DNA from: Jhaorihella thermophila
GTDB lineage: Bacteria; Pseudomonadota; Alphaproteobacteria; Rhodobacterales; Rhodobacteraceae
Length of the DNA: 64,000 nucleotides
Direction: 5' to 3'
Assembly (NCBI RefSeq): GCF_900108275.1
Contig: NZ_FNVD01000004.1
Coordinates: 1 to 64,000 of the forward strand
Shown here: positions 1 to 64,000 of the stretch, in pieces
How the letters are laid out: every line of letters begins with the position of its first letter
How positions within the stretch are numbered: position 1 is the stretch's first letter
Made by a program: the position numbers and the translations under genes
The notes under the pieces: model-generated
What the model was told of the DNA's origin: nothing
The model's database searches: none
The model's input: the letters and a program-made list of their open reading frames with translations, nothing else

Positions 1-87
1 AAGGTGAACAGCCCATCGGCGTAACCCTTGAAAACAAGGGCAAAATTCCGGGCACGCTGAGGAAGAGAAAAATTCCGCGAAGGCAAG

Positions 88-177
88 TGGCGGAGAGACA
101 GGGATTCGAACCCTGGAGACGGTTTCCCGCCTACACGCGTTCCAGGCGTGCGCCTTCGACCACTCGGCCACCTCTCC
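88..177 (-). tRNA. tRNA-Ser (anticodon GGA)
   Basis: Read on the minus strand, the segment folds as a class II tRNA. It has acceptor stem GGAGAGG paired with TCTCTCC, a D arm, an anticodon loop centred on TGGAA (anticodon GGA, reading UCC/UCU), a long variable arm typical of tRNA-Ser, the T-loop sequence GGTTCGAATCC, and an encoded 3' CCA at positions 88-90. The discriminator base is G, as expected for serine. It lies downstream of the thiamine operon on the same strand, with a gene-free gap between them. Confidence 0.95.
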
Positions 178-508
178 GTGCGCTCGTATGTGCCGAAACT
201 CGGCCACCTTTGCAAGTCCAATTGCACTGCGCCGGCGGTTGCCACATGATGAGGCGGGAACAAGTCATGACGCGCTCGTTGCCGGCCGAAAGCGCAACAT
301 GCCGCTTGCCAGGTCGAAACCGCACAGGACCACCGGGCGCCAACTTGCCTGCACAGCGCCGTTGCAAGCGCATGGGTCCATCCCGCAGCAGCCCTAGGAA
401 TTGCGACGCGCCGAACCGGGCAAAACGAAACCCACGTCACCGCGTCATCCGATTCGGTTCTCCATGGCCACCCCTGCCGGTCATCGCCAGAAGGATGGGC
501 CTCATCGG
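178..508. other. gene-free spacer between tRNA-Ser and thiD
   Basis: About 330 bases separate the 5' end of tRNA-Ser from the stop codon of thiD. Open frames here have no recognisable domain and no convincing ribosome binding site. The stretch probably holds the tRNA promoter and the end of the thi transcript, but I see no clear hairpin followed by a T tract. Confidence 0.5.
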
Positions 509-1237
509 CTAAATGCCGGATGCTGCCGCGAACGCAGTGCCGAGTGCTTGTCGCGCGACCGACACCGCACGGGCCAGCCCGTCCCCCGCAGCCAGACGCA
601 CCGCGGCGGCGGAGGCCAGCCGGCAGCCGGTGCCGCGCAGGCTGACCGGATGGCGCGGGCCCGAGAAGCGGATCGGATCGTCGGGCGCGGAACGTGGATA
701 GAGCCGGTCTTCGCACCCCTCGCTCTGCGCATGGCCGCCCTTGAGCAGAACCGCTCCGCAGCCAAGCGCCAGAAGCGCGCGGATGCCCTGCGCCTCGGAT
801 CCATCCGCGCCCAGATGACGGGTGAGGCGCGCGAATTCCGGCAGGTTCGGAGTCAACAGCGTGGCGCGCGGGATCAGATGTTCGATCAGCGCGGTTATGC
901 CGGCCGCGTCCAGCAGCGCCCGGCCGGAGCTGGCGGCCAGCACCGGATCGACGACCAGCGGGGCGCGCGGCAGAGAGCGGGCCACCGCGCGCACTGTTTC
1001 GGCATCGACCAGCATCCCCGTCTTGACCGCGCCCACGTCGCCGGCGGCGCGGATCTGGGCGGCGACGGTTTCGGGCGGAATCGGGTGGATCGCCTGCACC
1101 CCCCCATCCGTCTGCGCGGTGACCGCAGTGACCGCCGGGGCGGCCTCGGCTCCCAGGGCGGCGGCAGTGGCCACGTCACGTGAAAGCCCTGCCCCGCCGC
1201 TGGAATCGGTGCCGCCGATCAGCAGAACGCGGGTCAT
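509..1237 (-). CDS. thiD: hydroxymethylpyrimidine/phosphomethylpyrimidine kinase
   Basis: ThiD phosphorylates HMP and then HMP-P to HMP-PP in cytoplasmic thiamine synthesis. The protein is 242 aa, near the usual 250-270, with the ribokinase-fold start GGTDSSGGAGLSRD, the VDPVLAASSG segment and the C-terminal GTGC motif whose cysteine belongs to the anion hole/catalytic site. The ATG at 1237 overlaps the thiE stop by four bases (ATGA), which fixes the start against an upstream extension lying in thiE coding sequence. It is the last gene of the riboswitch-led operon. Confidence 0.93.
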   Translation of the reverse strand: MTRVLLIGGTDSSGGAGLSRDVATAAALGAEAAPAVTAVTAQTDGGVQAIHPIPPETVAAQIRAAGDVGAVKTGMLVDAETVRAVARSLPRAPLVVDPVLAASSGRALLDAAGITALIEHLIPRATLLTPNLPEFARLTRHLGADGSEAQGIRALLALGCGAVLLKGGHAQSEGCEDRLYPRSAPDDPIRFSGPRHPVSLRGTGCRLASAAAVRLAAGDGLARAVSVARQALGTAFAAASGI

Positions 1238-1839
1238 GGCGCGGCCTTGCGCGTGACGGCGATCCATTCGCGGCAGCGCGCCTCGGGGTCGGGGGCGGTG
1301 GCGATGTCGGTGACCACCGCCGCGCTGTCGGCCCCGGCCTCCAGCACCAGCGGCACCCGGTCGGGTGTGATGCCGCCGATGGCGACCAGCGGCACGGCCC
1401 CCGCGCGGCGTTTCCATTCGGTCACGCGCCCCAGCCCCTGCGGCCCCCATTTCATCCTTTTCAGAAGCGTCTGCCAGATCGGCCCCAGCGCGACATAGGC
1501 CGGATCGTGGGACAGCGCCCGCTCCAGTTCGGCCTCGTCATGGGTGGAAAGGCCAAACCGCACGCCCGCCCGCCGCAGAGCGGGGATGTCGGCGCCGTCC
1601 AGATCCTCCTGCCCCAGATGCACCCAGCCGATCCCGAGATCCAGCGCAAGCTGCCAGTCGTCGTTCAGGATCAGTGTCGCGCCATGCGCCGCGCAGATGT
1701 CGCGCGCGCGCAGTGCCTCGGCCCGGAGCGCTTCGGCCGCAAGGCCCTTGGCGCGCAGTTGCACCGTGCGCACGCCCAAAGGCACAAGCCGTTCGATCAG
1801 CCCCGCGTCACCGCAGATGAGATAGAAACGATCCAGCAT
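1234..1839 (-). CDS. thiE: thiamine phosphate synthase
   Basis: ThiE couples HMP-PP with the thiazole phosphate to give thiamine phosphate. The product is 201 aa, the normal size, a TIM-barrel with VQLRAKG near residue 26, LILNDD, WVHLGQEDL and GPIWQT motifs that bind the pyrophosphate and pyrimidine. The ATG at 1839 abuts the end of thiG and the gene overlaps thiD by four bases, so translation of the three is probably coupled. The phosphate-binding loop is VAIGGI. Confidence 0.93.
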   Translation of the reverse strand: MLDRFYLICGDAGLIERLVPLGVRTVQLRAKGLAAEALRAEALRARDICAAHGATLILNDDWQLALDLGIGWVHLGQEDLDGADIPALRRAGVRFGLSTHDEAELERALSHDPAYVALGPIWQTLLKRMKWGPQGLGRVTEWKRRAGAVPLVAIGGITPDRVPLVLEAGADSAAVVTDIATAPDPEARCREWIAVTRKAAP

Positions 1840-2597
1840 CAGCCCAGTTCCGCCATGCCAAAGACCGGGGTCGAGGGCTGCGCCATGTCGCGGCGCGGCA
1901 TCAGCCCGGCGGTATGCGCCATGCGGCCCGCCTCGACCGCGCGGGCAAAGGCGGCGGCCATGGCCACGGGGTCGTCGGCGCGCGCCACGGCGGTGTTCAA
2001 GAGCACCGCGTCGAACCCCATTTCCATCGCCCGCGCGGCATCGGACGGCGCGCCGATCCCGGCGTCGATCACCAGCGGCACGTCGGGGAAATGCGCCCGC
2101 ATCGCGCGCAGGCCCTCGACGTTGCGCAACCCCTGGCCGGAGCCGATCGGCGCGCCCCACGGCATCAGCACGCGGCAGCCGACCTCGACCAGCTTTTCGC
2201 CAAGGATCAGGTCTTCGGTGGTATAGGGAAACACCTCGAAGCCGTCGGCGCAGAGCACCCGCGCCGCCTCGACCAGCGCAAACGGGTCGGGTTGCAGCGT
2301 GTCGGCATGGCCGATCACTTCGAGCTTGATCCAGGTCGTGCCGAACAGCTCGCGCGCCATTCGTGCGGTGGTGATCGCCTCGCGCGCGGTATGGCAGCCG
2401 GCAGTGTTGGGCAGGATGCGGCAGCCCGAATCCGCCAGGATCTGCCGGAACGCCGCGCCGTCCGGCCCCTCGCGGCGCAGGCTGACGGTAATGACGTCCG
2501 TGCCCGAGGCGGCGATCGCCTCGCGCAGCACCGCCGGAGAGGGATATTGCGCCGTGCCCAGCATCAGGCGCGATGTCAGCTCGATGCCATAGAACAT
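1839..2597 (-). CDS. thiG: thiazole synthase
   Basis: ThiG makes the thiazole phosphate from DXP, dehydroglycine and sulfur carried by ThiS. The protein is 252 aa. The Schiff-base lysine lies in [16 protein letters not shown], and [13 protein letters not shown] and [10 protein letters not shown] are the phosphate-binding and C-terminal signatures. The start at 2597 is one base from the thiS stop. The dehydroglycine donor is expected to be made by ThiO, encoded two genes upstream, which is the aerobic arrangement instead of ThiH. Confidence 0.95.
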
Positions 2598-2598
2598 C

Positions 2599-2780
2599 TC
2601 AGCCCCCCTGCATCGGGCGCAGCACCTCGACCCGGTCGCCGGGGTGCAGCGGGGTGGCCTCGCGGGCCTCGCGCGGGACGAAGTCGCCATTGAGCGCGGT
2701 GGCGACGCAGGCGGGGTCATGGCCGCGCTCGGCTAGCAGCGCCGAGAGGGTGGGCGCCTCTGTTTCGGTGAGACGTCCGT

Positions 2781-2796
<16 letters not shown>
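2599..2796 (-). CDS. thiS: sulfur carrier protein ThiS
   Basis: This is a 65-aa ubiquitin-like beta-grasp protein ending in Gly-Gly (RPMQGG), the C-terminus that is adenylated and thiocarboxylated to deliver sulfur to ThiG. The start MRIELNG is typical of the family. It overlaps the end of thiO by 16 bases and sits one base before thiG. The adenylyltransferase ThiF that normally activates ThiS is not present in this window and must lie elsewhere. Confidence 0.93.
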
Positions 2797-5755
<2,959 letters not shown>

Positions 5756-5956
5756 ACTGGTCGGAAATATTCGGCGGCCGCGAGGCAATGTCAACCGCAA
5801 GGCAAAGGCGGCGGCACAGGAAAAAGCCTCCCGCATCCGGCCCGCGCGACCGGGCAACATTGGCAACATGCCTCCGGTCACGACTCTGAAGGCTGGCAGT
5901 TCGGCAAACATGCTGGCTTATCTTGCCGCGTTGCGGACAACGGGGCAGACTGAACC

Positions 5957-6304
5957 GTGGACAAACGGCATGGCATGGCAATCCTGAGGGCGGTTTTCGT
6001 CCTGGCCATCGTGGCGGTCGGCCTGCTCGTTCTGCCCGATCCCGCCAAGGCGCATGTCCATGACGGTTCCGCGTTCCACCCACCGGCACAGGAACTTGCC
6101 GACGCGGTTTCGCACGACTCGCTGGGTCATCCGGGACATTGCCACGACGGGCTGACCTGCGGCGCGATGCCCGGCCTGACCCAAACACTCGGAGCCCCGT
6201 CTTTCGATTGGCCGGCCCGCCGCTCGCGGCTTCCGGTTTCTCTCCAACTCACGGCAACGCCGCCGGGAATCGACCCGCCGCCGCTGCGCGCTCGCAGCCT
6301 CTGA
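5957..6304 (+). CDS. small exported His/Cys-containing protein, function unknown
   Basis: This is a 115-aa product from GTG at 5957; an internal ATG at 5975 gives MAILRAVF and leaves the signal peptide intact, so either start is possible. A hydrophobic segment (about residues 9-25) ending PAKA then H looks like a cleaved signal peptide. The mature part has a GHPGHCHDGLTC cluster of His and Cys that could bind metal. It precedes a cupredoxin and a cytochrome c on the same strand, which suggests a role in periplasmic copper handling. I do not recognise a named family. Confidence 0.55.
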   Translation: MDKRHGMAILRAVFVLAIVAVGLLVLPDPAKAHVHDGSAFHPPAQELADAVSHDSLGHPGHCHDGLTCGAMPGLTQTLGAPSFDWPARRSRLPVSLQLTATPPGIDPPPLRARSL

Positions 6305-6426
6305 CCGACACCGCCCCGTTGTCGAAGGGCATGCGGGACGGATTCGTGCGCCACCCGGCAAAGGCGCGGTGAATCGTGAGAAAACGCCAGATCTGGCAAG
6401 AAATCTGTTATCGAAAGACCGAAACC

Positions 6427-6987
6427 ATGAAGAAATGGACTGTTCGCGCGGCCGCCCTGGCCGCAATCATCACGCTGTCGCAGAACCCGGCGCTTGCCGG
6501 CGGATCCCATTCGGGCGGGCATGGCCACGGCGACGACCACCACGCGGCCGATATCGGCCGGCCCGGCAAGGCCGGCGATGTCGATCGCGTCATCAAGGTC
6601 AAGATGGGCGAGATGTTCTTTGACCCCGGCACCATCGAAGTGACCCGGGGCGAAACCATCCGCTTCGTCATCACCAACGCCGGCGAGTTCGTGCATGAAT
6701 TCAACATCGGCACCGCCGAGATGCACAAGGCGCATGCCGGCGAAATGATCGAGATGATGGAGAAAGGCATTCTCCAGGCGGACCGGATCGACCATGACCG
6801 GATGATGAAATCGGGCATGGCCCATGACGACGCGGGCAGCGTGCTGCTGGAACCCGGCCAGAGCGCCGAAATCATCTGGACCTTCAGCGGCGACGCCGAC
6901 CTGGAACTGAGCTGCAACCTGCCCGGCCACCGCGAAAGCGGGATGCGCGGGACCGTGAAGGCGCACAGAGGCGTCGGCAAATCCTGA
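6427..6987 (+). CDS. cupredoxin-domain copper protein, exported
   Basis: This is a 186-aa protein starting MKKWTVRAAALAA, with a signal peptide to about residue 25 (ALA-GG). A His-rich stretch (HSGGHGHGDDHH) follows and could recruit copper. The rest is a plastocyanin-like fold with likely type-1 copper ligands His90 (EFVHEF), Cys163, His168 and Met173 (SCNLPGHRESGM). Such proteins act in the periplasm as electron carriers or copper chaperones. The downstream cytochrome c supports a redox role. The ATG at 6427 is preferred because it begins the signal peptide; an upstream frame extension lacks one. Confidence 0.85.
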   Translation: MKKWTVRAAALAAIITLSQNPALAGGSHSGGHGHGDDHHAADIGRPGKAGDVDRVIKVKMGEMFFDPGTIEVTRGETIRFVITNAGEFVHEFNIGTAEMHKAHAGEMIEMMEKGILQADRIDHDRMMKSGMAHDDAGSVLLEPGQSAEIIWTFSGDADLELSCNLPGHRESGMRGTVKAHRGVGKS

Positions 6988-7065
6988 CGCCCGATGGTCG
7001 GGGGCGCGCGGCACCGTGCGTCCCCGGTCACGGGATCAAGATCGGACCGAAAGGATTTGAACCGG

Positions 7066-7539
7066 ATGACCCGAAACACGACCGTTCTTGCCGGCGCCGC
7101 AATCGTTCTGGCCGCGGCCGGCATGTTCTACATCGCAGGCAGGAGTCCGCAGCCCTCGGGTCGCGCTCCGGACATTCAGGCCGGCCGTCTGCTCTACGCC
7201 GAGAATTGCGCCTCCTGCCACGGCGCCAATCTGGAAGGGCAACCGAACTGGCGCACGCCCCGACCGGACGGCACCTATCCCGCGCCGCCGCATGACGAAA
7301 CCGGGCATACCTGGCATCACGGCGACGGGCTGCTGTTCGACTACACGAAACTGGGCGGACAGGAGATGCTGAAACGGATGGGCGCCGGTGACGCGAAAAG
7401 CGGCATGCCGGGCTTTGGCGACAGTCTGAGCGACGACCAGATCCGCGACATTCTCGCCTTCATCCAATCCACCTGGCCGGAGCGCGTGCGCGAAATCCAG
7501 GCTCAGCGCACCAGGGCGGAGCGGCAGAAAGGCAACTGA
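7066..7539 (+). CDS. class I cytochrome c, membrane-anchored or exported
   Basis: This is a 157-aa protein with a hydrophobic N-terminal segment (residues about 6-24) that may stay as an anchor. Haem-binding CASCH spans residues 48-52 and the likely axial methionine is Met114 in KSGMPGFGD. The C-terminus (DDQIRDILAFIQSTWP) is the usual last helix of monohaem cytochrome c. It follows the cupredoxin by about 80 bases, and the two may exchange electrons. The downstream partner is not evident here. Confidence 0.88.
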   Translation: MTRNTTVLAGAAIVLAAAGMFYIAGRSPQPSGRAPDIQAGRLLYAENCASCHGANLEGQPNWRTPRPDGTYPAPPHDETGHTWHHGDGLLFDYTKLGGQEMLKRMGAGDAKSGMPGFGDSLSDDQIRDILAFIQSTWPERVREIQAQRTRAERQKGN

Positions 7540-7868
7540 GACAAAGCCGCCCCCATCGACTTCGCCGTGGCGGCGATCTTCGCCTGCGCCGCCAACCGCG
7601 GCGGGACTGCCCTCTGCACAGATGGAGCCGGGCAGGTTGGCGCAGGGGCCGAAATCGTGGCCGTCGGCTTTGACTTCGGTCGCGCGGAGCCCGGTCTTTT
7701 CCGTCACCAGTGCACGGGCAGTGCGCGCCATGCGACCGCAGGGCATGATTTTGCCCGGCCCGCGGAAACATGCGCGGAAGCCGGGTCATCGGGACATAAG
7801 TGACAAATGCGGCGTGGCGCCGGCCAATAACGCGAATGACGACCGGGCGAGCGCCCCCCTGCCCCGCC
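7540..7868. other. gene-free spacer before the recombinase
   Basis: About 330 bases lie between the convergent ends of the cytochrome c and recombinase genes. All six frames are open in part because of the GC content, but none shows a domain, signal peptide or good ribosome binding site. I see no intrinsic terminator with a T tract. Confidence 0.4.
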
Positions 7869-8969
7869 TCAATCCAGCAGATCGGTCGCTGGATTGTCGG
7901 TCAATTCCACATCGTCGTAATACCGCTGCGCCTGCGCCATCGACCGATGCAGCGACAGCCGCATCGCCGCCTGAATCGGCGCCCCGTCCAGCGCCGCCTG
8001 GGTCAGAAACCCCGACCGCAGCCCGTGCGGAGAGGCAAAGCCCCGCGGATACCCCGCCAGTTCCAGCCGCCGCCGCACGATCTGATGGATCGCCTCCGGG
8101 GTCAGCCGCCGCTTCAACGGCCGGTCGGCCCGCGACACCGGCCGAAACAGCGGTCCCTCCTCGATCCCGGCCACCTCGATCCAGTGCACCAGGGCCCGCG
8201 CCGCCCGCCCCTTCAGCACCAGCCGGGGCGTCTCCCCCTTCTGGGTGGTCTTGGTCTCGACCAGAGAGATCCACGCCACGCCCTTGGGCTCGAACTCGCG
8301 CAGATCGACGTCCTCGCGCATCAGCCCGGCGATCTCGGACCGCCGCCGACCGCCCGAGGCCCAGCCCAGCAGCAGGATCGCCCGGTCGCGGCAGTCGCGA
8401 ACCGATCCACGGCAGGTGTCCAGCATCCGCATCAGCACCTCGCGCGTGATCGGGTTCTTCGACTTCGGTGCCGGGGCCCGGGCCGCCGCCCGGCGCGCCT
8501 TGGCCCGCGCCTGACGCACCAGCGGCGCCTCGAAAGGGTTGGGCAGGTTGCGCATCCGATGAAAGGCGCGCCAGGACGCGATCCGCCGATCCAGCGTCGA
8601 TGGCGCGGGGCATTCCAGCCCCCGCCGCAAACCGCGCGCAATCAGCTCTTCGGCGACCAGGCGCGGCCGATCATCCTCGGGCGCATCCCGCAGATCGCGC
8701 GCATGATCCAAAATGAAGGCCAGCGCCACATCCTCCCGCTCGGGCCATTCCAGCGCCGCGCCGAACCGCGCCGCCTTCCACGCGGTGATATAGATCAGAT
8801 CGCGCTCATACGCCCGCAGCGTGTTTTCGGGCGTGCCCCGCACATAGAGATCCGTCAACGCCTCGTGATCGGCCTCCGACAGCATCGGCGGGGTCGCGGG
8901 AACTGGCATGGACGGCGGCTTCATGGCGCAAGTGTGACCGAATTTCCCACCCCGCACAACGTCCTTCAT
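7869..8969 (-). CDS. tyrosine recombinase / phage-type integrase
   Basis: This is a 366-aa DNA breakage-rejoining enzyme. An N-terminal SAM-like core-binding region spans about residues 30-150. The catalytic domain carries arginine in GGRRRSEIAGL (near 208-210), H-x-x-R in SPHGLRSGF (His315, Arg318), the second histidine His341 in LSLHRSMAQ, and the nucleophile tyrosine at 350/351 in QRYYDD. The ATG at 8969 has GGGGCAAG just upstream; an internal ATG at 8924 has none. No attachment-site duplication or excisionase is visible. It may be the plasmid backbone's resolvase or a lone integrase. Confidence 0.88.
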   Translation of the reverse strand: MKDVVRGGKFGHTCAMKPPSMPVPATPPMLSEADHEALTDLYVRGTPENTLRAYERDLIYITAWKAARFGAALEWPEREDVALAFILDHARDLRDAPEDDRPRLVAEELIARGLRRGLECPAPSTLDRRIASWRAFHRMRNLPNPFEAPLVRQARAKARRAAARAPAPKSKNPITREVLMRMLDTCRGSVRDCRDRAILLLGWASGGRRRSEIAGLMREDVDLREFEPKGVAWISLVETKTTQKGETPRLVLKGRAARALVHWIEVAGIEEGPLFRPVSRADRPLKRRLTPEAIHQIVRRRLELAGYPRGFASPHGLRSGFLTQAALDGAPIQAAMRLSLHRSMAQAQRYYDDVELTDNPATDLLD

Positions 8970-9029
8970 CTTGCCCCAAATACTCCGGGGGAGCCGCCGC
9001 AGGCGGCGGGGGCAGCGCCCCCCGATCGG
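8970..9029. repeat. intergenic GC-rich hairpin element, copy 1
   Basis: The spacer reads CTTGCCCCAAATACTCCGGGG followed by two inverted repeats, GCCGCC-gca-GGCGGC and GGGGGC-agc-GCCCCC. A related spacer starting CTTGCCAAAAATATCCCGGGG occurs at about 53970. It lies after the rhodanese gene on the minus strand, so the hairpins may end that transcript, while the end of the element supplies the ribosome binding site of the recombinase. Confidence 0.6.
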
Positions 9030-9443
9030 CTAGCCGCGGGCGCGCGGCTCCAGGCTCTCGACCGGCCCGCCCTTGCGAACCCAGTCCGAAAACCCGTGCC
9101 TGAGATGCGCGGCCTCGAACCCCATGTCCTGCAACAGCGCGGCCGACAGGGCCGACCGCCAGCCGCTGGCACAATGGAACACGAACCGCCGATCCTGCCC
9201 GAACACCTCCTTGAAATAGGGACTGGCCGGATCGACCCAGAATTCCAGCATCCCGCGCGGACAATGAAAGCTCCCCGGGATGACACCGTCCCGCTGGCGT
9301 TCGCGAATGTCGCGGATGTCCACGAACACCAAGTCCGCATCCTCCATCATCGCGATCGCGTCTTCGGTCTCGATTTCCTCGATCCGGGCGCGGGCGGCCT
9401 CGACCATGGCCGCGACGGTGGTGGTCAGTGCGGGACGGGGCAC
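9030..9443 (-). CDS. single-domain rhodanese-like sulfurtransferase
   Basis: This is a 137-aa cytoplasmic protein with the rhodanese fold: DLVFVDIRDIRERQRDGVIPGSFHCPRG (split as DLVFVDIRD and GVIPGSFHCPRG) and the active-site loop FHCASGWRS with nucleophile Cys91. Such enzymes move sulfane sulfur or act in detoxification; the substrate is not evident. The start is GTG at 9443. It is divergent from an FAD oxidase, with 90-100 bases between that probably hold both promoters. Confidence 0.88.
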   Translation of the reverse strand: MPRPALTTTVAAMVEAARARIEEIETEDAIAMMEDADLVFVDIRDIRERQRDGVIPGSFHCPRGMLEFWVDPASPYFKEVFGQDRRFVFHCASGWRSALSAALLQDMGFEAAHLRHGFSDWVRKGGPVESLEPRARG

Positions 9444-9483
9444 TCCAACCTCGTTTCGTTATTTGGAACAAACTATACACATA

Positions 9484-9512
9484 TTGACACGCCGTCTCGC
9501 TCCCGGCAAGGT
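9484..9512 (+). promoter_or_regulatory. possible sigma-70 -35 region for the FAD oxidase gene
   Basis: A perfect TTGACA occurs at 9484-9489, about 50 bases before the start of the FAD-dependent oxidase. The -10 region at the right spacing (AAGGTAAAA) is only a loose match, so this is a weak prediction. Confidence 0.3.
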
Positions 9513-9543
9513 AAAACGTGCAATCGTGCTCGGGATGACTGCC

Positions 9544-10815
9544 ATGACTCACACCGACCCGATCTCGCTCTGGGACACATCCGCCGCCGAACCCGACCCT
9601 TTCGGCCCGCTGGACGGCGACGTTTCCACTGACGTGGCGATCGTCGGGGGCGGGTTCACCGGGCTCTCGACCGCGCTTCACTGCGCGCGGCACGGGCTCT
9701 CGGCCCATGTGATCGAGGCGCACCGGATCGGCCACGGCGGATCAGGGCGCAACGTCGGCCTCGTGAATGCCGGCCTGTGGCTTCCGCCGCAGGATGTCTT
9801 TGCCCTGCTGGGCAGGGGCCGCGGCCGGGCGCTGATCGACACGCTGGGCGAGATGCCGGCCCGCGTGTTCGACCTGATCGACCGATACGGCATCGACTGC
9901 GAGGCCACCCGAACCGGCACGATCCACGCCGCCCATTCGCCCAAGGGCTTCGACGACCTCGCCCGCCGCGCCGAAGGCTGGGCCGAACTGGGTGCCCCGG
10001 TCGATCTGCTGGACGCCCGCCAGACCGCGGAAAAGACCGGCACCACGCGGTTCTTCGGCGGCCTGCTGGACCACCGCGCCGGAATGATCAACCCGATGGG
10101 CTATGCGCGCGGCCTCGCCCGCGCCGCCGCGACCGAGGGCGCGGCGATCTCGACCCGCAGCCCGGTGCGGCGGCTCGACCGGCAGGGCGACTGCTGGCGG
10201 CTGGTTACCGACCGGGGCACCGTCACGGCGCGCCGCGTCGTTCTGGCCACGAACGCCTACACGGACGATCTGTGGCCCGGCCTGCGCCGAACCTTCACGA
10301 TGATCCACTTCTTCCAGGTGGCGACCGAACCGCTGGGCGAGCGTGCCGCGACCATCCTGCCCGAACGCCAGGGTCTGTGGGACACCGCCCCGGTGATGCT
10401 CTCGCTGCGCCGGGACGCGTTCGGACGCCTCGTCATCGGCTCGATGGGCGCGGTGCTGGGCGGCGGCGCGGGGCTGTCGCGCCGCTGGGCCGCGCGGACG
10501 CTGGCGCGGCTCTTTCCCGATCTCGGCCCGGTCGGATTTCAGGATGCCTGGCACGGCCAGATCGCCATGACCCCCGACCATCTGTTCCGCATTCACCGGC
10601 TGGCCGATGGGCTCTATACCCCCATCGGCTATAACGGGCGGGGCATCACCACCGGAACCCTGTTCGGCCAGGCCCTCGCCGAGCTGTTCGCGGGCGGCGA
10701 CGAAACCGCCCTGCCCGTCCCCGTCACGGACCCGCGCCCAGTGCCCGGCCGGACACTGCGCACCGGGTTTTATCACGCCGCCTTTGCCTTCAACCAGCTG
10801 CTCAAGAGCCTTTGA
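9544..10815 (+). CDS. FAD-dependent amine/amino-acid oxidase (DAO family)
   Basis: This is a 423-aa protein of the D-amino-acid oxidase/sarcosine oxidase superfamily. The FAD-binding VAIVGGGFTGLSTALH is near residues 30-45, and the C-terminal YTPIGYNGRGITTGTLFG is the flavin-binding block seen in gamma-glutamylputrescine oxidase (PuuB/OrdL) relatives. It has no signal peptide. ATG at 9544 is chosen; ATG at 9535 adds three residues. A short-chain dehydrogenase follows after 26 bases, so the pair may oxidise an amine or amino acid and then its product. The substrate cannot be read from sequence. Confidence 0.82.
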   Translation: MTHTDPISLWDTSAAEPDPFGPLDGDVSTDVAIVGGGFTGLSTALHCARHGLSAHVIEAHRIGHGGSGRNVGLVNAGLWLPPQDVFALLGRGRGRALIDTLGEMPARVFDLIDRYGIDCEATRTGTIHAAHSPKGFDDLARRAEGWAELGAPVDLLDARQTAEKTGTTRFFGGLLDHRAGMINPMGYARGLARAAATEGAAISTRSPVRRLDRQGDCWRLVTDRGTVTARRVVLATNAYTDDLWPGLRRTFTMIHFFQVATEPLGERAATILPERQGLWDTAPVMLSLRRDAFGRLVIGSMGAVLGGGAGLSRRWAARTLARLFPDLGPVGFQDAWHGQIAMTPDHLFRIHRLADGLYTPIGYNGRGITTGTLFGQALAELFAGGDETALPVPVTDPRPVPGRTLRTGFYHAAFAFNQLLKSL

Positions 10816-10841
10816 CACAGGCCCCACCAAGGAGAAAGCCC

Positions 10842-11594
10842 ATGACTGATCGTCCCGTCGCCCTTGTCACCGGCGCCGCGCAGGGCATCGGCCTGGCCTG
10901 CGCTCAGGTTCTGGGCGAGAACGGACACCGGGTCGTTCTGGCCGACATCAAGGCGGACGCCGTGACCGACGCCGCCCGGTCGCTGGGAGATGGACATGCG
11001 GGCCTGGCCTGCGACATGGCGGACGCGCGGCAGATTTCGGACCTGTTCGACCGCGTAGAGACTGATTTCGGGCCGGTCCGGGTGCTGGTCAACAACGCGG
11101 GCATCGCCTTGCCGGGAGACTTTCTGACCTACAGCGCCGAGGACTTCCGCAAGGTGCTGGACGTGAACCTGACGGGTGTGTTTCTCGCCTCGCAACGGGC
11201 GGCCCGCACGATGGTCGAACGCGGCATCGACGGCGCGATCGTCAACATGTCCTCGATCAACGCCGTGGTGGCGATCCCCGCGATCCCGGCCTATTGCGCC
11301 TCCAAGGGCGGCGTGATGCAGTTGACCAAGGCGATGGCACTGGCGCTGGCCCCGAACGGCATCCGGGTGAACGCGGTCGGCCCCGGCAGCATCGATACCG
11401 AAATGATGGCCGGCGTGAATGCCAACCCCGAGGCTTTCAGGGCCGCCATGTCGCGCACCCCTCTGAAACGCCCCGGCACCCCGCGCGAGATCGCCGAGGT
11501 GGTGGCCTTTCTCGCCTCGGACAAGGCCAGCTACATCACCGGCGAGACAATCTATGTGGATGGCGGTCGGCTGGCGCTGAACTACACCTGTTGA
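10842..11594 (+). CDS. short-chain dehydrogenase/reductase
   Basis: This is a 250-aa classical SDR. Its NAD(P)-binding motif is TGAAQGIG, followed by NNAG, a catalytic Ser in NMSSINAV, YCASK (Tyr and Lys), and a C-terminal YITGETIYVDGG typical of FabG-like enzymes. Asp at the end of beta-2 (VVLADIKAD) favours NAD. AAGGAGAAAGCCC before the ATG is a strong ribosome binding site. It is probably co-transcribed with the upstream FAD oxidase and controlled by the TetR gene downstream. The exact substrate is unknown. Confidence 0.88.
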   Translation: MTDRPVALVTGAAQGIGLACAQVLGENGHRVVLADIKADAVTDAARSLGDGHAGLACDMADARQISDLFDRVETDFGPVRVLVNNAGIALPGDFLTYSAEDFRKVLDVNLTGVFLASQRAARTMVERGIDGAIVNMSSINAVVAIPAIPAYCASKGGVMQLTKAMALALAPNGIRVNAVGPGSIDTEMMAGVNANPEAFRAAMSRTPLKRPGTPREIAEVVAFLASDKASYITGETIYVDGGRLALNYTC

Positions 11595-11668
11595 ACGGCA
11601 GGCTGTCCCGCGCCGGCTGCAACGTCGAATTTCGGCATTTATACGACACAGTAACGGTATTTTTCCGA

Positions 11669-11695
11669 TTATTGTTTCGGAATAGCAAACAATAA
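11669..11695. promoter_or_regulatory. inverted repeat, candidate TetR operator
   Basis: TTATTGTTT and AAACAATAA form perfect nine-base arms separated by nine bases, in an AT-rich patch between the SDR gene and the TetR gene. The symmetry and position suit binding by the TetR regulator that starts 130 bases downstream. There is no T tract to support a terminator. Confidence 0.55.
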
Positions 11696-11825
11696 CCATA
11701 TCATCCCGACCTGGTCCGGGCGCAGGACTCGGCTCGGACGAAGCATCCTGACTTGACGCGTGGCCGGCGCGATGCGATGCCGGAATTATCGAACCCGCGG
11801 GTTTTGCCTTGGTTGGGAGACGCCG

Positions 11826-12482
11826 ATGCAGATGGCACCATCGTCGCCGCGCGGTCGCCGTCGGGCGGCCGGCACCGATCCGGCCAAGCGCGCACAGATC
11901 CTGACCGGCGCGGCCCGCGTGTTCATGCGCGACGGATATGAGACCGCCAATGTCGGCGCCATCGCGGCCGAAGCCGGCGTGTCCAAGGGCACGCTCTATG
12001 TCTATTTCGACGACAAGCTCGACCTGTTCGTCGCGGTCATCCATGCCATTCGCGACAAGTTCTTCGGCGAGCTCGAGGCCGAACTGGCCCGCCCCGGCCC
12101 CCTGCCCGACCGGCTGCGGCGCTTTGGCCGGCTTATGGTGCGGATCGTCACGTCCGACGACGTGATCCGAACCCATCGCGTGATGCTGGGCGCGCTGGAA
12201 AAGGCGCCCGAATTGGGCGCGGAATTCGCCGAGGGTATGGCCAAGGGGCAGTCGATCCTGTGCGCGGCACTGCAAGCGGCGATCGACACCGGCCAGTTGC
12301 GCATCGGGGACGTGGATCTGGCCTGCAACCAGTTCTTCGAACTCTGTCAGGCAGGGCTGTTCCGCAAGCGCCTGTTGGGAGTGATGGTCGATGAGCCATC
12401 CGGGGAAGAGATCGCCAGGCTGGTCGATTCGGCGGTGGACATGTTCCTGGACCACTACGGAACCCCTCGGTCCCGAGACTAA
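11826..12482 (+). CDS. TetR/AcrR family transcriptional regulator
   Basis: This is a 218-aa protein with an N-terminal HTH (ILTGAARVFMRDGYETANVGAIAAEAGVSKGTLYVYF, seen as GAARVFMRDGYE and AGVSKGTLYVYFDDK, about residues 22-65) and a C-terminal TetR_C-type ligand domain. ATG at 11826 follows GGGAG at a good distance; ATG at 11832 is a second option. A perfect inverted repeat upstream may be its operator. It probably regulates itself and perhaps the oxidase-SDR pair. Confidence 0.88.
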   Translation: MQMAPSSPRGRRRAAGTDPAKRAQILTGAARVFMRDGYETANVGAIAAEAGVSKGTLYVYFDDKLDLFVAVIHAIRDKFFGELEAELARPGPLPDRLRRFGRLMVRIVTSDDVIRTHRVMLGALEKAPELGAEFAEGMAKGQSILCAALQAAIDTGQLRIGDVDLACNQFFELCQAGLFRKRLLGVMVDEPSGEEIARLVDSAVDMFLDHYGTPRSRD

Positions 12483-12493
12483 CCCCGAGCCGC

Positions 12494-13177
12494 TCATGCG
12501 GTGATCACGACCTGGGCGACGGTGTCATCCACCGCCTGGCAGGCCGCCAGCACCCGCCCGGCCAGATGCGTTTCCACATAGGCGGCATGGAACCGGCTCG
12601 GGGCGATCAACGTCAGCCGCCCCCCTGCCCTTTCGCCGCGCTCCAGCGCGCGGATCCACGAACCATAGACCGATGGATCCTCGGCATGCAGCACCGCCTT
12701 TGCCAGCGCCCATTCGTCGCCCTTGCCGATGTCCGGAGGCGGCACTTCGCCGCGCACCGGCAGCGGCACCACGCGGCTGTCGGGTTCGGGCTGGCCCTTC
12801 ATGCGATATTCGAAATCCGGCCCGACCGCGGCCCAGATTCCGCGCGTGTCCTCAAGGATGCGGTCGATGTCGAGCCCGTATTCGCTGACCCGGCCCCGCG
12901 CGCCCTGCCGTTTGACGACAAGCCAACCCCAGCCGCGCAACTTGGCCATCTCGCGTTTGACGGTGCGCTCGTCCACGGACCACATCCGTGCAATCTCGCG
13001 CTGGCCGACGGCAAGTTCATCGCGCGCCCAGTTGTAGCGCGCGGTGACCAGCGTGATGAGGCGAAGCACGGTTTTCTGCGTCGCCTTGGGCTGAGACAAG
13101 GCAAACGCCCCCATAGCCGTGAGCAGGTCATACTTGCGCGCCGCCGCTCCGCGTCCTGTCAGTCTGGGGTTCAACAT
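12494..13177 (-). CDS. DnaA-like plasmid replication initiator
   Basis: This is a 227-aa protein. The middle part (about residues 45-100) has a winged-helix character (VGQREIARMWSVDERTVKREMAKLRGWGWL, seen as REIARMWSVDERTVKRE). The C-terminal 70 residues (WALAKAVLHAEDPSVYGSWIRAL then RLTLIAPSRFHAAYVETHL) resemble the DnaA N-terminal domain, which is the signature of the DnaA-like replicases of Rhodobacterales plasmids. It is divergent from parAB across a 520-base origin-like spacer, the usual layout of that module. There is no AAA+ domain, so it is not chromosomal DnaA. The ATG at 13177 gives the full domain set. Confidence 0.8.
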   Translation of the reverse strand: MLNPRLTGRGAAARKYDLLTAMGAFALSQPKATQKTVLRLITLVTARYNWARDELAVGQREIARMWSVDERTVKREMAKLRGWGWLVVKRQGARGRVSEYGLDIDRILEDTRGIWAAVGPDFEYRMKGQPEPDSRVVPLPVRGEVPPPDIGKGDEWALAKAVLHAEDPSVYGSWIRALERGERAGGRLTLIAPSRFHAAYVETHLAGRVLAACQAVDDTVAQVVITA

Positions 13178-13430
13178 GCCGCTCTCGTTTCCTTTCGACG
13201 CAATGAGAGATCCGGAGTATCCTTGATCCTCAATGCCCTGACTGCCTCGTCTGGCTCTGTCCGGCCAGTTTTCTGTTCGGGTTCGGCGAGAAAGCCAACG
13301 CTTTTCGTCCGATGAATTGAATTAGCGTCCTGCGGTTCGATTCTGTCAAGCACGGTGACGCGTCGAGGCGCGAAATTTCAATTCCAGAATGAATTGATCC
13401 CGGTTGTATTGGTATTGGGTGACACTCTGT

Positions 13431-13467
13431 ATGACCCCTAATGCGGCAGAAATGTCCCCTATTGAGG
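13431..13467 (+). repeat. pair of iteron-like direct repeats
   Basis: ATGACCCCTAATGCGG (13431) and ATGTCCCCTATTGAGG (13452) match at 13 of 16 positions and start 21 bases apart, two helical turns. A weaker third match (GTCCCATTATCGG) starts at 13486. This spacing suits repeated binding of the DnaA-like initiator. Confidence 0.45.
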
Positions 13468-13584
13468 TCTTTTCGCAGCGCATCCGTCCCATTATCGGGG
13501 AGCGGGTCGAAAAGTGGGGGCGTTCGTGGCGCTTGGCTGATGCTGAGCTTTGTCTCCGAGGAAAAAACGTTTAAAAACAATGCT

Positions 13585-13598
13585 GTCCCCGTGGGGAC
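13585..13598. promoter_or_regulatory. parS-like palindrome, copy 1
   Basis: GTCCCCGTGGGGAC is a 14-base near-perfect palindrome about 100 bases before parA. The same core recurs within parA and just after parB. Shared symmetric sites clustered on a parAB locus are the hallmark of ParB centromere sites. Confidence 0.6.
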
Positions 13599-13701
13599 GC
13601 TGGTCGGTTGTCGCAGTAAAATTCGCCTTTGCCTTCTTTTGGCTTTCCGCGTAAATCTGAGTTGAGCAGGAATTTACGTTGGAACGGAGGCAGGCCGAAT
13701 C

Positions 13702-15033
13702 ATGTTCGATCACCGCGACCTGGCGCAACTTCAGGCCCAATCGCTGAAAATGCAGGGCTGGATTCGCCGACAGACATTCTCGCCGGAGATGGAGAAAACG
13801 CTTCGCCGGTTCTCGAGCTGGGAACTGGCCGAGCTGATCCTGAAGGTGAACCAATCGACCCTGCGGGGACGGCTTGCCGCCGATCCCACGCTGCCCCAGG
13901 GCACGGTCGAGGAGGACGGGCGTCAGCGCTGGTATACGCTGGACGAGATCAACGAGATCCGCCGGCGGCTGAAGATCAACCGCCGTTCGTTGATGCCCTA
14001 TCGGCCGGCGGGCAAGCGTGCGATCCGTGCCGCGATCGCCAATTTCAAGGGGGGTGCGGGCAAGTCCACCGTGGCGCTGCACTTCGCCCATGCCGCCGCG
14101 CTCGAGGGGTATCGCGTGCTGGCAGTGGATTTCGATCCGCAGGCGACGCTCAGCCATTCGATGGGGCTGACCGACGTGGACGAGGAGTTCACCGTCTGGG
14201 GCATCATGGCGCGGGACCTGATAGCCGAGACTGAAAGGATGAACGACGCGATCTCCGGTGCGGAAAGTGGTGCCGCCCTGCCCCGCCGGCGTCTGCCCGA
14301 ATCCATCACGGGCATGGGTCTGGACGGGTTGCGCAACTCCGATTTCATCAAGCCGACCAGTTGGCCAACGATCGACCTGATCCCATCCTGCGCCAACGCG
14401 GCCTTTGTCGAATTCGCCAGCGCGCAATACCGGCACCTGAACCCGGAATGGTCCTTCTTTGCCGCTGTGTCGCGTTTCCTGGACGGGCTGTCGGACGACG
14501 CCTATGACATCGTGATCTTCGATTGCCCGCCGGCGATCGGCTATCAGTCAATGAATGCGGTCTTTGCGGCGGACGTGCTGTATATCCCGTCCGGGCCCGG
14601 CTATTGGGAATACGATTCCACTACGTCCTTCATCGGGCAGCTGTCCGAGGCGCTGGAAGATCTGGCGCGGTTTTCGTCCACTGTCCCCGCGGGGACAATG
14701 CGGTTGCCCAAGGCGTTCCACGACATCCGGTTCCTGCTGACCCGGTTCGAGCCGTCGAACGATCTGCACCGCGCGATGCAGTCAGCCTTTGGCAAGGTTT
14801 TTGGCGACAGGGTGACGCAACACCCGATCGAGATGACCCGCGCGGTCGAACAGTCCGGGCGGTTCCTCAGCTCGATCTACGAAATCGACTATCGCGACAT
14901 GACGCGGGAAACCTGGCGGCGGGCGCGGGCGTCCTTTGATCGCGCGTACGAGGAGTTTCGCGACAACCTGATCGCCGCGTGGGACAAGCTGGACGAAGAG
15001 CGGCCCGCGACGCTGGAGCTTGAGGCCGGATGA
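13702..15033 (+). CDS. parA: ParA partition ATPase
   Basis: This is a 443-aa plasmid-type ParA. Residues about 1-105 hold a DNA-binding region (a winged-helix or MerR-like segment around GRLAADPTLPQGTVEEDGR, followed by RWYTLDEINEIRRRL). The ATPase core starts at 110 with the deviant Walker A KGGAGKST (116-123), the switch-I aspartate in VDFDPQATLSHS and Walker B VIFDCPPAIG. The size and N-terminal HTH are those of type Ia ParA, which also represses its own promoter. CGGAGG precedes the ATG. A parS-like palindrome lies inside the gene. The stop overlaps an in-frame parB start codon. Confidence 0.93.
   Translation: MFDHRDLAQLQAQSLKMQGWIRRQTFSPEMEKTLRRFSSWELAELILKVNQSTLRGRLAADPTLPQGTVEEDGRQRWYTLDEINEIRRRLKINRRSLMPYRPAGKRAIRAAIANFKGGAGKSTVALHFAHAAALEGYRVLAVDFDPQATLSHSMGLTDVDEEFTVWGIMARDLIAETERMNDAISGAESGAALPRRRLPESITGMGLDGLRNSDFIKPTSWPTIDLIPSCANAAFVEFASAQYRHLNPEWSFFAAVSRFLDGLSDDAYDIVIFDCPPAIGYQSMNAVFAADVLYIPSGPGYWEYDSTTSFIGQLSEALEDLARFSSTVPAGTMRLPKAFHDIRFLLTRFEPSNDLHRAMQSAFGKVFGDRVTQHPIEMTRAVEQSGRFLSSIYEIDYRDMTRETWRRARASFDRAYEEFRDNLIAAWDKLDEERPATLELEAG
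14682..14697. promoter_or_regulatory. parS-like palindrome, copy 2 (inside parA)
   Basis: TGTCCCCGCGGGGACA is a perfect 16-base palindrome within the parA coding sequence. The preserved symmetry inside a gene is unusual and supports a role as a protein-binding site. Confidence 0.6.
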
Positions 15034-15047
15034 AAAGGGCAGGGGAC

Positions 15048-16127
15048 ATGAGCAAGAGACGCATTTTCGATATCGACTTTCCCGAGGACGTGCCCGAGAG
15101 CGCACCCGCGGGCGAGCCGCCGCGCGAGCACCGGCGCGGGCCGATGGCCGCGGCGATCACCGAGAACGCCGAGGCGCTGCGCGCGCGGCAGGAGGCCGAA
15201 GCGCGGATTCGCGCGGAGAACGATCGGCTGGCGCATGAGCATGTCCGGCTGAAGAAGGCGGGGCTGATCACCGATCTGGTTCCGATCGACGCGATCCGCA
15301 CCGACAAACTGACCCGCGACCGCAAGCCGGGGCGTGATACGGACCTGGACGAGCTGAAGGCCTCGATCCGCGAGGTGGGCTTGTCGAACCCGATCCGCGT
15401 CGAAGCGGACGGGCAGGGCGGCTATGAGCTGATCCAGGGTTATCGCCGCCTGACCGCGTATCGCGAGCTTTACGAGGAAACGGGCGAAGACCGCTTTGCC
15501 ACGATTCCGGCCGGGCTGGTGGCGCATGGCGAGGCGCTTGAGACGCTGTATCGGCGGATGGTGGACGAAAACCTGGTGCGCCGGGACGTGTCCTTTGCCG
15601 AAATGGCGCAGCTCGTGCTGGCCTATGCCCGGGATCCCGAAACCAAGGCGGAAACCGTTGACGAGGCGCTGACGGCGCTGTTCGGATCAGCGTCCCGGCA
15701 AAAGCGCAGCTATATCCGGCATTTCGTGACCGTGATCGAGGCGCTGGGGTCGCATCTGAAGTTCCCCGAGGCGATCCCGCGCGCACTGGGGTTGCAGCTT
15801 GAGAAACGGATCAGCCACGAACCGGGCGCAGCGGCGCGGATCCGGGCGGCGCTGACAGCAAGTTTTGCGGCGACGGCCGAGGCGGAGCTGGAGGTGCTGA
15901 AGGCGCAGGCGCAGCCGCCGCGCGCACCGGCGCCTGCATCGCCCAGGCCGACGGCGCGCCCCACCGGCAAGACGACATTTCGGCAGCAGGTTCGGGGCGG
16001 GTCGGTGCGGTGTCTGGCCGCTGAGGGCCGGATAGAGATGCGGACGGATCGTGATTTTTCGGCGGTCGAGCGCCAGCGGCTCGAGGCTGCGGTGGCGGCT
16101 TTCTTTCGGACGCTGGACGAGGCCTGA
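15048..16127 (+). CDS. parB: ParB partition protein
   Basis: This is a 359-aa centromere-binding protein. The ParB N-terminal domain has NPIRVE and GYELIQGYRRLTAYRELYEE (split as GYELIQGYRRL and TAYRELYEE, near residues 125-145), with the CTP-binding/arginine region, followed by a helix-turn-helix (RRDVSFAEMAQLVLAYA). The C-terminus holds the dimer region. ATG at 15048 (MSKRRIFDIDFPED) has AGGGGAC at ideal spacing; ATG at 15030, which overlaps the parA stop as ATGA, adds six residues and is also possible. It should bind the GTCCCC palindromes around it. Confidence 0.92.
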   Translation: MSKRRIFDIDFPEDVPESAPAGEPPREHRRGPMAAAITENAEALRARQEAEARIRAENDRLAHEHVRLKKAGLITDLVPIDAIRTDKLTRDRKPGRDTDLDELKASIREVGLSNPIRVEADGQGGYELIQGYRRLTAYRELYEETGEDRFATIPAGLVAHGEALETLYRRMVDENLVRRDVSFAEMAQLVLAYARDPETKAETVDEALTALFGSASRQKRSYIRHFVTVIEALGSHLKFPEAIPRALGLQLEKRISHEPGAAARIRAALTASFAATAEAELEVLKAQAQPPRAPAPASPRPTARPTGKTTFRQQVRGGSVRCLAAEGRIEMRTDRDFSAVERQRLEAAVAAFFRTLDEA

Positions 16128-16145
16128 AAAACTTTTGAAAATCAA

Positions 16146-16167
16146 CCCTGTCCCCGCGGGGACAGGG
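16146..16167. promoter_or_regulatory. parS-like palindrome, copy 3 (22-base perfect palindrome)
   Basis: The half-site CCCTGTCCCCG is followed by its exact reverse complement, giving 22 symmetric bases just after the parB stop. The core matches copies 1 and 2. It could also act as a hairpin at the end of the parAB transcript, but it is followed by a G run and not a T run. Confidence 0.62.
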
Positions 16168-16189
16168 GGGTGGCGGTCATGAGATCTGG

Positions 16190-16265
16190 TGGTGCCGGCA
16201 GAGGGACTCGAACCCCCGACCCCGAGATTACAAATCACGTGCTCTACCAGCTGAGCTATACCGGC
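16190..16265 (-). tRNA. tRNA-Thr (anticodon TGT)
   Basis: The minus strand folds as a 76-base tRNA with encoded CCA (16190-16192). Acceptor GCCGGTA pairs with TGCCGGC, the D arm reads AGCTCAGCTGGTAGAGC, the anticodon loop is TTTGTAA (anticodon UGU, reading ACA), and the T arm is GGGTTCGAGTCCC. Discriminator A fits threonine. It sits 23 bases after the last parS-like palindrome, so a core tRNA gene adjoins the plasmid-type partition locus. Confidence 0.95.
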
Positions 16266-16445
16266 ATGACGCTGACGGTTTAGTCCAGCCGCCGCAGAAG
16301 CGCAATCGGGTTGTCGCATGATGTAGCGCCTGAGGCACTTGGTTTGACCGGCTCGGGAAGTGATTTGATTGATGGGCGGGGGCAGCATGCCACACCCGTC
16401 GCATGTCCCGTCCCTGCGGGTCAATTTGGTGCAAAATGCAATTTT

Positions 16446-16464
16446 CGATAAGTTCATCTTATCG
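16446..16464. promoter_or_regulatory. inverted repeat next to a TTGACA box
   Basis: CGATAAG-ttcat-CTTATCG has perfect seven-base arms and is followed four bases later by TTGACA (16468-16473). This looks like an operator at a promoter in the spacer after tRNA-Thr. What it would control is unclear: the nearest downstream reading frame is a broken nitrate-transporter remnant, then the amino-acid importer. The remaining spacer (16266-16689) shows no gene. Confidence 0.4.
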
Positions 16465-16689
16465 TGATTGACAGGGCAAACTCATTGGTGGCGAAGTGGT
16501 GCGCAAAACTACAGAATAATGCACGTTATAGTAAGAGAGGCGCTAATTGAGCGCCGAAACCGGAGATCGAGCCGTCATGAAAGACGCCAGAACATGAATC
16601 GCGGAAGTTCGCTGACGAAACGATTTCCGCGAAGGTGATGGCGGAAGCGGCGTGCAGAGGGACGACAAACCGGACCTCCTGTCGCAAAG

Positions 16690-16839
16690 ATGCCTGAGGA
16701 GGCGGTCCGCATTACCGCCACGTTCGCCGAGAAATATCCCAACACAGTGTTGGCCATCGTCAAGGTGCTGAGCCGCGCCGCCACCTGGCGTGACCAGAAC
16801 GATAACGCCAACTGGTCCGGGCGTCTTCGGTTCTGCTGA
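16690..16839 (+). pseudogene. fragment of a nitrate/bicarbonate ABC substrate-binding protein (NrtA-like)
   Basis: A 49-aa frame reads MPEEAVRITATFAEKYPNTV then LAIVKVLSRAATWRDQNDNAN. It resembles an internal helix pair of NrtA/CmpA proteins (FAEKNPKTV, then KALIRA-WLD). Nothing of the rest of the 400-residue family is present on either side, and it lacks a signal peptide, so it is a remnant. It suggests that a nitrate-assimilation transporter was lost here. Confidence 0.5.
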
Positions 16840-16944
16840 CATCAAACGGGGTTTCGCGGCGCGATGCAAAAGTCGCTTGCCAATCGGATCCAATTTCCAA
16901 TTTGCAACCCTCGACACCACATTGCCACGAAAGGGAGGACAGCG

Positions 16945-17718
16945 ATGAAACGGATACTCTTGGCCGCCGCCATCAGCCTGGCGGGATCCGTGACGGCACT
17001 TGCCGACACGCTTGACGACGTCATCGACCGCAGCACCCTGCGCTGTGGGGTGGTGCTCGATTTTCCGCCGATCGGCTTTCGCGACCAGAACAACGAACCC
17101 ACCGGCTTTGACGTCGAATACTGCAAGGATCTGGCCGCCGCGCTCGACGTCGAGGTCGAGATCATCCCCGTCACCTGGGCCGAGCGGCTGCCGCTGATCG
17201 TCACCGGCCGCGGCGACGTGGTGTTCGGCGCCACATCGGACACGCTGGAACGGGCCAAGACGGTCGGCTTCTCGATCCCCTACGCGGTCTATTTCGCCCA
17301 GATGGTGGTCAACAAGAACAGCGGCATCACCTCGTTCGAGGATTTGCGAGGCAAGAAGATCGCCGCTGCCGTCGGCACCGTGCCCGAGCAGGAATGGCTC
17401 AAGATCGCCAAGCAGTGGGGCGAGGAGGGCAACTATCAGGGCTACCAGTCCGAAAATGAGGTATTCCTCGCCGTGGCCCAGGGCAAAGCCGATGCCGGCA
17501 TCACCACGAACACCGCCGTGCCCGCTGTGGTGGCAAAGTTCGACACGCTGGAGACCGGCCCGCGCATGCCCTGGCAGGCGGACTATACCTCGGTGGTGGG
17601 GCCGCGCCACGACGTAACCTGGCTGAACTACCTCAACCTCTTTGTCAGCCGTCAGGTGCGATCGGGCCGCTACGCGGAGTTGTGGCGGAAATATGTGGGG
17701 GCGATGCACCCGACCTGA
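16945..17718 (+). CDS. polar amino-acid ABC transporter, periplasmic binding protein
   Basis: This is a 257-aa family-3 solute-binding protein. Its signal peptide MKRILLAAAISLAGSVTALA ends near residue 20. The mature part opens with the SBP_bac_3 pattern LRCGVVLDFPPIGFRD and has the YCKDLAAAL and GRGDVVFGATSDTLERA blocks; the latter forms the amino-acid pocket. GGGAGG precedes the ATG. Two permeases and an ATPase follow, then the hydroxyproline operon. I infer that it imports hydroxyproline or proline-like amino acids, but the ligand is not proven. Confidence 0.9.
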   Translation: MKRILLAAAISLAGSVTALADTLDDVIDRSTLRCGVVLDFPPIGFRDQNNEPTGFDVEYCKDLAAALDVEVEIIPVTWAERLPLIVTGRGDVVFGATSDTLERAKTVGFSIPYAVYFAQMVVNKNSGITSFEDLRGKKIAAAVGTVPEQEWLKIAKQWGEEGNYQGYQSENEVFLAVAQGKADAGITTNTAVPAVVAKFDTLETGPRMPWQADYTSVVGPRHDVTWLNYLNLFVSRQVRSGRYAELWRKYVGAMHPT

Positions 17719-17837
17719 CCGTGCCCGGCGTCTACTACTGAGCCCCGACAAGCTGCGTGCCGAGCGGCGCGCCTGCCGCCGCCGCCCCCACTCACACGCG
17801 CTCGGGGGGCGGTGGTCCACCGCAACAGGGTTTCCCC

Positions 17838-18518
17838 ATGAACTCCAATTTTCATTGGCGCCCGGTGCTGCGCGCCCTGCCGGATCTGATCCAGGCCGCG
17901 TTCGTCACGCTCGAAGTCGCGGCGCTGTCGATGCTGATCGGTGTGGTGCTGGGTCTCGCGCTGGCCATGGCGCGCGATTTCACCGCGCCTGCCGCCGCTC
18001 CCGCGCGCTGGCTCGCCGTCGCCTGGGTGGCGCTGGCGCGTAACACCCCGGCGCTGTTCCAGCTCTATTTCTTCGGCTTCGGGCTCGGCGCCTGGGGGAT
18101 CAACATGTCGCCGCTGGCCATTGTGCTCGCCGGGCTGAGCTTCAACAACGCGGGCTATCTGGCTGAAACCTTCCGCGGCGGCTTTCGCGCCGTGCCGGCG
18201 GCGCAGATGCGCGCCGCGCTCAGCCTCGGCATGACGCGGATGCAGGCGATGACGCGCATCGTCGTGCCGCAGGTGCTGCGCGCGGTGTGGCATCCGCTCA
18301 CCAACCAGATGGTCTGGGCTGTGCTGATGAGTTCCTTGGGCATGCTGGTGGGGCTGCACGAGCTGGCCGGCGAAACCCAGGCCCAAGCTTCGCGCACCTT
18401 CCGCATCTTCGAATATTTTGCGGTCGCGGCGGTGATCTACTACGTGGTCGTCAAGCTTCTGGTGCTGGGCGCGCGGCTGATGGCCTGGCGTCTGTTCCGC
18501 GGATGGAGCCCGGCATGA
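17838..18518 (+). CDS. amino-acid ABC transporter permease 1
   Basis: This is a 226-aa HisM/HisQ-type inner-membrane protein with about five transmembrane helices. The family motif VAWVALARNTPALFQLYF (residues about 60-77) is present, and the EAA cytoplasmic loop that contacts the ATPase reads ETFRGGFRAVPAAQ then ALSLGMTRMQAM. It starts 119 bases after the binding protein and overlaps the next permease by four bases (ATGA). Confidence 0.9.
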   Translation: MNSNFHWRPVLRALPDLIQAAFVTLEVAALSMLIGVVLGLALAMARDFTAPAAAPARWLAVAWVALARNTPALFQLYFFGFGLGAWGINMSPLAIVLAGLSFNNAGYLAETFRGGFRAVPAAQMRAALSLGMTRMQAMTRIVVPQVLRAVWHPLTNQMVWAVLMSSLGMLVGLHELAGETQAQASRTFRIFEYFAVAAVIYYVVVKLLVLGARLMAWRLFRGWSPA

Positions 18519-19174
18519 GCAACACCGTTACCTATTTCACGGGCTTCCGCGGCGCCGACCTGCTGTTTCTCGCCGAAGCCGCCTGGGGCACGCTCAAGCT
18601 CTCGGCGTTGTCCATCGCTGTCGGCACGGCGCTTGGCGTGGGCCTGGGCTGGATGCTGGCCGAACTGCGCGCCACGCGACCAATCCTTGTGCCGCTGCTG
18701 GATGTCTTCCGCTCGGTGCCGCTGATCATCCAGCTGGTGCTGTTCTTCAACTTCGTGCCGATGATCGGGCTGGGGCTTTCGCCCTTTGCCGCCGGCTGTG
18801 TGGTGCTGTCGGCCTATGCCGCGGCGCTGGTGGCGCAGGTGGCGCGGGCAGGCATCGAATCCGTGGGCAGGCCGCTCAGGCGCGCGGCGCGTTCGCTGGG
18901 GATGAGCTACGGTCAGGCGATGCGCCACGTGGTTCTGCCGATGGGGCTGCGCACGGTGTTTCCCGCATGGGTGGGGATCGTGCTGGGCGTGATGAAGGAC
19001 AGCTCGCTGGTGTCGGTGCTGGGCTATGTGGAGCTTTTGCGCGCCAGCCAGATCCTCATCACCCGCACCCAAGAGGCCCTGTTCGTGCTTGGGGTGGCCG
19101 GCGCCTTCTATTTCCTCCTCTCCTGGCCGGTCTCCTGGTGGGCGGCCCGCCATGAAAAACGGTGGCAGCAATGA
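18515..19174 (+). CDS. amino-acid ABC transporter permease 2
   Basis: This is a 219-aa HisM/HisQ-type permease, partner of the preceding gene in a heterodimeric channel. It shows the [18 protein letters not shown] motif and the EAA-like loop [22 protein letters not shown] (seen as [14 protein letters not shown]). About five hydrophobic helices are visible. The end overlaps the ATPase start by four bases, so all transport genes are translationally coupled. Confidence 0.9.
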
Positions 19175-19893
19175 TCCAGATCGAAAACCTGCACAAGAAG
19201 TTCGGCGCGCTCGAAGTGCTGCGCGGCATCGACCTCGCCGTCAACAAGGGCGAAGTGCTCAGCATCATCGGCGCCTCGGGCTCGGGCAAGTCCACGCTGC
19301 TTTATTGCATCAACGGGCTCGAACCGATCTCGGAGGGCCGGGTCCTGGTCGATGGCGTCGATGTTCACGCGCGCGGCACCGACCTCAACCGGCTGCGACA
19401 AAGGCTCGGGATGGTGTTCCAGCAATGGAACAGTTTTCCACATCTGACCGTGCTCGAAAACGTGGCGCTGGCGCCGCGCATCGTGCGCGGCCTGCCGCGG
19501 GCAAAGGCCGAAGAGGTGGCGCGCCGTCAGCTCGAACATGTGGGGCTGGGCGACAAGCTGGCGCAATACCCCGCCGCATTGTCGGGCGGTCAGCAGCAGC
19601 GGCTGGCCATCGCCCGCGCGCTGGCCATGGAGCCCGAATACATGCTGTTCGACGAGGCCACCTCGGCGCTCGACCCCGAGCTTGTGGGCGAGGTGCTCGA
19701 CACCATGCGGATGCTGGCCGCCGAGGGGATGACCATGATCTGCGTCACCCACGAGATGGGCTTTGCCCGCGAGGTCTCGGACCGCGTCGCCTTCTTTCAC
19801 CAAGGGCGGATCGAAGAAATCGGCCGCCCCGAGGAGATGTTCGGAAAGCCCCGGTCGCCGAAGCTGAAGCGCTTTCTCGCGAAAGTGCTCTGA
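19171..19893 (+). CDS. amino-acid ABC transporter ATPase
   Basis: This is a 240-aa GlnQ/HisP-type ATPase with Walker [11 protein letters not shown]-loop [10 protein letters not shown], signature LSGGQQQRL, Walker [12 protein letters not shown] and switch histidine CVTHEM. ATG at 19171 ([12 protein letters not shown]) is chosen over an in-frame GTG at 19162. It powers the importer encoded just upstream. Confidence 0.95.
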
Positions 19894-19941
19894 AGCCGGC
19901 CCGCAATCCAATCAATCGATCGAGACAGGAAAGGAATCGCC

Positions 19942-20862
19942 ATGTGGTCTGGAATGATGCCGGCCGTCACTACCAAGTTCGCTGCGGACGGATCGCTTGA
20001 TTGTGCCGAGATGGAGCGCTGCTTCGCGCTTCAGATCGAGGCCGGCAATGGCGGACTCATCGTCTGCGGCACGCTGGGCGAGGGCAACATGCTGTCGCCC
20101 GAAGAACGGCTTGAGGTGCTGGCCACGGCCAAGAGCGTGGCGCAGGGCCGACCCGTTCTGATGACCGTTTCCGAAGCCGGCACGCGCGAAGCCTGCGAAA
20201 TGGCCCGCCGGGCGGCGAAGGCAGGCGCCGACGGGTTGATGGTGGTGCCCTCGCCGATCTACCATGCGTCCCCGGCCGAGGTCGTGGCCAATCTGCGCGC
20301 CATTGCCGCCGCCGGCGATCTGCCGGTGATGATCTATTCCAACCGGGTGGGATATCGGGTGGATGTCACGCCCGAGATGATGGAAGAGCTGGCCGAGGAC
20401 GCGCGCATGGTCGCCATCAAGGAATCCAGCGACGACATCCGCCGCTGCACCGAGATCTTCAACCGGCTGGGCGACCGCTACAAGGTGCTGATCGGGGTGG
20501 ACAATCTGGGGCTCGAGGCGCTCCTGATGGGTTGCGACGGCTGGGTGAGCGGCGTGTCCATCGCCTTCCCGCGCGAGAACCAGGCGATCTACGACCTCGT
20601 GCAGGCCGGGCGGATCGCGGAGGCCCGCGCCATCTATCGCTGGATGCGTCCGCTTCTCGATCTCGACGTCTCCATCTTCCTCGTGCAGCAGATCAAGCTG
20701 GCCGAGGCGATCGCCATCGGCTCGACCGAGCATGTCCGCCCGCCGCGTCTTCCGCTGCCGCCCGAACATCGCGCGCGGGTGGAGGCGCTGGTGCGCGAGC
20801 GCATCGCCTGCCGCCCGGATCTCGACGCCGTGGCAGGGTTCGCGCGCGATGCCGCCTACTGA
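19942..20862 (+). CDS. delta1-pyrroline-4-hydroxy-2-carboxylate deaminase (DHDPS family)
   Basis: This is a 306-aa TIM-barrel of the dihydrodipicolinate synthase/NAL family. The Schiff-base lysine is Lys160 (MVAIKESSDD) and the catalytic tyrosine is Tyr132 (MIYSNRVGY); GTLGEGNMLSPEER replaces the usual GTTGE-loop. In hydroxyproline catabolism this family deaminates pyrroline-4-hydroxy-2-carboxylate to 2-oxoglutarate semialdehyde. The neighbouring FAD dehydrogenase, 4-hydroxyproline epimerase and semialdehyde dehydrogenase fit that step. A 5-dehydro-4-deoxyglucarate dehydratase (KdgD) is the alternative within the same family, and a uronate region lies 30 kb away. Confidence 0.85.
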   Translation: MWSGMMPAVTTKFAADGSLDCAEMERCFALQIEAGNGGLIVCGTLGEGNMLSPEERLEVLATAKSVAQGRPVLMTVSEAGTREACEMARRAAKAGADGLMVVPSPIYHASPAEVVANLRAIAAAGDLPVMIYSNRVGYRVDVTPEMMEELAEDARMVAIKESSDDIRRCTEIFNRLGDRYKVLIGVDNLGLEALLMGCDGWVSGVSIAFPRENQAIYDLVQAGRIAEARAIYRWMRPLLDLDVSIFLVQQIKLAEAIAIGSTEHVRPPRLPLPPEHRARVEALVRERIACRPDLDAVAGFARDAAY

Positions 20863-22117
20863 TGCCCCCGTCGATGTCGCCGTCATCGGCGGTGGCGTCA
20901 TCGGGCTTGCCTGTGCGCTGGCGCTGGCGGCCGAGGACCGGCGGGTGCTGCTGGTCGAGCGTGATCGGATCGGGGCGGGCGCCTCGTCCGGCAATGCCGG
21001 GGCCTTTGCCTATGCCGACATCCTACCGCTTGCCCGCCCGGGCATCCTCTGGCGTGCGCCGCACTGGCTTCTGGATCCGCTCGGACCGCTGTCGGTCCGG
21101 CCGCGTTCGCTGCCCGCGCTTGCGCCCTGGCTCGCCCGATTTGCCCTGGCCAGCCGGCGCGCGTGCCAGCCGGCGCTGATTGCAGCGCAGGCAGCGCTGT
21201 TGCGCCTTTCGGCAAAGGCGCTGCCCTGGATTGCGGATCTCGCCGGGGCGCGCGGGCTCATGCGCAATGACGGCCAGCTTCAGCTCTACGAAGGGCGCCG
21301 TGCCTGGGAGGCGGCGCTGCCGGAATGGGAGGCGCGGCGCGCCGAGGGCATGGCCTTCGAGGTGCTGAAAGGCGCCGACGCCATCGCCGAGCTGCAGCCC
21401 GGCCTCAGCCCGCGCTTCACCCATGCCGGTTTCGTCCCCGACTGGCCGTCGGTCTCCGACCCGATGACGCTGCTCGAGGCGATGGCGGCGGCATTTCGCG
21501 GCCGGGGCGGACGGATCGAAACCGAAGACGTCACCACCCTGGCCCCCACCGCCAGCGGCGGCGTGGAACTGGGCTGCGCCAGCGGCCGGCGCATCCAGGC
21601 CCTCCAGGCCGTGCTTGCCGCCGGCGCCTGGTCGGCCGATCTGGCACGTCAGGCCGGAGAGGCCGTGCCGCTCGCTGCGGAACGCGGCTACAACACCACC
21701 TTTTCCGCCGATGCCTTCGATCTGCGCTGCCAGTTGACCTTTCCCGATCACGGGTTTGTCGTAAGCCGGGCCGGCGGTCTGCGCGTGGGCGGCGCGGTCG
21801 AGCTGGCCAGCCCGGACGCGCCGGCGGACATGCGCCGGGCGCGGGTGCTGGTGGACAAGGCCCGCCGCTTCCTCCCGGCGCTGCGGGCCGAGAGCGGGCG
21901 CGAATGGATGGGATGCCGGCCTTCGCTCCCCGACAGTCTGCCGGTCATCTGCCGCGCCAGCCGCATTCCCGCCCTGGTGCTTGCCTTCGGCCACGGCCAC
22001 CTGGGCCTGACACAGGCGCCGGCAACGGCGCGCATCGTCGCGGATCTTCTGGGCGGGCGCCCACCCGAAACCGACATCACCCCCTACAGCGCCTCGCGTT
22101 TTCGGAGCCTGACATGA
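20849..22117 (+). CDS. D-hydroxyproline dehydrogenase-type FAD oxidoreductase
   Basis: This is a 422-aa DadA/DAO-family flavoprotein. The FAD motif is VAVIGGGVIGLACALALA near residues 10-27, and GASSGNAGAFAYADILPLARPG is typical of D-amino-acid dehydrogenases (seen as GASSGNAGAF). The C-terminal LAFGHGHLGLTQAP contacts the flavin. It begins inside the end of the deaminase gene (14-base overlap) and is followed by the epimerase with a four-base overlap. It would oxidise cis-4-hydroxy-D-proline to pyrroline-4-hydroxy-2-carboxylate and pass electrons to the respiratory chain. Confidence 0.85.
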   Translation: MPPTDAPVDVAVIGGGVIGLACALALAAEDRRVLLVERDRIGAGASSGNAGAFAYADILPLARPGILWRAPHWLLDPLGPLSVRPRSLPALAPWLARFALASRRACQPALIAAQAALLRLSAKALPWIADLAGARGLMRNDGQLQLYEGRRAWEAALPEWEARRAEGMAFEVLKGADAIAELQPGLSPRFTHAGFVPDWPSVSDPMTLLEAMAAAFRGRGGRIETEDVTTLAPTASGGVELGCASGRRIQALQAVLAAGAWSADLARQAGEAVPLAAERGYNTTFSADAFDLRCQLTFPDHGFVVSRAGGLRVGGAVELASPDAPADMRRARVLVDKARRFLPALRAESGREWMGCRPSLPDSLPVICRASRIPALVLAFGHGHLGLTQAPATARIVADLLGGRPPETDITPYSASRFRSLT

Positions 22118-23115
22118 CACAGCACAGCTTTTTCTGCATCGACGGCCATACCTGTGGAAACCCGGTTCGGCTGGTGGCGGGCGGCGCGCCCGCACTGGTC
22201 GGCGACACCATGCTGGAACGCCGCGCCGATTTCCTCGCCCGCCATGACTGGATCCGCACCGCGCTGATGTTCGAACCGCGCGGCCACGACCAGATGTCGG
22301 GCGCGATTCTGATGCCGCCCACGCGCCCCGATTGCGACACCGCCATCCTGTTCATCGAAACATCGGGATGCCTGCCGATGTGCGGGCACGGCACCATCGG
22401 CGCGGTGACGCTGGCGCTGGAAAACGGCCTTGCCACCCCGCGCGCGCCGGGGCGGCTGATGCTGGACACCCCCGCCGGCCCGGTGGAGGCGCGCTATCGG
22501 CAGGAGGGCCGCTTTGTCGAGGAGGTCCGGCTGACCAACGTGCCCGCCTTCCTCGCCGCCGAGGGGCTCGAGGCCGATCTGCCCGGCCTCGGCCGGCTGC
22601 GGGTGGATGTCGCCTATGGCGGCAATTTCTACGCCATCGTCGACCCACAGGAGAGCTTCCGCGACATGGCCGATTTCTCGGCGCTGGAACTTGTGCGCAT
22701 GAGCCGCGAGCTGCGCGCCGCGCTCAACGAGGCGCACCAGATCGCCCATCCTGAACATCCCGAGATCGCCGGCATCAGCCACATCCTCTGGACCGGGGCG
22801 CCACGCGCCCCCGGCGCCAGTGCACGCAATGCGGTTTTCTACGGCGACAAGGCAATCGACCGCTCGCCCTGCGGCACGGGCACTTCGGCGCGGATGGCGC
22901 AATGGCACGCGAAGGGCTGGCTGAAGCCAGGCGAAGATTTCGTGCATGAGAGCATTATCGGATCGCTCTTTCGCGGCCGGATCGAGGCCGAGACGGAGGT
23001 CGCCAGCCGCCCCGCGATCGTGCCCAGCATCGCCGGCTGGGCGCGGCAGACCGGCATCAACACGATCTTCGTCGACGACCGTGATCCCTTCGCGCACGGC
23101 TTCGTCGTCGTCTGA
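22114..23115 (+). CDS. 4-hydroxyproline 2-epimerase (proline racemase family)
   Basis: This is a 333-aa enzyme converting trans-4-hydroxy-L-proline to cis-4-hydroxy-D-proline. Both catalytic cysteines are present: Cys90 in PMCGHGTIG and Cys253 in SPCGTGTSAR. The MCGHG form (His after Gly) is typical of hydroxyproline epimerases instead of proline racemases. It overlaps the FAD dehydrogenase by four bases and is followed by a divergent paralogue. Confidence 0.9.
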   Translation: MTQHSFFCIDGHTCGNPVRLVAGGAPALVGDTMLERRADFLARHDWIRTALMFEPRGHDQMSGAILMPPTRPDCDTAILFIETSGCLPMCGHGTIGAVTLALENGLATPRAPGRLMLDTPAGPVEARYRQEGRFVEEVRLTNVPAFLAAEGLEADLPGLGRLRVDVAYGGNFYAIVDPQESFRDMADFSALELVRMSRELRAALNEAHQIAHPEHPEIAGISHILWTGAPRAPGASARNAVFYGDKAIDRSPCGTGTSARMAQWHAKGWLKPGEDFVHESIIGSLFRGRIEAETEVASRPAIVPSIAGWARQTGINTIFVDDRDPFAHGFVVV

Positions 23116-23130
23116 AGACAGGAGACCGCG

Positions 23131-24183
23131 ATGCGAAGCGTAAGGTCCATCCATATCGTCTCGGCCCATGCCGGCGGCGAGATCGGCGATGTCATCGTTG
23201 GTGGCGTGCTGGCGCCGCCGGGTGAAACGCTGTGGGAGCAGCGCGACTTCATCGCCCGCGACGGTGCCTTGCGCGATCTGGTGCTGAACGAGCCGCGCGG
23301 CAGTCTCGCGCGCCATGTCAACCTGCTGGTGCCGCCGCGCGATCCGCGCGCCGATGCCGGGTTCATCATCATGGAGCCGGTCGATACCCCGCCGATGTCG
23401 GGCTCGAATACGATCTGCGTGGCCACCGTGCTGCTCGAAACCGGCCTGGTCCAGATGCACGAGCCCGAGACGCGGCTGACGCTCGAGGTGCCGGGCGGGC
23501 TGGTTGACGTGCGGGCCGAATGCCGCGCCGGCCGGGTGCTTTCGGTCACCTTCCGCAACCTGCCGAGTTTTGCCGACCGTCTCGACGCAGCGCTCGACGT
23601 GCCCGGTCTGGGGACGATCCGCGTCGATACCGCCTTTGGCGGCGACAGCTTCGTCTTTGTCGATGCCGGCGCGGTCGGGGCGGAAATCCGGCCCGATTCC
23701 GCGGCCGATCTGGTGGAGCTGGGGATGCGCATCGTGGGCGCCGCCAATGAACAGATCGGGTTCGTCCACCCCACTTTGGGCGGCTGGCGGCACATCTCCT
23801 TCTGCGCCTTCGTCGATGGGATCGAGCGCGCCGGGGACGGCTGGAAAACGCGCCATGCCGTCTGCATCCGCCCCGGCCGGATCGACCGTTCGCCGACGGG
23901 CACGGCGCTTTCGGCGCGGATCGCGCTGCTGGCCGCGCGCGGCCGGATCGGGGCGGACGAAACGCTTGTGGCCGAATCGATCGTGGGCAGCCGCTTTCAG
24001 GGGCGGATGGCAAAGCGAACGCAGCTTGCCGGCAAACCGGCGGTGATCCCGGAAATTTCCGGCCGCGCCTTCCTTTCCGGGGTCCAGCAGATCCTGCTGG
24101 ATCCCGAGGATCCCTGGCCGCGCGGGTATCGGGTCGGCGACACATGGCCGATGCGGCCCGATACCGAAACGGCAACCGAGTGA
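23131..24183 (+). CDS. proline racemase-family protein with both catalytic Cys replaced; possible trans-3-hydroxy-L-proline dehydratase
   Basis: This is a 350-aa paralogue of the upstream epimerase. The first catalytic position is Ser90 (PMSGSNTICV) and the second is Thr256 (SPTGTALSAR). In the family, Cys-Thr pairs mark trans-3-hydroxy-L-proline dehydratase, which needs only one base; Ser-Thr is less usual. The fold otherwise looks intact, including the GSNTI and GD-x-FVFVDA blocks, so it is probably active. I infer a dehydratase that feeds pyrroline-2-carboxylate into proline metabolism, with a related but new substrate as the alternative. Confidence 0.72.
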   Translation: MRSVRSIHIVSAHAGGEIGDVIVGGVLAPPGETLWEQRDFIARDGALRDLVLNEPRGSLARHVNLLVPPRDPRADAGFIIMEPVDTPPMSGSNTICVATVLLETGLVQMHEPETRLTLEVPGGLVDVRAECRAGRVLSVTFRNLPSFADRLDAALDVPGLGTIRVDTAFGGDSFVFVDAGAVGAEIRPDSAADLVELGMRIVGAANEQIGFVHPTLGGWRHISFCAFVDGIERAGDGWKTRHAVCIRPGRIDRSPTGTALSARIALLAARGRIGADETLVAESIVGSRFQGRMAKRTQLAGKPAVIPEISGRAFLSGVQQILLDPEDPWPRGYRVGDTWPMRPDTETATE

Positions 24184-24204
24184 ACAGAAGAAAAGGCAGA
24201 CCAC

Positions 24205-25709
24205 ATGCTCAAGGGCAATCACCTCATCGCCGGCGAATGGGTCGGCAGCGATGCGACCTTTGCCAACGAACCCGTATCGGGCACCCCGGACAGCTTTGCC
24301 GCCGGCACGCCCGACCATGTGGCCCGCGCGGTGCAGGCGGGGGAAGAGGCGTTCTGGTCATACGGCTGGTCCACCCGCGCCGAACGCGCCGCCTTTTTGC
24401 GCCGCATCGCCGATGAGATCGAATCCCGCGGCGCGGCGATCACCGCGCAGGGGCAGAAGGAAACCGGCCTGCCCGCCGCCCGGCTGGAAGGCGAGCGCGG
24501 GCGCACCACCGGCCAGCTGCGGCTCTTTGCCGATCATATCGAAAAGGGCGACTATCTCGACCGCCGCCACGACCCCGCGCTGCCCGACCGCCAGCCGCTG
24601 CCGCGCCCCGACCTGCGGTTGATGCAGCGCCCCGTGGGGCCGGTCGCCGTTTTTGGCGCGTCGAACTTTCCGCTCGCCTTCTCCACCGCCGGCGGGGACA
24701 CCGCATCCGCCCTTGCCGCCGGCTGCCCGGTGGTGGTGAAGGGCCATCCCGCCCATCCCGGCGTTTCCGACCTCGTCGCCCAGGCGATCGATGCGGCGCG
24801 GCGCGTCTGCGGGCTGCATCCGGGCGTCTTTTCCCAGATCCTCGGCCAGAGCCACGGGGTGGGGCAGGCGCTGGTGCAGCACCCGCTGATCCGCGCGGTT
24901 GGCTTCACCGGCTCGCTGGCCGGGGGCGGGCGCTTTTCGATCTATGCGCGGCGCGGCCCGAGCCGATCCCGTTCTTCGGCGAGCTGGGGTCGGTCAACCC
25001 CGTCTTCGTTCTCGACCATGCGCTGGCCCGTCGCGGCGGCGAGATCGCCGAAGGCTGGGCCGCCTCGCTCTCGCTGGGCGCGGGGCAGTTCTGCGCAAAT
25101 CCCGGCATCGTCATGCTGCGCGAGGGGCCGCAGGCAGAGGCCTTTATGGAGGCCGCTCGAGCCGCGCTGGCGGCGGTCGGAGTGCAGGCGATGCTGACAA
25201 GCGCCATCGCCGAAGCCTTCGCGCGCGGGCGCGACCGGCTGGCCGCGGGCGGCGGGGTGCGCGAGGTTCTGACCTCGGTGTGCAACAGGCGCGGCGCGGC
25301 GCCCTGCGTGTTCGTGACCACCGGCGCGGAGTGGCTGGCCAATGCGGAACTGGGTGAAGAGGTGTTCGGGCCGCTGGGGATCGTCGTTCTGGTGCGCGAC
25401 GGAGAGGAGCGGCTTGCGGTGGCGCGCGCGCTTCAGGGCCAGCTCACCTGCACGCTGCAAATGGACGAGGAGGACACCGCCGAGGCGCAGGCGCTGATGC
25501 CGATTCTGGAGCGCAAGGCCGGGCGGGTTCTGGCCAACGGTTTCCCCACCGGCGTGGAGGTGGCCGATGCCATGGTGCATGGGGGGCCGTATCCGGCCTC
25601 GACCAATTTCGGCCATACCTCGGTGGGTACGCTGGCCATCCGCCGCTGGCTGAGACCGGTCTGCTATCAGAACCTGCCCGAAAGTCTGCTGCCCGGAGAT
25701 CTTCGGTAA
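24205..25709 (+). pseudogene. 2-oxoglutarate semialdehyde dehydrogenase, interrupted by a one-base frameshift
   Basis: The frame from ATG at 24205 runs as an aldehyde dehydrogenase until AVGFTGSLAGG, then turns to nonsense. The family sequence resumes in the next frame (FFGELGSVNPVF with the catalytic Glu, LGAGQFCANPG with the catalytic Cys) and runs to 25709. One missing G in the G run 24922-24926 explains the switch; restoring it gives a 501-aa protein, normal for the family. It is the last step of the hydroxyproline operon, giving 2-oxoglutarate. It is either a true mutation or a homopolymer sequencing error. Confidence 0.85.
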
Positions 25710-25728
25710 GGCAACGCGCGCGGACGAC

Positions 25729-26208
25729 TCAGGACGGCGTTGAGCCGTCCCGTTTCCGTGCCGGGGTCTTGTGCATGAAGGCCGCGCGCATGCAGGAGGC
25801 GACCAGAACCCCGTCCTGATTGAAGGCTTCGTGCCGGAAGGTGACGATGCCCGCGTCGGGGCGCGATCCGCTGTTCCGCACGGCCGCGACCGTGGTGCGC
25901 ACCCGCAGCGTGTCGCCGTGAAACACCGGGGCGGAAAAGGTTACGTCGGTCATGCCCAGATTGGCGATGGTCGTGCCCAGCGTGGTTTCATGCACCGAGA
26001 TCCCGATCATCACCCCCAGCGTGAACAGCGAGTTGACCAGCGGCCGGCCGAATTCGGTCCGTTCGGCGAAATGGCGGTCGATATGCAACGGCTGGGGGTT
26101 GTAGGTCATCGAGCAGAACAGCATGTTGTCCGTCTCGGTGATTGTGCGGGTGATCGCGTGGTCGATCACCATGCCGGGGGTGAAGTCTTCGAACCAGAGT
26201 CCGGCCAT
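25729..26208 (-). CDS. MaoC-family (R)-specific enoyl-CoA hydratase/dehydratase
   Basis: This is a 159-aa single hot-dog protein. MTYNPQPLHIDRHFAERTEFGRPLVNSLF contains the MaoC catalytic pattern D/N-x4-H with His near residue 42 (seen as NPQPLHIDRHFA). Such enzymes hydrate 2-enoyl-CoA, and some act on mesaconyl- or itaconyl-type CoA esters. It ends the minus-strand operon with the two acyl-CoA carboxylase subunits, four bases from the alpha subunit. The convergent gene is the aldehyde dehydrogenase. Confidence 0.85.
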   Translation of the reverse strand: MAGLWFEDFTPGMVIDHAITRTITETDNMLFCSMTYNPQPLHIDRHFAERTEFGRPLVNSLFTLGVMIGISVHETTLGTTIANLGMTDVTFSAPVFHGDTLRVRTTVAAVRNSGSRPDAGIVTFRHEAFNQDGVLVASCMRAAFMHKTPARKRDGSTPS

Positions 26209-26211
26209 CGG

Positions 26212-28194
<1,983 letters not shown>

Positions 28195-28204
28195 CGGCGC
28201 CCCC

Positions 28205-29749
28205 TCACATCCTGTAAACCGGACGGGGCGCGGTGTCGCGCGGCTCGCCTGCGGCCAGCGCGATGCACAGGCCCAGCACGTCGCGGGTCTGGTTGGGTTC
28301 GATGATGCCGTCATCCCACAGCCGCGCGGTGGCATAGTAAGGGTCGGACTGTTCCTCGAACTGGGCGCGGGTGCGCGCATCCAGCGCGGCGATCTCGTCC
28401 TCGGTGGCGGAGGATTTCAGACTGGCGCGGCGCAGCTCGGTGACGACGGTCGAGGCGACATCGGGGCTCATGGTGGCGATGCGGGCATTGGGCCAGGAGA
28501 ACAGGAACCGGGGCCGGAAGCCGCGCCCGCACATGCCGTAATTCCCCGCGCCGTAGGAGCCGCCGACCAGAACCGTGTATTTCGGCACCCGGGCGTTCGA
28601 GACGGCATAGACCAGCTTGGCCGAATGCTTGGCGATGCCGCCGCGTTCGGCCTCGGTCCCGACCATGAAGCCGGTGATGTTCTGCAGGAAGATCAGGGGG
28701 ATATGCCGCTGGTCGCAGAGTTCGATGAAATGCGCGCCCTTGACCGAGCTTTCCGAGAACAGCGCCCCGTCATTGGCGAGGATCCCCACCGGGTAGCCGT
28801 GCAGATGTGCGAATCCGGTGATGAGCGTCCGGCCATAGTCCGGTTTGAACTCGGACATTTCCGAGCCGTCCACGATGGAGCGGATCAGTGCACGCATGTC
28901 GGTGGGTCGTTTGAGATCCACCGGCGCGTAGTCCTGCGGCGCGCCGTAATCCGGCAAGGGCGGGCGGGCAGGCCGTGGTGGCGGGGCGACATGGCCCCCG
29001 TCGTCCAGATTGGCCACCAGTTCGCGCAGCTTCTGCAGGGCGGTTTCCTCGTCCGGGGCGAGGTGGTCGCTGACGCCGGATACGGTCGTGTGCATCTCGG
29101 CCCCGCCCAGCGTTTCGCCATCGACGATCTCGCCCACTGCGGCCTTGACGATGGGCGGCCCGCCCAGGTGGATGCGGCCCGTCCCCTGCACCATTATCAC
29201 CTGATCCGACAGCGCCGGGATATAGGCCCCGCCCGCCGTGCAGCCGCCGAACACCACCGAGATCTGCGGAATGCCGGCCGCCGACATCCGGCATTGCCGC
29301 CAGAATCCGCCGCCGAAATGGTCCTTGTCGGGAAACACCCGGTCCTGCTCCGGCAGGAAGGCACCGCCGCAATCAACCAGATAGATGCAGGGCAGGCGGT
29401 GCTGTTCGGCGATCTCCTGCGCGCGGGAATGTTTTCGCACGGTTTCATGGAAGAACGACCCGCCCTTTACCGTGGCGTCATTGGCGATGATCATGCAGGG
29501 GTGGTCGTGGATCAGCCCGATGCCGGTGAGGATTCCCGCGCCCGGCACGTCTCCGCCATACATCCCCCAGGCGGCCAGCGGCGACAGCTCCAGAAAGGCG
29601 CTGTGTGGGTCCAGAATCATCTCGATCCGGTCGCGCACGAAAATCTTGCCGCGTTTGGCGTGGCGGTCGCGGAGCTTCTCGCCCCCACCTCGGGAGGCGG
29701 CTCTGTGCCGGTCGCGCAGCTCGGCCACGAGATCCGAAATCGTGATCAT
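28205..29749 (-). CDS. acyl-CoA carboxylase beta subunit (carboxyltransferase)
   Basis: This is a 514-aa crotonase-superfamily carboxyltransferase. The N half has FHETVRKHSRAQEIAEQHRLP and GGAFLPEQDRVFPDKDHFG, and the C half GFMVGTEAERGGIAKHSAKLVYA (seen as ITGFMVGTEAE), both close to the methylcrotonyl-CoA/geranyl-CoA carboxylase pattern and unlike propionyl-CoA carboxylase. It is the first gene of the minus-strand operon and is divergent from the enoyl-CoA hydratase operon. It carboxylates a 3-methyl-branched 2-enoyl-CoA or a related ester. Confidence 0.9.
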   Translation of the reverse strand: MITISDLVAELRDRHRAASRGGGEKLRDRHAKRGKIFVRDRIEMILDPHSAFLELSPLAAWGMYGGDVPGAGILTGIGLIHDHPCMIIANDATVKGGSFFHETVRKHSRAQEIAEQHRLPCIYLVDCGGAFLPEQDRVFPDKDHFGGGFWRQCRMSAAGIPQISVVFGGCTAGGAYIPALSDQVIMVQGTGRIHLGGPPIVKAAVGEIVDGETLGGAEMHTTVSGVSDHLAPDEETALQKLRELVANLDDGGHVAPPPRPARPPLPDYGAPQDYAPVDLKRPTDMRALIRSIVDGSEMSEFKPDYGRTLITGFAHLHGYPVGILANDGALFSESSVKGAHFIELCDQRHIPLIFLQNITGFMVGTEAERGGIAKHSAKLVYAVSNARVPKYTVLVGGSYGAGNYGMCGRGFRPRFLFSWPNARIATMSPDVASTVVTELRRASLKSSATEDEIAALDARTRAQFEEQSDPYYATARLWDDGIIEPNQTRDVLGLCIALAAGEPRDTAPRPVYRM

Positions 29750-29786
29750 GGATGTCCTCCGCCAAAGTTTTCAGTTGTTTTTCTGC

Positions 29787-29800
29787 CTAACGTCTGTTAG
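29787..29800. promoter_or_regulatory. inverted repeat, candidate operator of the acyl-CoA island
   Basis: CTAAC-gtct-GTTAG lies in the 96-base AT-rich spacer between the two divergent operons, flanked by T and A runs. A single operator here could let the TetR regulator encoded at 32841-33437 control both directions. Confidence 0.55.
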
Positions 29801-29845
29801 AAAAACTGTCAACAAAAATGCCAAACCTGTTTTTCGAGAGGTTGC

Positions 29846-30673
29846 ATGACACAGCGAAACTGGATCACCGAAGCCCGCGACGGTGCGGTCCTGGTGCTGA
29901 GGATGGGCGCGCCGGAACAGCTCAACGCCTTGCACGCGCCGATGATGGCTCAGCTGCATGATGCCTTGGAACGGGCCGGCGAAGATGGCGACGTGCGGGC
30001 AGTGGTCCTGACCGGCACCGGACGGGCCTTCTGCGCCGGCGCGCATGTGGGCGGGATGGCTGAGATGCCGGACAAGGCCGCCGGGATCGCGGATCTTCTC
30101 GAAAACGGCTGGAACCGCGCGGTCCGTCTGATTCGCGGCATGCCCAAGCCGGTCATCGCCGCGGTGAACGGCATCGCCGCGGGCGGCGGCGTCGGTTTGG
30201 CGCTGTCGGCCGACATCGTGCTGGCTGCCCGTTCGGCCCGGTTCATACAGGTGTTCGGCCCTCGGCTGGGCGTGATCCCCGATGTGGGCTGCACATGGTT
30301 TCTGCCGCGCGGCGTCGGGCGCGCGCGGGCGCTACGCCTGATGCTGACGGGCGAGCGGCTGGCGGCCGAGCAGGCCGAACGCTGGGGTCTGATCGCCGCC
30401 TGCGTCGGTGACGCTGATCTGATGCGGGAGAGCCTCGCGCTGGCCCACCGCCTTGCCGCCGGCCCGATCCGCGCCTTTGCCGAGATCCGCGCGGCGGTCG
30501 ATCACGGGCTGTCCCAAGACCTTGATGCCGCGTTGGACCACGAACGCGACACCAATGCGCGGCTTTGCGCCGGGCCGGATTTTGCCGAAGGCACGGCGGC
30601 CTTTCTCGAAAAACGAGCGGCAGATTTCACCAACCGCCCCTTGACGGAAACCAAGCACGGACACATGCCATGA
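29846..30673 (+). CDS. enoyl-CoA hydratase/isomerase (crotonase family)
   Basis: This is a 275-aa crotonase-fold enzyme with the oxyanion-hole segments AFCAGAHVGGM (residues about 56-66) and GIAAGGGVGLALSADIVLAA (seen as AAGGGVGLALSAD). The usual second catalytic glutamate area reads GVIPDVGCTWFLPR, where Asp replaces the hydratase Glu, so isomerase or a variant hydratase activity is possible. It leads the plus-strand operon with the acyl-CoA dehydrogenase, which it overlaps by four bases. Confidence 0.85.
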   Translation: MTQRNWITEARDGAVLVLRMGAPEQLNALHAPMMAQLHDALERAGEDGDVRAVVLTGTGRAFCAGAHVGGMAEMPDKAAGIADLLENGWNRAVRLIRGMPKPVIAAVNGIAAGGGVGLALSADIVLAARSARFIQVFGPRLGVIPDVGCTWFLPRGVGRARALRLMLTGERLAAEQAERWGLIAACVGDADLMRESLALAHRLAAGPIRAFAEIRAAVDHGLSQDLDAALDHERDTNARLCAGPDFAEGTAAFLEKRAADFTNRPLTETKHGHMP

Positions 30674-31842
30674 CCGCACCGGGATTCGACGCCATCACGT
30701 CCAGCGACCTGTTCTTTGACGACGAACACCACATGCTGCGCGCCCAGCTGCGCCGCTTTGTCGAGGAGGAGATCAAGCCCCATGCCGATGCGTGGGAAGA
30801 CCAGGGCCACACCCCGCGCGATCTGCTGCGACGGATGGGAGAGCTGGGGTTCTTCGGCATCCGCTATCCGCAGGAATACGGCGGGTCGGAGATGGATCAG
30901 CGCGCCACGGTCGTTCTGGCCGAGGAACTGGGCCGCAGCACCTATGCCGGCGTAGCGATCACCGCGCTGGTGCATACCGACATGGCATCGGTCCATATCT
31001 TCAATGCAGGCAACGAGGCGCAAAAGGCGAAATACCTGCCCGGCGTGATCGCGGGCGAGACGATCACGGCGGTCGGCATCACGGAACCCGACGCGGGATC
31101 GGACGTGAAGGGCATCCGCACCACCGCTCGGCGGATGGGCGACCACTATGTGCTGAACGGGGCCAAGACCTTCATCACCAACGGCGTCCTGGGCGATGTC
31201 TACTGCATCGCCGCCAAGACCGATCCGCAGGGGCCGCCCAGCCAGAGCGTGACCATGTTCATCGTGGAAAAGGGGATGGAGGGGTTCACCGTCTCGCGGT
31301 CGCTGAAGAAACACGGCTGGAACAGCTCGGACACGGCTGAGTTGTCCTTTGTCGATGTGCGGGTGCCCGCCGAAAACGTGCTGGGGCAGGAAGGGCGCGG
31401 TTTCTACGAGATCATGAAGAATTTCCAGAACGAACGGCTCGTGCTGGGGGCGATGGCGATGGGAGAGGCGCAGGCGGCGATCGAGATGACGGTGGACTAT
31501 GTCAAGACCCGCCGGGCCTTTGGCGCGCCGCTCTGGGACAAGCAGGTGATCCGCAACCGGCTGGCGGCTCTGGCGGCGCGGGTCGAGGCCGGGCGCGCCC
31601 TGATCTATGCCACCGCCGCCCGGGCGGCGCGCGGCGAGGAGGTCGTGCGCGAGGTGTCTATGATCAAGGCCCTCTGCGGCGAGTTGGTCAACGCGGTGAT
31701 GTATGCCTGTGTGCAATTCCACGGCGGCATGGGCTACATGCGCGAAAGCGCGATCGAGCGCTTGGCGCGCGATGCCCGCGTGCAGGCGATCGGCGGCGGC
31801 GCGACCGAGGTGATGCTGGAAGAAGTCGCCAAGCGGATGTGA
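30670..31842 (+). CDS. acyl-CoA dehydrogenase
   Basis: This is a 390-aa FAD enzyme. N-terminal helices come first, then GITEPDAGSDVKGIRT and GAKTFITNGVLGD in the middle domain, and the C-terminal QFHGGMGYMRESAIERLARDAR. The glutamate in this last block or at the 250-region helix serves as catalytic base. It resembles isovaleryl-/citronellyl-CoA dehydrogenases. ATG at 30670 overlaps the hydratase stop. It probably introduces the double bond that the divergently encoded carboxylase needs. Confidence 0.9.
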   Translation: MTAPGFDAITSSDLFFDDEHHMLRAQLRRFVEEEIKPHADAWEDQGHTPRDLLRRMGELGFFGIRYPQEYGGSEMDQRATVVLAEELGRSTYAGVAITALVHTDMASVHIFNAGNEAQKAKYLPGVIAGETITAVGITEPDAGSDVKGIRTTARRMGDHYVLNGAKTFITNGVLGDVYCIAAKTDPQGPPSQSVTMFIVEKGMEGFTVSRSLKKHGWNSSDTAELSFVDVRVPAENVLGQEGRGFYEIMKNFQNERLVLGAMAMGEAQAAIEMTVDYVKTRRAFGAPLWDKQVIRNRLAALAARVEAGRALIYATAARAARGEEVVREVSMIKALCGELVNAVMYACVQFHGGMGYMRESAIERLARDARVQAIGGGATEVMLEEVAKRM

Positions 31843-31845
31843 CCG

Positions 31846-32844
31846 ATGCGGGCGTGGCGCTTTGCCGGCGGCTTCGGCCGCGACAACCTTGTGCTTGAGC
31901 CGGACGAGACGCCCGAACCCGGCCCCCGCGACGTGTTGCTGGAGATGCGTGCCGCGGCGTTGAACTGGCGCGACCTGGTGGTGATGCGGGGCGAGCATAG
32001 GCGATCCGTCAGGCCGCCGCTGATACCCCTGTCCGACGGGGTCGGCATCGTGATCGCCAAGGGGGAACAGGTAGAGGGGCTCGGGCTCGGCGATCGCGTC
32101 TGCCCGGCCTTCTACCAGCACTGGCAGGGCGGCCCGCCGCCCCCCGATCTGGGCCGGGGGCGTCTTGGCGGGCCGCTGGACGGGGTGCTGGCAACGCACC
32201 GGGTCTTTCCCGCCGACGCCGTGGTACGGGTGCCGGACCACCTGAGCGATCCGCAGGCCGCCACGCTGCCCTGCGCCGGCATCACCGCCTGGAGCGCGCT
32301 GTCGGACCCTGCACCGGTACGGCCCGGCGAAATCGTGCTGATCTTGGGCAGCGGCGGCGTGGCGCTTTTTGCGGTTGTGCTGGCGCGGGCCGCCGGGGCG
32401 CGGGTGATCGTCACCACGTCGTCCTCCGACCGGGCGGCGCGGTTGCGCGAAATGGGTGCCGACCATGTGATCGACCGCCGTACCGTCCCCGACTGGGCGG
32501 GCGCCGACCGGGTGCTGGAACTGGGCGGGGCGGGGACGCTGAACGATTCGGTCCGGGCGGTGCGCACCGGCGGGACGATCATCCTGGTGGGCAATGTCAC
32601 CGGCAACCGGGCGGATCTGTTCCTGCCGCCCGTCCTGACCCGGCGGCTGACGCTGCATTCGGTTTCCTGCGGGCCGGTTTCGGCCCTGCGCGCGCTGGTG
32701 CGGGCCATCGACCGGCATCGCCTTGACCCGGTGATCGGCAGGGTATTTCCCTTCCGCGACGCCCCGGCCGCTTTTGACGCCCTTGAAAGGGGCCGAATTT
32801 TTGGAAAGGTTTGCGTCTCCTGCCAGACGGAGGGTCCCACTTGA
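31846..32844 (+). CDS. MDR-family NAD(P)H oxidoreductase (zinc-independent)
   Basis: This is a 332-aa medium-chain dehydrogenase/reductase. The GroES-like N-terminal half (ALNWRDLVVMRGEH) lacks the structural zinc cysteines. The Rossmann half has ILGSGGVALFAVVLARAAGA, and LREMGADHVIDRR is typical of quinone oxidoreductase-like members. It follows the acyl-CoA dehydrogenase by three bases and overlaps the TetR gene by four. Its role in the pathway may be reduction of an enoyl-CoA or oxidation of an alcohol precursor. Confidence 0.82.
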   Translation: MRAWRFAGGFGRDNLVLEPDETPEPGPRDVLLEMRAAALNWRDLVVMRGEHRRSVRPPLIPLSDGVGIVIAKGEQVEGLGLGDRVCPAFYQHWQGGPPPPDLGRGRLGGPLDGVLATHRVFPADAVVRVPDHLSDPQAATLPCAGITAWSALSDPAPVRPGEIVLILGSGGVALFAVVLARAAGARVIVTTSSSDRAARLREMGADHVIDRRTVPDWAGADRVLELGGAGTLNDSVRAVRTGGTIILVGNVTGNRADLFLPPVLTRRLTLHSVSCGPVSALRALVRAIDRHRLDPVIGRVFPFRDAPAAFDALERGRIFGKVCVSCQTEGPT

Positions 32845-33437
32845 CCGAAACACCTGTGAAACCGCGCCACAAGACGCCCAAGGCCGCCGCCGCCCGGCAG
32901 GAAATCCTGTCGGTCGCCGCGCGCAAGATGCGGCAGGTGGGCTATGCCGAGATGTCCCTGCGCGATCTCGCCGCCGAGGTGGGGATGAAGGCGGGCAGCC
33001 TCTACTATCACTTCCCCTCCAAGGACGCCTTGGCGACCGAAGTCATGCGGCTGGGGGTCGAGATGGTCCAGCAGGCGGTGCGCGCGGCGTTGCAGGATTG
33101 CGCGGACGCCGCACCGCGCGACCGGGTGATCGTGGCGATGCGCGTGCATCTGGACACGCTGCTGTCGGCCAGCGACTTTTCTTCGGCGCATATCCGCTGC
33201 TATCCCTTCGTGCCCGAAACGGTGCGGGCCGAGCTGACCGCCGTGCGCCGGGCCTATGACCGCGACTGGAACGACCTGATTGCCGCATGGCTGGGAGAGC
33301 CGCCTGATGCGGCACGGGTGCGGGATATGCGCCACGCACTGCTGGGGGCGCTGAACTGGTCGCTGGAATGGTTCGATCCGGCCCGCGACAGCGTCGAGGC
33401 CTATGTCGCCTCGCTGACCGAACTGTTGCCGCAATAG
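32841..33437 (+). CDS. TetR family regulator of the acyl-CoA island
   Basis: This is a 198-aa protein, start TTG at 32841 overlapping the preceding stop (TTGA) with CGGAGGG upstream; GTG at 32856 is an alternative. The HTH reads MSLRDLAAEVGMKAGSLYYHFPSKDAL (seen as EVGMKAGSLYYHFPSK, about residues 38-60). Its C-terminal domain probably senses an acyl-CoA. It is inside the operon and the divergent spacer at 29750-29845 carries a fitting inverted repeat. Confidence 0.88.
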   Translation: MTETPVKPRHKTPKAAAARQEILSVAARKMRQVGYAEMSLRDLAAEVGMKAGSLYYHFPSKDALATEVMRLGVEMVQQAVRAALQDCADAAPRDRVIVAMRVHLDTLLSASDFSSAHIRCYPFVPETVRAELTAVRRAYDRDWNDLIAAWLGEPPDAARVRDMRHALLGALNWSLEWFDPARDSVEAYVASLTELLPQ

Positions 33438-33446
33438 GAGAGTCCC

Positions 33447-34319
33447 ATGCCGCTGCCCCCGCACCCGTTCGGAACCTGGCTGTTCGTGCCGGGGGACGAT
33501 GCGAAGAAACTGGCCAAGGCATCGGCCTGCGGCGCGGACGTGGTGATCTTCGATCTCGAGGACGCGGTTGCCCCGGCGCGCAAGGATGTCGCGCGGTCGC
33601 TGACGCTCGCCGCCTTGCGGCGGCGGGAGGGGGGGCCGGCGCGCTATGTTCGCGTGAATGAACTGTCTTCGGGCCGGACGGCAGAGGACGTGGGCGAAAC
33701 CATCGACGGTTGCCCCGATGGCTATGTTCTGCCGAAATGCGAAGGCCCCGAGGATATCGAGGCGCTGGCGGCGATGATCCGGGCGCACCGGTCCGACCCG
33801 CAGCCGGGGATCGTCGCGATCAGCACCGAAACCGCGCGCGCGGTGCGCAACCTGATGCGGCTGGACTGGGCGCACCCGATGCTGGTGGGCCTGGCTTGGG
33901 GCGGCGAGGATCTGCAAGCCGACCTCGGCGCGCGGTCGAATCGGGGCGAGAGCGGGGAATACCTGTCGCCCTTCGTGCTGGCCCGCGATCTGGCGTTGCT
34001 GGTGGCGCGCGATGCCGGGGTGCTGGCGATCGACGCGGTTTATACCGATTTCCGGGACGTCGCCGGCCTGCGAGGCGAGACGCAACAGTCCCGCCGGCTG
34101 GGGTTCGACGGCAAGATGGCGATTCACCCCGCGCAGCTGCCGGTCATCCGCGAATGCCTGTCGCCGGATGCGGACGAACTGGACTGGGCCCGCCGCGTGG
34201 TCGCGCTGCTCGAAGCCTCCGGGACGGGTGTTGCGGAACTGGACGGCAAGATGCTGGACCGGCCGCACCTGACCCTGGCGCGACGGATCCTCGGTCGTGG
34301 GGCGGGTGGAAACGGTTGA
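33447..34319 (+). CDS. CitE-like (HpcH/HpaI family) acyl-CoA lyase
   Basis: This is a 290-aa TIM-barrel of the CitE/malyl-CoA/citramalyl-CoA lyase family. It opens with the family N-terminus TWLFVPGDDAKKLAKA, then VVIFDLEDAVAP with Mg-binding acids, VLPKCEGPEDIEAL, and GFDGKMAIHPAQLPVI near the C-terminus. Such enzymes make or cleave 3-hydroxy-3-carboxylic CoA thioesters or act as thioesterases. It replaces the HMG-CoA lyase one would expect beside a methylcrotonyl-CoA-type carboxylase, so it is a likely cleavage step of the island's pathway. Confidence 0.85.
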   Translation: MPLPPHPFGTWLFVPGDDAKKLAKASACGADVVIFDLEDAVAPARKDVARSLTLAALRRREGGPARYVRVNELSSGRTAEDVGETIDGCPDGYVLPKCEGPEDIEALAAMIRAHRSDPQPGIVAISTETARAVRNLMRLDWAHPMLVGLAWGGEDLQADLGARSNRGESGEYLSPFVLARDLALLVARDAGVLAIDAVYTDFRDVAGLRGETQQSRRLGFDGKMAIHPAQLPVIRECLSPDADELDWARRVVALLEASGTGVAELDGKMLDRPHLTLARRILGRGAGGNG

Positions 34320-34349
34320 CATCGCGCCGCCGCTCGCCGCCTGTCTGGG

Positions 34350-34640
34350 CAACCGCCGCCGCCGATCCCGCAGGAGGCGGTGTTCCAAGCCCGGCGCGAG
34401 ATCGCGGGCATTCACGTCTCGGACGCGATGGAACGCTACATGGCCGATCTGGTCCATGCCACGCGACAGCCGGGTTCGTTCGGCCCCGACCTTGGCCGCT
34501 GGATCGAGATCGGCGCCAGCCCGCGCGCGTCGCTGGCGCTGGACAGATGCGGGCGCGCCCATGCCTGGCTGCGGGGGCGCGATTATGTCGATACGCTGGA
34601 CATTCGCGCCATCGCGCCCAACGTATTCCGCCACCGGCTG
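34350..34640 (+). pseudogene. C-terminal fragment of a MoxR-type AAA+ ATPase
   Basis: A frame running through GTG at 34380 reads FQARREIAGIHVSDAMERYM, then ADLVHATRQPGSFGPDLGRW, IEIGASPRASLALDRCGRA and RDYVDTLDIRAIAPNVFRHRL. This is the C-terminal lid of MoxR ATPases (IxxGASPRAS, then VxPxDIxxIAPxVLRHRL). Walker A/B and the N-terminal 200 residues are absent. The homology stops at about 34640, where a cytochrome fragment begins in another frame. Confidence 0.75.
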
Positions 34641-34944
34641 CGGCAAGAAATACGACCCCCAGACGCGCCGCTATGCCTCCTCCGAGGTCGAGATGGGCGT
34701 GGGCTGTCAGGCTTGCCACGGCCCCGGATCGCGCCATGTGGACTGGGCCGAACGCAACCGGGAGACACCCGTCGCTCCGCCCGAGCATTACGGGTTCACG
34801 ATGGATTTTGCCATTGCCGGGACCGAGGCCCTGATCCGGCAATGCGCCGGCCGGCATAGTCGGGATAGCTGGCCGCATCCGCTTCGCATGAAGCATGATG
34901 GGTCGATTACGACGGCAACGGGCGGCAGGAGCAGGAATCGCTGA
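34639..34944 (+). pseudogene. fragment of a multihaem cytochrome c (C554-like)
   Basis: In a second frame the sequence reads KKYDPQTRRYASSEVEMGVG then CQACHGPGSRHVDWAERNRE. CQACH at 34705-34719 is a haem site, and the context matches C554/tetrahaem families (EMGVGCQACHGPG). A following RQCAGRHSR looks like a decayed CAACHSR haem site. The start and the rest of the gene are missing. It is fused by deletion to the MoxR remnant. Confidence 0.65.
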
Positions 34945-35040
34945 GCGGGCAGACGCGGACCGCGTTCGCCCAAAGGCCGCAATCGGACCGACCAACAGAA
35001 AGAAACAGGAACGGAGTCCACATCTGAACGGCCCGGATCA

Positions 35041-35067
35041 GGGGGCAACGTCGGGGCCGTTGCCCCG
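35041..35067. terminator. stem-loop after the oxygenase-reductase operon
   Basis: GGGGCAACG-tcggggc-CGTTGCCCC has perfect nine-base arms and lies about 30 bases past the stop of the minus-strand reductase gene. No T run follows on the minus strand, so it may protect the 3' end or act with Rho. Confidence 0.4.
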
Positions 35068-35094
35068 CTCCGGGGAACGGGCTCCGACGCCGTG

Positions 35095-36162
35095 CTACTC
35101 CCCGTTCGCGAACCTCAGCGCGATCCGGTCGGATTTCGCAACCGCCTGACAGGCCAGGACGTCGCCGCGGGCGATGTCGGCATCCTCCAGCGCCATGCGG
35201 GCGCGCATGTGAACCACTCCCTCGGTCAGCCGCGCGCGGCAGGCGCCGCAGACCCCGGACTGGCAGGCAAAGGGCGGGGTAAGTCCGGCCGCGCGGGCCG
35301 CGTCCAGGATCGTCTGGCCGGGTGCGATCGGCACGTCGCGGGTCTCGGCGCCCAGCGTGATGCGCGCGGTGGCCGAGACGCCGGGGGCGTCGTCTGCGGG
35401 CGCGGCGGCGGTGTCGCCGAAACTTTCCATATGGATACGAGTGGCCGGCACATCGAGCGCCATCAGCGCCTCGCGGACGCTGGCGTTCATGCCGCCGGGG
35501 CCGCAGATCCAATATTGGGCGTCCTGCGCCACCGGCGGCGTTTCCTCGATCGCCGTCCTTATGGCTTCGGCGTCGATCCGCCCCCGGCGCCAGGGGCTGA
35601 ACCAGCTCAGGAGCGATTGCGACGACAGCACATGGCGGAGGGTGAACCGATCGGGATGGGCCTCGGCCAGCCCGGCCAGCTCTCCGCGGAACAGGATCTC
35701 ACGCTCGGACCGATTGCCATAGAACAGATGCGCCACCGAATGCGGTTCGTTCCGCAGCATGTCATGGATCATGGCAAAGAGCGGCGTGATCCCGCTGCCG
35801 CCGGCAAAGAAGTAATGCGTGCGCCGCGCCGTGGCGCGGGGGACGAGCGTAAAGCCGCCAAAGGGGGGCATGATCTCGACCACATCGCCGGGGCGCAGGG
35901 CATCGCCGATATGGTTCGACACGATCCCGCCCTCGACCCGTTTGACGGTGATTCGCAGACACTCGCCCGGCGGATTGGAGATCGTGTAGCAGCGCCGCTG
36001 CTCGCCGCCATTCAGGTCAAGGCGCAGGGTCAGGTGCTGCCCGGCGGTCCAGCGGAAGGTTTCGGCCAGATGCGCGGGAACGTCGAAGACGACGCTGGTG
36101 GCGCGGCCGCCGATCTCGGGCTGGACGTCGGCAACGATGAGGGGGTGAAAGTCTCCGGTCAT
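35095..36162 (-). CDS. flavin/[2Fe-2S] oxygenase reductase (PaaE/GbcB-like)
   Basis: This is a 355-aa electron-transfer protein. The FAD-binding domain has RCYTISNPPG and the NAD(P)-binding domain FAGGSGITPLFAM and CGPGGMNASV; the C-terminal plant-type ferredoxin domain carries CQSGVCGACRARL plus the distant Cys in LACQAV. This order matches reductases of Rieske oxygenases such as glycine betaine or carnitine monooxygenase. It ends the minus-strand operon holding a Rieske alpha subunit and should feed that enzyme electrons. Confidence 0.9.
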   Translation of the reverse strand: MTGDFHPLIVADVQPEIGGRATSVVFDVPAHLAETFRWTAGQHLTLRLDLNGGEQRRCYTISNPPGECLRITVKRVEGGIVSNHIGDALRPGDVVEIMPPFGGFTLVPRATARRTHYFFAGGSGITPLFAMIHDMLRNEPHSVAHLFYGNRSEREILFRGELAGLAEAHPDRFTLRHVLSSQSLLSWFSPWRRGRIDAEAIRTAIEETPPVAQDAQYWICGPGGMNASVREALMALDVPATRIHMESFGDTAAAPADDAPGVSATARITLGAETRDVPIAPGQTILDAARAAGLTPPFACQSGVCGACRARLTEGVVHMRARMALEDADIARGDVLACQAVAKSDRIALRFANGE

Positions 36163-36173
36163 CGGTGTTCCTT

Positions 36174-36395
36174 TCAGGTGTAGAGAGCGAGACCACCCCA
36201 AAGGGCGGCGAGGATTGCGATGGCCAGGGCAAAGGCCCAGGCGGGCGGCGCGTAGCCGGTGAGCCACATCGTCGCGTAGTCGGCGGCCAGCCACAGGACG
36301 ATCCAGACGGCCCAGACGGCCAACGATGCGCCGGTCAGAGAGAGCCAGACGAAGCTGCCGAGAAAGGCGGCGTTCAGCAGAAGGAAGAGGATCAT
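36174..36395 (-). CDS. small membrane protein, two transmembrane segments
   Basis: This is a 73-aa hydrophobic protein beginning MILFLLLNAAFLGSFVWLSL. It has two or three membrane helices (about residues 1-20, 24-42 and 51-70) and a short loop ATMWLTGYAPPAW. It sits 11 bases before the reductase start, in the same operon. No named family is evident. A second small membrane protein is found at the other end of the operon. Confidence 0.7.
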   Translation of the reverse strand: MILFLLLNAAFLGSFVWLSLTGASLAVWAVWIVLWLAADYATMWLTGYAPPAWAFALAIAILAALWGGLALYT

Positions 36396-36402
36396 GCACG
36401 CC

Positions 36403-36882
36403 TCACCGATAGTCCATGGTGGTTTCGAGCTGGCGGATCACCCAGCGTCCGCGAAGTCGGACCAGGGTGAAACGGTCGGTCTGCACCATCTGCCCCGAAT
36501 GGCCGTTCCATTCGTATTCGACGGTGGTGACGGCGGTCGCAGCGGCCCCGTCATCGGTGATCTCGGCGTCGATCTTCGGCGCGGAGCGGGATGCCTCCGC
36601 ATACCCGTTCATGGCCTCCGCCATCTCTGGCATGTCCTTCCAGTCGGGCAGTTTCGCCCAATCCGAGACGGCATAGGAATAGGGCTCGCCGGCCTGTTGT
36701 CCGGCATACAGAATGGTGATGGAGTGGGTGGCCTCGGGGTGCCAGTCCCTCCAGTTGCCGCCGGTATCGGCTGCCGCGTAGTAGCGCCGGACCACCTCCT
36801 CGGGGGTAGCGGACGTTGCCGCATAAGCCAGCCCGGCGGCCACGATCAGGCCGGCCAGAACGGCAAGGATTCGCTGCTTCAT
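36403..36882 (-). CDS. exported NTF2-like (SnoaL-type) protein
   Basis: This is a 159-aa protein with a signal peptide or N-terminal anchor (MKQRILAVLAGLIVAAGLAYA). The mature part starts with an NTF2-fold helix (TPEEVVRRYYAAADTGGNWRDW) and ends in strands typical of the fold (QTDRFTLVRLRGRWVIRQLE, seen as RWVIRQLETTMD). No catalytic residues can be assigned. It overlaps the ABC membrane-domain gene by four bases and precedes the small membrane protein by seven, so it is part of the oxygenase operon. Confidence 0.72.
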   Translation of the reverse strand: MKQRILAVLAGLIVAAGLAYAATSATPEEVVRRYYAAADTGGNWRDWHPEATHSITILYAGQQAGEPYSYAVSDWAKLPDWKDMPEMAEAMNGYAEASRSAPKIDAEITDDGAAATAVTTVEYEWNGHSGQMVQTDRFTLVRLRGRWVIRQLETTMDYR

Positions 36883-37769
36883 CGGATGTTCCCTGGGGTG
36901 TTGATGCGCGCGGTGACTTCGCTCAGCCGCGACAGGGATTGCAGGGTCGCCGGCAGGATCAGGGCACCTTCGACGAAATCCCACGAATAGGTGACGATCG
37001 AGAACACTCTGCCGGCGGTGATCTCGATTTCGCGCGTGGCGAACCACAGGTTGAACAGGACCGAACCCAGAAGGGCGGTGAAGATCAGCCCGTAGACCAG
37101 GCCTTCGGTGTCCGAGACGCGGATTTCGCATCGACGCAGCGCCAGCAGATGCGCCCCCAGCCGGGGAATGGAGCGGCCTTCCAGAACCTGCACCTGGCGT
37201 TCGGCCTCTTCGTTGAGCGCCCGGTTGAGGCGATAGAATCGCCCATGCGCCAGGCCATAAATGGTCAGGGTGACCAGCGCGGCGGCCGCGGCCGTGCCTG
37301 CCAGCGCGGGATGAAAGCCGAACAGGATGACGACCGCCGCAAATGTCCGGAACAGGGCGGTCATGGCCTCGGGCAGTTCGGTTTCAAGAAAGTCCACCAG
37401 CTCGCGGCCCATGCCAAGGCGCGCGCTGAGCCGCGAGACCGGAAGGTCCGACGAGCGCCGGGCCAGATCCTTGCCCAGTTCAACGCGCATGACCCCATAG
37501 GCGCGCGTATCGAAAACCCGCCGCAGGGTGCCCAGCAGGATCAGCACCGCCAAGGCGACGGCAAGCTGGACGAACGCGGCCGTGTCACCGCCCGTCAGCC
37601 CGTCGATGGCCCGCCCGATCAGAAGCGGGATCAACGCGAACAACGCGATTTCCATCAGCGTCATGGCCCATGTGCCGAGGATGCGCGGCCAGAAGGCCGC
37701 GAACAGGCTGCCAAGGGTCAACGGCCGGCCCCGCAGGGGGCCGGTCCGCCGCGGCTTGCCAAGGGTCAT
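36879..37769 (-). CDS. ABC exporter-type six-helix membrane domain without ATPase
   Basis: This is a 296-aa protein resembling only the transmembrane half of a type-IV ABC exporter. It has TWAMTLMEIALFALIPLLIGRAIDGLTG at the start (seen as IPLLIGRAIDGLTG), further helices at about residues 60-85, 135-180 and 225-275, and intracellular-loop text RRSSDLPVSRLSARLGMG. No Walker A, signature or Walker B follows; the protein ends after the sixth helix. It overlaps the Rieske oxygenase gene by four bases. It may be a membrane partner or sensor rather than a pump, or may use an ATPase from elsewhere. Confidence 0.75.
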   Translation of the reverse strand: MTLGKPRRTGPLRGRPLTLGSLFAAFWPRILGTWAMTLMEIALFALIPLLIGRAIDGLTGGDTAAFVQLAVALAVLILLGTLRRVFDTRAYGVMRVELGKDLARRSSDLPVSRLSARLGMGRELVDFLETELPEAMTALFRTFAAVVILFGFHPALAGTAAAAALVTLTIYGLAHGRFYRLNRALNEEAERQVQVLEGRSIPRLGAHLLALRRCEIRVSDTEGLVYGLIFTALLGSVLFNLWFATREIEITAGRVFSIVTYSWDFVEGALILPATLQSLSRLSEVTARINTPGNIR

Positions 37770-38932
37770 TCGCCGGAAGCCTCCTGCGCGGCCATGAAGT
37801 CCAGCACCACCTGCTGGTGCATGATGATCGGGCTTTCGCCGCTGGCGGCGGGGCCGATCTCCAGATAGGGGCTGGCCAGGGATTTCTGCTGCTGCTCGCA
37901 GGCATAGACGTCTTCGGCGGTGAAATCGCCCGAGGCCATCGGGTCATCTTCGCCTGCCACGTCGTCGCCCTGATATTTCGGGCCGCCGAACTTGCGCCAG
38001 AACCCGTAGGAGGACCAGCTTTGCCGGGAGAATTCCCAGGACGAGGCATTGGCAAGCTTGGTGCGGTTCTCCACCCGCGTGAGATCCGGCGCCAGCGGGG
38101 TGACGATGAAGATGTTCCAGCTGTCCTCACTGCCCGCCAGCCCGATGCCGGGAAAGAGCATCGGCACCCAGGCGCCCACATGGGGCCTTGGGATCACCCG
38201 CGGGGTGGGCAGGTTCTTTTCCAGATCGCGGGCGTAATCTGGCGACGGTGGCTCCCAGAAATGGTAATGCGGACCCTTCTAGCCATATTCGGCGCGGGCG
38301 TGGTCATACATGTGCAGCGTGTTCGAATGCAGGTGGCTCAGGTGATAGACGTCGATGTAGTTCTCGACCACGATCTTCCAGTTGGCGCGGATCTCGTAAG
38401 TCTGCCGGGCCTCTTCGTATTCCACCAGTTCCTCTGGCCTGTGCGGTCCCAGAAGCGGATCGACAGGCCCGAACCACTCGGCGAGGCTGGGGGCAATCGG
38501 GTCGGGGTGGACGAAGATCATGCCGCGCCAGACATCGACGCTGGCGGGCCTCAGCCCCAGGCAGGACTTGTCGATCCCGTTCGGGTATTCGCGGTCCTCG
38601 TCAGGGACAGAGATCAGGTTTCCCTCGAGGTCATAGGTCCAGTCGTGATACGGGCAGGTCAGCGCCTTCTGCGTCTTGCCCACGGCGCGGATCAGCTGTG
38701 TGCCGCGATGGCGGCAGATGTTGTGAAAGGCGCGCAGGCGCCGGTCGCGGCCCATCACCACGAAGATGTTGTTCAGCCCCGCCTGGACCGAGATGTAATG
38801 ACCCGGTGCGGGGACATCCTCGGCCAGGCCGGCATAGCGCCAGCTGCGGGAAAAGATCAGCCGCTGTTCGCGGTCGAACCAGTCCTGCGAGGTATAGGCC
38901 TCGGCGGGCAGGCGGTGATACATGCGGGTCAT
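37766..38932 (-). pseudogene. Rieske aromatic/amine oxygenase alpha subunit split by an in-frame TAG
   Basis: Both halves lie in one frame. Residues 1-217 hold the Rieske site (CRH, then CPYHDW) and the mononuclear-iron motif NYIDVYHLSHLH. A TAG at 38281-38279 is codon 218. After it the frame continues KGPHYHFWEPPSPDYARD and 170 codons with normal family sequence (DVYACEQQQKSL) to 37766. One base change would restore a 388-aa protein of normal length. ATG at 38932 follows GAGG; a TTG at 38950 is an alternative. The family includes glycine betaine and carnitine monooxygenases. Confidence 0.85.
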
Positions 38933-38942
38933 GGGCAGTTCC

Positions 38943-39206
38943 TCAGACAAGCCAGGGGGCGTATTGGGGGAAGAGGCTGGCCGCGATCATCATGGCGCCG
39001 AAGAGCGCCCACAGGATCACCACGAACCAGAACAGAAACGGGTCTTCGGCGCGGTCGATCTCGAACACCAGAAAGGTCTGGCCGGATTGGACTGCCGGAA
39101 CCAGCCACCACAGGAACACCAGACCCCAGACCCAGTAGAGGCCGAACCAGGCCGCGACGAGCAGAATGGGCAGGGCAATGTAGTTGATGATCCGTTCGCG
39201 GGTCAT
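38943..39206 (-). CDS. small membrane protein, two transmembrane segments
   Basis: This is an 87-aa protein with helices at about residues 8-38 (YIALPILLVAAWFGLYWVWG) and 58-85 (FLFWFVVILWALFGAMMIAA). It overlaps the TetR gene by four bases and ends 10 bases before the Rieske oxygenase ATG, so it is translated with the oxygenase. I know no characterised homologue. Its constant position suggests a membrane anchor or substrate-access role for the oxygenase. Confidence 0.7.
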   Translation of the reverse strand: MTRERIINYIALPILLVAAWFGLYWVWGLVFLWWLVPAVQSGQTFLVFEIDRAEDPFLFWFVVILWALFGAMMIAASLFPQYAPWLV

Positions 39207-39793
39207 GTCTGACCTCCCAGACAGGTGGCAAGGGTCAGGGCGGCGGCCTTCAGATCAGTCCGCCAGGTCGCGGGCGGCGCGATGGGCTCCAGCGCGTCGA
39301 TGGTCTGAATGCAGGCGGTGATGCCATGGGCGGCGGCGCGGATGCGGTCGGGCGGGGCACCCGGATGGGCGCGGGCCAGCACCGTCTCGATGACGGCGAG
39401 GAATTCGGCATAGCTCTGCGTCAGCTTGCGGCTCAGATCGGGGTCATTCTGGGCGGCGGTGGCCAGCGCCTGCCAGGCCAGCATCAGCCGCGGGTCGTGG
39501 CCGTCGCCGCTTGCGAAAAGCGCGTCGATCAGCTCGGCCGGGGTGCCAGTGGCGGCGAAATGGGCCTCCAGCGCCTCCGTCACCTCGGCGAAGGCCGCGA
39601 TTACATGGGTCGCGAGCGCCGCGATCATGTCCTCGCGGTTGCCCAGATAGTGCCGCAGCAGCGGGCGCTTCACGCCTGCCTCGGCGGCGATGCGCTCCTG
39701 CGTCGCGCCCTCCAGTCCGAAACGGGCGACGCAAGTCAGGTAGGCGTCAAGAATTTGTCCGGACCGTTGGTCCTTCAGGCTGGGGCGTGGCAT
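39203..39793 (-). CDS. TetR family regulator of the Rieske oxygenase operon
   Basis: This is a 196-aa protein starting MPRPSLKDQRSGQILDAYL. The HTH (QERIAAEAGVKRPLLRHYLGNREDM, seen as AAEAGVKRPLLRHYLGN) lies at about residues 31-55. ATG at 39793 is chosen; an upstream ATG at 39832 would add 13 residues across the candidate operator. It is the first gene of the operon, and a perfect inverted repeat lies 15 bases upstream, so simple autorepression of the whole operon is likely. Confidence 0.88.
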   Translation of the reverse strand: MPRPSLKDQRSGQILDAYLTCVARFGLEGATQERIAAEAGVKRPLLRHYLGNREDMIAALATHVIAAFAEVTEALEAHFAATGTPAELIDALFASGDGHDPRLMLAWQALATAAQNDPDLSRKLTQSYAEFLAVIETVLARAHPGAPPDRIRAAAHGITACIQTIDALEPIAPPATWRTDLKAAALTLATCLGGQT

Positions 39794-39807
39794 GGCGACT
39801 CCGTTTA

Positions 39808-39823
39808 TTGTCACAAATGACAA
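39808..39823. promoter_or_regulatory. inverted repeat, candidate TetR operator
   Basis: TTGTCA-caaa-TGACAA is a perfect palindrome 15 bases upstream of the TetR start, inside an AT-rich promoter-like patch. It is the natural operator candidate for the oxygenase operon. Confidence 0.6.
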
Positions 39824-39904
39824 AAAATACATCGCCGTATTTTGCCAATGGTGCCAATAAATCTTTCCACGCTGCCCCGGTTGGAGGCTGCCGGGCGTGC
39901 CGCC

Positions 39905-41101
39905 TCACGCGTTGCGGCGCGAAAGCCGCGCGTTCCAGACGCCCTCCCGCGCGGCATCGCGCGCCTCATAGGCCTCCAGCGCGGCGATGACGTCCAGATC
40001 CGGGTCCAGGCCCCGGCCATCGGCGATGCGGGCGAGCTGCATGGTGAACCAGGCGGTGACGCCGCTGGGCGGCGAGGCGTCAAAGCGGGGAAAGCGCGGA
40101 TCCGGCCCGCCATTTTGCCATGTGGTGGCAATATCGGGATCCAGCACCAGGGCGCGGGCCAGCCCGACGGCATCGACGTTGCCGCTGGCGACGGCCTCTT
40201 CGGCTTCGCGCCGCTGCTTGAAGCCGCCGGTCGCCATCAGGGGCACCGAGGTCAGCCGCCGCGCGGCGCGCGCGAAATCCAGAAAATAGGGGCCGGACGT
40301 GGCCCGGTCGGAACTCGACGCCGCGCCCGGAAAATAGGTGCCGCCGCTGATGTCGATGAGATCGACGCCCCGCATGCCGATCTCACGCACCACCTCGAGC
40401 GCCTCTTCCGGTTGCAGCCCGCCGTCGAGCTGGTCGGTGGCGTTCAGCTTGACGGCCACGGTGAAGCCCGGGGCCACCGCCGCCCGCACCGCCTCGGTGA
40501 CTTCGAGCAGAAGCCGCATCCGGTTGCCGATGCCTCCGCCATAGGCATCGCCCCGGCGGTTGAAGAGCGGCGAGAGGAACTGGCTGAGCAGGAAGCCATG
40601 CGCGGCGTGAATCTCGACGCCGCCGAAGCCAAGAGCCTCGGCCCGGCGCGCGGTGCGGGCGAAATGATCGGGCAGGGCGCGGATCTCGTCCAGGGTCAGT
40701 TCCCCGGCACGCAAACCGGGCAGGTTCAGCGCGCTCGGCCCCTTCGGCGAGCCGATGGCGGGCGGTGTCAGGGCACCGGCGTGTCCCAGTTGCAGCCACA
40801 ACCGGGCGCCGCCAACCGCCCCGGCCCGAGCGAGCGCCCGAAACGCCACGACATCCGAGCCGTCATGCAGCACCAGGTTCCCCGGCCTTTCGGCGAAACG
40901 GGGATCGCCCTGAACCTCACCGATGATCGCGGCTGCCACCCCGCCCAAGGCCCAGCGTTCATACAGCCGCATCTGCGCGCGGGTCGGATTTCCGCGTCCG
41001 TCTCCAAGCGAATCCGACATCGCTGCCTTGACGATCCGTTTCTTCAGGTGGGCGCCATTTGGCAGGTCAAGCGGTGTGAAAAGGGCAGAAGTGGGTGACA
41101 T
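39905..41101 (-). CDS. old yellow enzyme family NADH:flavin oxidoreductase
   Basis: This is a 398-aa FMN TIM-barrel. FMN and substrate motifs LWLQLGHAGAL, VEIHAAHGFLLSQFLSP (the His-x-x-His/Asn pair) and GGNVD-like VASGNVDAVGLARALVLDP are visible. Such enzymes reduce activated C=C bonds or act as dienoyl-CoA-like reductases without the FeS domain. It is divergent from a LysR regulator with about 100 bases between, a common control arrangement. Confidence 0.9.
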   Translation of the reverse strand: MSPTSALFTPLDLPNGAHLKKRIVKAAMSDSLGDGRGNPTRAQMRLYERWALGGVAAAIIGEVQGDPRFAERPGNLVLHDGSDVVAFRALARAGAVGGARLWLQLGHAGALTPPAIGSPKGPSALNLPGLRAGELTLDEIRALPDHFARTARRAEALGFGGVEIHAAHGFLLSQFLSPLFNRRGDAYGGGIGNRMRLLLEVTEAVRAAVAPGFTVAVKLNATDQLDGGLQPEEALEVVREIGMRGVDLIDISGGTYFPGAASSSDRATSGPYFLDFARAARRLTSVPLMATGGFKQRREAEEAVASGNVDAVGLARALVLDPDIATTWQNGGPDPRFPRFDASPPSGVTAWFTMQLARIADGRGLDPDLDVIAALEAYEARDAAREGVWNARLSRRNA

Positions 41102-41204
41102 GGCGGTCTGGCTCTTCGTGGAACAGGGTTGATTAAAGATAGAGTGGATTGGAAAAGCCGATAATATACCGGTTGATCCGTTGACTTGATCCATGAAGGA
41201 ACAA

Positions 41205-42107
41205 ATGAACCGCCTTTCGGACCTTGAGATTCTGTTGAAGGTCGTTGAGTTCGGCAACTTCTCGGCCGCCGCGCGCGCCCTTGGGCTGACGCCGTCGGCG
41301 GTCGGCAAACGGATTGCCCATCTCGAGGCGCGGCTTGGAACGTCTTTGCTGATGCGTTCGACACGGCGGATGAGCCCGACCGCAGCGGGGCGGCATTATG
41401 CCGAGGAGGCGCGCGAGATCTTGGCCCAGCTGAATGCGCTGGAAGAGGACGTCATGGCGGGGGCCTCGCGGCTGCGCGGGTTGGTCCGTGTCACCGCCCC
41501 GAATGCCTTTGGGCGGCTGCATGTGGTGCCGGCGGTGGTGGCGTTCATGCAGGCGCATCCGGAGGTGGAGATCGAACTCGACCTGACCGACCGGACGGTG
41601 GACCTGGTGGCCGAAGCGGTGGATCTTGCCATTCGGACGGGGCGGCCCGTCTCAAGCGGGTTGATCGGTCGGCGCGTGGCGGGCTATCGCCGCGTGATCT
41701 GCGCCAGCCCCGCCTATCTGGAGGCGCGCGGCCGGCCCGACGGTCCGGGCGACCTGACACTTCACCGCTGCCTGAAACTCGCGCGGGAAAACCTGACGTC
41801 CGACTGGGGTCTGGCGACCGGATCGGCTCCGGCTGGGCTTCTGGGGGCGGGCTTTCGATGCAACGCGCTGGATGCGCTGCGGGCGGCCTGCCTCGCCGGC
41901 GAAGGCATCGCCTGCCTTCCGCTATTTCTGTGCGACGACGATATCCGGGCGGAGCGTCTGAAGATCCTGATGGAAGACCGGATGGACCCGGATGCCGAGG
42001 GCGGCATCATGCTGCTGCGCCCCGAAACGACCACGATCCCGCGCCGGGTCCGGGCGCTGATCGATTTCCTTGCCTGCGAGTTGAAGAGCGCGGCCACTGA
42101 CATCTGA
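41205..42107 (+). CDS. LysR family transcriptional regulator
   Basis: This is a 300-aa protein starting MNRLSDLEILLKVVEFGNFS. The winged HTH (AAARALGLTPSAVGKRIAHLEARLG, seen as LGLTPSAVGKRIAHLE) spans about residues 15-60, followed by the two-lobed effector domain. AAGGA six bases before ATG 41205 favours it over ATG 41193. It is divergent from the old yellow enzyme gene and probably controls it. Confidence 0.9.
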   Translation: MNRLSDLEILLKVVEFGNFSAAARALGLTPSAVGKRIAHLEARLGTSLLMRSTRRMSPTAAGRHYAEEAREILAQLNALEEDVMAGASRLRGLVRVTAPNAFGRLHVVPAVVAFMQAHPEVEIELDLTDRTVDLVAEAVDLAIRTGRPVSSGLIGRRVAGYRRVICASPAYLEARGRPDGPGDLTLHRCLKLARENLTSDWGLATGSAPAGLLGAGFRCNALDALRAACLAGEGIACLPLFLCDDDIRAERLKILMEDRMDPDAEGGIMLLRPETTTIPRRVRALIDFLACELKSAATDI

Positions 42108-42256
42108 CCGCAGACCCGCAAAGGCTCGGGGACAGCGACGCAATGGTCTTTGCGTCAACTTGGCCTTCTGCCTATGTCATGTTTCGGCTCTTTCCGGCCG
42201 ATCACCTTCGGCGGCAGGCGGAACATAGAAGGCAAGCCGTGAACCGAAAGGCCGAT

Positions 42257-42380
42257 GTCAGAATTCTGCCCCGCGTCTGCCCGCTGGACTGTCCCGACAT
42301 TCGCAGCCTGTCGGCGGGGTCTTGGACGGAGCGCTGGTCGAGGTCAGGGGGTCGAACGCGAACCCATATCCGCAACGCGC
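42257..42380 (+). pseudogene. N-terminal fragment of a molybdopterin oxidoreductase
   Basis: One frame reads VRILPRVCPLDCPDIRSLSA, and after a shift near 42320 the next frame reads VLDGALVEVRGSNANPY. Together they match the N-terminus of bis-MGD oxidoreductases (RxVCPLDCPDxCSL, then DGxLVEVRGSxANPYT). The third cluster cysteine is Arg, the frame is broken and the rest of the gene (over 600 residues) is gone. The surrounding gap 42108-42392 otherwise holds nothing I recognise. Confidence 0.65.
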
Positions 42381-42392
42381 TCCCGCTGAGCC

Positions 42393-42737
42393 TCAGCCAT
42401 GCGCGCCGCGGCTGTCGGCCGGGGCCTTTGCCCGGTCATGCATGCCGTAGTCGCGGATGACGCCGGCCACGCGCAGGCGGTAATCCGAGAAGATCCCGCC
42501 GCGGCCCTTTTCCTGCCCGGCCCGGTGCCGGGGCAGGTTGCGCCAACGCTCGACCGCCTCTTCATCCCGGAAGAAGGACAGCGACAACAGCTTGTCGGGG
42601 TTGGTCAGGCTCTGGAACCGCTCCACCGAAATGAACCCCTCGACCTGCTCCAGCAGCGGCTTCAACTCGGCGGCGATGTCGAGGTAGTCCTGCTTGCGCC
42701 ATTCGGCGATCTCGACTTCGAAGATGACGGCAATCAT
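42393..42737 (-). CDS. ABM-domain (antibiotic biosynthesis monooxygenase-like) protein
   Basis: This is a 114-aa dimeric alpha-beta-barrel protein. IAVIFEVEIAEWRKQDYLDI starts the domain, and GFISVERFQSLTNPDKLLSLSFF then EEAVERWRNLPRH follows the usual ABM pattern. Family members include quinol monooxygenases and haem-degrading enzymes; no specific activity can be read here. It lies 100 bases downstream of the MFS gene on the same strand. Confidence 0.8.
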   Translation of the reverse strand: MIAVIFEVEIAEWRKQDYLDIAAELKPLLEQVEGFISVERFQSLTNPDKLLSLSFFRDEEAVERWRNLPRHRAGQEKGRGGIFSDYRLRVAGVIRDYGMHDRAKAPADSRGAHG

Positions 42738-42838
42738 TCACGATACTCCTGTGTGAGCGGGATCCAGCGGAGCCCGGTGAAACATGGCGCGGCGCCAGGC
42801 CATGACCGCGGGCTCGGCAGGGTCCGAGTGTGCCGGCC

Positions 42839-44023
42839 TCATGCCTCGACCGGTGCGGCGCGGCGGCGCTGCAGGCCGCGAAGGGCGGCGATGCTGGCCT
42901 CGACCCCCGCCAGCGCCGCGACCAGCCCCAACAGCGCCGTGCTGCCCGTCTCGACGATCATCCAGCCCGCGATCAAGGGAAAGCCGAAGATGCCGATGAA
43001 ATAGCTCAGCGCGAAGAACTGAAGCGTCTGCGGCACGAGATCGGGATCGGCGTCGTTGGCGGCCATCGCCGCCAGGATCGGATAGCTGACGCCATAGCCG
43101 ATGCCGAAGAGGAACGCCACGGCCAGATAGGTCGCCGCGTTGCTGCCGCTTCCAAGAAACAGCACCACCGAGGCGAACATCACGAATTGCAGGGCGGCGA
43201 TGGTCATATAAGGGTTGGCGCCGCCTCTGAACCGCGCCAGCACCACCCGGAACACCACGACGGTCACGGTGTAGGCCAGGAAGTAGTCGGCATAATCCAG
43301 CCCCCTCTCATCGGCAAAGACGGTCTGGAAATTGTTCATCCCCGCAAAGACCGACGCGCCGAGGCAGACCATGATCACCGGCAGCCGCGCGGGCGAGCGC
43401 ATGATGGCGCCCACCGCCGCCAGCGACAGCGACGAGCGCGGCTCCGCCCCGGTGGCCAGCGACAGGGCGCGCACGGGGGCCGCCAGGGCAAAAAAGATCG
43501 CCGCTGCCAGCGCGCAGAGCGCCGCGGTGACGAAGAAGGCGTCATTCACCGTCAGGCCCGCCCGCTCCATCATCGCCGCCATCACCGGCGACAGGCCGAA
43601 CCCCGCCATCAGCGCCACCGACAGCAGGGCAAAGAAGCGCACCCGCTCATCCTCGGCGACCAGCCGGGTCAGCGCGACCGGCGACAGCGCATAGGTCAGC
43701 CCCCAGCCAAAGCCGATCGCCACGCTGGCAAGGATCAACAGGGCGCCCACGCCGCCGGCCAGGCCATAGCCCGCCAGCGCGGCCGCGATCGACAGGCAGG
43801 CGATACCCAGCATGCGCATCCGCCCGAACCGATCCGACAGATGCCCGGCATAGTAGACTGACACCAGCGTCGCGATGGTGGTGATGAACAGCATGGCACC
43901 AACCACTTTTTCGTTGGCGCCGAAAGTTTCGAACAGGCGCGGCAGCAGGAAGGTCAGGCCATAGGCGCCGGCTTGAAGGAAGGTGGCGACGTAGAAAAGG
44001 GACAAAACGGCAAGACGACTCAT
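42839..44023 (-). CDS. MFS transporter
   Basis: This is a 394-aa inner-membrane protein with about twelve helices. The loop 2-3 motif is YYAGHLSDRFGRMRMLG (about residues 53-70), a clear MFS signature. The divergent neighbour is a MocR-type regulator, separated by 94 bases, so transport of an amine, vitamin or drug-like compound under that regulator is likely. No substrate can be assigned. Confidence 0.88.
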   Translation of the reverse strand: MSRLAVLSLFYVATFLQAGAYGLTFLLPRLFETFGANEKVVGAMLFITTIATLVSVYYAGHLSDRFGRMRMLGIACLSIAAALAGYGLAGGVGALLILASVAIGFGWGLTYALSPVALTRLVAEDERVRFFALLSVALMAGFGLSPVMAAMMERAGLTVNDAFFVTAALCALAAAIFFALAAPVRALSLATGAEPRSSLSLAAVGAIMRSPARLPVIMVCLGASVFAGMNNFQTVFADERGLDYADYFLAYTVTVVVFRVVLARFRGGANPYMTIAALQFVMFASVVLFLGSGSNAATYLAVAFLFGIGYGVSYPILAAMAANDADPDLVPQTLQFFALSYFIGIFGFPLIAGWMIVETGSTALLGLVAALAGVEASIAALRGLQRRRAAPVEA

Positions 44024-44117
44024 AGGGGATTCCTTTCGGCGAACGAGTTACGTTTGCCTTGCCACGATTTTGGCTGCCTATTAATGTCCAAAGTATGATC
44101 ATTTTACCATACCAATC

Positions 44118-45521
44118 ATGAAGCAGAGTCCTTGGCTTGCCTTTTCCATCGACCGGCGCGCGAAGGCGCCGATCTTCGAACAGATCTGCTCGGGTCTGCG
44201 GAAAGCCATCATCGCCGGCGAGTTGACCGAAGGCACGCGGCTTCCGCCGACCCGCGCCTTCGCTACCGAACTGGGCGTGTCCCGCTCCACGGTCGTGACG
44301 GCCTATGAGCAACTCGTCGCCGAAGGCTATCTGAGCAGCCGCCAAGGTTCGGGCTATCGGGTCTGCGCCATTGGCGAGGTCGAACGTCTCCGGCCGGCCC
44401 GCCGGCGCAAGGATACCGCGGACCAAGGCCAGGCCGGCCCGCCCCTTCCTTTCGAGCCGAGCCAGCCCGACATGCGGCTGTTTCCCTACCGGCAATGGGC
44501 AAGGGCCGTCTCGCGCCTGTGCCGCACCGATCCCCGGTCCATGCTCGAGGGCGGCTCGCGCCTCGGCAATGCCGAGCTGCGCGAAGCCATTGCAGATCAT
44601 GTCGCCCAGTGGCGCGGGATCGACGTCGCGCCGGGCCAGATCATCGTCACCGCGGGCTCGACCGATGCGCTGGAAATCTGCCTGCGGACGCTGGCGGAGG
44701 CGGGCGATACCATCGCCTTGGAAGATCCCGGTTACCCGCCCCTGCGCCACTTTGCCAAAAACCATGGCCTCATGGCCGAGTATCTCAAGATCGACGATGG
44801 CGGCGCGCTGCTGCCGCGCGCGGGCTCGGCCGCGCGACTGGCGGTTCTGACCCCGTCGCATCAATACCCCTTGGGCGGCGCGATGTCGCCCGGGCGGCGG
44901 CTGGAATTTCTCGCCTGGGCCAGAGAGCATGACGGCTGGATCATCGAAGACGATTATGACAGCGAGTTTCGATATGCCGGCCGCCCGATCCCGGCCATGG
45001 CGGGGTTCGACCAGCTCGACCGGACCATCTATGTCGGCAGCTTTTCCAAGATCTTTTCGAACGCATTGCGGCTTGGCTACATCGTCGCCCCCGAAGCCCT
45101 GGTGGATCGACTGGCTGCGACCCTGGGCCGGTTCGGGCTGAAGGCCAGCTACATGCCGCAGCCGGCGCTGGCCGCGTTCATGCAGTCGGGCGAGTTCTAC
45201 CGGCATTTGCGCCGGGTCCGACGGATCTATGGCGAGCGCCGGAAGTTCCTGATCGAGCGCCTCCGGCACGACTTCGCCGATCATGGCCATGTCGTTGACC
45301 ATCAGGCCGGGATGCAGCTCGTGTTTCACCTGGCCGATGGTCTTGACGATGCCGAAATCGCGCGCCGTGCGGCGGCGCGGGGCGTCTGTGTGCGTCCGCT
45401 ATCGGCGTTCTCGATCCGTGACACCGGGCACAACGGGCTGATCCTGGGTTTTTGCGGGTTTTCCGAGGATGAGATGGCCCCTGCGCTCGACGTCCTGAAG
45501 GCCTGCATCACCGGGCGGTAG
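44118..45521 (+). CDS. MocR/PdxR-type regulator (GntR HTH + aminotransferase domain)
   Basis: This is a 467-aa protein. The N-terminal GntR HTH (GTRLPPTRAFATELGVSRSTVVTAYEQL, seen as ELGVSRSTVVTAYEQL, about residues 40-70) is joined to a fold-type I PLP domain with DDYDSEFRY and the PLP lysine in GSFSKIFSNALRLGY. MocR proteins sense PLP-bound amines. It is divergent from the MFS gene. The short spacer has repeats of the type ATACCA/AGTATGAT that might be its sites. Confidence 0.9.
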   Translation: MKQSPWLAFSIDRRAKAPIFEQICSGLRKAIIAGELTEGTRLPPTRAFATELGVSRSTVVTAYEQLVAEGYLSSRQGSGYRVCAIGEVERLRPARRRKDTADQGQAGPPLPFEPSQPDMRLFPYRQWARAVSRLCRTDPRSMLEGGSRLGNAELREAIADHVAQWRGIDVAPGQIIVTAGSTDALEICLRTLAEAGDTIALEDPGYPPLRHFAKNHGLMAEYLKIDDGGALLPRAGSAARLAVLTPSHQYPLGGAMSPGRRLEFLAWAREHDGWIIEDDYDSEFRYAGRPIPAMAGFDQLDRTIYVGSFSKIFSNALRLGYIVAPEALVDRLAATLGRFGLKASYMPQPALAAFMQSGEFYRHLRRVRRIYGERRKFLIERLRHDFADHGHVVDHQAGMQLVFHLADGLDDAEIARRAAARGVCVRPLSAFSIRDTGHNGLILGFCGFSEDEMAPALDVLKACITGR

Positions 45522-45965
45522 CCATCGCCACGAAAGCCCTTTCCGCATGGCTCGCCCGGCTCTTGCAGAACTTTGACGTGCCGAAACTGGGATGCGATAT
45601 CTTCATTCGCCGACCTCTCTCGTTTGCCGGCGACCACCGATCCCATGAATAGGGAACGAATCCGTCCCGGTTTCCGCCGCGCGGCTGATCCGAGGCCGGG
45701 CGGGTCTTGCAGACGCCCCAGAGACGGATTGATATTCCCCCGGTTTGCCCTGCATCAGGGCCACGGCGATGCGGCCATCCTCGCGGTTGAAGGGACATTC
45801 CGCGCGACCTTTGAAGGCCGGCCGGGCGATTTGGACTGGCCCGAAACCCGGCCCCTGTGCGACGGTGATCAGGCATTCGCGGATATCAGGCAGGGCCGGG
45901 TGGCCGGGCCCAAGATCTTCCTGATCCCCTGAGATCCGCGTCCGAACCGTCGAAAGGAAAAACCG
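45522..45965 (+). other. spacer with a possible MDR-dehydrogenase C-terminal remnant
   Basis: This 444-base gap has no intact gene. The frame ending at 45932 reads DWPETRPLCDGDQAFADIRQ then GRVAGPKIFLIP from about 45840. That resembles the C-terminus of medium-chain dehydrogenases (PLxDGxxAFxxIxxGxxxAPKIILxP). The upstream part of the same frame is not recognisable. I regard it as a likely gene fragment, with modest confidence. Confidence 0.4.
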
Positions 45966-46379
45966 ATGTACAAGAAAATCATCCTCGCCCTGTCGCTGGA
46001 ACACGGCTACAGCACCCGCGCACTGGAGGTCGCCCGCCGACTGCGCGCCGAAGACGGCGTGATCCAGGCCGTCCACGTCTATGAACAGCCCAGCAGCAAT
46101 GTGGGCGCCTATCTGGACGAGGAAATCCTGGCCATGGCCTATGCCGAGGCCCGCGCCCGCCTGAAGGAACGGGTCGCGAACGCCCCGGATGTGGAACCGG
46201 TGATGCTCAAGGGCCATTCCGGCATGACGATTGCAGAATATGCCGCCAGTTCCGGCGCCGACCTGATCGTGGTGGGCTCGCACAAGCCCGGCCTGCGCGA
46301 CTACTTCCTCGGCTCGACTGCGGCCCGCATCGTGCGCCACGCGCCCTGTTCGGTGCATGTGCTGCGCGACGCCGACTGA
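45966..46379 (+). CDS. universal stress protein (UspA family)
   Basis: This is a 137-aa single-domain protein with MYKKIILALSLEHGYSTRALEVA at the start and the ATP-binding C-terminal pattern DLIVVGSHKPGLRDYFLGSTAARIVRHAPCSVHVL (seen as VVGSHKPGLRDYFLGSTA). It starts 33 bases before the sulfopyruvate decarboxylase genes and is probably co-transcribed with them. GAAAGGAAAAACCG precedes the ATG. Confidence 0.9.
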   Translation: MYKKIILALSLEHGYSTRALEVARRLRAEDGVIQAVHVYEQPSSNVGAYLDEEILAMAYAEARARLKERVANAPDVEPVMLKGHSGMTIAEYAASSGADLIVVGSHKPGLRDYFLGSTAARIVRHAPCSVHVLRDAD

Positions 46380-46412
46380 ACCGGCGCAAGAACAACCAAC
46401 GGAGCCCCGACC

Positions 46413-46910
46413 ATGACCATTCACGAAAGGATCGCCGACGACCTCGTGGCCGCCGGGATCGGGTTCATCACCTCCGTGCCCTGCAAGCAGCTGGCCGGCG
46501 TCATCGCCGAGATCGACCGCCGGCCCGACCTGCTGCATGTTCCCTGCAATAAGGAGGACGAAGGCATGGGGCTGTGCGCCGGGGCGTGGATGGGCGGCAA
46601 AAAGCCTTGCATCATCATGCAGAACACCGCGCTGGGGGTGACGGTGAACACGCTGGCCACGCTGATCCAGTTCTACCGGATGCCGCTGCCCATGCTGATT
46701 TCCTATCGCGGAGAGCTGGGCGAGCCGGTCGCCTGCCAGGTGGAGATGGCGGTGCACACCAAGGCGCTGCTGAACCAGCTGCACATCCCCACCTACCATT
46801 TTCACCGGCAGGCGGACGTGGAGGAACTGCCGAAGATCCTCGACTACACCTTCATGTGCAACAAACCCGTGGCGATCCTGACAGATGCCAGCTTCTGGGG
46901 AGGATACTGA
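46413..46910 (+). CDS. comD: sulfopyruvate decarboxylase alpha subunit (ThDP-dependent)
   Basis: This is a 165-aa protein matching the pyrimidine-binding (N-terminal) half of a ThDP enzyme, with the activating Glu in NKEDEGMGLCAGAWMGGKKP (NKEDEG) and MQNTALGVTVNTL. A separate beta subunit follows two bases later, the split form typical of ComDE sulfopyruvate decarboxylase. This gives sulfoacetaldehyde from sulfopyruvate in cysteate, sulfolactate or DHPS breakdown. Phosphonopyruvate decarboxylase is a related alternative. No xsc or pta is in the window. Confidence 0.82.
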   Translation: MTIHERIADDLVAAGIGFITSVPCKQLAGVIAEIDRRPDLLHVPCNKEDEGMGLCAGAWMGGKKPCIIMQNTALGVTVNTLATLIQFYRMPLPMLISYRGELGEPVACQVEMAVHTKALLNQLHIPTYHFHRQADVEELPKILDYTFMCNKPVAILTDASFWGGY

Positions 46911-46911
46911 G

Positions 46912-47466
46912 ATGATCCGCGCCGACATCTTCCGCGACATCGCGCCGGTGATCCGCGACCATCTGGTGGTCTGCAACATCGGCATTCCCAGCCAGGAGCT
47001 GCACGCCATCGACGACCAGCCGACGAATTTCTACATGCTGGGGACGATGGGGCTGGCCTCGTCAATCGGCTTTGGCCTGGCGCTGGCGCAGGACAAGACG
47101 GTGATCGCCATCGACGGCGACGGGTCGGTTCTGACCAATCTCGGCACGCTGCCCACCATCGCCAACAACGACGCCGACAACTATATCCTGCTCATCATCG
47201 ACAACGGCTCCTACGGATCGACCGGGGATCAGCCGACCTATGCGGGGCGGTGCACCTCATTGGCCGAGGTGGCCGGCGCCTGCGGATGCGACCATGTGGT
47301 GGAATGCGCCGCCGAGGAGACCCGCGCGGCGCTGGAAACCGCGATCGCCGCCCGGCGCAAGACCGCGATCGTCGCGAAATGCGAAAGCGGCAACGAAAAG
47401 CATCCCGTGATCGCCATGGACCCGGTGGTGATCCGCGACCGCTTCATGAAGGCGGTCAAGGCCTGA
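46912..47466 (+). CDS. comE: sulfopyruvate decarboxylase beta subunit (ThDP-dependent)
   Basis: This is a 184-aa protein, the diphosphate-binding half of the ThDP enzyme. The cofactor motif GDGSVLTNLGTLPTIANNDADNY ends in the downstream NG element (GDG then IDNGSYGSTG, about residues 64-105). GAGGATACTGAG precedes ATG 46912. With the alpha subunit it should form the active decarboxylase. The C-terminal tail (KHPVIAMDPVVIRDRFMKAV) is typical of the family. Confidence 0.85.
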   Translation: MIRADIFRDIAPVIRDHLVVCNIGIPSQELHAIDDQPTNFYMLGTMGLASSIGFGLALAQDKTVIAIDGDGSVLTNLGTLPTIANNDADNYILLIIDNGSYGSTGDQPTYAGRCTSLAEVAGACGCDHVVECAAEETRAALETAIAARRKTAIVAKCESGNEKHPVIAMDPVVIRDRFMKAVKA

Positions 47467-47723
47467 GAGCATGGGCAACCCGCGGCCGCCCCCGGCGCTG
47501 GTCCGATGCCGGTCCGGGTAGCGGCGCGGCCCCGGTCCGGCTGACCCAATTGGGCGGAATGCCGGATACGAAACCCTGGTCCTGACCGAGGAGGTGACCG
47601 AGTTCGGTTGCCGGTGCAAGACCGGCTCCCGCCATTGGCCGATCCCGTTCCCGCGCGGTTTCCCTTGAAATCCCGCGCCTGACGGGGGAAACAGCCTGAC
47701 GAGACAATCAGGGGGTCCAGACG

Positions 47724-49565
47724 ATGCCGCATTACCGTTCCAGACGTTCGACGCATGGCCGCAACATGGCCGGGGCCCGTGGGCTGTGGCGCGCGACCGG
47801 CATGACTGACAGCGATTTCGGCAAGCCGATCATTGCCGTGGTCAATTCCTTCACCCAGTTCGTGCCTGGCCATGTGCACCTCAAGGATCTGGGCCAGATG
47901 GTCGCGCGCGAAATCGAGGCCGCCGGCGGCGTCGCCAAGGAGTTCAACACCATCGCGGTGGATGACGGCATCGCGATGGGCCATGACGGGATGCTCTATT
48001 CGCTGCCGTCGCGTGAAATCATCGCCGACAGCGTGGAATACATGGTCAACGCCCATTGCGCCGATGCGATGGTTTGCATTTCCAACTGCGACAAGATCAC
48101 CCCGGGCATGATGATGGCCGCGATGCGGCTGAACATCCCGACGATCTTTGTCTCGGGCGGGCCGATGGAGGCCGGCAAGGTCAAGATCGGCGACATCGAA
48201 CGCGCCGTGGATCTGGTGGACGCGATGGTGGTCGCCGCCGACGACAACTATACCGACGCACAGGTGAAGGCGTTCGAGGAAAACGCCTGTCCGACCTGCG
48301 GGTCGTGTTCCGGCATGTTCACGGCGAACTCGATGAACTGCCTGGCCGAGGCGCTGGGGCTTGCGCTGCCCGGCAACGGGTCGATGCTGGCCACCCACGC
48401 CGACCGCAAGCGGATCTTCCTGGATGCCGGCCGCCGGATCGTCGAAATCACCAAGGCCCATTACGAAGAGGAAAAGCCGGGTTATCTTCCGCGCGAGATC
48501 GCCACGCGCACCGCGTTCGAGAATGCGATGAGCCTGGACATCGCCATGGGCGGGTCCACCAACACGGTGCTGCACCTGCTGGCGATCGCGCATGAGGGCG
48601 GGGTCGATTTCACCATGGACGACATCGACCGGCTGAGCCGCAAGGTGCCGGTTCTGTGCAAGGTCGCGCCGTCGGTGCCGGACGTGCACATGGAGGACGT
48701 CCATCGCGCGGGGGGCATCATGGGCATCCTGGGCGAGATGCACCGCGGCGGGCTGATCGACGGCAGCGTGCGCACGGTGCATGCCGACACGATGGCGCAG
48801 GCGCTGGCGAAATGGGACGTGATGCAGACCAACGACCCCGAGGTGGAACGGTTCTACCGCGCCGCGCCGGGCGGGGTGCGCACCACGCAGGCCTTCAGCA
48901 CCGAAAACCGCTACAAGGAACTGGACCGCGACCGCAAGGGCGGCGTGATCCGGTCGGCCGATCACCCGTTTTCCCGCGATGGTGGCCTGGCGGTCCTGTT
49001 CGGCAACATCGCCGAGCGCGGCTGCATCGTGAAGACCGCCGGGGTGGACGAATCGATCCTGAAATTCTCGGGCCCCGCGCATGTGTTCGAAAGCCAGGAC
49101 GAGGCGGTGAACGGCATCCTGACCGGCAAGGTCAAGGCGGGCGAGGTGGTGGTGATCCGCTTTGAGGGCCCGCAGGGCGGGCCGGGGATGCAGGAGATGC
49201 TCTATCCCACCAGCTATCTGAAGTCCAAAGGTCTGGGCAAGGCCTGCGCGCTGTTGACCGACGGGCGGTTTTCGGGCGGCACGTCGGGTTTGTCGATCGG
49301 GCATGTCAGCCCCGAGGCGGCCGAGGGCGGCCTGATCGCGCTGGTGGAAACCGGCGACACGATTGAAATCGACATCCCGAACCGCTCCATCAACCTGGCC
49401 GTGGACGAGGCCACGCTGCAGGCCCGCCGCGCCGCCAAGGGGCCGCTGCCCTGGGGGCCGGCGGCGCCGCGCCCACGGGCGGTGTCCACCGCGCTCAAGG
49501 CCTATGCGCTGCTGGCATCCTCTGCCGACAAGGGCGGCGTGCGGATCCTGCCCGAGGATCGCTGA
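47724..49565 (+). CDS. ilvD: dihydroxy-acid dehydratase
   Basis: This 613-aa enzyme dehydrates dihydroxyisovalerate and dihydroxymethylvalerate in valine/isoleucine synthesis. The FeS ligands are visible in [12 protein letters not shown] and [18 protein letters not shown], with [13 protein letters not shown] in the middle. Length and motifs are those of the housekeeping IlvD, but relatives in the IlvD/EDD family dehydrate sugar acids, and this gene borders a sugar-acid region. A 257-base spacer before it shows no gene. A hairpin with a T run follows. Confidence 0.92.
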
Positions 49566-49597
49566 GTCCCAGCGCGTCCGGCAGGAGGTTTTGGCAG

Positions 49598-49621
49598 GGG
49601 GCGGGGGCTGCCGCCCCTTTT
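49598..49621 (+). terminator. intrinsic terminator after ilvD
   Basis: GGGGCGG-gggctg-CCGCCCC forms a seven-base GC stem with a six-base loop followed by TTTT, 33 bases past the ilvD stop. It also sits just beyond the convergent cycloisomerase gene. Confidence 0.7.
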
Positions 49622-49629
49622 GCGGGTAC

Positions 49630-50772
49630 TCACCCCCGCGCGGCGAACTCGGCCAGCGCGTCACGGTTCACCTCGATCCCCAGCCCCGGCCCGTCGGGGA
49701 TGGCGACCCAGCCGTTTTCGTGTTCGATCGGCTGTTGCAGCACCTCCTGACGGAGCGGGTTCGGCGTGCGGTCGAATTCCAGGATTGGCTCCACCGGGTC
49801 GGGCCGGAACGGGTCCGGCACATGCGCGGCCATGAACTGCAACGCCGCGGCCAGATGCACCCCGGTCCCCCAGACATGCGGCACCAGCCGCACCCCGTGC
49901 AGCGCGCACAGGTCGGCGATGCGGCGGGCTTCGGTAAAGCCTCCGCAGCCTGCAAGATCCGGTTGCAGAATGTCCACGCAGCGCCGCTCCACCGGATCCT
50001 TCATCCCCCAGCGGGCGTGCCAGGTTTCGCCCCCGGCAACCGGGATCGGCTGGGCGCGGCGGATCTCGGCATAGGCGTCCAGCCACTCGGGCAGCACCGG
50101 TTCTTCGAACCAGTCGATGTCGTATTCGGCCGCCGCGCGGCCCAGCCGGACGGCCTCGACCACGTCATAGCCGTGGTTGGCATCAATCATCAGCCGCATT
50201 TCCGGACCCATCGCCTCGCGCGCGGCGGCGATCACGGCCAGATCCCGCGCCACGCCAAAGCCGATCTTGATCTTGGCGGCATGAAACCCCTCGGTGCGGT
50301 AGCGGGCGACCTCATCCGCCACGTCCGACACCCGGTCCACGCCGGCGCGCCAGAACCCGCCGGTGACATAGGCGCGCACCCGTTCGCGGAACCGCCCGCC
50401 CAGCAGGACCGACACCGGCAGGCCCGCCGCCTTGCCGCGAATGTCCCACAGCGCGATGTCGATGCCCGACAGCGCCGTGATGGCGATCCCCCGCTGCCCT
50501 TGGTCGCGCAGCGCGTTGTAAAGCGTGATCCAGACCTTTTCGGTCTCCAGCGCGTTCATCCCCGCGGCCCATTGCGAATAGGCCGCCACCGTGGCCGCGT
50601 TCGGCCCCACCGGACCAAGGCATTCGCCCCAGCCCACCGTGCCGTCGGCGCATTCGACCTCGACCAGCAGATGCGCGCGCCGGTCGAACCGGGCCGAGGC
50701 GCTTTGGAACGCCACTTCGAGCGGCGCCTCGAGCGCATGGGTGCGGATGGCGGCAATGGTCTTGCCTTTCAT
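49630..50772 (-). CDS. gci: D-galactarolactone cycloisomerase (enolase superfamily)
   Basis: This is a 380-aa mandelate-racemase-type enzyme. The catalytic KIK is at residues 167-169 (HAAKIKIGFG), metal ligands are Asp197 and Glu223 with Glu249 (IDANHGY, WFEEPV, AGGETWH), and the His base is His299 (VPHVWGTG). The sequence closely follows the Agrobacterium cycloisomerase pattern (RFDRRAH, GWGECLGP, FGIDWFEEPV-like). It would open galactaro- or glucarolactone to 3-deoxy-2-keto-hexarate. Divergent from uronate dehydrogenase, which makes that lactone. Confidence 0.85.
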   Translation of the reverse strand: MKGKTIAAIRTHALEAPLEVAFQSASARFDRRAHLLVEVECADGTVGWGECLGPVGPNAATVAAYSQWAAGMNALETEKVWITLYNALRDQGQRGIAITALSGIDIALWDIRGKAAGLPVSVLLGGRFRERVRAYVTGGFWRAGVDRVSDVADEVARYRTEGFHAAKIKIGFGVARDLAVIAAAREAMGPEMRLMIDANHGYDVVEAVRLGRAAAEYDIDWFEEPVLPEWLDAYAEIRRAQPIPVAGGETWHARWGMKDPVERRCVDILQPDLAGCGGFTEARRIADLCALHGVRLVPHVWGTGVHLAAALQFMAAHVPDPFRPDPVEPILEFDRTPNPLRQEVLQQPIEHENGWVAIPDGPGLGIEVNRDALAEFAARG

Positions 50773-50843
50773 CTGGGTCTCCTTGGGCGATGGTTCTTGC
50801 GCCCCGCCGCGGCGCGGCTACGATCCGGGGCGGGAGGTTGGCC

Positions 50844-51638
50844 ATGAAACGATTGCTCATCACCGGCGCGGCGGGCGGGATCGGCACCGCGATGCGGTCC
50901 CGGCTGGCGCATCTGGCCGAAACGCTGCGGCTGGCGGACATCGCGCCGATCCCCGATCCTGCGCCGAACGAGGAAGTGGTGCAGTGCGACCTGGCCGACC
51001 GCGACGCGGTTTTCGACATGGTCGCGGGCTGCGACGGCATCGTGCATCTGGGCGGCGTGCCGGTCGAGCGCAGCTTCAACCAGATTCTGAACGCCAACAT
51101 CATCGGCCTGTTCAACCTGTTCGAGGCCGCCCGCGCCCACGACCGCCCGCGCATCCTGTTTGCCAGTTCCAACCACGCGATCGGCTATTACCGCCAGACC
51201 GAGCGTCTCACCGCTGCCAGCCCCACGAAACCCGACAGCCTGTATGGTGTCTCCAAGGTGTTCGGAGAGGCGTTGGCGTCGATGTATTTCCACAAGTTCG
51301 GGCAGGAAACTGCCAGCGTGCGGATCGGATCCTGCGAAACCCGCCCCACCGACCGGCGGATGCTGGCGACATGGCTCAGCCACGACGATTTCGCCGCGCT
51401 GGCCGAACGGGTGTTCGCCGTCCCGCGCCTCGGCTGTCCGATCATCTACGGCGCCTCGGCCAATGACGAAAACTGGTGGGACAATGGTTCTGTCTCCTAC
51501 CTCGGCTGGCGGCCCAGGGACAGCAGCGCGAAATGGCGGGCCGAGATCGAGGCCACGACCCCGCGCCCCGCGCCAGACGATCCCGTGGCGCTGTTCCAGG
51601 GCGGCATCTTCACGCAGGAGCCGATCCACGAAGACTGA
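50844..51638 (+). CDS. udh: NAD-dependent uronate dehydrogenase
   Basis: This is a 264-aa extended-SDR enzyme that oxidises galacturonate or glucuronate to the aldarolactone. The NAD motif is ITGAAGGIGTAM, the catalytic pair is Tyr134 and Lys138 (SLYGVSKVFGE), SSNHAIGYY is a family hallmark, and SCETRPTDRRMLATWLS binds the uronate carboxylate. GGGAGG precedes the ATG. It is flanked by two enolase-superfamily genes and ends two bases from the convergent one. Confidence 0.88.
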   Translation: MKRLLITGAAGGIGTAMRSRLAHLAETLRLADIAPIPDPAPNEEVVQCDLADRDAVFDMVAGCDGIVHLGGVPVERSFNQILNANIIGLFNLFEAARAHDRPRILFASSNHAIGYYRQTERLTAASPTKPDSLYGVSKVFGEALASMYFHKFGQETASVRIGSCETRPTDRRMLATWLSHDDFAALAERVFAVPRLGCPIIYGASANDENWWDNGSVSYLGWRPRDSSAKWRAEIEATTPRPAPDDPVALFQGGIFTQEPIHED

Positions 51639-51640
51639 CC

Positions 51641-52738
51641 TCACGCCCGCCCGTCATGCGCGGCGGCGAGTTTCTCCCAGTCGAAGGTCACGCCGATGCC
51701 GGGCACGTCCGGGGCCACGGCCATGTGATCCTCGACCACCAGCGGCCGGGTGGTGTAGGCGTCGATGGGAAAGCTGTGCACCTCGAGCCAGCCGCCGTTG
51801 GGCCGCGCGGAAACGAGGCTCACATGCAGTTCCTGCATCCCGTGGGAACAGGCCGGGATGCCGTGATCCAGCGACTGTTCGGCCACCCGCAACCAGCCGG
51901 TGATGCCGCCGCAATTGCTGGCATCGGGCTGGATATAGGACAGGTGCGCATCGGCAAAGGCGTATTCGAATTCGTGGATCGTGTGCAGGTTCTCGCCCAT
52001 CGCCAGAGGCACGCCGGTTTCCTCGGCGATCCGGCCATAGCCCTTGTAGTCGTCGGGGATGGTCGGTTCCTCGAACCACAGGATGCCGAACTCTGCAAAG
52101 CCCCGCGCCGCCTCGATCGCCCGCTCGACGCTCATCGAGTAATTTGCATCCACCATGAAGGCCCGGTCCGGCCCCAGCACCTCGCGCACCGCCTTGGCGC
52201 GGGCAAGATCCTCGGCCAGCTCTGGCCGGCCTACCTTGATCTTCACCCCATTGAACCCGGCCGCAAGGAAGCCTTCGGTCTGGCGGATCAACTTGGGCAG
52301 GGGAAAGTTCAGGTCGATCCCGCCGCAATAGGCGCGACAGCGGTCCGACGCGCCGCCCGCCATCCGCACCAGCGACTGCCCGCGCTGCTTGCCGCGAATG
52401 TCCCACAGCGCGATATCGACCGCCGAGATCGCAAAGGACGCCACGCCGCCGCGGCCGACATAGTGGATGTGCCACTGCATCGCGTCATGCAGACCCTCGA
52501 CGTCCTCGGCGTCGCGACCGGTCAAAAAGGGCGCAAGGTCATGCTCGATCATCGCCAGGATCGCGTGCCCCCCGCGCCCGCCGGTATAGGTATAACCGGT
52601 GCCCTCGCTGCCGTCGGCCAGCCGCACGGTGGCGGTGATCAGCTGGAAATGCGTGTGATCGCCATGTTTGGCATCCACCAGAACCTCGGCCAGCGGCAGG
52701 TTGAACAGCCGCGCCTCGGCGCTTGTGATCTTCGACAC
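51641..52738 (-). CDS. enolase-superfamily acid-sugar dehydratase (talarate/galactarate dehydratase-like)
   Basis: This is a 365-aa mandelate-racemase-subgroup protein. Lys166/Lys168 lie in [10 protein letters not shown], metal ligands in MVDANYSMS (Asp197), WFEEPTIP (Glu223) and AMGENLHT (Glu249), with His299 in [22 protein letters not shown] and HIHYVGRGG recall L-talarate/galactarate dehydratases. Start is GTG at 52738 after GGGAGGATCC. A GntR-type operator lies 17-26 bases upstream, tying it to the TRAP-transporter regulator. The exact acid sugar is inferred. Confidence 0.78.
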
Positions 52739-52754
52739 CGGATCCTCCCAAAAA

Positions 52755-52764
52755 TGGTATACCA
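52755..52764. promoter_or_regulatory. GntR operator TGGTATACCA, copy 1
   Basis: A perfect ten-base palindrome sits just upstream of the acid-sugar dehydratase start. The same palindrome occurs twice between the GntR gene and dctP. Confidence 0.8.
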
Positions 52765-52837
52765 AATCATCTGCCGCCGGTGCCGTGCTGTCAAGAAATG
52801 GGTCGCGGAGCGGGGCGTTTCCGGTTATGGCGGCGGC

Positions 52838-53953
52838 ATGGAACGGTCGGACGACTTCGAAATCTTCCTCGTGGCCCCGCCTGGGCTCGAGCCGGTGTTG
52901 CACGACGAAGCAGTTCAGGCGGGCTTTGCCGGCGCGCGCGTGGTGCCGGGTGGCGTTTCGTTCCGCGGCGGCTGGGCGCAGGTCTGGCGCGCCAATCTCA
53001 CCTTGCGCGGCGCGACACGCGTGCTGGCGCGGATCGGGGAATTCCGGGCGTTCCACCTCGCCCAGCTCGACAAACGCGCGCGCAAATTCGACTGGGCCAG
53101 CGTTCTGCGTCCCGACGTGCCCGTGCGGGTCGAGGTCACCTGCAAGCGGTCGAAGATCTACCACGCTGGCGCGGCGAAACAGCGGATCGAACGGGCGATT
53201 GCCGAAACGCTGGGCGCGCCGCTGGCCGAGAACGCCCCAGTGCAGGTCAAGGCGCGGATCGACGACAACCTCGTGACGCTCAGCGTCGATACGTCGGGCG
53301 ACAGCCTGCACAAGCGAGGCCACAAGGCGGCGGTCGGCAAGGCGCCGATGCGCGAAACGCTCGCCGCGCTGTTCCTGCGGCAATGCGGATATACGGGGGC
53401 CGAGCCGGTGGTGGATCCGATGTGTGGATCCGGCACCTTCGTGATCGAGGCGGCGGAAATCGCGGCGGGGCTGCTGCCGGGGCGGTCACGCGGTTTTGCC
53501 TTCGAACATCTCGCGAGCTTCGATCCTCAGGCCTGGGGCGCGATGCGCCCGTTCACGCCCGCCAAGACGCCGTCGATGCGCTTTCACGGTTTCGACCGCG
53601 ACGCTGGCGCCATCGAGGCCGCCCGGGCCAATGCCGACAGGGCAGGGGTCGCGGATATCACCGTGTTTGAACGTCGCAGCATCGGCGATCTTGCGCCGCC
53701 GGACGGCCCGCCCGGCCTGGTCATCGCCAACCCGCCTTACGGCGCGCGTATCGGCGACAAGAATGCGCTCTACGCGCTCTACGCGACCCTGGGCCAACGG
53801 CTGCGCGATCGCTTTTCCGGCTGGCGCGTGGCAATCGTCACCAACGAAGCGGGCCTGGCCCAGGCAACCGGCCTGCACTTTGACCCTCCCGGGCCGCCGG
53901 TGCCCCATGGCGGGCTCAAGGTCCGCCTCTACCGTACCGGCCCGCTGGGCTGA
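52838..53953 (+). CDS. THUMP-domain SAM-dependent rRNA methyltransferase (RlmL-like)
   Basis: This is a 371-aa protein. A ferredoxin-like/THUMP RNA-binding part (residues about 1-160, with [22 protein letters not shown] seen as [17 protein letters not shown]) is followed by a Rossmann methyltransferase with [14 protein letters not shown] and the catalytic NPPYGARIG. The NPPY motif points to N2-guanine or adenine methylation, as in RlmL for 23S rRNA. It is a housekeeping gene placed between sugar-acid genes, with no functional link to them. The ATG at 52838 begins the conserved N-terminus. Confidence 0.88.
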
Positions 53954-54089
53954 CGCGGCTGCCCGCTTCCTCTTGCCAAAAATATCCCGGGGAGCGCGTC
54001 GCACCTTTGGTGCGCCTCCGGCGCAACGGGCAGCGCCCCTCGCATCGGTCGGATCGGCGCAGCCGATCCGAAACCGGTCCGCCGCCAGC
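53954..54089. repeat. intergenic GC-rich hairpin element, copy 2
   Basis: Between convergent genes, this spacer contains CTTGCCAAAAATATCCCGGGG, similar to the element at 8970, then inverted repeats GCGCACC-like (GCGTCGCACC-ttt-GGTGCGCC) and GGATCGGC-gca-GCCGATCC. The hairpins may end transcription from both sides. Neither has a long T run. Confidence 0.55.
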
Positions 54090-54935
54090 CTACTCGGCGG
54101 CCACAACATCCTGCCGCTGACGGCCCAGCCCCTCGACCTCCAGTTCCACCACGTCGCCGGGGCGCAGGAACCGCGGCGGGTTCATCCCCATGCCGACCCC
54201 CGACGGCGTGCCGGTGGCGATCACATCACCGGGGATCAGCTCCATGAAATTCGACATGTAGGCCACGATCTGCGCCACGCCAAAGATCATGTCGGACGTG
54301 TCCGAATCCTGCACCACTTCGCCGTTCACGCTCAGGCTCAGCTTCAGCGCCTGCGGATCGGGCACCTCGTCCGCCGTCACCAGATACGGCCCGCACGGCC
54401 CGAAGGATGGCGCCGACTTGCCCTTCATCCAGGTGCCACCGCGCTCGATCTGAAACTCGCGCTCGGACACGTCGTTGATCGTGCAATAGCCGGCTACATG
54501 GTCCAGCGCCTCCTCCTCGGAAACATACAAGGCGCGCTTGCCGATCACCACGCCCAGCTCGACCTCCCAGTCGGTCTTGACCGAGCCCCGCGGGATGATG
54601 ATCGGATCGTTCGGCCCGCTCAGCGCGGTGGTGGCCTTGTTGAAGATGATCGGCTCGACCGGAGGCTCGGCGCCGGTTTCGGCGGCGTGTTTGGCATAGT
54701 TCAGACCGATGCAGTAGAAATTCGGCACCCAGCCGAGGCAAGCGCCGATCCGCCCCGGATCCTCGACAACTGGAAGGCTTTCGACGTCGATCGCGCCCAC
54801 CGCCTCCAGCGCCTCGAGCGAAACGCCGCGCCCGGCGAAATCCTCCACCCTGCCGGACAGATCCCGCACCCGGCCCGCCGCGTCCAGAATGCCCGGTTTC
54901 TCGGCCCCTTTCGGGCCAAAGCGCAATAGCTTCAT
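54090..54935 (-). CDS. fumarylacetoacetate hydrolase (FAH) family protein
   Basis: This is a 281-aa protein with the FAH core: IGLNYAKHAAETG, the metal-binding EVELGVVIGK, GYCTINDVSERE and GDVIATGTPSGVG. Relatives hydrolyse diketo-deoxy sugar acids (for example 2,4-diketo-3-deoxy-L-fuconate) or open ring compounds. In this context a 2-keto-3-deoxy aldarate-type substrate is likely. It lies 44 bases downstream of the GntR gene on the same strand. Confidence 0.85.
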   Translation of the reverse strand: MKLLRFGPKGAEKPGILDAAGRVRDLSGRVEDFAGRGVSLEALEAVGAIDVESLPVVEDPGRIGACLGWVPNFYCIGLNYAKHAAETGAEPPVEPIIFNKATTALSGPNDPIIIPRGSVKTDWEVELGVVIGKRALYVSEEEALDHVAGYCTINDVSEREFQIERGGTWMKGKSAPSFGPCGPYLVTADEVPDPQALKLSLSVNGEVVQDSDTSDMIFGVAQIVAYMSNFMELIPGDVIATGTPSGVGMGMNPPRFLRPGDVVELEVEGLGRQRQDVVAAE

Positions 54936-54979
54936 CTCTCTCCCCTCATCCTTTTCATGGGTTGGAAAATCGTGGTCGA

Positions 54980-55672
54980 TCAGCCCTTGCCCGTCGCGGC
55001 CGGATCCTCTGCGGGCCGGGCGGTGTCGGGCTGATCGCTGAACTTGTCGCGGATCGCATCCAGAAGGTTCTTCAGATGCGCGTGTATCTCGCCGGTCACC
55101 AGTTCGGTGTCGCGCTGCTCCAGCCCCCGCACGATCTCGCGGTGCTGGCGGATTACCCGGTCCTTTGTGTGGCGGTTGCGGGCCGACAGGAACCGTGCCC
55201 GCCACAGACGCTCCAGATAGGCGCGGTGGGTTTCGGCCAGCGCGGCATTGTGCGACGCCCGCGCGATCGCAAAGTGGAAATCCATGTCCATCTCGAACCG
55301 GTCCAGAACGTCGGCGCTGTCGAATTCGCGGATGAATCGTTCGTTGCGCTCGCGGATTGCCGCGATCTCGTCATCGGTGGCGTTTTCGACCGCCAGCCGC
55401 CCGGACAGGATTTCGAGAGCGATCAACACTTCCAACTGGTCGCTTACCTCCTTCAGCGTCGGATTGGCGACGATCGGGCTGCGCGCGGGGCGCAGGATCA
55501 CCAGACCCTCCTTGGCGAGGATCCGGATCGCCTCGCGCATCGGCGTGCGGCTGACCCCCAGCTCGGCGGCATTGTCGCGTTCCTTGATCGGCGCGCCCGG
55601 CGCGAGCTTGCCGCGCAGGATGTCCCGGCGCAGCCGATTCGCGATCTGTTCGGGCAGGGTCGGGTTGGTCAT
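54980..55672 (-). CDS. GntR family regulator (FadR/FCD subgroup)
   Basis: This is a 230-aa protein. The winged HTH (PIKERDNAAELGVSRTPMREAIRILAKEGLV, seen as ELGVSRTPMREAIRIL) spans residues about 25-65, followed by an all-helical FCD ligand domain with metal-binding His and Asp (DMDFHFAIARASHN). It is divergent from dctP. Two TGGTATACCA palindromes in the shared spacer and one before the dehydratase gene fit its binding preference, so it should repress the uptake and dehydration genes until an aldarate or uronate binds. Confidence 0.9.
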   Translation of the reverse strand: MTNPTLPEQIANRLRRDILRGKLAPGAPIKERDNAAELGVSRTPMREAIRILAKEGLVILRPARSPIVANPTLKEVSDQLEVLIALEILSGRLAVENATDDEIAAIRERNERFIREFDSADVLDRFEMDMDFHFAIARASHNAALAETHRAYLERLWRARFLSARNRHTKDRVIRQHREIVRGLEQRDTELVTGEIHAHLKNLLDAIRDKFSDQPDTARPAEDPAATGKG

Positions 55673-55749
55673 CTCGGTCCTGTCGTCGCTGGCCCAGCCT
55701 TTGTTCCGCGTTTTTCTGCAAAATTCCAGAGGTCGCGTCCTTTCGATTT

Positions 55750-55784
55750 TTGGTATACCATTTTCCGAAAGTTTGGTATACCAA
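55750..55784. promoter_or_regulatory. two GntR operators between gntR and dctP
   Basis: TGGTATACCA occurs at 55751-55760 and 55774-55783, the second in the longer palindrome TTGGTATACCAA. Centres are 23 bases apart, close to two helical turns. They lie 80-100 bases upstream of both divergent starts. Confidence 0.85.
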
Positions 55785-55884
55785 ATTCACGGCGCGCCGG
55801 TTCCGCGGGGAGAGGAGACCTGAGGGACGGGCGCGCCAAGGCAATGTCCGCCGGATCGGGCGGGCGTACGATCAGGGAGGATTC

Positions 55885-56895
55885 ATGAAACTCAAACAGA
55901 CACTGGCCGTTGCCGCGCTTGGCGCCGCGCTGGCCGTTCCCGCGACCGCCGAAACCACCTTGCGCATCCAGACCCACTATGCGCCCGAAACCGTGTCGGG
56001 CAAGCTGGCCGCTCAGTTCGTGGACGACGTGCAGACCATGTCGGGCGGCGACATCAAGATCGAGATGTTCTATTCGTCCTCGGTGGTGAAGTCGGTGGAA
56101 ACCTTCGACGCCGCCGCCAGCGGCATTCTCGACTGCGACATGACCGGCGGCGCCTACCAGACCGGCAAGAACCCCGCCTTCCAGTTCGTCGGCGACATCA
56201 TGGGCGGCTATGACACGCCCTGGCAGCAATATGCCTGGCTCTACAATGGCGGGTTCGAGGCGGCCGACAAGCTTTACAACGAATACAACATGAAGCTGGT
56301 CGGCTGGTGGATCTACGGTCAGGAAAGCTTTGCCTCGACCCGGCCGATCGCCGGGCTGGCCGACCTGAAGGACTGGAAGTTCCGCTCGCCGCCGGGGCTG
56401 GAGACGGAAATCCTCGCCTCGCTGGGCGCGAAACCGATCGTAATGGATTTCAACGAAATCTTTACCGCGCTGGAAACTGGCATCATCGACGGGGCGGATG
56501 CGTCCAACCTGGCCAACAACATGTCGATGGGCCTTTACGACATCGCCAAGCACGCCAACTTCCCCGGCTTCCATTCGATGCCGTCGGATCATCTGGCCTG
56601 CCGGTTGGACAAGTGGAACAGCCTGAGCGATCAGGAAAAGCGCATCATCGACACCGCGATGCAGAAGCTGGCCTTCCAGACCGCGCTGACCTTCGAGGTC
56701 AAGAACCTGCAGGCCAAGGCCGAGCTCGAAAAGAAGGGCGTCAAGATCTACAACTGGTCCGAGGCCGACCGCGCCGCCTTCCGCAAGGCCGCGCAGGACG
56801 CCTGGCAGGGCTGGGCCGACAAGACCCCCGAGGCCCGCGCGCTGGTTGACAGCCATATGGCGTTCCTCAAGCAACTGGGCCTTGTGTCCGAATAA
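55885..56895 (+). CDS. dctP: TRAP transporter solute-binding protein
   Basis: This is a 336-aa periplasmic DctP-type protein. The signal peptide is MKLKQTLAVAALGAALAVPATA. The mature protein has the TTLRIQTHYAPETVSG start, and the substrate arginine region is expected near DWKFRSPPG, followed by EIFTALETGIIDGADASN, the usual hinge block. AGGGAGG precedes the ATG. Size and family fit uptake of a hexuronate or related acid, given the neighbours. A strong hairpin follows before dctQ. Confidence 0.92.
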   Translation: MKLKQTLAVAALGAALAVPATAETTLRIQTHYAPETVSGKLAAQFVDDVQTMSGGDIKIEMFYSSSVVKSVETFDAAASGILDCDMTGGAYQTGKNPAFQFVGDIMGGYDTPWQQYAWLYNGGFEAADKLYNEYNMKLVGWWIYGQESFASTRPIAGLADLKDWKFRSPPGLETEILASLGAKPIVMDFNEIFTALETGIIDGADASNLANNMSMGLYDIAKHANFPGFHSMPSDHLACRLDKWNSLSDQEKRIIDTAMQKLAFQTALTFEVKNLQAKAELEKKGVKIYNWSEADRAAFRKAAQDAWQGWADKTPEARALVDSHMAFLKQLGLVSE

Positions 56896-56922
56896 CCCGG
56901 CCTGACCGGCACATAACGGAGC

Positions 56923-56949
56923 GGGCGGCCCCCATGCGCGGGGCCGTCC
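56923..56949 (+). terminator. attenuating hairpin between dctP and dctQ
   Basis: GGGCGGCCCC-catgcgc-GGGGCCGTCC-like sequence forms a ten-base-pair stem with one G-U pair and a seven-base loop. There is no T run. Such hairpins after the binding-protein gene often stabilise its mRNA and reduce expression of the membrane genes. Confidence 0.6.
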
Positions 56950-56977
56950 CTGCCCAGGGACAGGGGGAGCAGTCAGG

Positions 56978-57778
56978 ATGCGGGCCATCTTGCCGCTGAA
57001 GGAGATCCTGTGGCCGGCCGTCTTCATCGCCGGGGCCGCGTGGGTGATCTGGAACTTTCCGAAATTCATCATCAGTTTCGGCTGGGCGTCGGACGCGCTG
57101 AAGGTGCTGCACGGCCCCGCCGGTGCCGCCGACTGGCTGGCCCTGGCGCTGATCGTGGCGGGGTTCGTCATGGGGATCAGGACGGTGCGCGCCACCGCCA
57201 TGGAAGAGCCGATCCAGTCCTGGTTCGACCGGATCAGCCTGTTTCTGGCGCGGGTGACGATGCTGCTGATCGTGATGCTGGTCAGTGTGATGATGTACGA
57301 GGTCGTGCTGCGCTATGTGTTCGAGCGGCCAACGCTGTGGGCCAATGAACTGTCTCTGTGGACGGCCGGGTTCATCTTTCTCTTCGCCGGGCTTTACGCC
57401 ATGCAGCAGCGCAGCCACATCCGCATCTATCTGCTCTATGACGCGATGCCGCGCTGGATGCAGAAGGCATCGGACGTGATTTCGACCGCACTGATCTGGG
57501 TTTTCACGGTCACCATGATCTGGGGCGGCTACGGCGAGGCGCGCGACAAGCTGCTGCGCTGGGAAACCTTCGGCACCGCCTTCGACCCGCCGATCCCGGC
57601 CACACTGAAGCCGATGGTGCTGATCGCGATCCTGCTGGTCAGCGTGCAGGCGCTGGCAAACCTGATCGTGGACTGGAACAAGGCGCCGATCCATCACGCG
57701 CCGGTGGACGAATCCGAGATCGAGGAACTGGTCCACGAAATGGAAGACCGCGCGCAAGACGCGGATCAACGGGGGTAG
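56978..57778 (+). CDS. dctQ: TRAP transporter small permease subunit
   Basis: This is a 266-aa inner-membrane protein. The DctQ core of four helices lies at about residues 80-235, with YVFERPTLWANELSLWTAGFIFLF (seen as PTLWANELSLW). An extra N-terminal pair of hydrophobic segments (residues about 8-25 and 45-65) makes it longer than the common 160-190 aa. A charged tail follows (DESEIEELVHEMEDR). It pairs with DctM seven bases downstream. Confidence 0.88.
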   Translation: MRAILPLKEILWPAVFIAGAAWVIWNFPKFIISFGWASDALKVLHGPAGAADWLALALIVAGFVMGIRTVRATAMEEPIQSWFDRISLFLARVTMLLIVMLVSVMMYEVVLRYVFERPTLWANELSLWTAGFIFLFAGLYAMQQRSHIRIYLLYDAMPRWMQKASDVISTALIWVFTVTMIWGGYGEARDKLLRWETFGTAFDPPIPATLKPMVLIAILLVSVQALANLIVDWNKAPIHHAPVDESEIEELVHEMEDRAQDADQRG

Positions 57779-57784
57779 GGGCGG

Positions 57785-59380
57785 ATGTTCGACATTGCCA
57801 CGATTTCGATGGTCCTGCTGCTGGCCATGCTGTTCCTGCTGGCCATCGGCATGCAGCTGGGCTTTGCCAGCGCGGTTCTGGCGCCGCTTGTGCTGCTGAT
57901 GAAATTCGGCCCCGATTTCCTGTTCGGCAATTTCGGCGCCGGGCCGCTCAACATCCTCGCGCAGCGCATCTACGGGCTGCTGACTGATTACGTTCTGATC
58001 TCGATCCCGCTGTTCATCTTCATGGCGAACCTGCTGGAACGATCCGGCATCGCCGGCGAGATGTACAATTCGCTGAACGCCTGGCTGTCGCGCACCCGCG
58101 GCGGCATCGCCATCGTCACCTCGATCATGGCGGTTATCATGGCGGCCATGTCCGGCATCATCGGCGGCGAGGTGGTTTTGCTGGGGCTGATCGCGCTGCC
58201 GCAGATGCTTCGGCTGGGCTACAACCAGAACCTCGCCATCGGCACGATCTGCGCCAGCGGCTCGCTCGGCACTATGATCCCGCCATCGATCGTGCTGATC
58301 ATCTATGGCCTGGTCACCGACACGTCGATCAAGGCGCTCTTTACCGCGGCCTTCCTGCCGGGTTTCATGCTGGCGAGCTTTTTCATCATCTACATCCTGA
58401 TCACCACGCGGCTGAACCCAGAAAAGGCACCGCTTCCCGAACTGCGGCCCGGTGATCCGGTGGGCTGGCAAAAGGCGGGACTGTTCGCCACCTTCCTGCT
58501 GACCATCGGCGCGGGGTTCCTGGGCGCGCTGTTCCTGCGGGCGCTGTTCTTTACCGTCACCGGCCAGAATCGCGCGGTCGAAGGCGTGGACCCCATCACG
58601 CTGGGCACGCCGGATTACGTGTGGAAGTTCGGCGCGGCCTTCGGCCTGTGCGTGGCGGCGATCCTGCTGGTGGCCGGGCGCGAACGGTTCCGCCGGTCAT
58701 GGGCCATGGGCAAGGGGCTGGTTGCGCCGATCGTCGTGATCGGGGTGGTATTGGGGTCGATCTACGGCGGCATCACCGGCATTACCGAGGCCGCCGGCAT
58801 GGGCGTGGTCGCCGTCGGAACCATTGCCGCGATCCGTGGCGAGATGTCGTTCCACCTTCTCTGGGACAGTCTGAAACGCACGCTGCGGTCCACCGGCACG
58901 ATCATCTGGGTGACGATCGGGGCCACCGCGCTGGCAGGCGCCTACACCATCGCCGGCGGGCCGACCTACATCGCCACCACCATCATCGGGGCCGACCTGC
59001 CGACCATGGGGATCATCCTGGTGATGATGGTGATCTTCCTCTTTCTCGGCGCCTTCATGGACTGGGTCGGCATCGTCCTGCTGGTGATGCCGGTGTTCCT
59101 GCCCATCGTGTTGCGCCTGCCGGTCGAGGAGATCGGGTTTCTGGGCCAGCTCGACCCCCGGCAGGTGTCGATCTGGTTCGGGGTGGTGTTCTGCATGAAC
59201 ATGCAGGTCAGCTTCCTGTCGCCGCCTTTCGGCCCGGCGGCCTTTTACCTGAAATCGGTGGCGCCGCCGCATATCTCGCTGACCGATATCTTCAAGGGGT
59301 TCCTGCCCTTCATCGGCATCCAGATCCTGGCGCTTTCGGTGCTGCTGATCTGGCCTACCATCGTCACCGTGTTCCTGTGA
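57785..59380 (+). CDS. dctM: TRAP transporter large permease subunit
   Basis: This is a 531-aa inner-membrane transporter with about 12-14 helices. It has the DctM features GSLGTMIPPSIVLIIYGLVT and, in the second half, GAFMDWVGIVLLVMPVFLPI. It is about 100 residues longer than the shortest DctM proteins because of an extended central loop and helices (residues about 210-310). It moves the substrate with sodium together with DctQ and DctP. Confidence 0.92.
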   Translation: MFDIATISMVLLLAMLFLLAIGMQLGFASAVLAPLVLLMKFGPDFLFGNFGAGPLNILAQRIYGLLTDYVLISIPLFIFMANLLERSGIAGEMYNSLNAWLSRTRGGIAIVTSIMAVIMAAMSGIIGGEVVLLGLIALPQMLRLGYNQNLAIGTICASGSLGTMIPPSIVLIIYGLVTDTSIKALFTAAFLPGFMLASFFIIYILITTRLNPEKAPLPELRPGDPVGWQKAGLFATFLLTIGAGFLGALFLRALFFTVTGQNRAVEGVDPITLGTPDYVWKFGAAFGLCVAAILLVAGRERFRRSWAMGKGLVAPIVVIGVVLGSIYGGITGITEAAGMGVVAVGTIAAIRGEMSFHLLWDSLKRTLRSTGTIIWVTIGATALAGAYTIAGGPTYIATTIIGADLPTMGIILVMMVIFLFLGAFMDWVGIVLLVMPVFLPIVLRLPVEEIGFLGQLDPRQVSIWFGVVFCMNMQVSFLSPPFGPAAFYLKSVAPPHISLTDIFKGFLPFIGIQILALSVLLIWPTIVTVFL

Positions 59381-59440
59381 CGCGCCGGCGGGGGCCGGTT
59401 TCGGCTCCCGTCTCCCATCAGTTCAAGACCCGAAGGATCC

Positions 59441-60934
59441 ATGTCCGCCACCATCCGCCTCGATCCGTCCGACAATGTCGTCACCGCCCTGCGCGCCCTG
59501 CGCGCGGGCGAAGAGGGTGCGACCCAGCCGATCCCCCGCGGACACAAGCTGGCCACGCAGCCCATTCCCGCGGGCGAGGCGGTGCGGAAATACGCGCAGG
59601 TGATCGGCTATGCCGCCCGGGACATCGCGGCGGGCGAGCATGTGCACACCCACAACCTGGAATTCCGCAACGTGTCGCAGGAGTATGAATTCGCCACCAA
59701 CCTGCGGCCCGCCGAACCGGTCGCCCGGCCCGATACCTTCATGGGCTATCGCCGCGCGAATGGCCGGGTGGGCACGCGCAATTACATCGCCGTGCTGACC
59801 TCGGTTAACTGCTCGGCTACGGCGGCGCGGATGATCGCGGCGCATTTCACCCCCGACCGCATGGCCGCCTATCCCAACGTGGACGGGGTGGTCGCCTTCG
59901 TCCACGGCACCGGCTGCGGCATGGCCGGATCGGGCGAGGGGTTCGAGGCGCTGCAACGGGTGATGTGGGGTTATGCCCGCAACCCCAACGTGGCCGGCGT
60001 GCTGATGGCGGGGCTGGGCTGCGAGATGAACCAGATCGACTGGCTGGTCGAGGCCTACGGGCTGACCCCCGGCCCCCTGTTCCAGGCGATGAATATCCAG
60101 GACGTGGGCGGGCTGCGGCGCACGGTGGAACTGGGCATCGCCAGGGTCGAGGCGATGCTGTCCATCGCCAACGAGGCCCGGCGCGAACCCTGCCCGGCGT
60201 CCGAGCTGATGGTTGCCCTGCAATGCGGCGGGTCGGACGCGTGGTCCGGCATCACCGCCAACCCCGCGTTGGGTCATGCCTGCGATCTGCTGGTGGCGCA
60301 GGGCGGAACCGGAGTTCTGGCCGAAACCCCCGAGATCTACGGTGCCGAACATTTGCTGACCGCCCGCGCGGTGTCGGCGGAGGTGGGGCAGAAACTGGTG
60401 GACCTGATCCGCTGGTGGGAGGATTACACCGCCCGCAATCGTGGCAGCATGGACAACAACCCAAGCCCCGGCAACAAGAAGGGCGGGCTGACCACGATCC
60501 TTGAGAAGTCGCTGGGCGCGGCGGCCAAGGGCGGCACGACCCCGCTCACCGGCGTCTACAAATACGCCGAGCCGGTCACCGCGCGCGGCTTCACCTTCAT
60601 GGACAGCCCCGGCTACGACCCGGCCAGCGTGACGGGACAGATCGCGTCGGGCTGCAATCTGGTGGCCTTCACCACCGGGCGCGGTTCGGCCTTCGGCTCC
60701 AAGCCCGCGCCGACGCTGAAGATCGCCACCAACACGACGATGTATGACCGGATGACCGAGGACATGGACGTGAACGCCGGCCGCATCCTGACCGATGGCG
60801 CCTCGGTCGAGGAGGTGGGCCGCGAGATTTACGACCGCCTGTTGCGGCTGGCCTCGGGCGAGAAATCGAAATCCGAGGCGCAGGGTTTGGGCGACTACGA
60901 ATTCGTCCCATGGCAGATCGGAGCGGTGATGTGA
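59441..60934 (+). CDS. altronate/galactarate dehydratase family (UxaA/GarD)
   Basis: This is a 497-aa dehydratase. The N-terminal SAF-like domain (residues 1-85, with GEHVHTHNLEF) is fused to the large UxaA catalytic domain (GRVGTRNYIAVLTSVNCSAT, then FVHGTGCGMAG, and the C-terminal KIATNTTMYDRM). Cys and His residues in GTGCGM and QCGGSDAWSG are candidate metal ligands. It should dehydrate altronate, galactarate or a similar acid sugar brought in by the TRAP transporter. It starts 60 bases after dctM. Confidence 0.88.
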   Translation: MSATIRLDPSDNVVTALRALRAGEEGATQPIPRGHKLATQPIPAGEAVRKYAQVIGYAARDIAAGEHVHTHNLEFRNVSQEYEFATNLRPAEPVARPDTFMGYRRANGRVGTRNYIAVLTSVNCSATAARMIAAHFTPDRMAAYPNVDGVVAFVHGTGCGMAGSGEGFEALQRVMWGYARNPNVAGVLMAGLGCEMNQIDWLVEAYGLTPGPLFQAMNIQDVGGLRRTVELGIARVEAMLSIANEARREPCPASELMVALQCGGSDAWSGITANPALGHACDLLVAQGGTGVLAETPEIYGAEHLLTARAVSAEVGQKLVDLIRWWEDYTARNRGSMDNNPSPGNKKGGLTTILEKSLGAAAKGGTTPLTGVYKYAEPVTARGFTFMDSPGYDPASVTGQIASGCNLVAFTTGRGSAFGSKPAPTLKIATNTTMYDRMTEDMDVNAGRILTDGASVEEVGREIYDRLLRLASGEKSKSEAQGLGDYEFVPWQIGAVM

Positions 60935-60941
60935 GGTCGGG

Positions 60942-61038
60942 GGGATGGCATCCCGCCCGATCCGCGCAGCGAACCGGGATGCGCCCGCTCGCCCCGCAGG
61001 CGGGCGCCCTCTGCGCCCCCCTCGGGCGGACGCATCCC
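60942..61038. repeat. nested inverted repeats in the spacer after the dehydratase
   Basis: The spacer holds GGGATG-g-CATCCC (60942-60954), then GGGATGCG (60976) pairing with CGCATCCC (61031-61038), with an inner stem GCGCCCGC/GCGGGCGC between. The sharing of GGGATG arms suggests a repeated mobile-like hairpin unit. No gene lies in this 139-base gap. Confidence 0.6.
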
Positions 61039-61073
61039 TCGCGTGTCTCCCTTCACACAGGAGCTGATATCCC

Positions 61074-62114
61074 ATGACCGCGCCGCTGCCCCTTGCCGTG
61101 ATCGGCGGTGGCTCGATCGGCCAGCGCCACGCGCGCCTCGCCGCCCTGTCGGACGAAGTGCGCCTGACCGCCGTGGTCGAACCGAACCCGGCCCGCCGCG
61201 CGGAACTGGCCGACAAGGGCCTACCGGTGGCGGACACGGTCGAGGCTGTTCCGCCCGACACCCGCGCGGCCATAATCGCCACCCCGACTCAGAGCCATTG
61301 CGCCGACGCGCTGGATGCGCTGTCGCGGGGCTGGGCGGCTTTGGTGGAAAAGCCCGTCGCCGCCACCCTGGCAGAGGCCGACCGGATGATCGCCGCCGCC
61401 GATACCGCCGGCCTGCCGCTTTTCACCGGACACCACCGGCGCTGTCACCCCTTCGTTGCCATCGCGCGCGACAGGCTGGCGCAAATGGGGGATCCGGTCG
61501 CGGTGCAGGGCATCTGGGCGCTGCGCAAGCATGACGGCTATCACGATGCCGCCTGGCGTGTGGCGCGGGGCGGGGGGCCGGTGCTCATCAACCTGATCCA
61601 CGACGTGGACCTGTTGCGCCTGCTGGCGGGCGAGATCGTGCAGGTTTCGGCCATGCTGTCCAGCGACCGGCGCGGCGGGCCGGTCGAGGATACCGCCGCG
61701 ATCTGCCTGCGCTTTGCCTCCGGTGCCCTGGGGACGTTCCTGCTGACCGATGCCGGCGCCTCGCCCTGGGCGTTCGAGGCCGCAACCGGCGAGAACCCCG
61801 CCATCGCCACCACGCACGAGGACTGCTGGCGTTTCATCGGCACGCGGGGGGCACTGTCCTTTCCGTCGCTGGCGCTCTGGCGCGACGCGGCGGGGGGCGT
61901 GCCCGACTGGTCGCGGCCCATGCTGATGGTGCAGGAGGGAGACCTGCCGACCGTCGATCCGCTGGAGGCGCAACTCTCCCGGTTCGCCCGGGTCGCACGC
62001 GGCGGGGCGGATCCGCTGCTGGCCACCGGCGCGGACGGGCGCGCCGCGCTGGCCGTGACACTGGCGGTGCTGGAGGCCGGGGCCGAGGGACGCCCTGTGA
62101 CGGTGACGCCGTGA
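61074..62114 (+). CDS. Gfo/Idh/MocA family oxidoreductase
   Basis: This is a 346-aa NAD(P)-dependent sugar dehydrogenase-like enzyme with LAVIGGGSIGQRHARLAAL at the start, the E-K-P motif ALVEKPVAATLAEADRM and the HHRRCHPFVAIAR and VLINLIHDVDLLRLL blocks. The catalytic His region is HDVDLLR. It probably oxidises or reduces a sugar acid in the same pathway. Its stop overlaps the next start by four bases (GTGA). Confidence 0.88.
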   Translation: MTAPLPLAVIGGGSIGQRHARLAALSDEVRLTAVVEPNPARRAELADKGLPVADTVEAVPPDTRAAIIATPTQSHCADALDALSRGWAALVEKPVAATLAEADRMIAAADTAGLPLFTGHHRRCHPFVAIARDRLAQMGDPVAVQGIWALRKHDGYHDAAWRVARGGGPVLINLIHDVDLLRLLAGEIVQVSAMLSSDRRGGPVEDTAAICLRFASGALGTFLLTDAGASPWAFEAATGENPAIATTHEDCWRFIGTRGALSFPSLALWRDAAGGVPDWSRPMLMVQEGDLPTVDPLEAQLSRFARVARGGADPLLATGADGRAALAVTLAVLEAGAEGRPVTVTP

Positions 62115-63079
62115 CCGCGCCCCCAACCCAGTCCCGCACCCTGCGCTGCGGCCTGATCGGGGCCAATATCGGCCGCTCGCGCTTTTCTGCGGGGTTGGAG
62201 ACCTTGTGCGACCTTGCGGGGATCAGGTTGGACTTCACCGCAATCGACACGGCGGGAAAGCCGGCGTTCGACCTTGCCGGGACGGTCGCCGCCCTGCGGG
62301 CCGAGGGCTGGGACGGCGTGGCCATCACTCATCCGTGGAAATCGGCGGCGGCGGACCTGATCGGGCGTGAGATTTCCATCGCGCCCGACACCGAGGGGGG
62401 GCGCAATCGCGCCCGCCCTGGGGGGCGGGGTCGGGCGCGGTCCGGGCCTTCGGCCCGGACAGGATCGCAGGAAACGGCGACGCGCCTTGGCGCCGTCAAC
62501 ACCCGGATCTTCACGCCGGACGGTATCGCCTGCGCCAACACCGATTGTTCCGGCTTCATAGCCGCGTGGCGCCATTTTTTCGGCGACAGTCCGCCGGGCA
62601 GCGTGGCCATGGCCGGGGCAGGGGGCGTGGCCCGCGCCCTCGCCCCCGCGCTGGCCGAGCTCGGGGCCACCGAAATCACCGTCTGGGACACCGACCCCGC
62701 CCGCGCCCGGGCGCTCGCCGCGCTGGTCGGCCCCGCCTGCCGGGCGATCCCGGCCGACAGGGCGCCGGAAGCGATCGCCACCGCCGACGGCCTCGTCAAC
62801 GCCACCGCCTGCGGCATGGCGGGCTATCCGGCCTCGGCCTTCGCGCTGCCGCTGCCGAACCGACCCGCCTGGGCCTTCGATGCCGTCTATACCCCGGTAA
62901 ACACGCGCTTTCTGTCCGCCGCGCGGGCGGCCGGGGCGCGGACCCTCACCGGGTTCGACCTGTTTCAACACATGGCGCTGGCCAGTTTCCGGGCGCTGAC
63001 CGGGATCGCCCCCGATCCCGTGTTCGCCCTGCCGAGACTTTCCGCGCTCAGACCAAAGGAGGAATACGACAATGCCTGA
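62111..63079 (+). CDS. shikimate dehydrogenase-like oxidoreductase with an internal insertion
   Basis: This is a 322-aa AroE-family protein, start GTG at 62111. The catalytic-site GVAITHPWK holds Lys77, NTDCSGF holds the substrate Asp, and MAGAGGVARALAPAL is the cofactor loop. Residues about 94-122 (Gly/Arg/Ala-rich) have no place in the family and are encoded by GC-rich hairpins; without them the length would be about 293, near normal. In a sugar-acid operon it is likely a YdiB/quinate- or hydroxyacid-type dehydrogenase, not the housekeeping AroE. It overlaps the next gene by eight bases. Confidence 0.78.
   Translation: MTAPPTQSRTLRCGLIGANIGRSRFSAGLETLCDLAGIRLDFTAIDTAGKPAFDLAGTVAALRAEGWDGVAITHPWKSAAADLIGREISIAPDTEGGRNRARPGGRGRARSGPSARTGSQETATRLGAVNTRIFTPDGIACANTDCSGFIAAWRHFFGDSPPGSVAMAGAGGVARALAPALAELGATEITVWDTDPARARALAALVGPACRAIPADRAPEAIATADGLVNATACGMAGYPASAFALPLPNRPAWAFDAVYTPVNTRFLSAARAAGARTLTGFDLFQHMALASFRALTGIAPDPVFALPRLSALRPKEEYDNA
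62399..62460. repeat. GC-rich hairpin unit inserted in-frame in the AroE-like gene
   Basis: Two perfect stems are present: GGGCGC-aatc-GCGCCC (62399-62414) and GTCCGGGCC-ttc-GGCCCGGAC (62440-62460). They lie inside the coding sequence and code for the extra Gly/Arg-rich segment of about 28 residues. The form resembles intergenic palindromic units. Confidence 0.65.
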
Positions 63080-63956
63080 AGAACGAATCGGATTCATCGG
63101 CCTGGGCCTGATGGGCCGCGCCATGGTCGAATGCCTGCAAAAGAACGGCTATTCCGTCACCGTGATGGGCCACCGCGACCGCACCGGAGTCGAAGAAGCG
63201 CTGGCCCGCGGCGCGACCGAGGCGAAAACCGCCCGCGAACTGACCGAGGCAAGCGACATCGTGATGTTCTGCATGGGCACCTCCGACCAGGTTGAATCCC
63301 GCGTCTATGGCGAAGACGGCGTGCTGGCCGGGCTGCGACCGGGACAGATCGTGATCGACTTCGGCACCTCTCTGCCGGCCTCCACCAAGAAGATCGGCGC
63401 CGACATGGCGGCCAAGGGGGCGACCTATCTCGATGCGCCGCTGGGGCGCACGCCGGCGCATGCGGTGGAAGGGCTCTTGAACATCATGTGTTCGGGCGAC
63501 AAGGCCGCCTATGACCGGGTCAAGCCGATCCTCGATGTGCTGGGCGAGAATGTGTTCCACCTCGGGCCGCTGGGGGCGGGGCACACGATCAAGCTCATCA
63601 ACAACTTCTACGCCATGACCACCGCCTGCGCCATGTCCGAAGCCTTTGCCATGGCCGACCGCGCCGGGGTCGAGCGGCAAAAGCTCTATGACGTGATGGC
63701 CGCCGGGCCGAACCATTCGGGCATGATGGACTTCATCAAGGCCTATGCCATCGACGATCAGATCGCGCTGGCCTTTTCGGTGAAGAACGCGGCCAAGGAC
63801 GTGGGGTATTATGAACGGATGGCCGAGGATCTGGGCGCGCCGTCGCAGATGGCGGTCTGCGCCGACCGCGCCTTGAACACGGCGATCGCCGCGGGCAAGG
63901 GCGAAATGCTGGTCCCGCAGATGGTGGACTGGTTTGCAGGGGAGAAGAGCAAATGA
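63072..63956 (+). CDS. 3-hydroxyisobutyrate dehydrogenase family (tartronate semialdehyde reductase-like)
   Basis: This is a 294-aa beta-hydroxyacid dehydrogenase. The NAD motif is IGFIGLGLMGRAM, the substrate block DAPLGRTPAHAVEG follows, and the catalytic lysine is in GAGHTIKLINNFY. Such enzymes reduce tartronate semialdehyde to glycerate in aldarate breakdown (GarR) or act on other hydroxyacids. It overlaps both neighbours and is followed by an SDR. Confidence 0.88.
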   Translation: MPEERIGFIGLGLMGRAMVECLQKNGYSVTVMGHRDRTGVEEALARGATEAKTARELTEASDIVMFCMGTSDQVESRVYGEDGVLAGLRPGQIVIDFGTSLPASTKKIGADMAAKGATYLDAPLGRTPAHAVEGLLNIMCSGDKAAYDRVKPILDVLGENVFHLGPLGAGHTIKLINNFYAMTTACAMSEAFAMADRAGVERQKLYDVMAAGPNHSGMMDFIKAYAIDDQIALAFSVKNAAKDVGYYERMAEDLGAPSQMAVCADRALNTAIAAGKGEMLVPQMVDWFAGEKSK

Positions 63957-64000
63957 ACCGGCTTGAGGGAAAGACCGCCTTTGTCACCGCGGCGGGACAG
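63953..64000 (+). CDS. short-chain dehydrogenase, 5' part only
   Basis: The first 16 codons (MNRLEGKTAFVTAAGQ) run off the window. They match the SDR N-terminus with the start of the TG/TAxGxG cofactor loop. The ATG overlaps the preceding stop by four bases (ATGA), so it belongs to the same operon. Confidence 0.7.
   Translation, partial: MNRLEGKTAFVTAAGQ

Follow-up and report, generated by a model that had tools for sequence, protein, structure and literature searches.

The window analysed here is a stretch of 64,000 nucleotides from Jhaorihella thermophila. At positions 35095-39793, on the minus strand, it holds an operon whose genes run in the order TetR-family regulator, 87-residue membrane protein (M87), Rieske oxygenase (RO), ABC-like membrane protein, NTF2-like protein, 73-residue membrane protein (M73) and reductase, with the following features.

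39203..39793, minus strand: TetR-family regulator with a BetI-type C-terminal domain, the first gene of the operon (PF00440 and PF13977 over cut-off)
38943..39206, minus strand: M87, an 87-aa membrane protein with no Pfam or NCBIfam family, modelled as three helices
38279..38932, minus strand: RO alpha subunit, N-terminal part up to a TAG codon (PF00355, 65.9 bits; PF00848, 37.5 bits)
38279..38281, minus strand: in-frame TAG in place of a conserved TGG (Trp), from ortholog comparison
37766..38278, minus strand: remainder of the RO frame, with the C-terminal substrate-binding part and the third metal-ligand region (PF00848, 29 bits)
36879..37769, minus strand: ABC_membrane_3 six-helix protein without a nucleotide-binding domain (NBD) (PF13748)
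36403..36882, minus strand: NTF2-like protein with an apparent Sec signal peptide, MKQRILAVLAGLIVAAGLAYA/AT (from the sequence and the fold model)
36174..36395, minus strand: M73, a 73-aa hydrophobic membrane protein without a family match in Pfam or NCBIfam
35095..36162, minus strand: reductase with FAD-binding, NAD-binding and C-terminal plant-type 2Fe-2S domains (PF00970, PF00175 and PF00111 over cut-off)

The Pfam families matched in the operon were TetR_N, TetR_C_6, Rieske, Ring_hydroxyl_A, ABC_membrane_3, FAD_binding_6, NAD_binding_1 and Fer2. The domain layout of the reductase is PaaE/GbcB-like, and neither an RO beta subunit nor a separate ferredoxin is encoded at the operon. Overlaps of 4 bases join TetR to M87, the RO frame to the ABC gene and the ABC gene to the NTF2-like gene, and gaps of 10, 7 and 11 bases separate M87 from RO, NTF2 from M73 and M73 from the reductase, respectively. 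The close spacing from which a sequence-only reading of this DNA had proposed co-translation is therefore real, but the coupling of RO to ABC holds only if the TAG is read through.

That reading had treated the RO as one gene and overlooked the in-frame TAG at 38279-38281, which divides the frame into codons 1-217 and 170 more codons. The same column is TGG in 11/11 orthologs compared, and the Trp at this site (W218) is invariant in a six-sequence ortholog alignment; C73, H75, C93, H96, D194, H197 and H202 are likewise invariant in the ortholog alignment. The fragment before the stop retains the Rieske cluster (the 2Fe-2S motif CxH...CxxH is present and PF00355 is over cut-off), the bridging Asp and the two Fe-binding His, while the C-terminal acidic region that holds the third metal ligand falls after the TAG. 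The orthologs have a complete 2-His-1-carboxylate catalytic domain in one frame; as assembled, the window copy does not. Downstream of the TAG, identity with the orthologs is 76-82%, relative to 76-96% between intact orthologs over the same part, dN and dS are in the same range as between intact orthologs, and the terminal branch of the window RO in the tree is short (0.054). This conservation and the short branch point to a recent change, an error of assembly or read-through at the TAG. Reading-through is unlikely, and suppression by a tRNA was dropped as a candidate: no CTA anticodon occurs among the 41 tRNA genes found, an incomplete set in which the Tyr tRNA is missing too.

For the window copy alone, and as a question separate from the role of the operon, the TAG might be an assembly or sequencing error or be read through, leaving the operon intact and working. 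We consider this less likely than not. In its favour, conservation beyond the TAG matches that of intact orthologs, the branch is short, and errors would also account for a second split gene in the window, which encodes an aldehyde dehydrogenase; however, the change is a single clean TGG to TAG substitution outside any homopolymer, recent inactivation would explain these observations as well, and a stop is also present in another ortholog (L083). The ortholog search matched only this place in the genome, with no second intact RO copy. The window oxygenase is probably inactive because of this stop, provided that the stop is not an assembly error. With an oxygenase that seems to be broken, the window copy is a poor choice for study, and an intact Ruegeria or Leisingera ortholog would be preferable.

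The closest known systems are the glycine betaine monooxygenase GbcAB and the carnitine monooxygenase CntAB, which likewise combine an alpha-only RO with a FAD/NAD/2Fe-2S reductase. GbcA was the best NCBIfam match of the RO N-terminal part, and CntA was among the best solved matches. We know of no membrane partner described for either system. Identity with the named families was rejected on score in each case: the RO reached 130.5 bits against GbcA (NF058607, cut-off 670 bits), the N-terminal fragment being what was scored, the reductase reached 131.9 bits against GbcB (cut-off 500) and 291.9 bits against PaaE (cut-off 420.8), with which its domain architecture does agree, and the regulator reached 51.5 bits against the choline-responsive repressor BetI (cut-off 201.3). 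The bridging residue is Asp in the window RO, whereas Glu is known at this place in CntA. Naphthalene-dioxygenase-type ROs, including 3NT oxygenase (5xbp), share the Rieske cluster and the 2-His motif and gave the top scores in a PDB sequence search; enzymes of this type possess a beta subunit and a separate ferredoxin.

To follow the gene set beyond the window, the RO alignment was scanned against one genome per bacterial or archaeal species, giving 80 named loci, of which the 71 with sufficient flank were counted; gene calls at these loci were script-made and exact starts are approximate. M87 lies directly upstream of the RO at 60/71 loci and is missing from that position at 11/71, TetR is present at 58/71 and the reductase at 65/71, and TetR, M87 and reductase occur jointly at 51/71. 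The accessory genes were counted at 29/71 (NTF2-like), 14/71 (ABC-like) and 3/71 loci (M73, with relatives among the RO loci only in L040, L048 and L064). The ABC match at L047 yielded no gene call and could be a remnant. In two Ruegeria plasmids the core genes occur without the insert, and Zongyanglinia marina (L053) even shares the window's OYE-like and LysR neighbours. The gene set is modular, with a four-gene core of TetR, M87, RO and reductase, optional NTF2-like and ABC genes, and a rare M73. Thus, the neighbours are not scattered in other genomes and the set proposed earlier as a unit does recur, but as a core to which the accessories are optional additions. RO orthologs were also found in bins of Pseudomonadota, Acidobacteriota, Chloroflexota, Poribacteria and Thermodesulfobacteriota. 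Separately, many record titles carry the names of invertebrate hosts (coral, sponge, ascidian, abalone), which is an impression and not a statistic. A literature search, with most subscription journals outside its reach, found no paper that links a small membrane protein to an RO in these bacteria, nor any published description of this conserved operon type. Because the gene set is conserved, in many marine bacteria, the observation is of more interest than one odd operon.

M87 had been described from the sequence as a two-helix protein, but its model has three helices, at residues 3-20, 24-41 and 56-78 (mean pLDDT 90.4). Its motif is WxWGLLFLxW...G...R.EDPxLFW...W. Pfam searches stayed at chance level (best E 0.0054, to DUF2542, for 5/31 members), NCBIfam, PDB sequences and PDB folds gave no match, and no known permease family or fold was matched. 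A profile built from 31 relatives, with seeds that are mostly RO-adjacent, was searched against 385 genomes of the class and matched, outside the window, places in ten genomes at E <= 1e-6, nine of these at E <= 1e-14. An RO gene is adjacent at 9/9 of the stronger matches (L158-L165 and L167); L158 duplicates the record of seed L106, which leaves eight new ones. At five of these (L159-L163) the neighbour is an RO of a second subfamily, with 47-49% identity to the L027 RO and 33-35% to the window RO; at three second-subfamily loci, and at G069, gene calls give the order TetR-M-RO with no adjoining reductase. The tenth match, L166, adjoins an ABC-like gene and not an RO. A phylum-wide search returned only weak extra matches, none of them RO-adjacent, and the weaker relatives (L166, L176, L177 and L178, plus L013 and L014 from the family search) are not RO-adjacent either. 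The tie to ROs thus holds for close M87 relatives but not for distant ones, and the wider superfamily has other contexts. RO-adjacent seeding favours the finding of M87-RO linkage, but it does not account for the second RO subfamily.

The ABC-like protein scored 168.8 bits against PF13748 (ABC_membrane_3, cut-off 27), as a six-helix ABC transmembrane domain, and nothing NBD-like lies within about 9 kb of its gene in the window. This bears out the earlier description of an ABC domain without an NBD. Nor was a linked NBD found elsewhere: at 24 ABC loci inside and outside RO operons, in a survey that covers linked genes only and has short flanks at a few loci, no Walker A plus signature motif occurs within 6 kb, and the nearest NBD motifs belong to other genes, 6.4 kb or further off. 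The window protein is a direct member of PF13748, whose proteins are annotated by NCBI as 'ABC transporter six-transmembrane domain-containing protein' and which occurs as an NBD-less orphan also in Pantoea, Vibrio and Priestia plasmids; whereas members elsewhere adjoin unrelated genes, the window member is part of an oxygenase operon. A very weak profile match of the six-helix domain (E 0.009) was obtained to type IV ABC exporters such as Sav1866 (2hyd); unlike them, the window protein has no fused or linked NBD. The RO-linked ABC proteins form two clades, in both of which the ABC gene directly follows the RO. Well-supported branches of the ABC tree force at least two switches between RO-linked and other contexts; two recruitments, or one followed by a later escape, are possible histories. 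A literature search, again short of most subscription journals, found no paper on the function of this six-transmembrane family.

The NTF2-like protein matched no family by sequence in Pfam and NCBIfam searches. Its fold model (mean pLDDT 86) is predicted to be of the NTF2 type, and the nearest Foldseek matches are NTF2/ketosteroid-isomerase-like (best E 1.9e-4, probability 1.0, TM about 0.4-0.5). Together with the apparent signal peptide, this agrees with the exported NTF2-like protein proposed before.

Our best explanation, which we put forward tentatively and at a little under even confidence, is that the operon encodes a two-component RO under TetR control, docked by M87 at the inner membrane, and that the ABC-like and NTF2-like proteins are optional accessories. 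A membrane-tethered oxygenase had been suggested from the sequence alone, and the idea is strengthened because the M87 family is closely and repeatedly linked to ROs of at least two divergent subfamilies; the docking itself we infer from linkage and topology, and it is nearly as probable as not. In such an arrangement, electrons would pass from NAD(P)H through FAD and the 2Fe-2S cluster of the reductase to the Rieske cluster, as expected from family knowledge, and the oxygenase would put oxygen into a small substrate by hydroxylation or oxidative demethylation. M87 would most likely hold the oxygenase at the inner membrane, by the entry point of the substrate or by a membrane partner; with its positive N-terminus inside, the most conserved loop (R.EDPxLFW) would be cytoplasmic, on the side of the oxygenase. 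The ABC-like protein is probably a scaffold or a channel that works without ATP, the NTF2-like protein would have its place outside the membrane, where it might bind the substrate or the product, and TetR would repress the operon until its ligand is present. Against docking stand the 11 loci without an adjacent M87, the weaker M87 relatives found elsewhere and the mostly RO-adjacent seeds. Two-component ROs are normally soluble, and soluble ROs require no anchor. Alternatively, M87 might work as a small permease, or as a separate membrane protein whose only tie to the oxygenase is shared regulation. The further proposal of a sensing-and-uptake unit found no direct support, and the hydrophobic amine or lipid proposed along with it is a possible substrate on these data.

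Somewhat less probable than docking is an ordinary catabolic operon of soluble regulator, oxygenase and reductase, in which M87 and the ABC-like and NTF2-like proteins would be transport or stress proteins expressed from the same promoter without contacting the oxygenase, with M87 as a small component that takes up or exports the substrate. The solubility usual for two-component ROs and the optional nature of the ABC and NTF2 genes are consistent with this, as are the transporter and catabolic genes that many loci have nearby as separate units: TctABC together with a Lyase_1 enzyme whose relatives are PcaB and other enzymes of the fumarase/aspartase superfamily, an MttB-family methyltransferase with a GcvT-like protein (L061 and L090), and TRAP transporter genes. 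However, these neighbours vary between loci, whereas M87 is near-constant and directly upstream of the RO, accompanies a divergent RO subfamily even where no reductase adjoins, and resembles no known permease by family or fold.

Docking stays the reading that we prefer, and its extension to the whole family, that is, M87 proteins as dedicated membrane partners of ROs in at least two subfamilies and several phyla, with the NBD-less ABC protein recruited at least twice, is possible but held with less confidence. Two-component Rieske oxygenases are usually studied as soluble enzymes. If the reading is true, the keeping of M87 beside ROs across subfamilies and phyla would mark an overlooked, membrane-docked form, and M87 and RO make up a pair open to direct testing. 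The association of the orphan ABC six-helix protein with an oxygenase in two clades would also give a handle on the role of NBD-less ABC domains.

The linked genes fit methylated amines or small acids, and our guess at the substrate is a methylated amine or a similar small marine metabolite. Homarine, taurine and glycine betaine were weighed by neighbours and habitat, and none was favoured over the others. Solved ROs match only about residues 5-226 of the RO and the C-terminal substrate-binding part matches none of them, so that sequence cannot decide on a membrane-lipid substrate. It is improbable that M87 and the ABC-like protein present an embedded lipid or other hydrophobic compound to the oxygenase, leaving the product to the exported NTF2-like protein: the presence of several membrane or exported proteins in one operon, and the acyl-CoA ligase, aldehyde dehydrogenase, DUF1800, DUF1501 and DUF2141 genes that neighbour the second RO subfamily, would suit such a role, but the linkage to TctABC, Lyase_1, MttB and GcvT indicates small polar compounds, and most loci are without the ABC and NTF2 genes. 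Occurrence in the Roseobacter group and in bins of other phyla, many of them host-named, suggests a common marine substrate.

Besides the interrupted Rieske oxygenase, an aldehyde dehydrogenase is the second broken gene in the window, and its apparent split resembles the effect of a frameshift:

24205-25709, forward strand: aldehyde dehydrogenase gene, apparently split into overlapping frames of 330 aa and 172 aa

Two broken genes in the window therefore point either to decay or to assembly errors. Irregular genes are found at loci of oxygenase orthologs in other genomes and bins: at L053 the NTF2-like gene is split, at L047 a match to the ABC six-helix protein lies between the oxygenase and NTF2 genes and was not called as a gene, and at L083, from a Granulosicoccaceae bin, the oxygenase itself is affected:

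1278-2417 of L083: oxygenase ortholog with a stop near codon 290 (approximate)

At L106 and L107, the oxygenase and reductase genes are separated by an inserted B12-binding radical SAM gene. The gene order is the same at both and the oxygenases are near-identical, yet the two bins carry different labels, Alphaproteobacteria and Anaerolineae; because of this, an error in one of the bins or one of the labels is probable.

A second cluster type (L027, L028, L073, L074 and L078), with genes named partly by sequence appearance, contains a divergent Rieske oxygenase, an acyl-CoA ligase, a GPH-type symporter, an aldehyde dehydrogenase, DUF2141, DUF1800, DUF1501 and a relative of the 87-aa membrane protein M87. 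In Ruegeria, this cluster type adjoins the oxygenase, ABC-protein and reductase genes. Triples of TetR, M87-like and oxygenase genes occur in other Alphaproteobacteria without an adjacent reductase (L168, L169 and L170). At L031, L032 and L033 the gene for the orphan ABC six-helix protein occupies another conserved setting, its second, where its neighbour is a putative O-acetylhomoserine-type sulfhydrylase, judged by sequence appearance.

Elsewhere in the window, a universal-stress-like protein gene adjoins the following pair:

46413-47466, forward strand: alpha and beta subunits of sulfopyruvate decarboxylase, each scoring above its NCBIfam cut-off

Follow-up and report, generated by a model that had tools for sequence, protein, structure and literature searches.

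A segment inside an AroE-like gene of Jhaorihella thermophila appears to be an inserted and now translated palindromic repeat, one member of a family of small, non-coding elements restricted or nearly restricted to Rhodobacteraceae. We give this explanation as a whole a probability of about 0.86. The gene lies in the window, that is, the whole stretch of 64,000 nucleotides that was analysed. An earlier note, made from the letters of the window alone, had proposed that an intergenic type of element had entered a gene with the reading frame kept, and this idea is borne out in that the unit belongs to a dispersed, mostly intergenic repeat.

The inserted segment

The features of the gene, of the inserted element and of a second copy nearby are as follows.

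62111..63079, forward strand: AroE-like gene, host of the insertion; GTG start, 322 aa, shikimate/quinate dehydrogenase family
62366..62467, forward strand: codons 86-119, the stretch that holds the net insertion (alignment of 83 homologues)
62376..62460, forward strand: whole element copy, a long interrupted stem and then a second hairpin (model R1 and RNA fold)
62376..62443, forward strand: module A, the repeated conserved part, with 5' arm, G-rich arm, C-rich arm, G bulge and 3' arm (71-copy alignment, pair counts, same-genome copies)
62440..62460, forward strand: module B, a perfect 9-bp hairpin of copy-variable sequence (21-mer found in the window copy only)
60951..61046, reverse strand: second, weaker element copy (model R1, 36.7 bits, E 4e-5; also in the genome search)

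In a scan of the window, model R1 matched 62368-62468 with 62.0 bits (E 7.6e-10). The DNA of the insert folds with -70.1 kcal/mol, compared with a mean of -51.3 for shuffled sequences (z = -4.7; 0 of 200 shuffles as low). A GC-rich double hairpin in frame in the AroE-like ORF was present as the earlier note had described it, but of its "two perfect stems" only that at 62440-62460 (9 bp) is perfect, the first stem being long, with small interruptions and a G-rich bulge. The extent that had been given, 62399-62475, also needed correction: the element spans 62376 to 62460, so that its start is shifted by about 23 nt in the 5' direction. The hairpin GTCCGGGCC, which had been put forward as the sequence to search for, proved unique, since its 21-mer (62440-62460) has one exact match in the genome, the window itself; a search for copies succeeded with the repeated part, the module 5' of it, which occurs in five places including itself. 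The Gly/Arg/Ala-rich stretch that had been noticed between the Lys (K77) and NTD (143-145) motifs is indeed encoded in the ORF.

Relative to homologues, the net insertion in the AroE-like gene amounts to 31 codons (93 nt). In an alignment of the best ORFs of 83 loci, which followed a check proposed in the earlier note, the segment was missing from all 82 other AroE-like homologues that span the site, and conservation of it as protein in distant orthologues was not found. One further sequence (L073) is truncated at the insert site and was therefore not counted as spanning, and in three cases the same gene entered the set from two collections (L011/L031, L021/L042, L026/L047). The nearest homologues are about 54% identical, and in the other genome of the genus that was compared (G001) only the other AroE paralogue was found, so that it offered no empty site for this gene at the DNA level.

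The host gene and its protein

The AroE-like ORF contains PF08501 and PF01488, with scores barely above the Pfam cut-off, and falls under the equivalog cut-offs of NCBIfam profiles, so that any substrate assignment is provisional. Both the top PDB sequence match of the protein and the best fold match of its predicted model (TM 0.89 by target) are 3jyo, the quinate/shikimate dehydrogenase of Corynebacterium glutamicum. K77, N143-T144-D145 and G169-G171-G172 are invariant in an alignment of 52 sequences, and the host protein has the fold and the family motifs of the AroE/shikimate dehydrogenase family. K77 and D145, which we take to be the catalytic pair of the enzyme, are retained in the insert-bearing protein. 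The gene overlaps the preceding gene at GTGA and the next gene at ATGCCTGA, and the operon therefore looks intact. A crude codon model scored the 300 nt 5' of the element as neutral, though a better one gave a positive value there (0.28 over 150 nt).

The AlphaFold model made from the 52-sequence alignment has a mean pLDDT of 90.2 overall and of about 50 over the insert, which is flanked by intact helices 77-90 and 115-126. In this prediction the enzyme fold is preserved and the insert forms an extra, disordered loop, and the tolerated surface loop that the earlier note had envisaged would fit such a model. As K77 opens its helix and the insert begins at the opposite end of that helix, the insert is probably away from the active site.

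A dispersed repeat family of Rhodobacteraceae

A 111-nt query from the window matched five places in its own genome, itself included, and a covariance model built from 71 copies gave seven genome matches (E <= 0.1), including one that hits the opposite strand of another copy. The same-genome copies that were read carry a different hairpin at the 3' position, in the place of module B. The weaker copy at 60951-61046 lies in a spacer (a UxaA-like gene ends at 60934 and a Gfo/Idh-like gene starts at 61074), 1.3 kb upstream of the in-gene copy, in the same gene cluster, in opposite orientation and 5' of the Gfo/Idh-like gene.

The strict core pattern, CGCCCGCCCN{2,8}GGGCGGGN{0,1}TCGGGCG, was present in 60 of 295 genomes of Rhodobacteraceae, compared with 1/295 for a reversed-pattern control. 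In a class-wide sample, it was found in three of 385 genomes, five of the 385 being members of the family, and in 1/380 outside the family; these counts suggest that the repeat is restricted, or nearly so, to Rhodobacteraceae. The core pattern is also present in two viral contigs (L298 and L299). On plasmids, blastn with a typical copy (L196) returned 59 records (Leisingera, Phaeobacter, Tritonibacter, Ruegeria), and with the window copy as query there was no match. No earlier description of the repeat in Rhodobacteraceae was found in the literature searched, which lay largely outside subscription papers.

From the places found, 147 copies were examined (for G221, 12 of its 24 copies were fetched). 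At first 112 were classed as full, and a stricter filter left 111 compact copies, 71 of which were used for the covariance model and the pair counts. A typical compact copy starts with the 5' arm GGGCAGCGCCCGGCCCG and the G-rich arm AGGGTGGGCG; a short loop leads to the C-rich arm CGCCCGCCCT and a G run, and then come the 3' arm, which in the 71-copy alignment complements the 5' arm, and a hairpin of variable sequence.

Fold of the repeat

Among the 71 aligned copies 94.4% of cells pair, and the fold is maintained, as shown by compensatory changes: double-change cells number 112, where shuffles give 36.9 and slid controls 11-23, the latter weighing more since related sequences inflate covariation counts. 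In 70/71 copies there is also a match to the 3' arm at the position that precedes the C-rich arm, with three pair types, and a second pairing, of the middle arm with the 3' arm and mutually exclusive with the first, is therefore kept as well, over about 8 bp only.

A fold so strong and so well maintained, with a middle arm that covaries with the 3' arm (70/71 at one column pair) and two exclusive folds possible, is what would be expected if the repeat were a functional structured RNA or a cis-regulatory element such as an attenuator, an mRNA stabiliser or a small RNA, the in-gene copy then controlling the operon and not being accidental. G-U cells also far exceed A-C cells (139 vs 21), but this strand bias comes mostly from two fixed G-U columns, because it drops to 34 vs 21 when they are left out. 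We consider this reading possible but improbable. Rfam gave no match at gathering score in 14 loci and two sub-threshold hits in five loci, and a promoter and terminator scan of 60800-63200 detected nothing, no terminator-like site being found near the in-gene copy. Moreover, copies are dispersed to unrelated genes and are polymorphic between strains.

Placement in the genome

Most copies lie between genes, with at least four in-gene among the 147 (the window copy, L112, L174 and L230). Gene orientation was called, approximately, from a codon score trained on aligned CobN and AroE-like ORFs for 97 of the 147 copies and was unclear for the other 50: 68 are between codirectional genes, 24 between convergent and five between divergent ones. 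Convergent and divergent gene pairs are equally frequent on a circular replicon, and for this reason 24 vs 5 is unlikely to arise by chance (p 5e-4). The excess between convergent genes would suit a structured RNA, as would a copy near a pheT-like gene whose location is conserved between the two genomes of the genus (L004 in G000 and L119 in G001). Against it, copies at codirectional genes have no orientation preference (31 sense vs 37 antisense).

The same placement recalls REPs, which are small palindromes found mainly downstream of genes, some of them wholly in ORFs, in several genera, as far as the available text of PMC3733652 describes them. A classical REP/BIME unit moved by a RAYT (Y1 transposase), with the transposase since lost from the genome, would account for a repeat that is palindromic, extragenic and more frequent between convergent and codirectional than between divergent genes, and intragenic REPs are likewise described in that text (PMC3733652). 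This origin is nevertheless quite unlikely. By eye, the majority consensus of 71 copies has neither GTAG nor CGTC, the unit exceeds the 20-40 bp that the abstract of that paper states for REPs (PMC3733652), and PF01797 was found in one of 18 genomes, being absent from G221 and G143, which are among the most copy-rich of those listed. Twelve of these 18 genomes carry the repeat, among them the single positive one (G126).

In-frame copies in other genes

To find in-gene copies, Pfam was run on 30 of the 101 ORFs that span a copy, a requirement that finds in-frame cases by design. Families assigned by Pfam and confirmed by NCBIfam were CobN for L112 and L174, from two genomes, and NnrD/YjeF for L230. 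Of 31 aligned CobN ORFs, L112 and L174 alone contain the insert, and of 25 aligned NnrD ORFs L230 alone does. In the CobN of G051 (L237), an insertion of unrelated sequence occupies the variable loop where L112 and L174 carry the element, which suggests a permissive site. Out-of-frame in-gene copies were looked for by a flank test without the spanning-ORF requirement, and none were found at its limited sensitivity; the codon score used, trained on the aligned CobN and AroE-like ORFs, has 67.7% sensitivity per 150-nt flank at the in-gene-test threshold, and it replaced an earlier codon-usage test that separated the strands poorly. Three in-gene candidates from the codon test (L117, L206 and L207) were rejected, as these copies lie just after a stop codon.

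On Leisingera plasmids the repeat is also inside annotated xdhC (L300, L307-L309). Among 17 xdhC records that cover at least 80% of the gene, eight are 1002-1008 nt long (five from L. aquaemixtae and three from L. caerulea) and nine are 894 nt, including two from L. caerulea; the XdhC insertion is thus polymorphic among strains of Leisingera caerulea, with and without the element. Ten of the 17 alleles were aligned, four with the insert and six without, and none has an internal stop; the covariance model located the element in 4/4 of the former and 0/6 of the latter. One insert-bearing allele has a 6-nt deletion within the insert, with the frame kept. The sequence adjoining the insert suggests that the filled allele may have reached L. 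caerulea through recombination with L. aquaemixtae. When filled and empty XdhC and TRAP loci were compared, the flanks were too diverged to define a target duplication.

The element is not read in one way in these genes. In the AroE-like gene the C-rich arm begins at sense codon position 2, in both CobN genes it begins at 0, and in NnrD and XdhC the element is antisense. With frames that differ and both strands in use, no peptide is conserved among the in-gene copies. Of 111 copies, 73-94% are open in a given frame, compared with 74-82% in shuffled sequences, and the openness of the repeat is therefore mainly a matter of GC content, not of selection for a peptide. The high GC and the Gly/Arg-rich encoded peptide of the AroE-like segment could also be understood as a genuine lineage-specific protein insertion that looks palindromic owing to GC-rich codon bias. 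Its fold (z -4.7) speaks against this, and the dispersed copies exclude it, since members of the same DNA family also occupy intergenic spacers and genes of unrelated families, where frame and strand differ; its likelihood is negligible.

On the reading that we prefer, a repeat copy inserted into the AroE-like gene, whose reading frame is intact. Most insertions into genes would be lost, and the survivors would be those that fell in a loop between secondary-structure elements, added a multiple of three nucleotides in all and brought in no stop; as a GC-rich repeat of this kind is mostly open whatever the frame, such survival would be easier. The enzyme is probably still an active dehydrogenase that carries an extra disordered loop of some 30 residues, which would be neutral or nearly neutral. 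Intergenic copies, if they act at all, would probably do so as a transcribed stem-loop near gene 3' ends. Neither a clean boundary nor a target-site duplication was seen for the repeat, and no transposase was identified (PF01797 in 1/18 genomes).

Relation to known palindromic repeats

The best-known cases of palindromic repeats inserted in frame come from Rickettsia, a genus that is hard to manipulate. The Rickettsia palindromic elements (RPEs) are 105-150 bp long and occur between genes and in frame in many unrelated genes, in places predicted to be tolerated, and they are described as encoding a conserved peptide (available parts of PMC10969869 and PMC2229807). Set beside RPEs so described, the Rhodobacteraceae repeat is likewise a palindromic repeat of an alphaproteobacterial lineage, intergenic and in frame in unrelated genes (AroE-like, CobN twice, NnrD, XdhC). 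Unlike them, it has no common peptide and no preferred frame, being read in two sense phases and antisense, and it is mostly extragenic (at least four in-gene among 147), the two families being compared by description and not by sequence. With its palindromic fold and in-frame copies, it works like an RPE-like coding palindromic element.

Like REPs, including intragenic REPs, it is a small palindrome with some copies inside ORFs (accessible portion of PMC3733652), but it differs in having no GTAG/CGTC tag, an 85-nt two-hairpin unit, few copies per genome and no RAYT link. MITEs such as ERIC and Correia are non-autonomous short repeats that can fuse in frame, and in-frame fusions of a short repeat are a point of likeness, within what the available text of PMC2229807 covers; for the repeat, neither a parent transposon nor a target-site duplication was identified, the XdhC and TRAP flanks being too diverged to define one. 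The order of its arms, G-rich, C-rich, G-rich, would allow a triplex motif, judged by eye only, as in intrastrand triplex motif repeats (TM); the words Rhodobacter, Paracoccus and Roseobacter are absent from the main text of the TM paper, as far as that text was available (PMC4666352). By analogy, we class the repeat as the same kind of behaviour as RPEs and intragenic REPs in what would be a new family with an unusual three-arm design, set apart from RPEs by description. It offers a comparable and structurally defined repeat in free-living culturable bacteria (plasmids of Leisingera and Phaeobacter among others), and with the XdhC insertion present and absent in one species, the neutrality of the insert and the movement of the repeat become testable.

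A long-loop class

Outside the compact class are 36 copies, 27 of which were aligned as long-loop (L103 among them is doubtful), while nine have no recognisable G arm. In 14 of the 27 the loop is 69-70 nt, with little sequence shared between genomes and the same conserved arms.

Copies with a loop of 69-70 nt: L107, L116, L124-L126, L154, L155, L157-L161, L217, L003

The RNA fold of one long-loop copy is weak (z -2.1). A more speculative and rather doubtful reading is that the family is a mobile conformational switch, in which near-identical 5' and middle arms compete for one 3' arm with both pairings kept by covariation, and which would serve as a structured mobile RNA or as the single-stranded DNA substrate of a transposition or recombination system, seeding in-frame protein loops. 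If that were true, the switch would have a second size class with near-constant loop length, divergent sequence and the same arms. In G126, five long-loop copies (L116, L157-L160) share flanks on both sides, as in a larger repeat.
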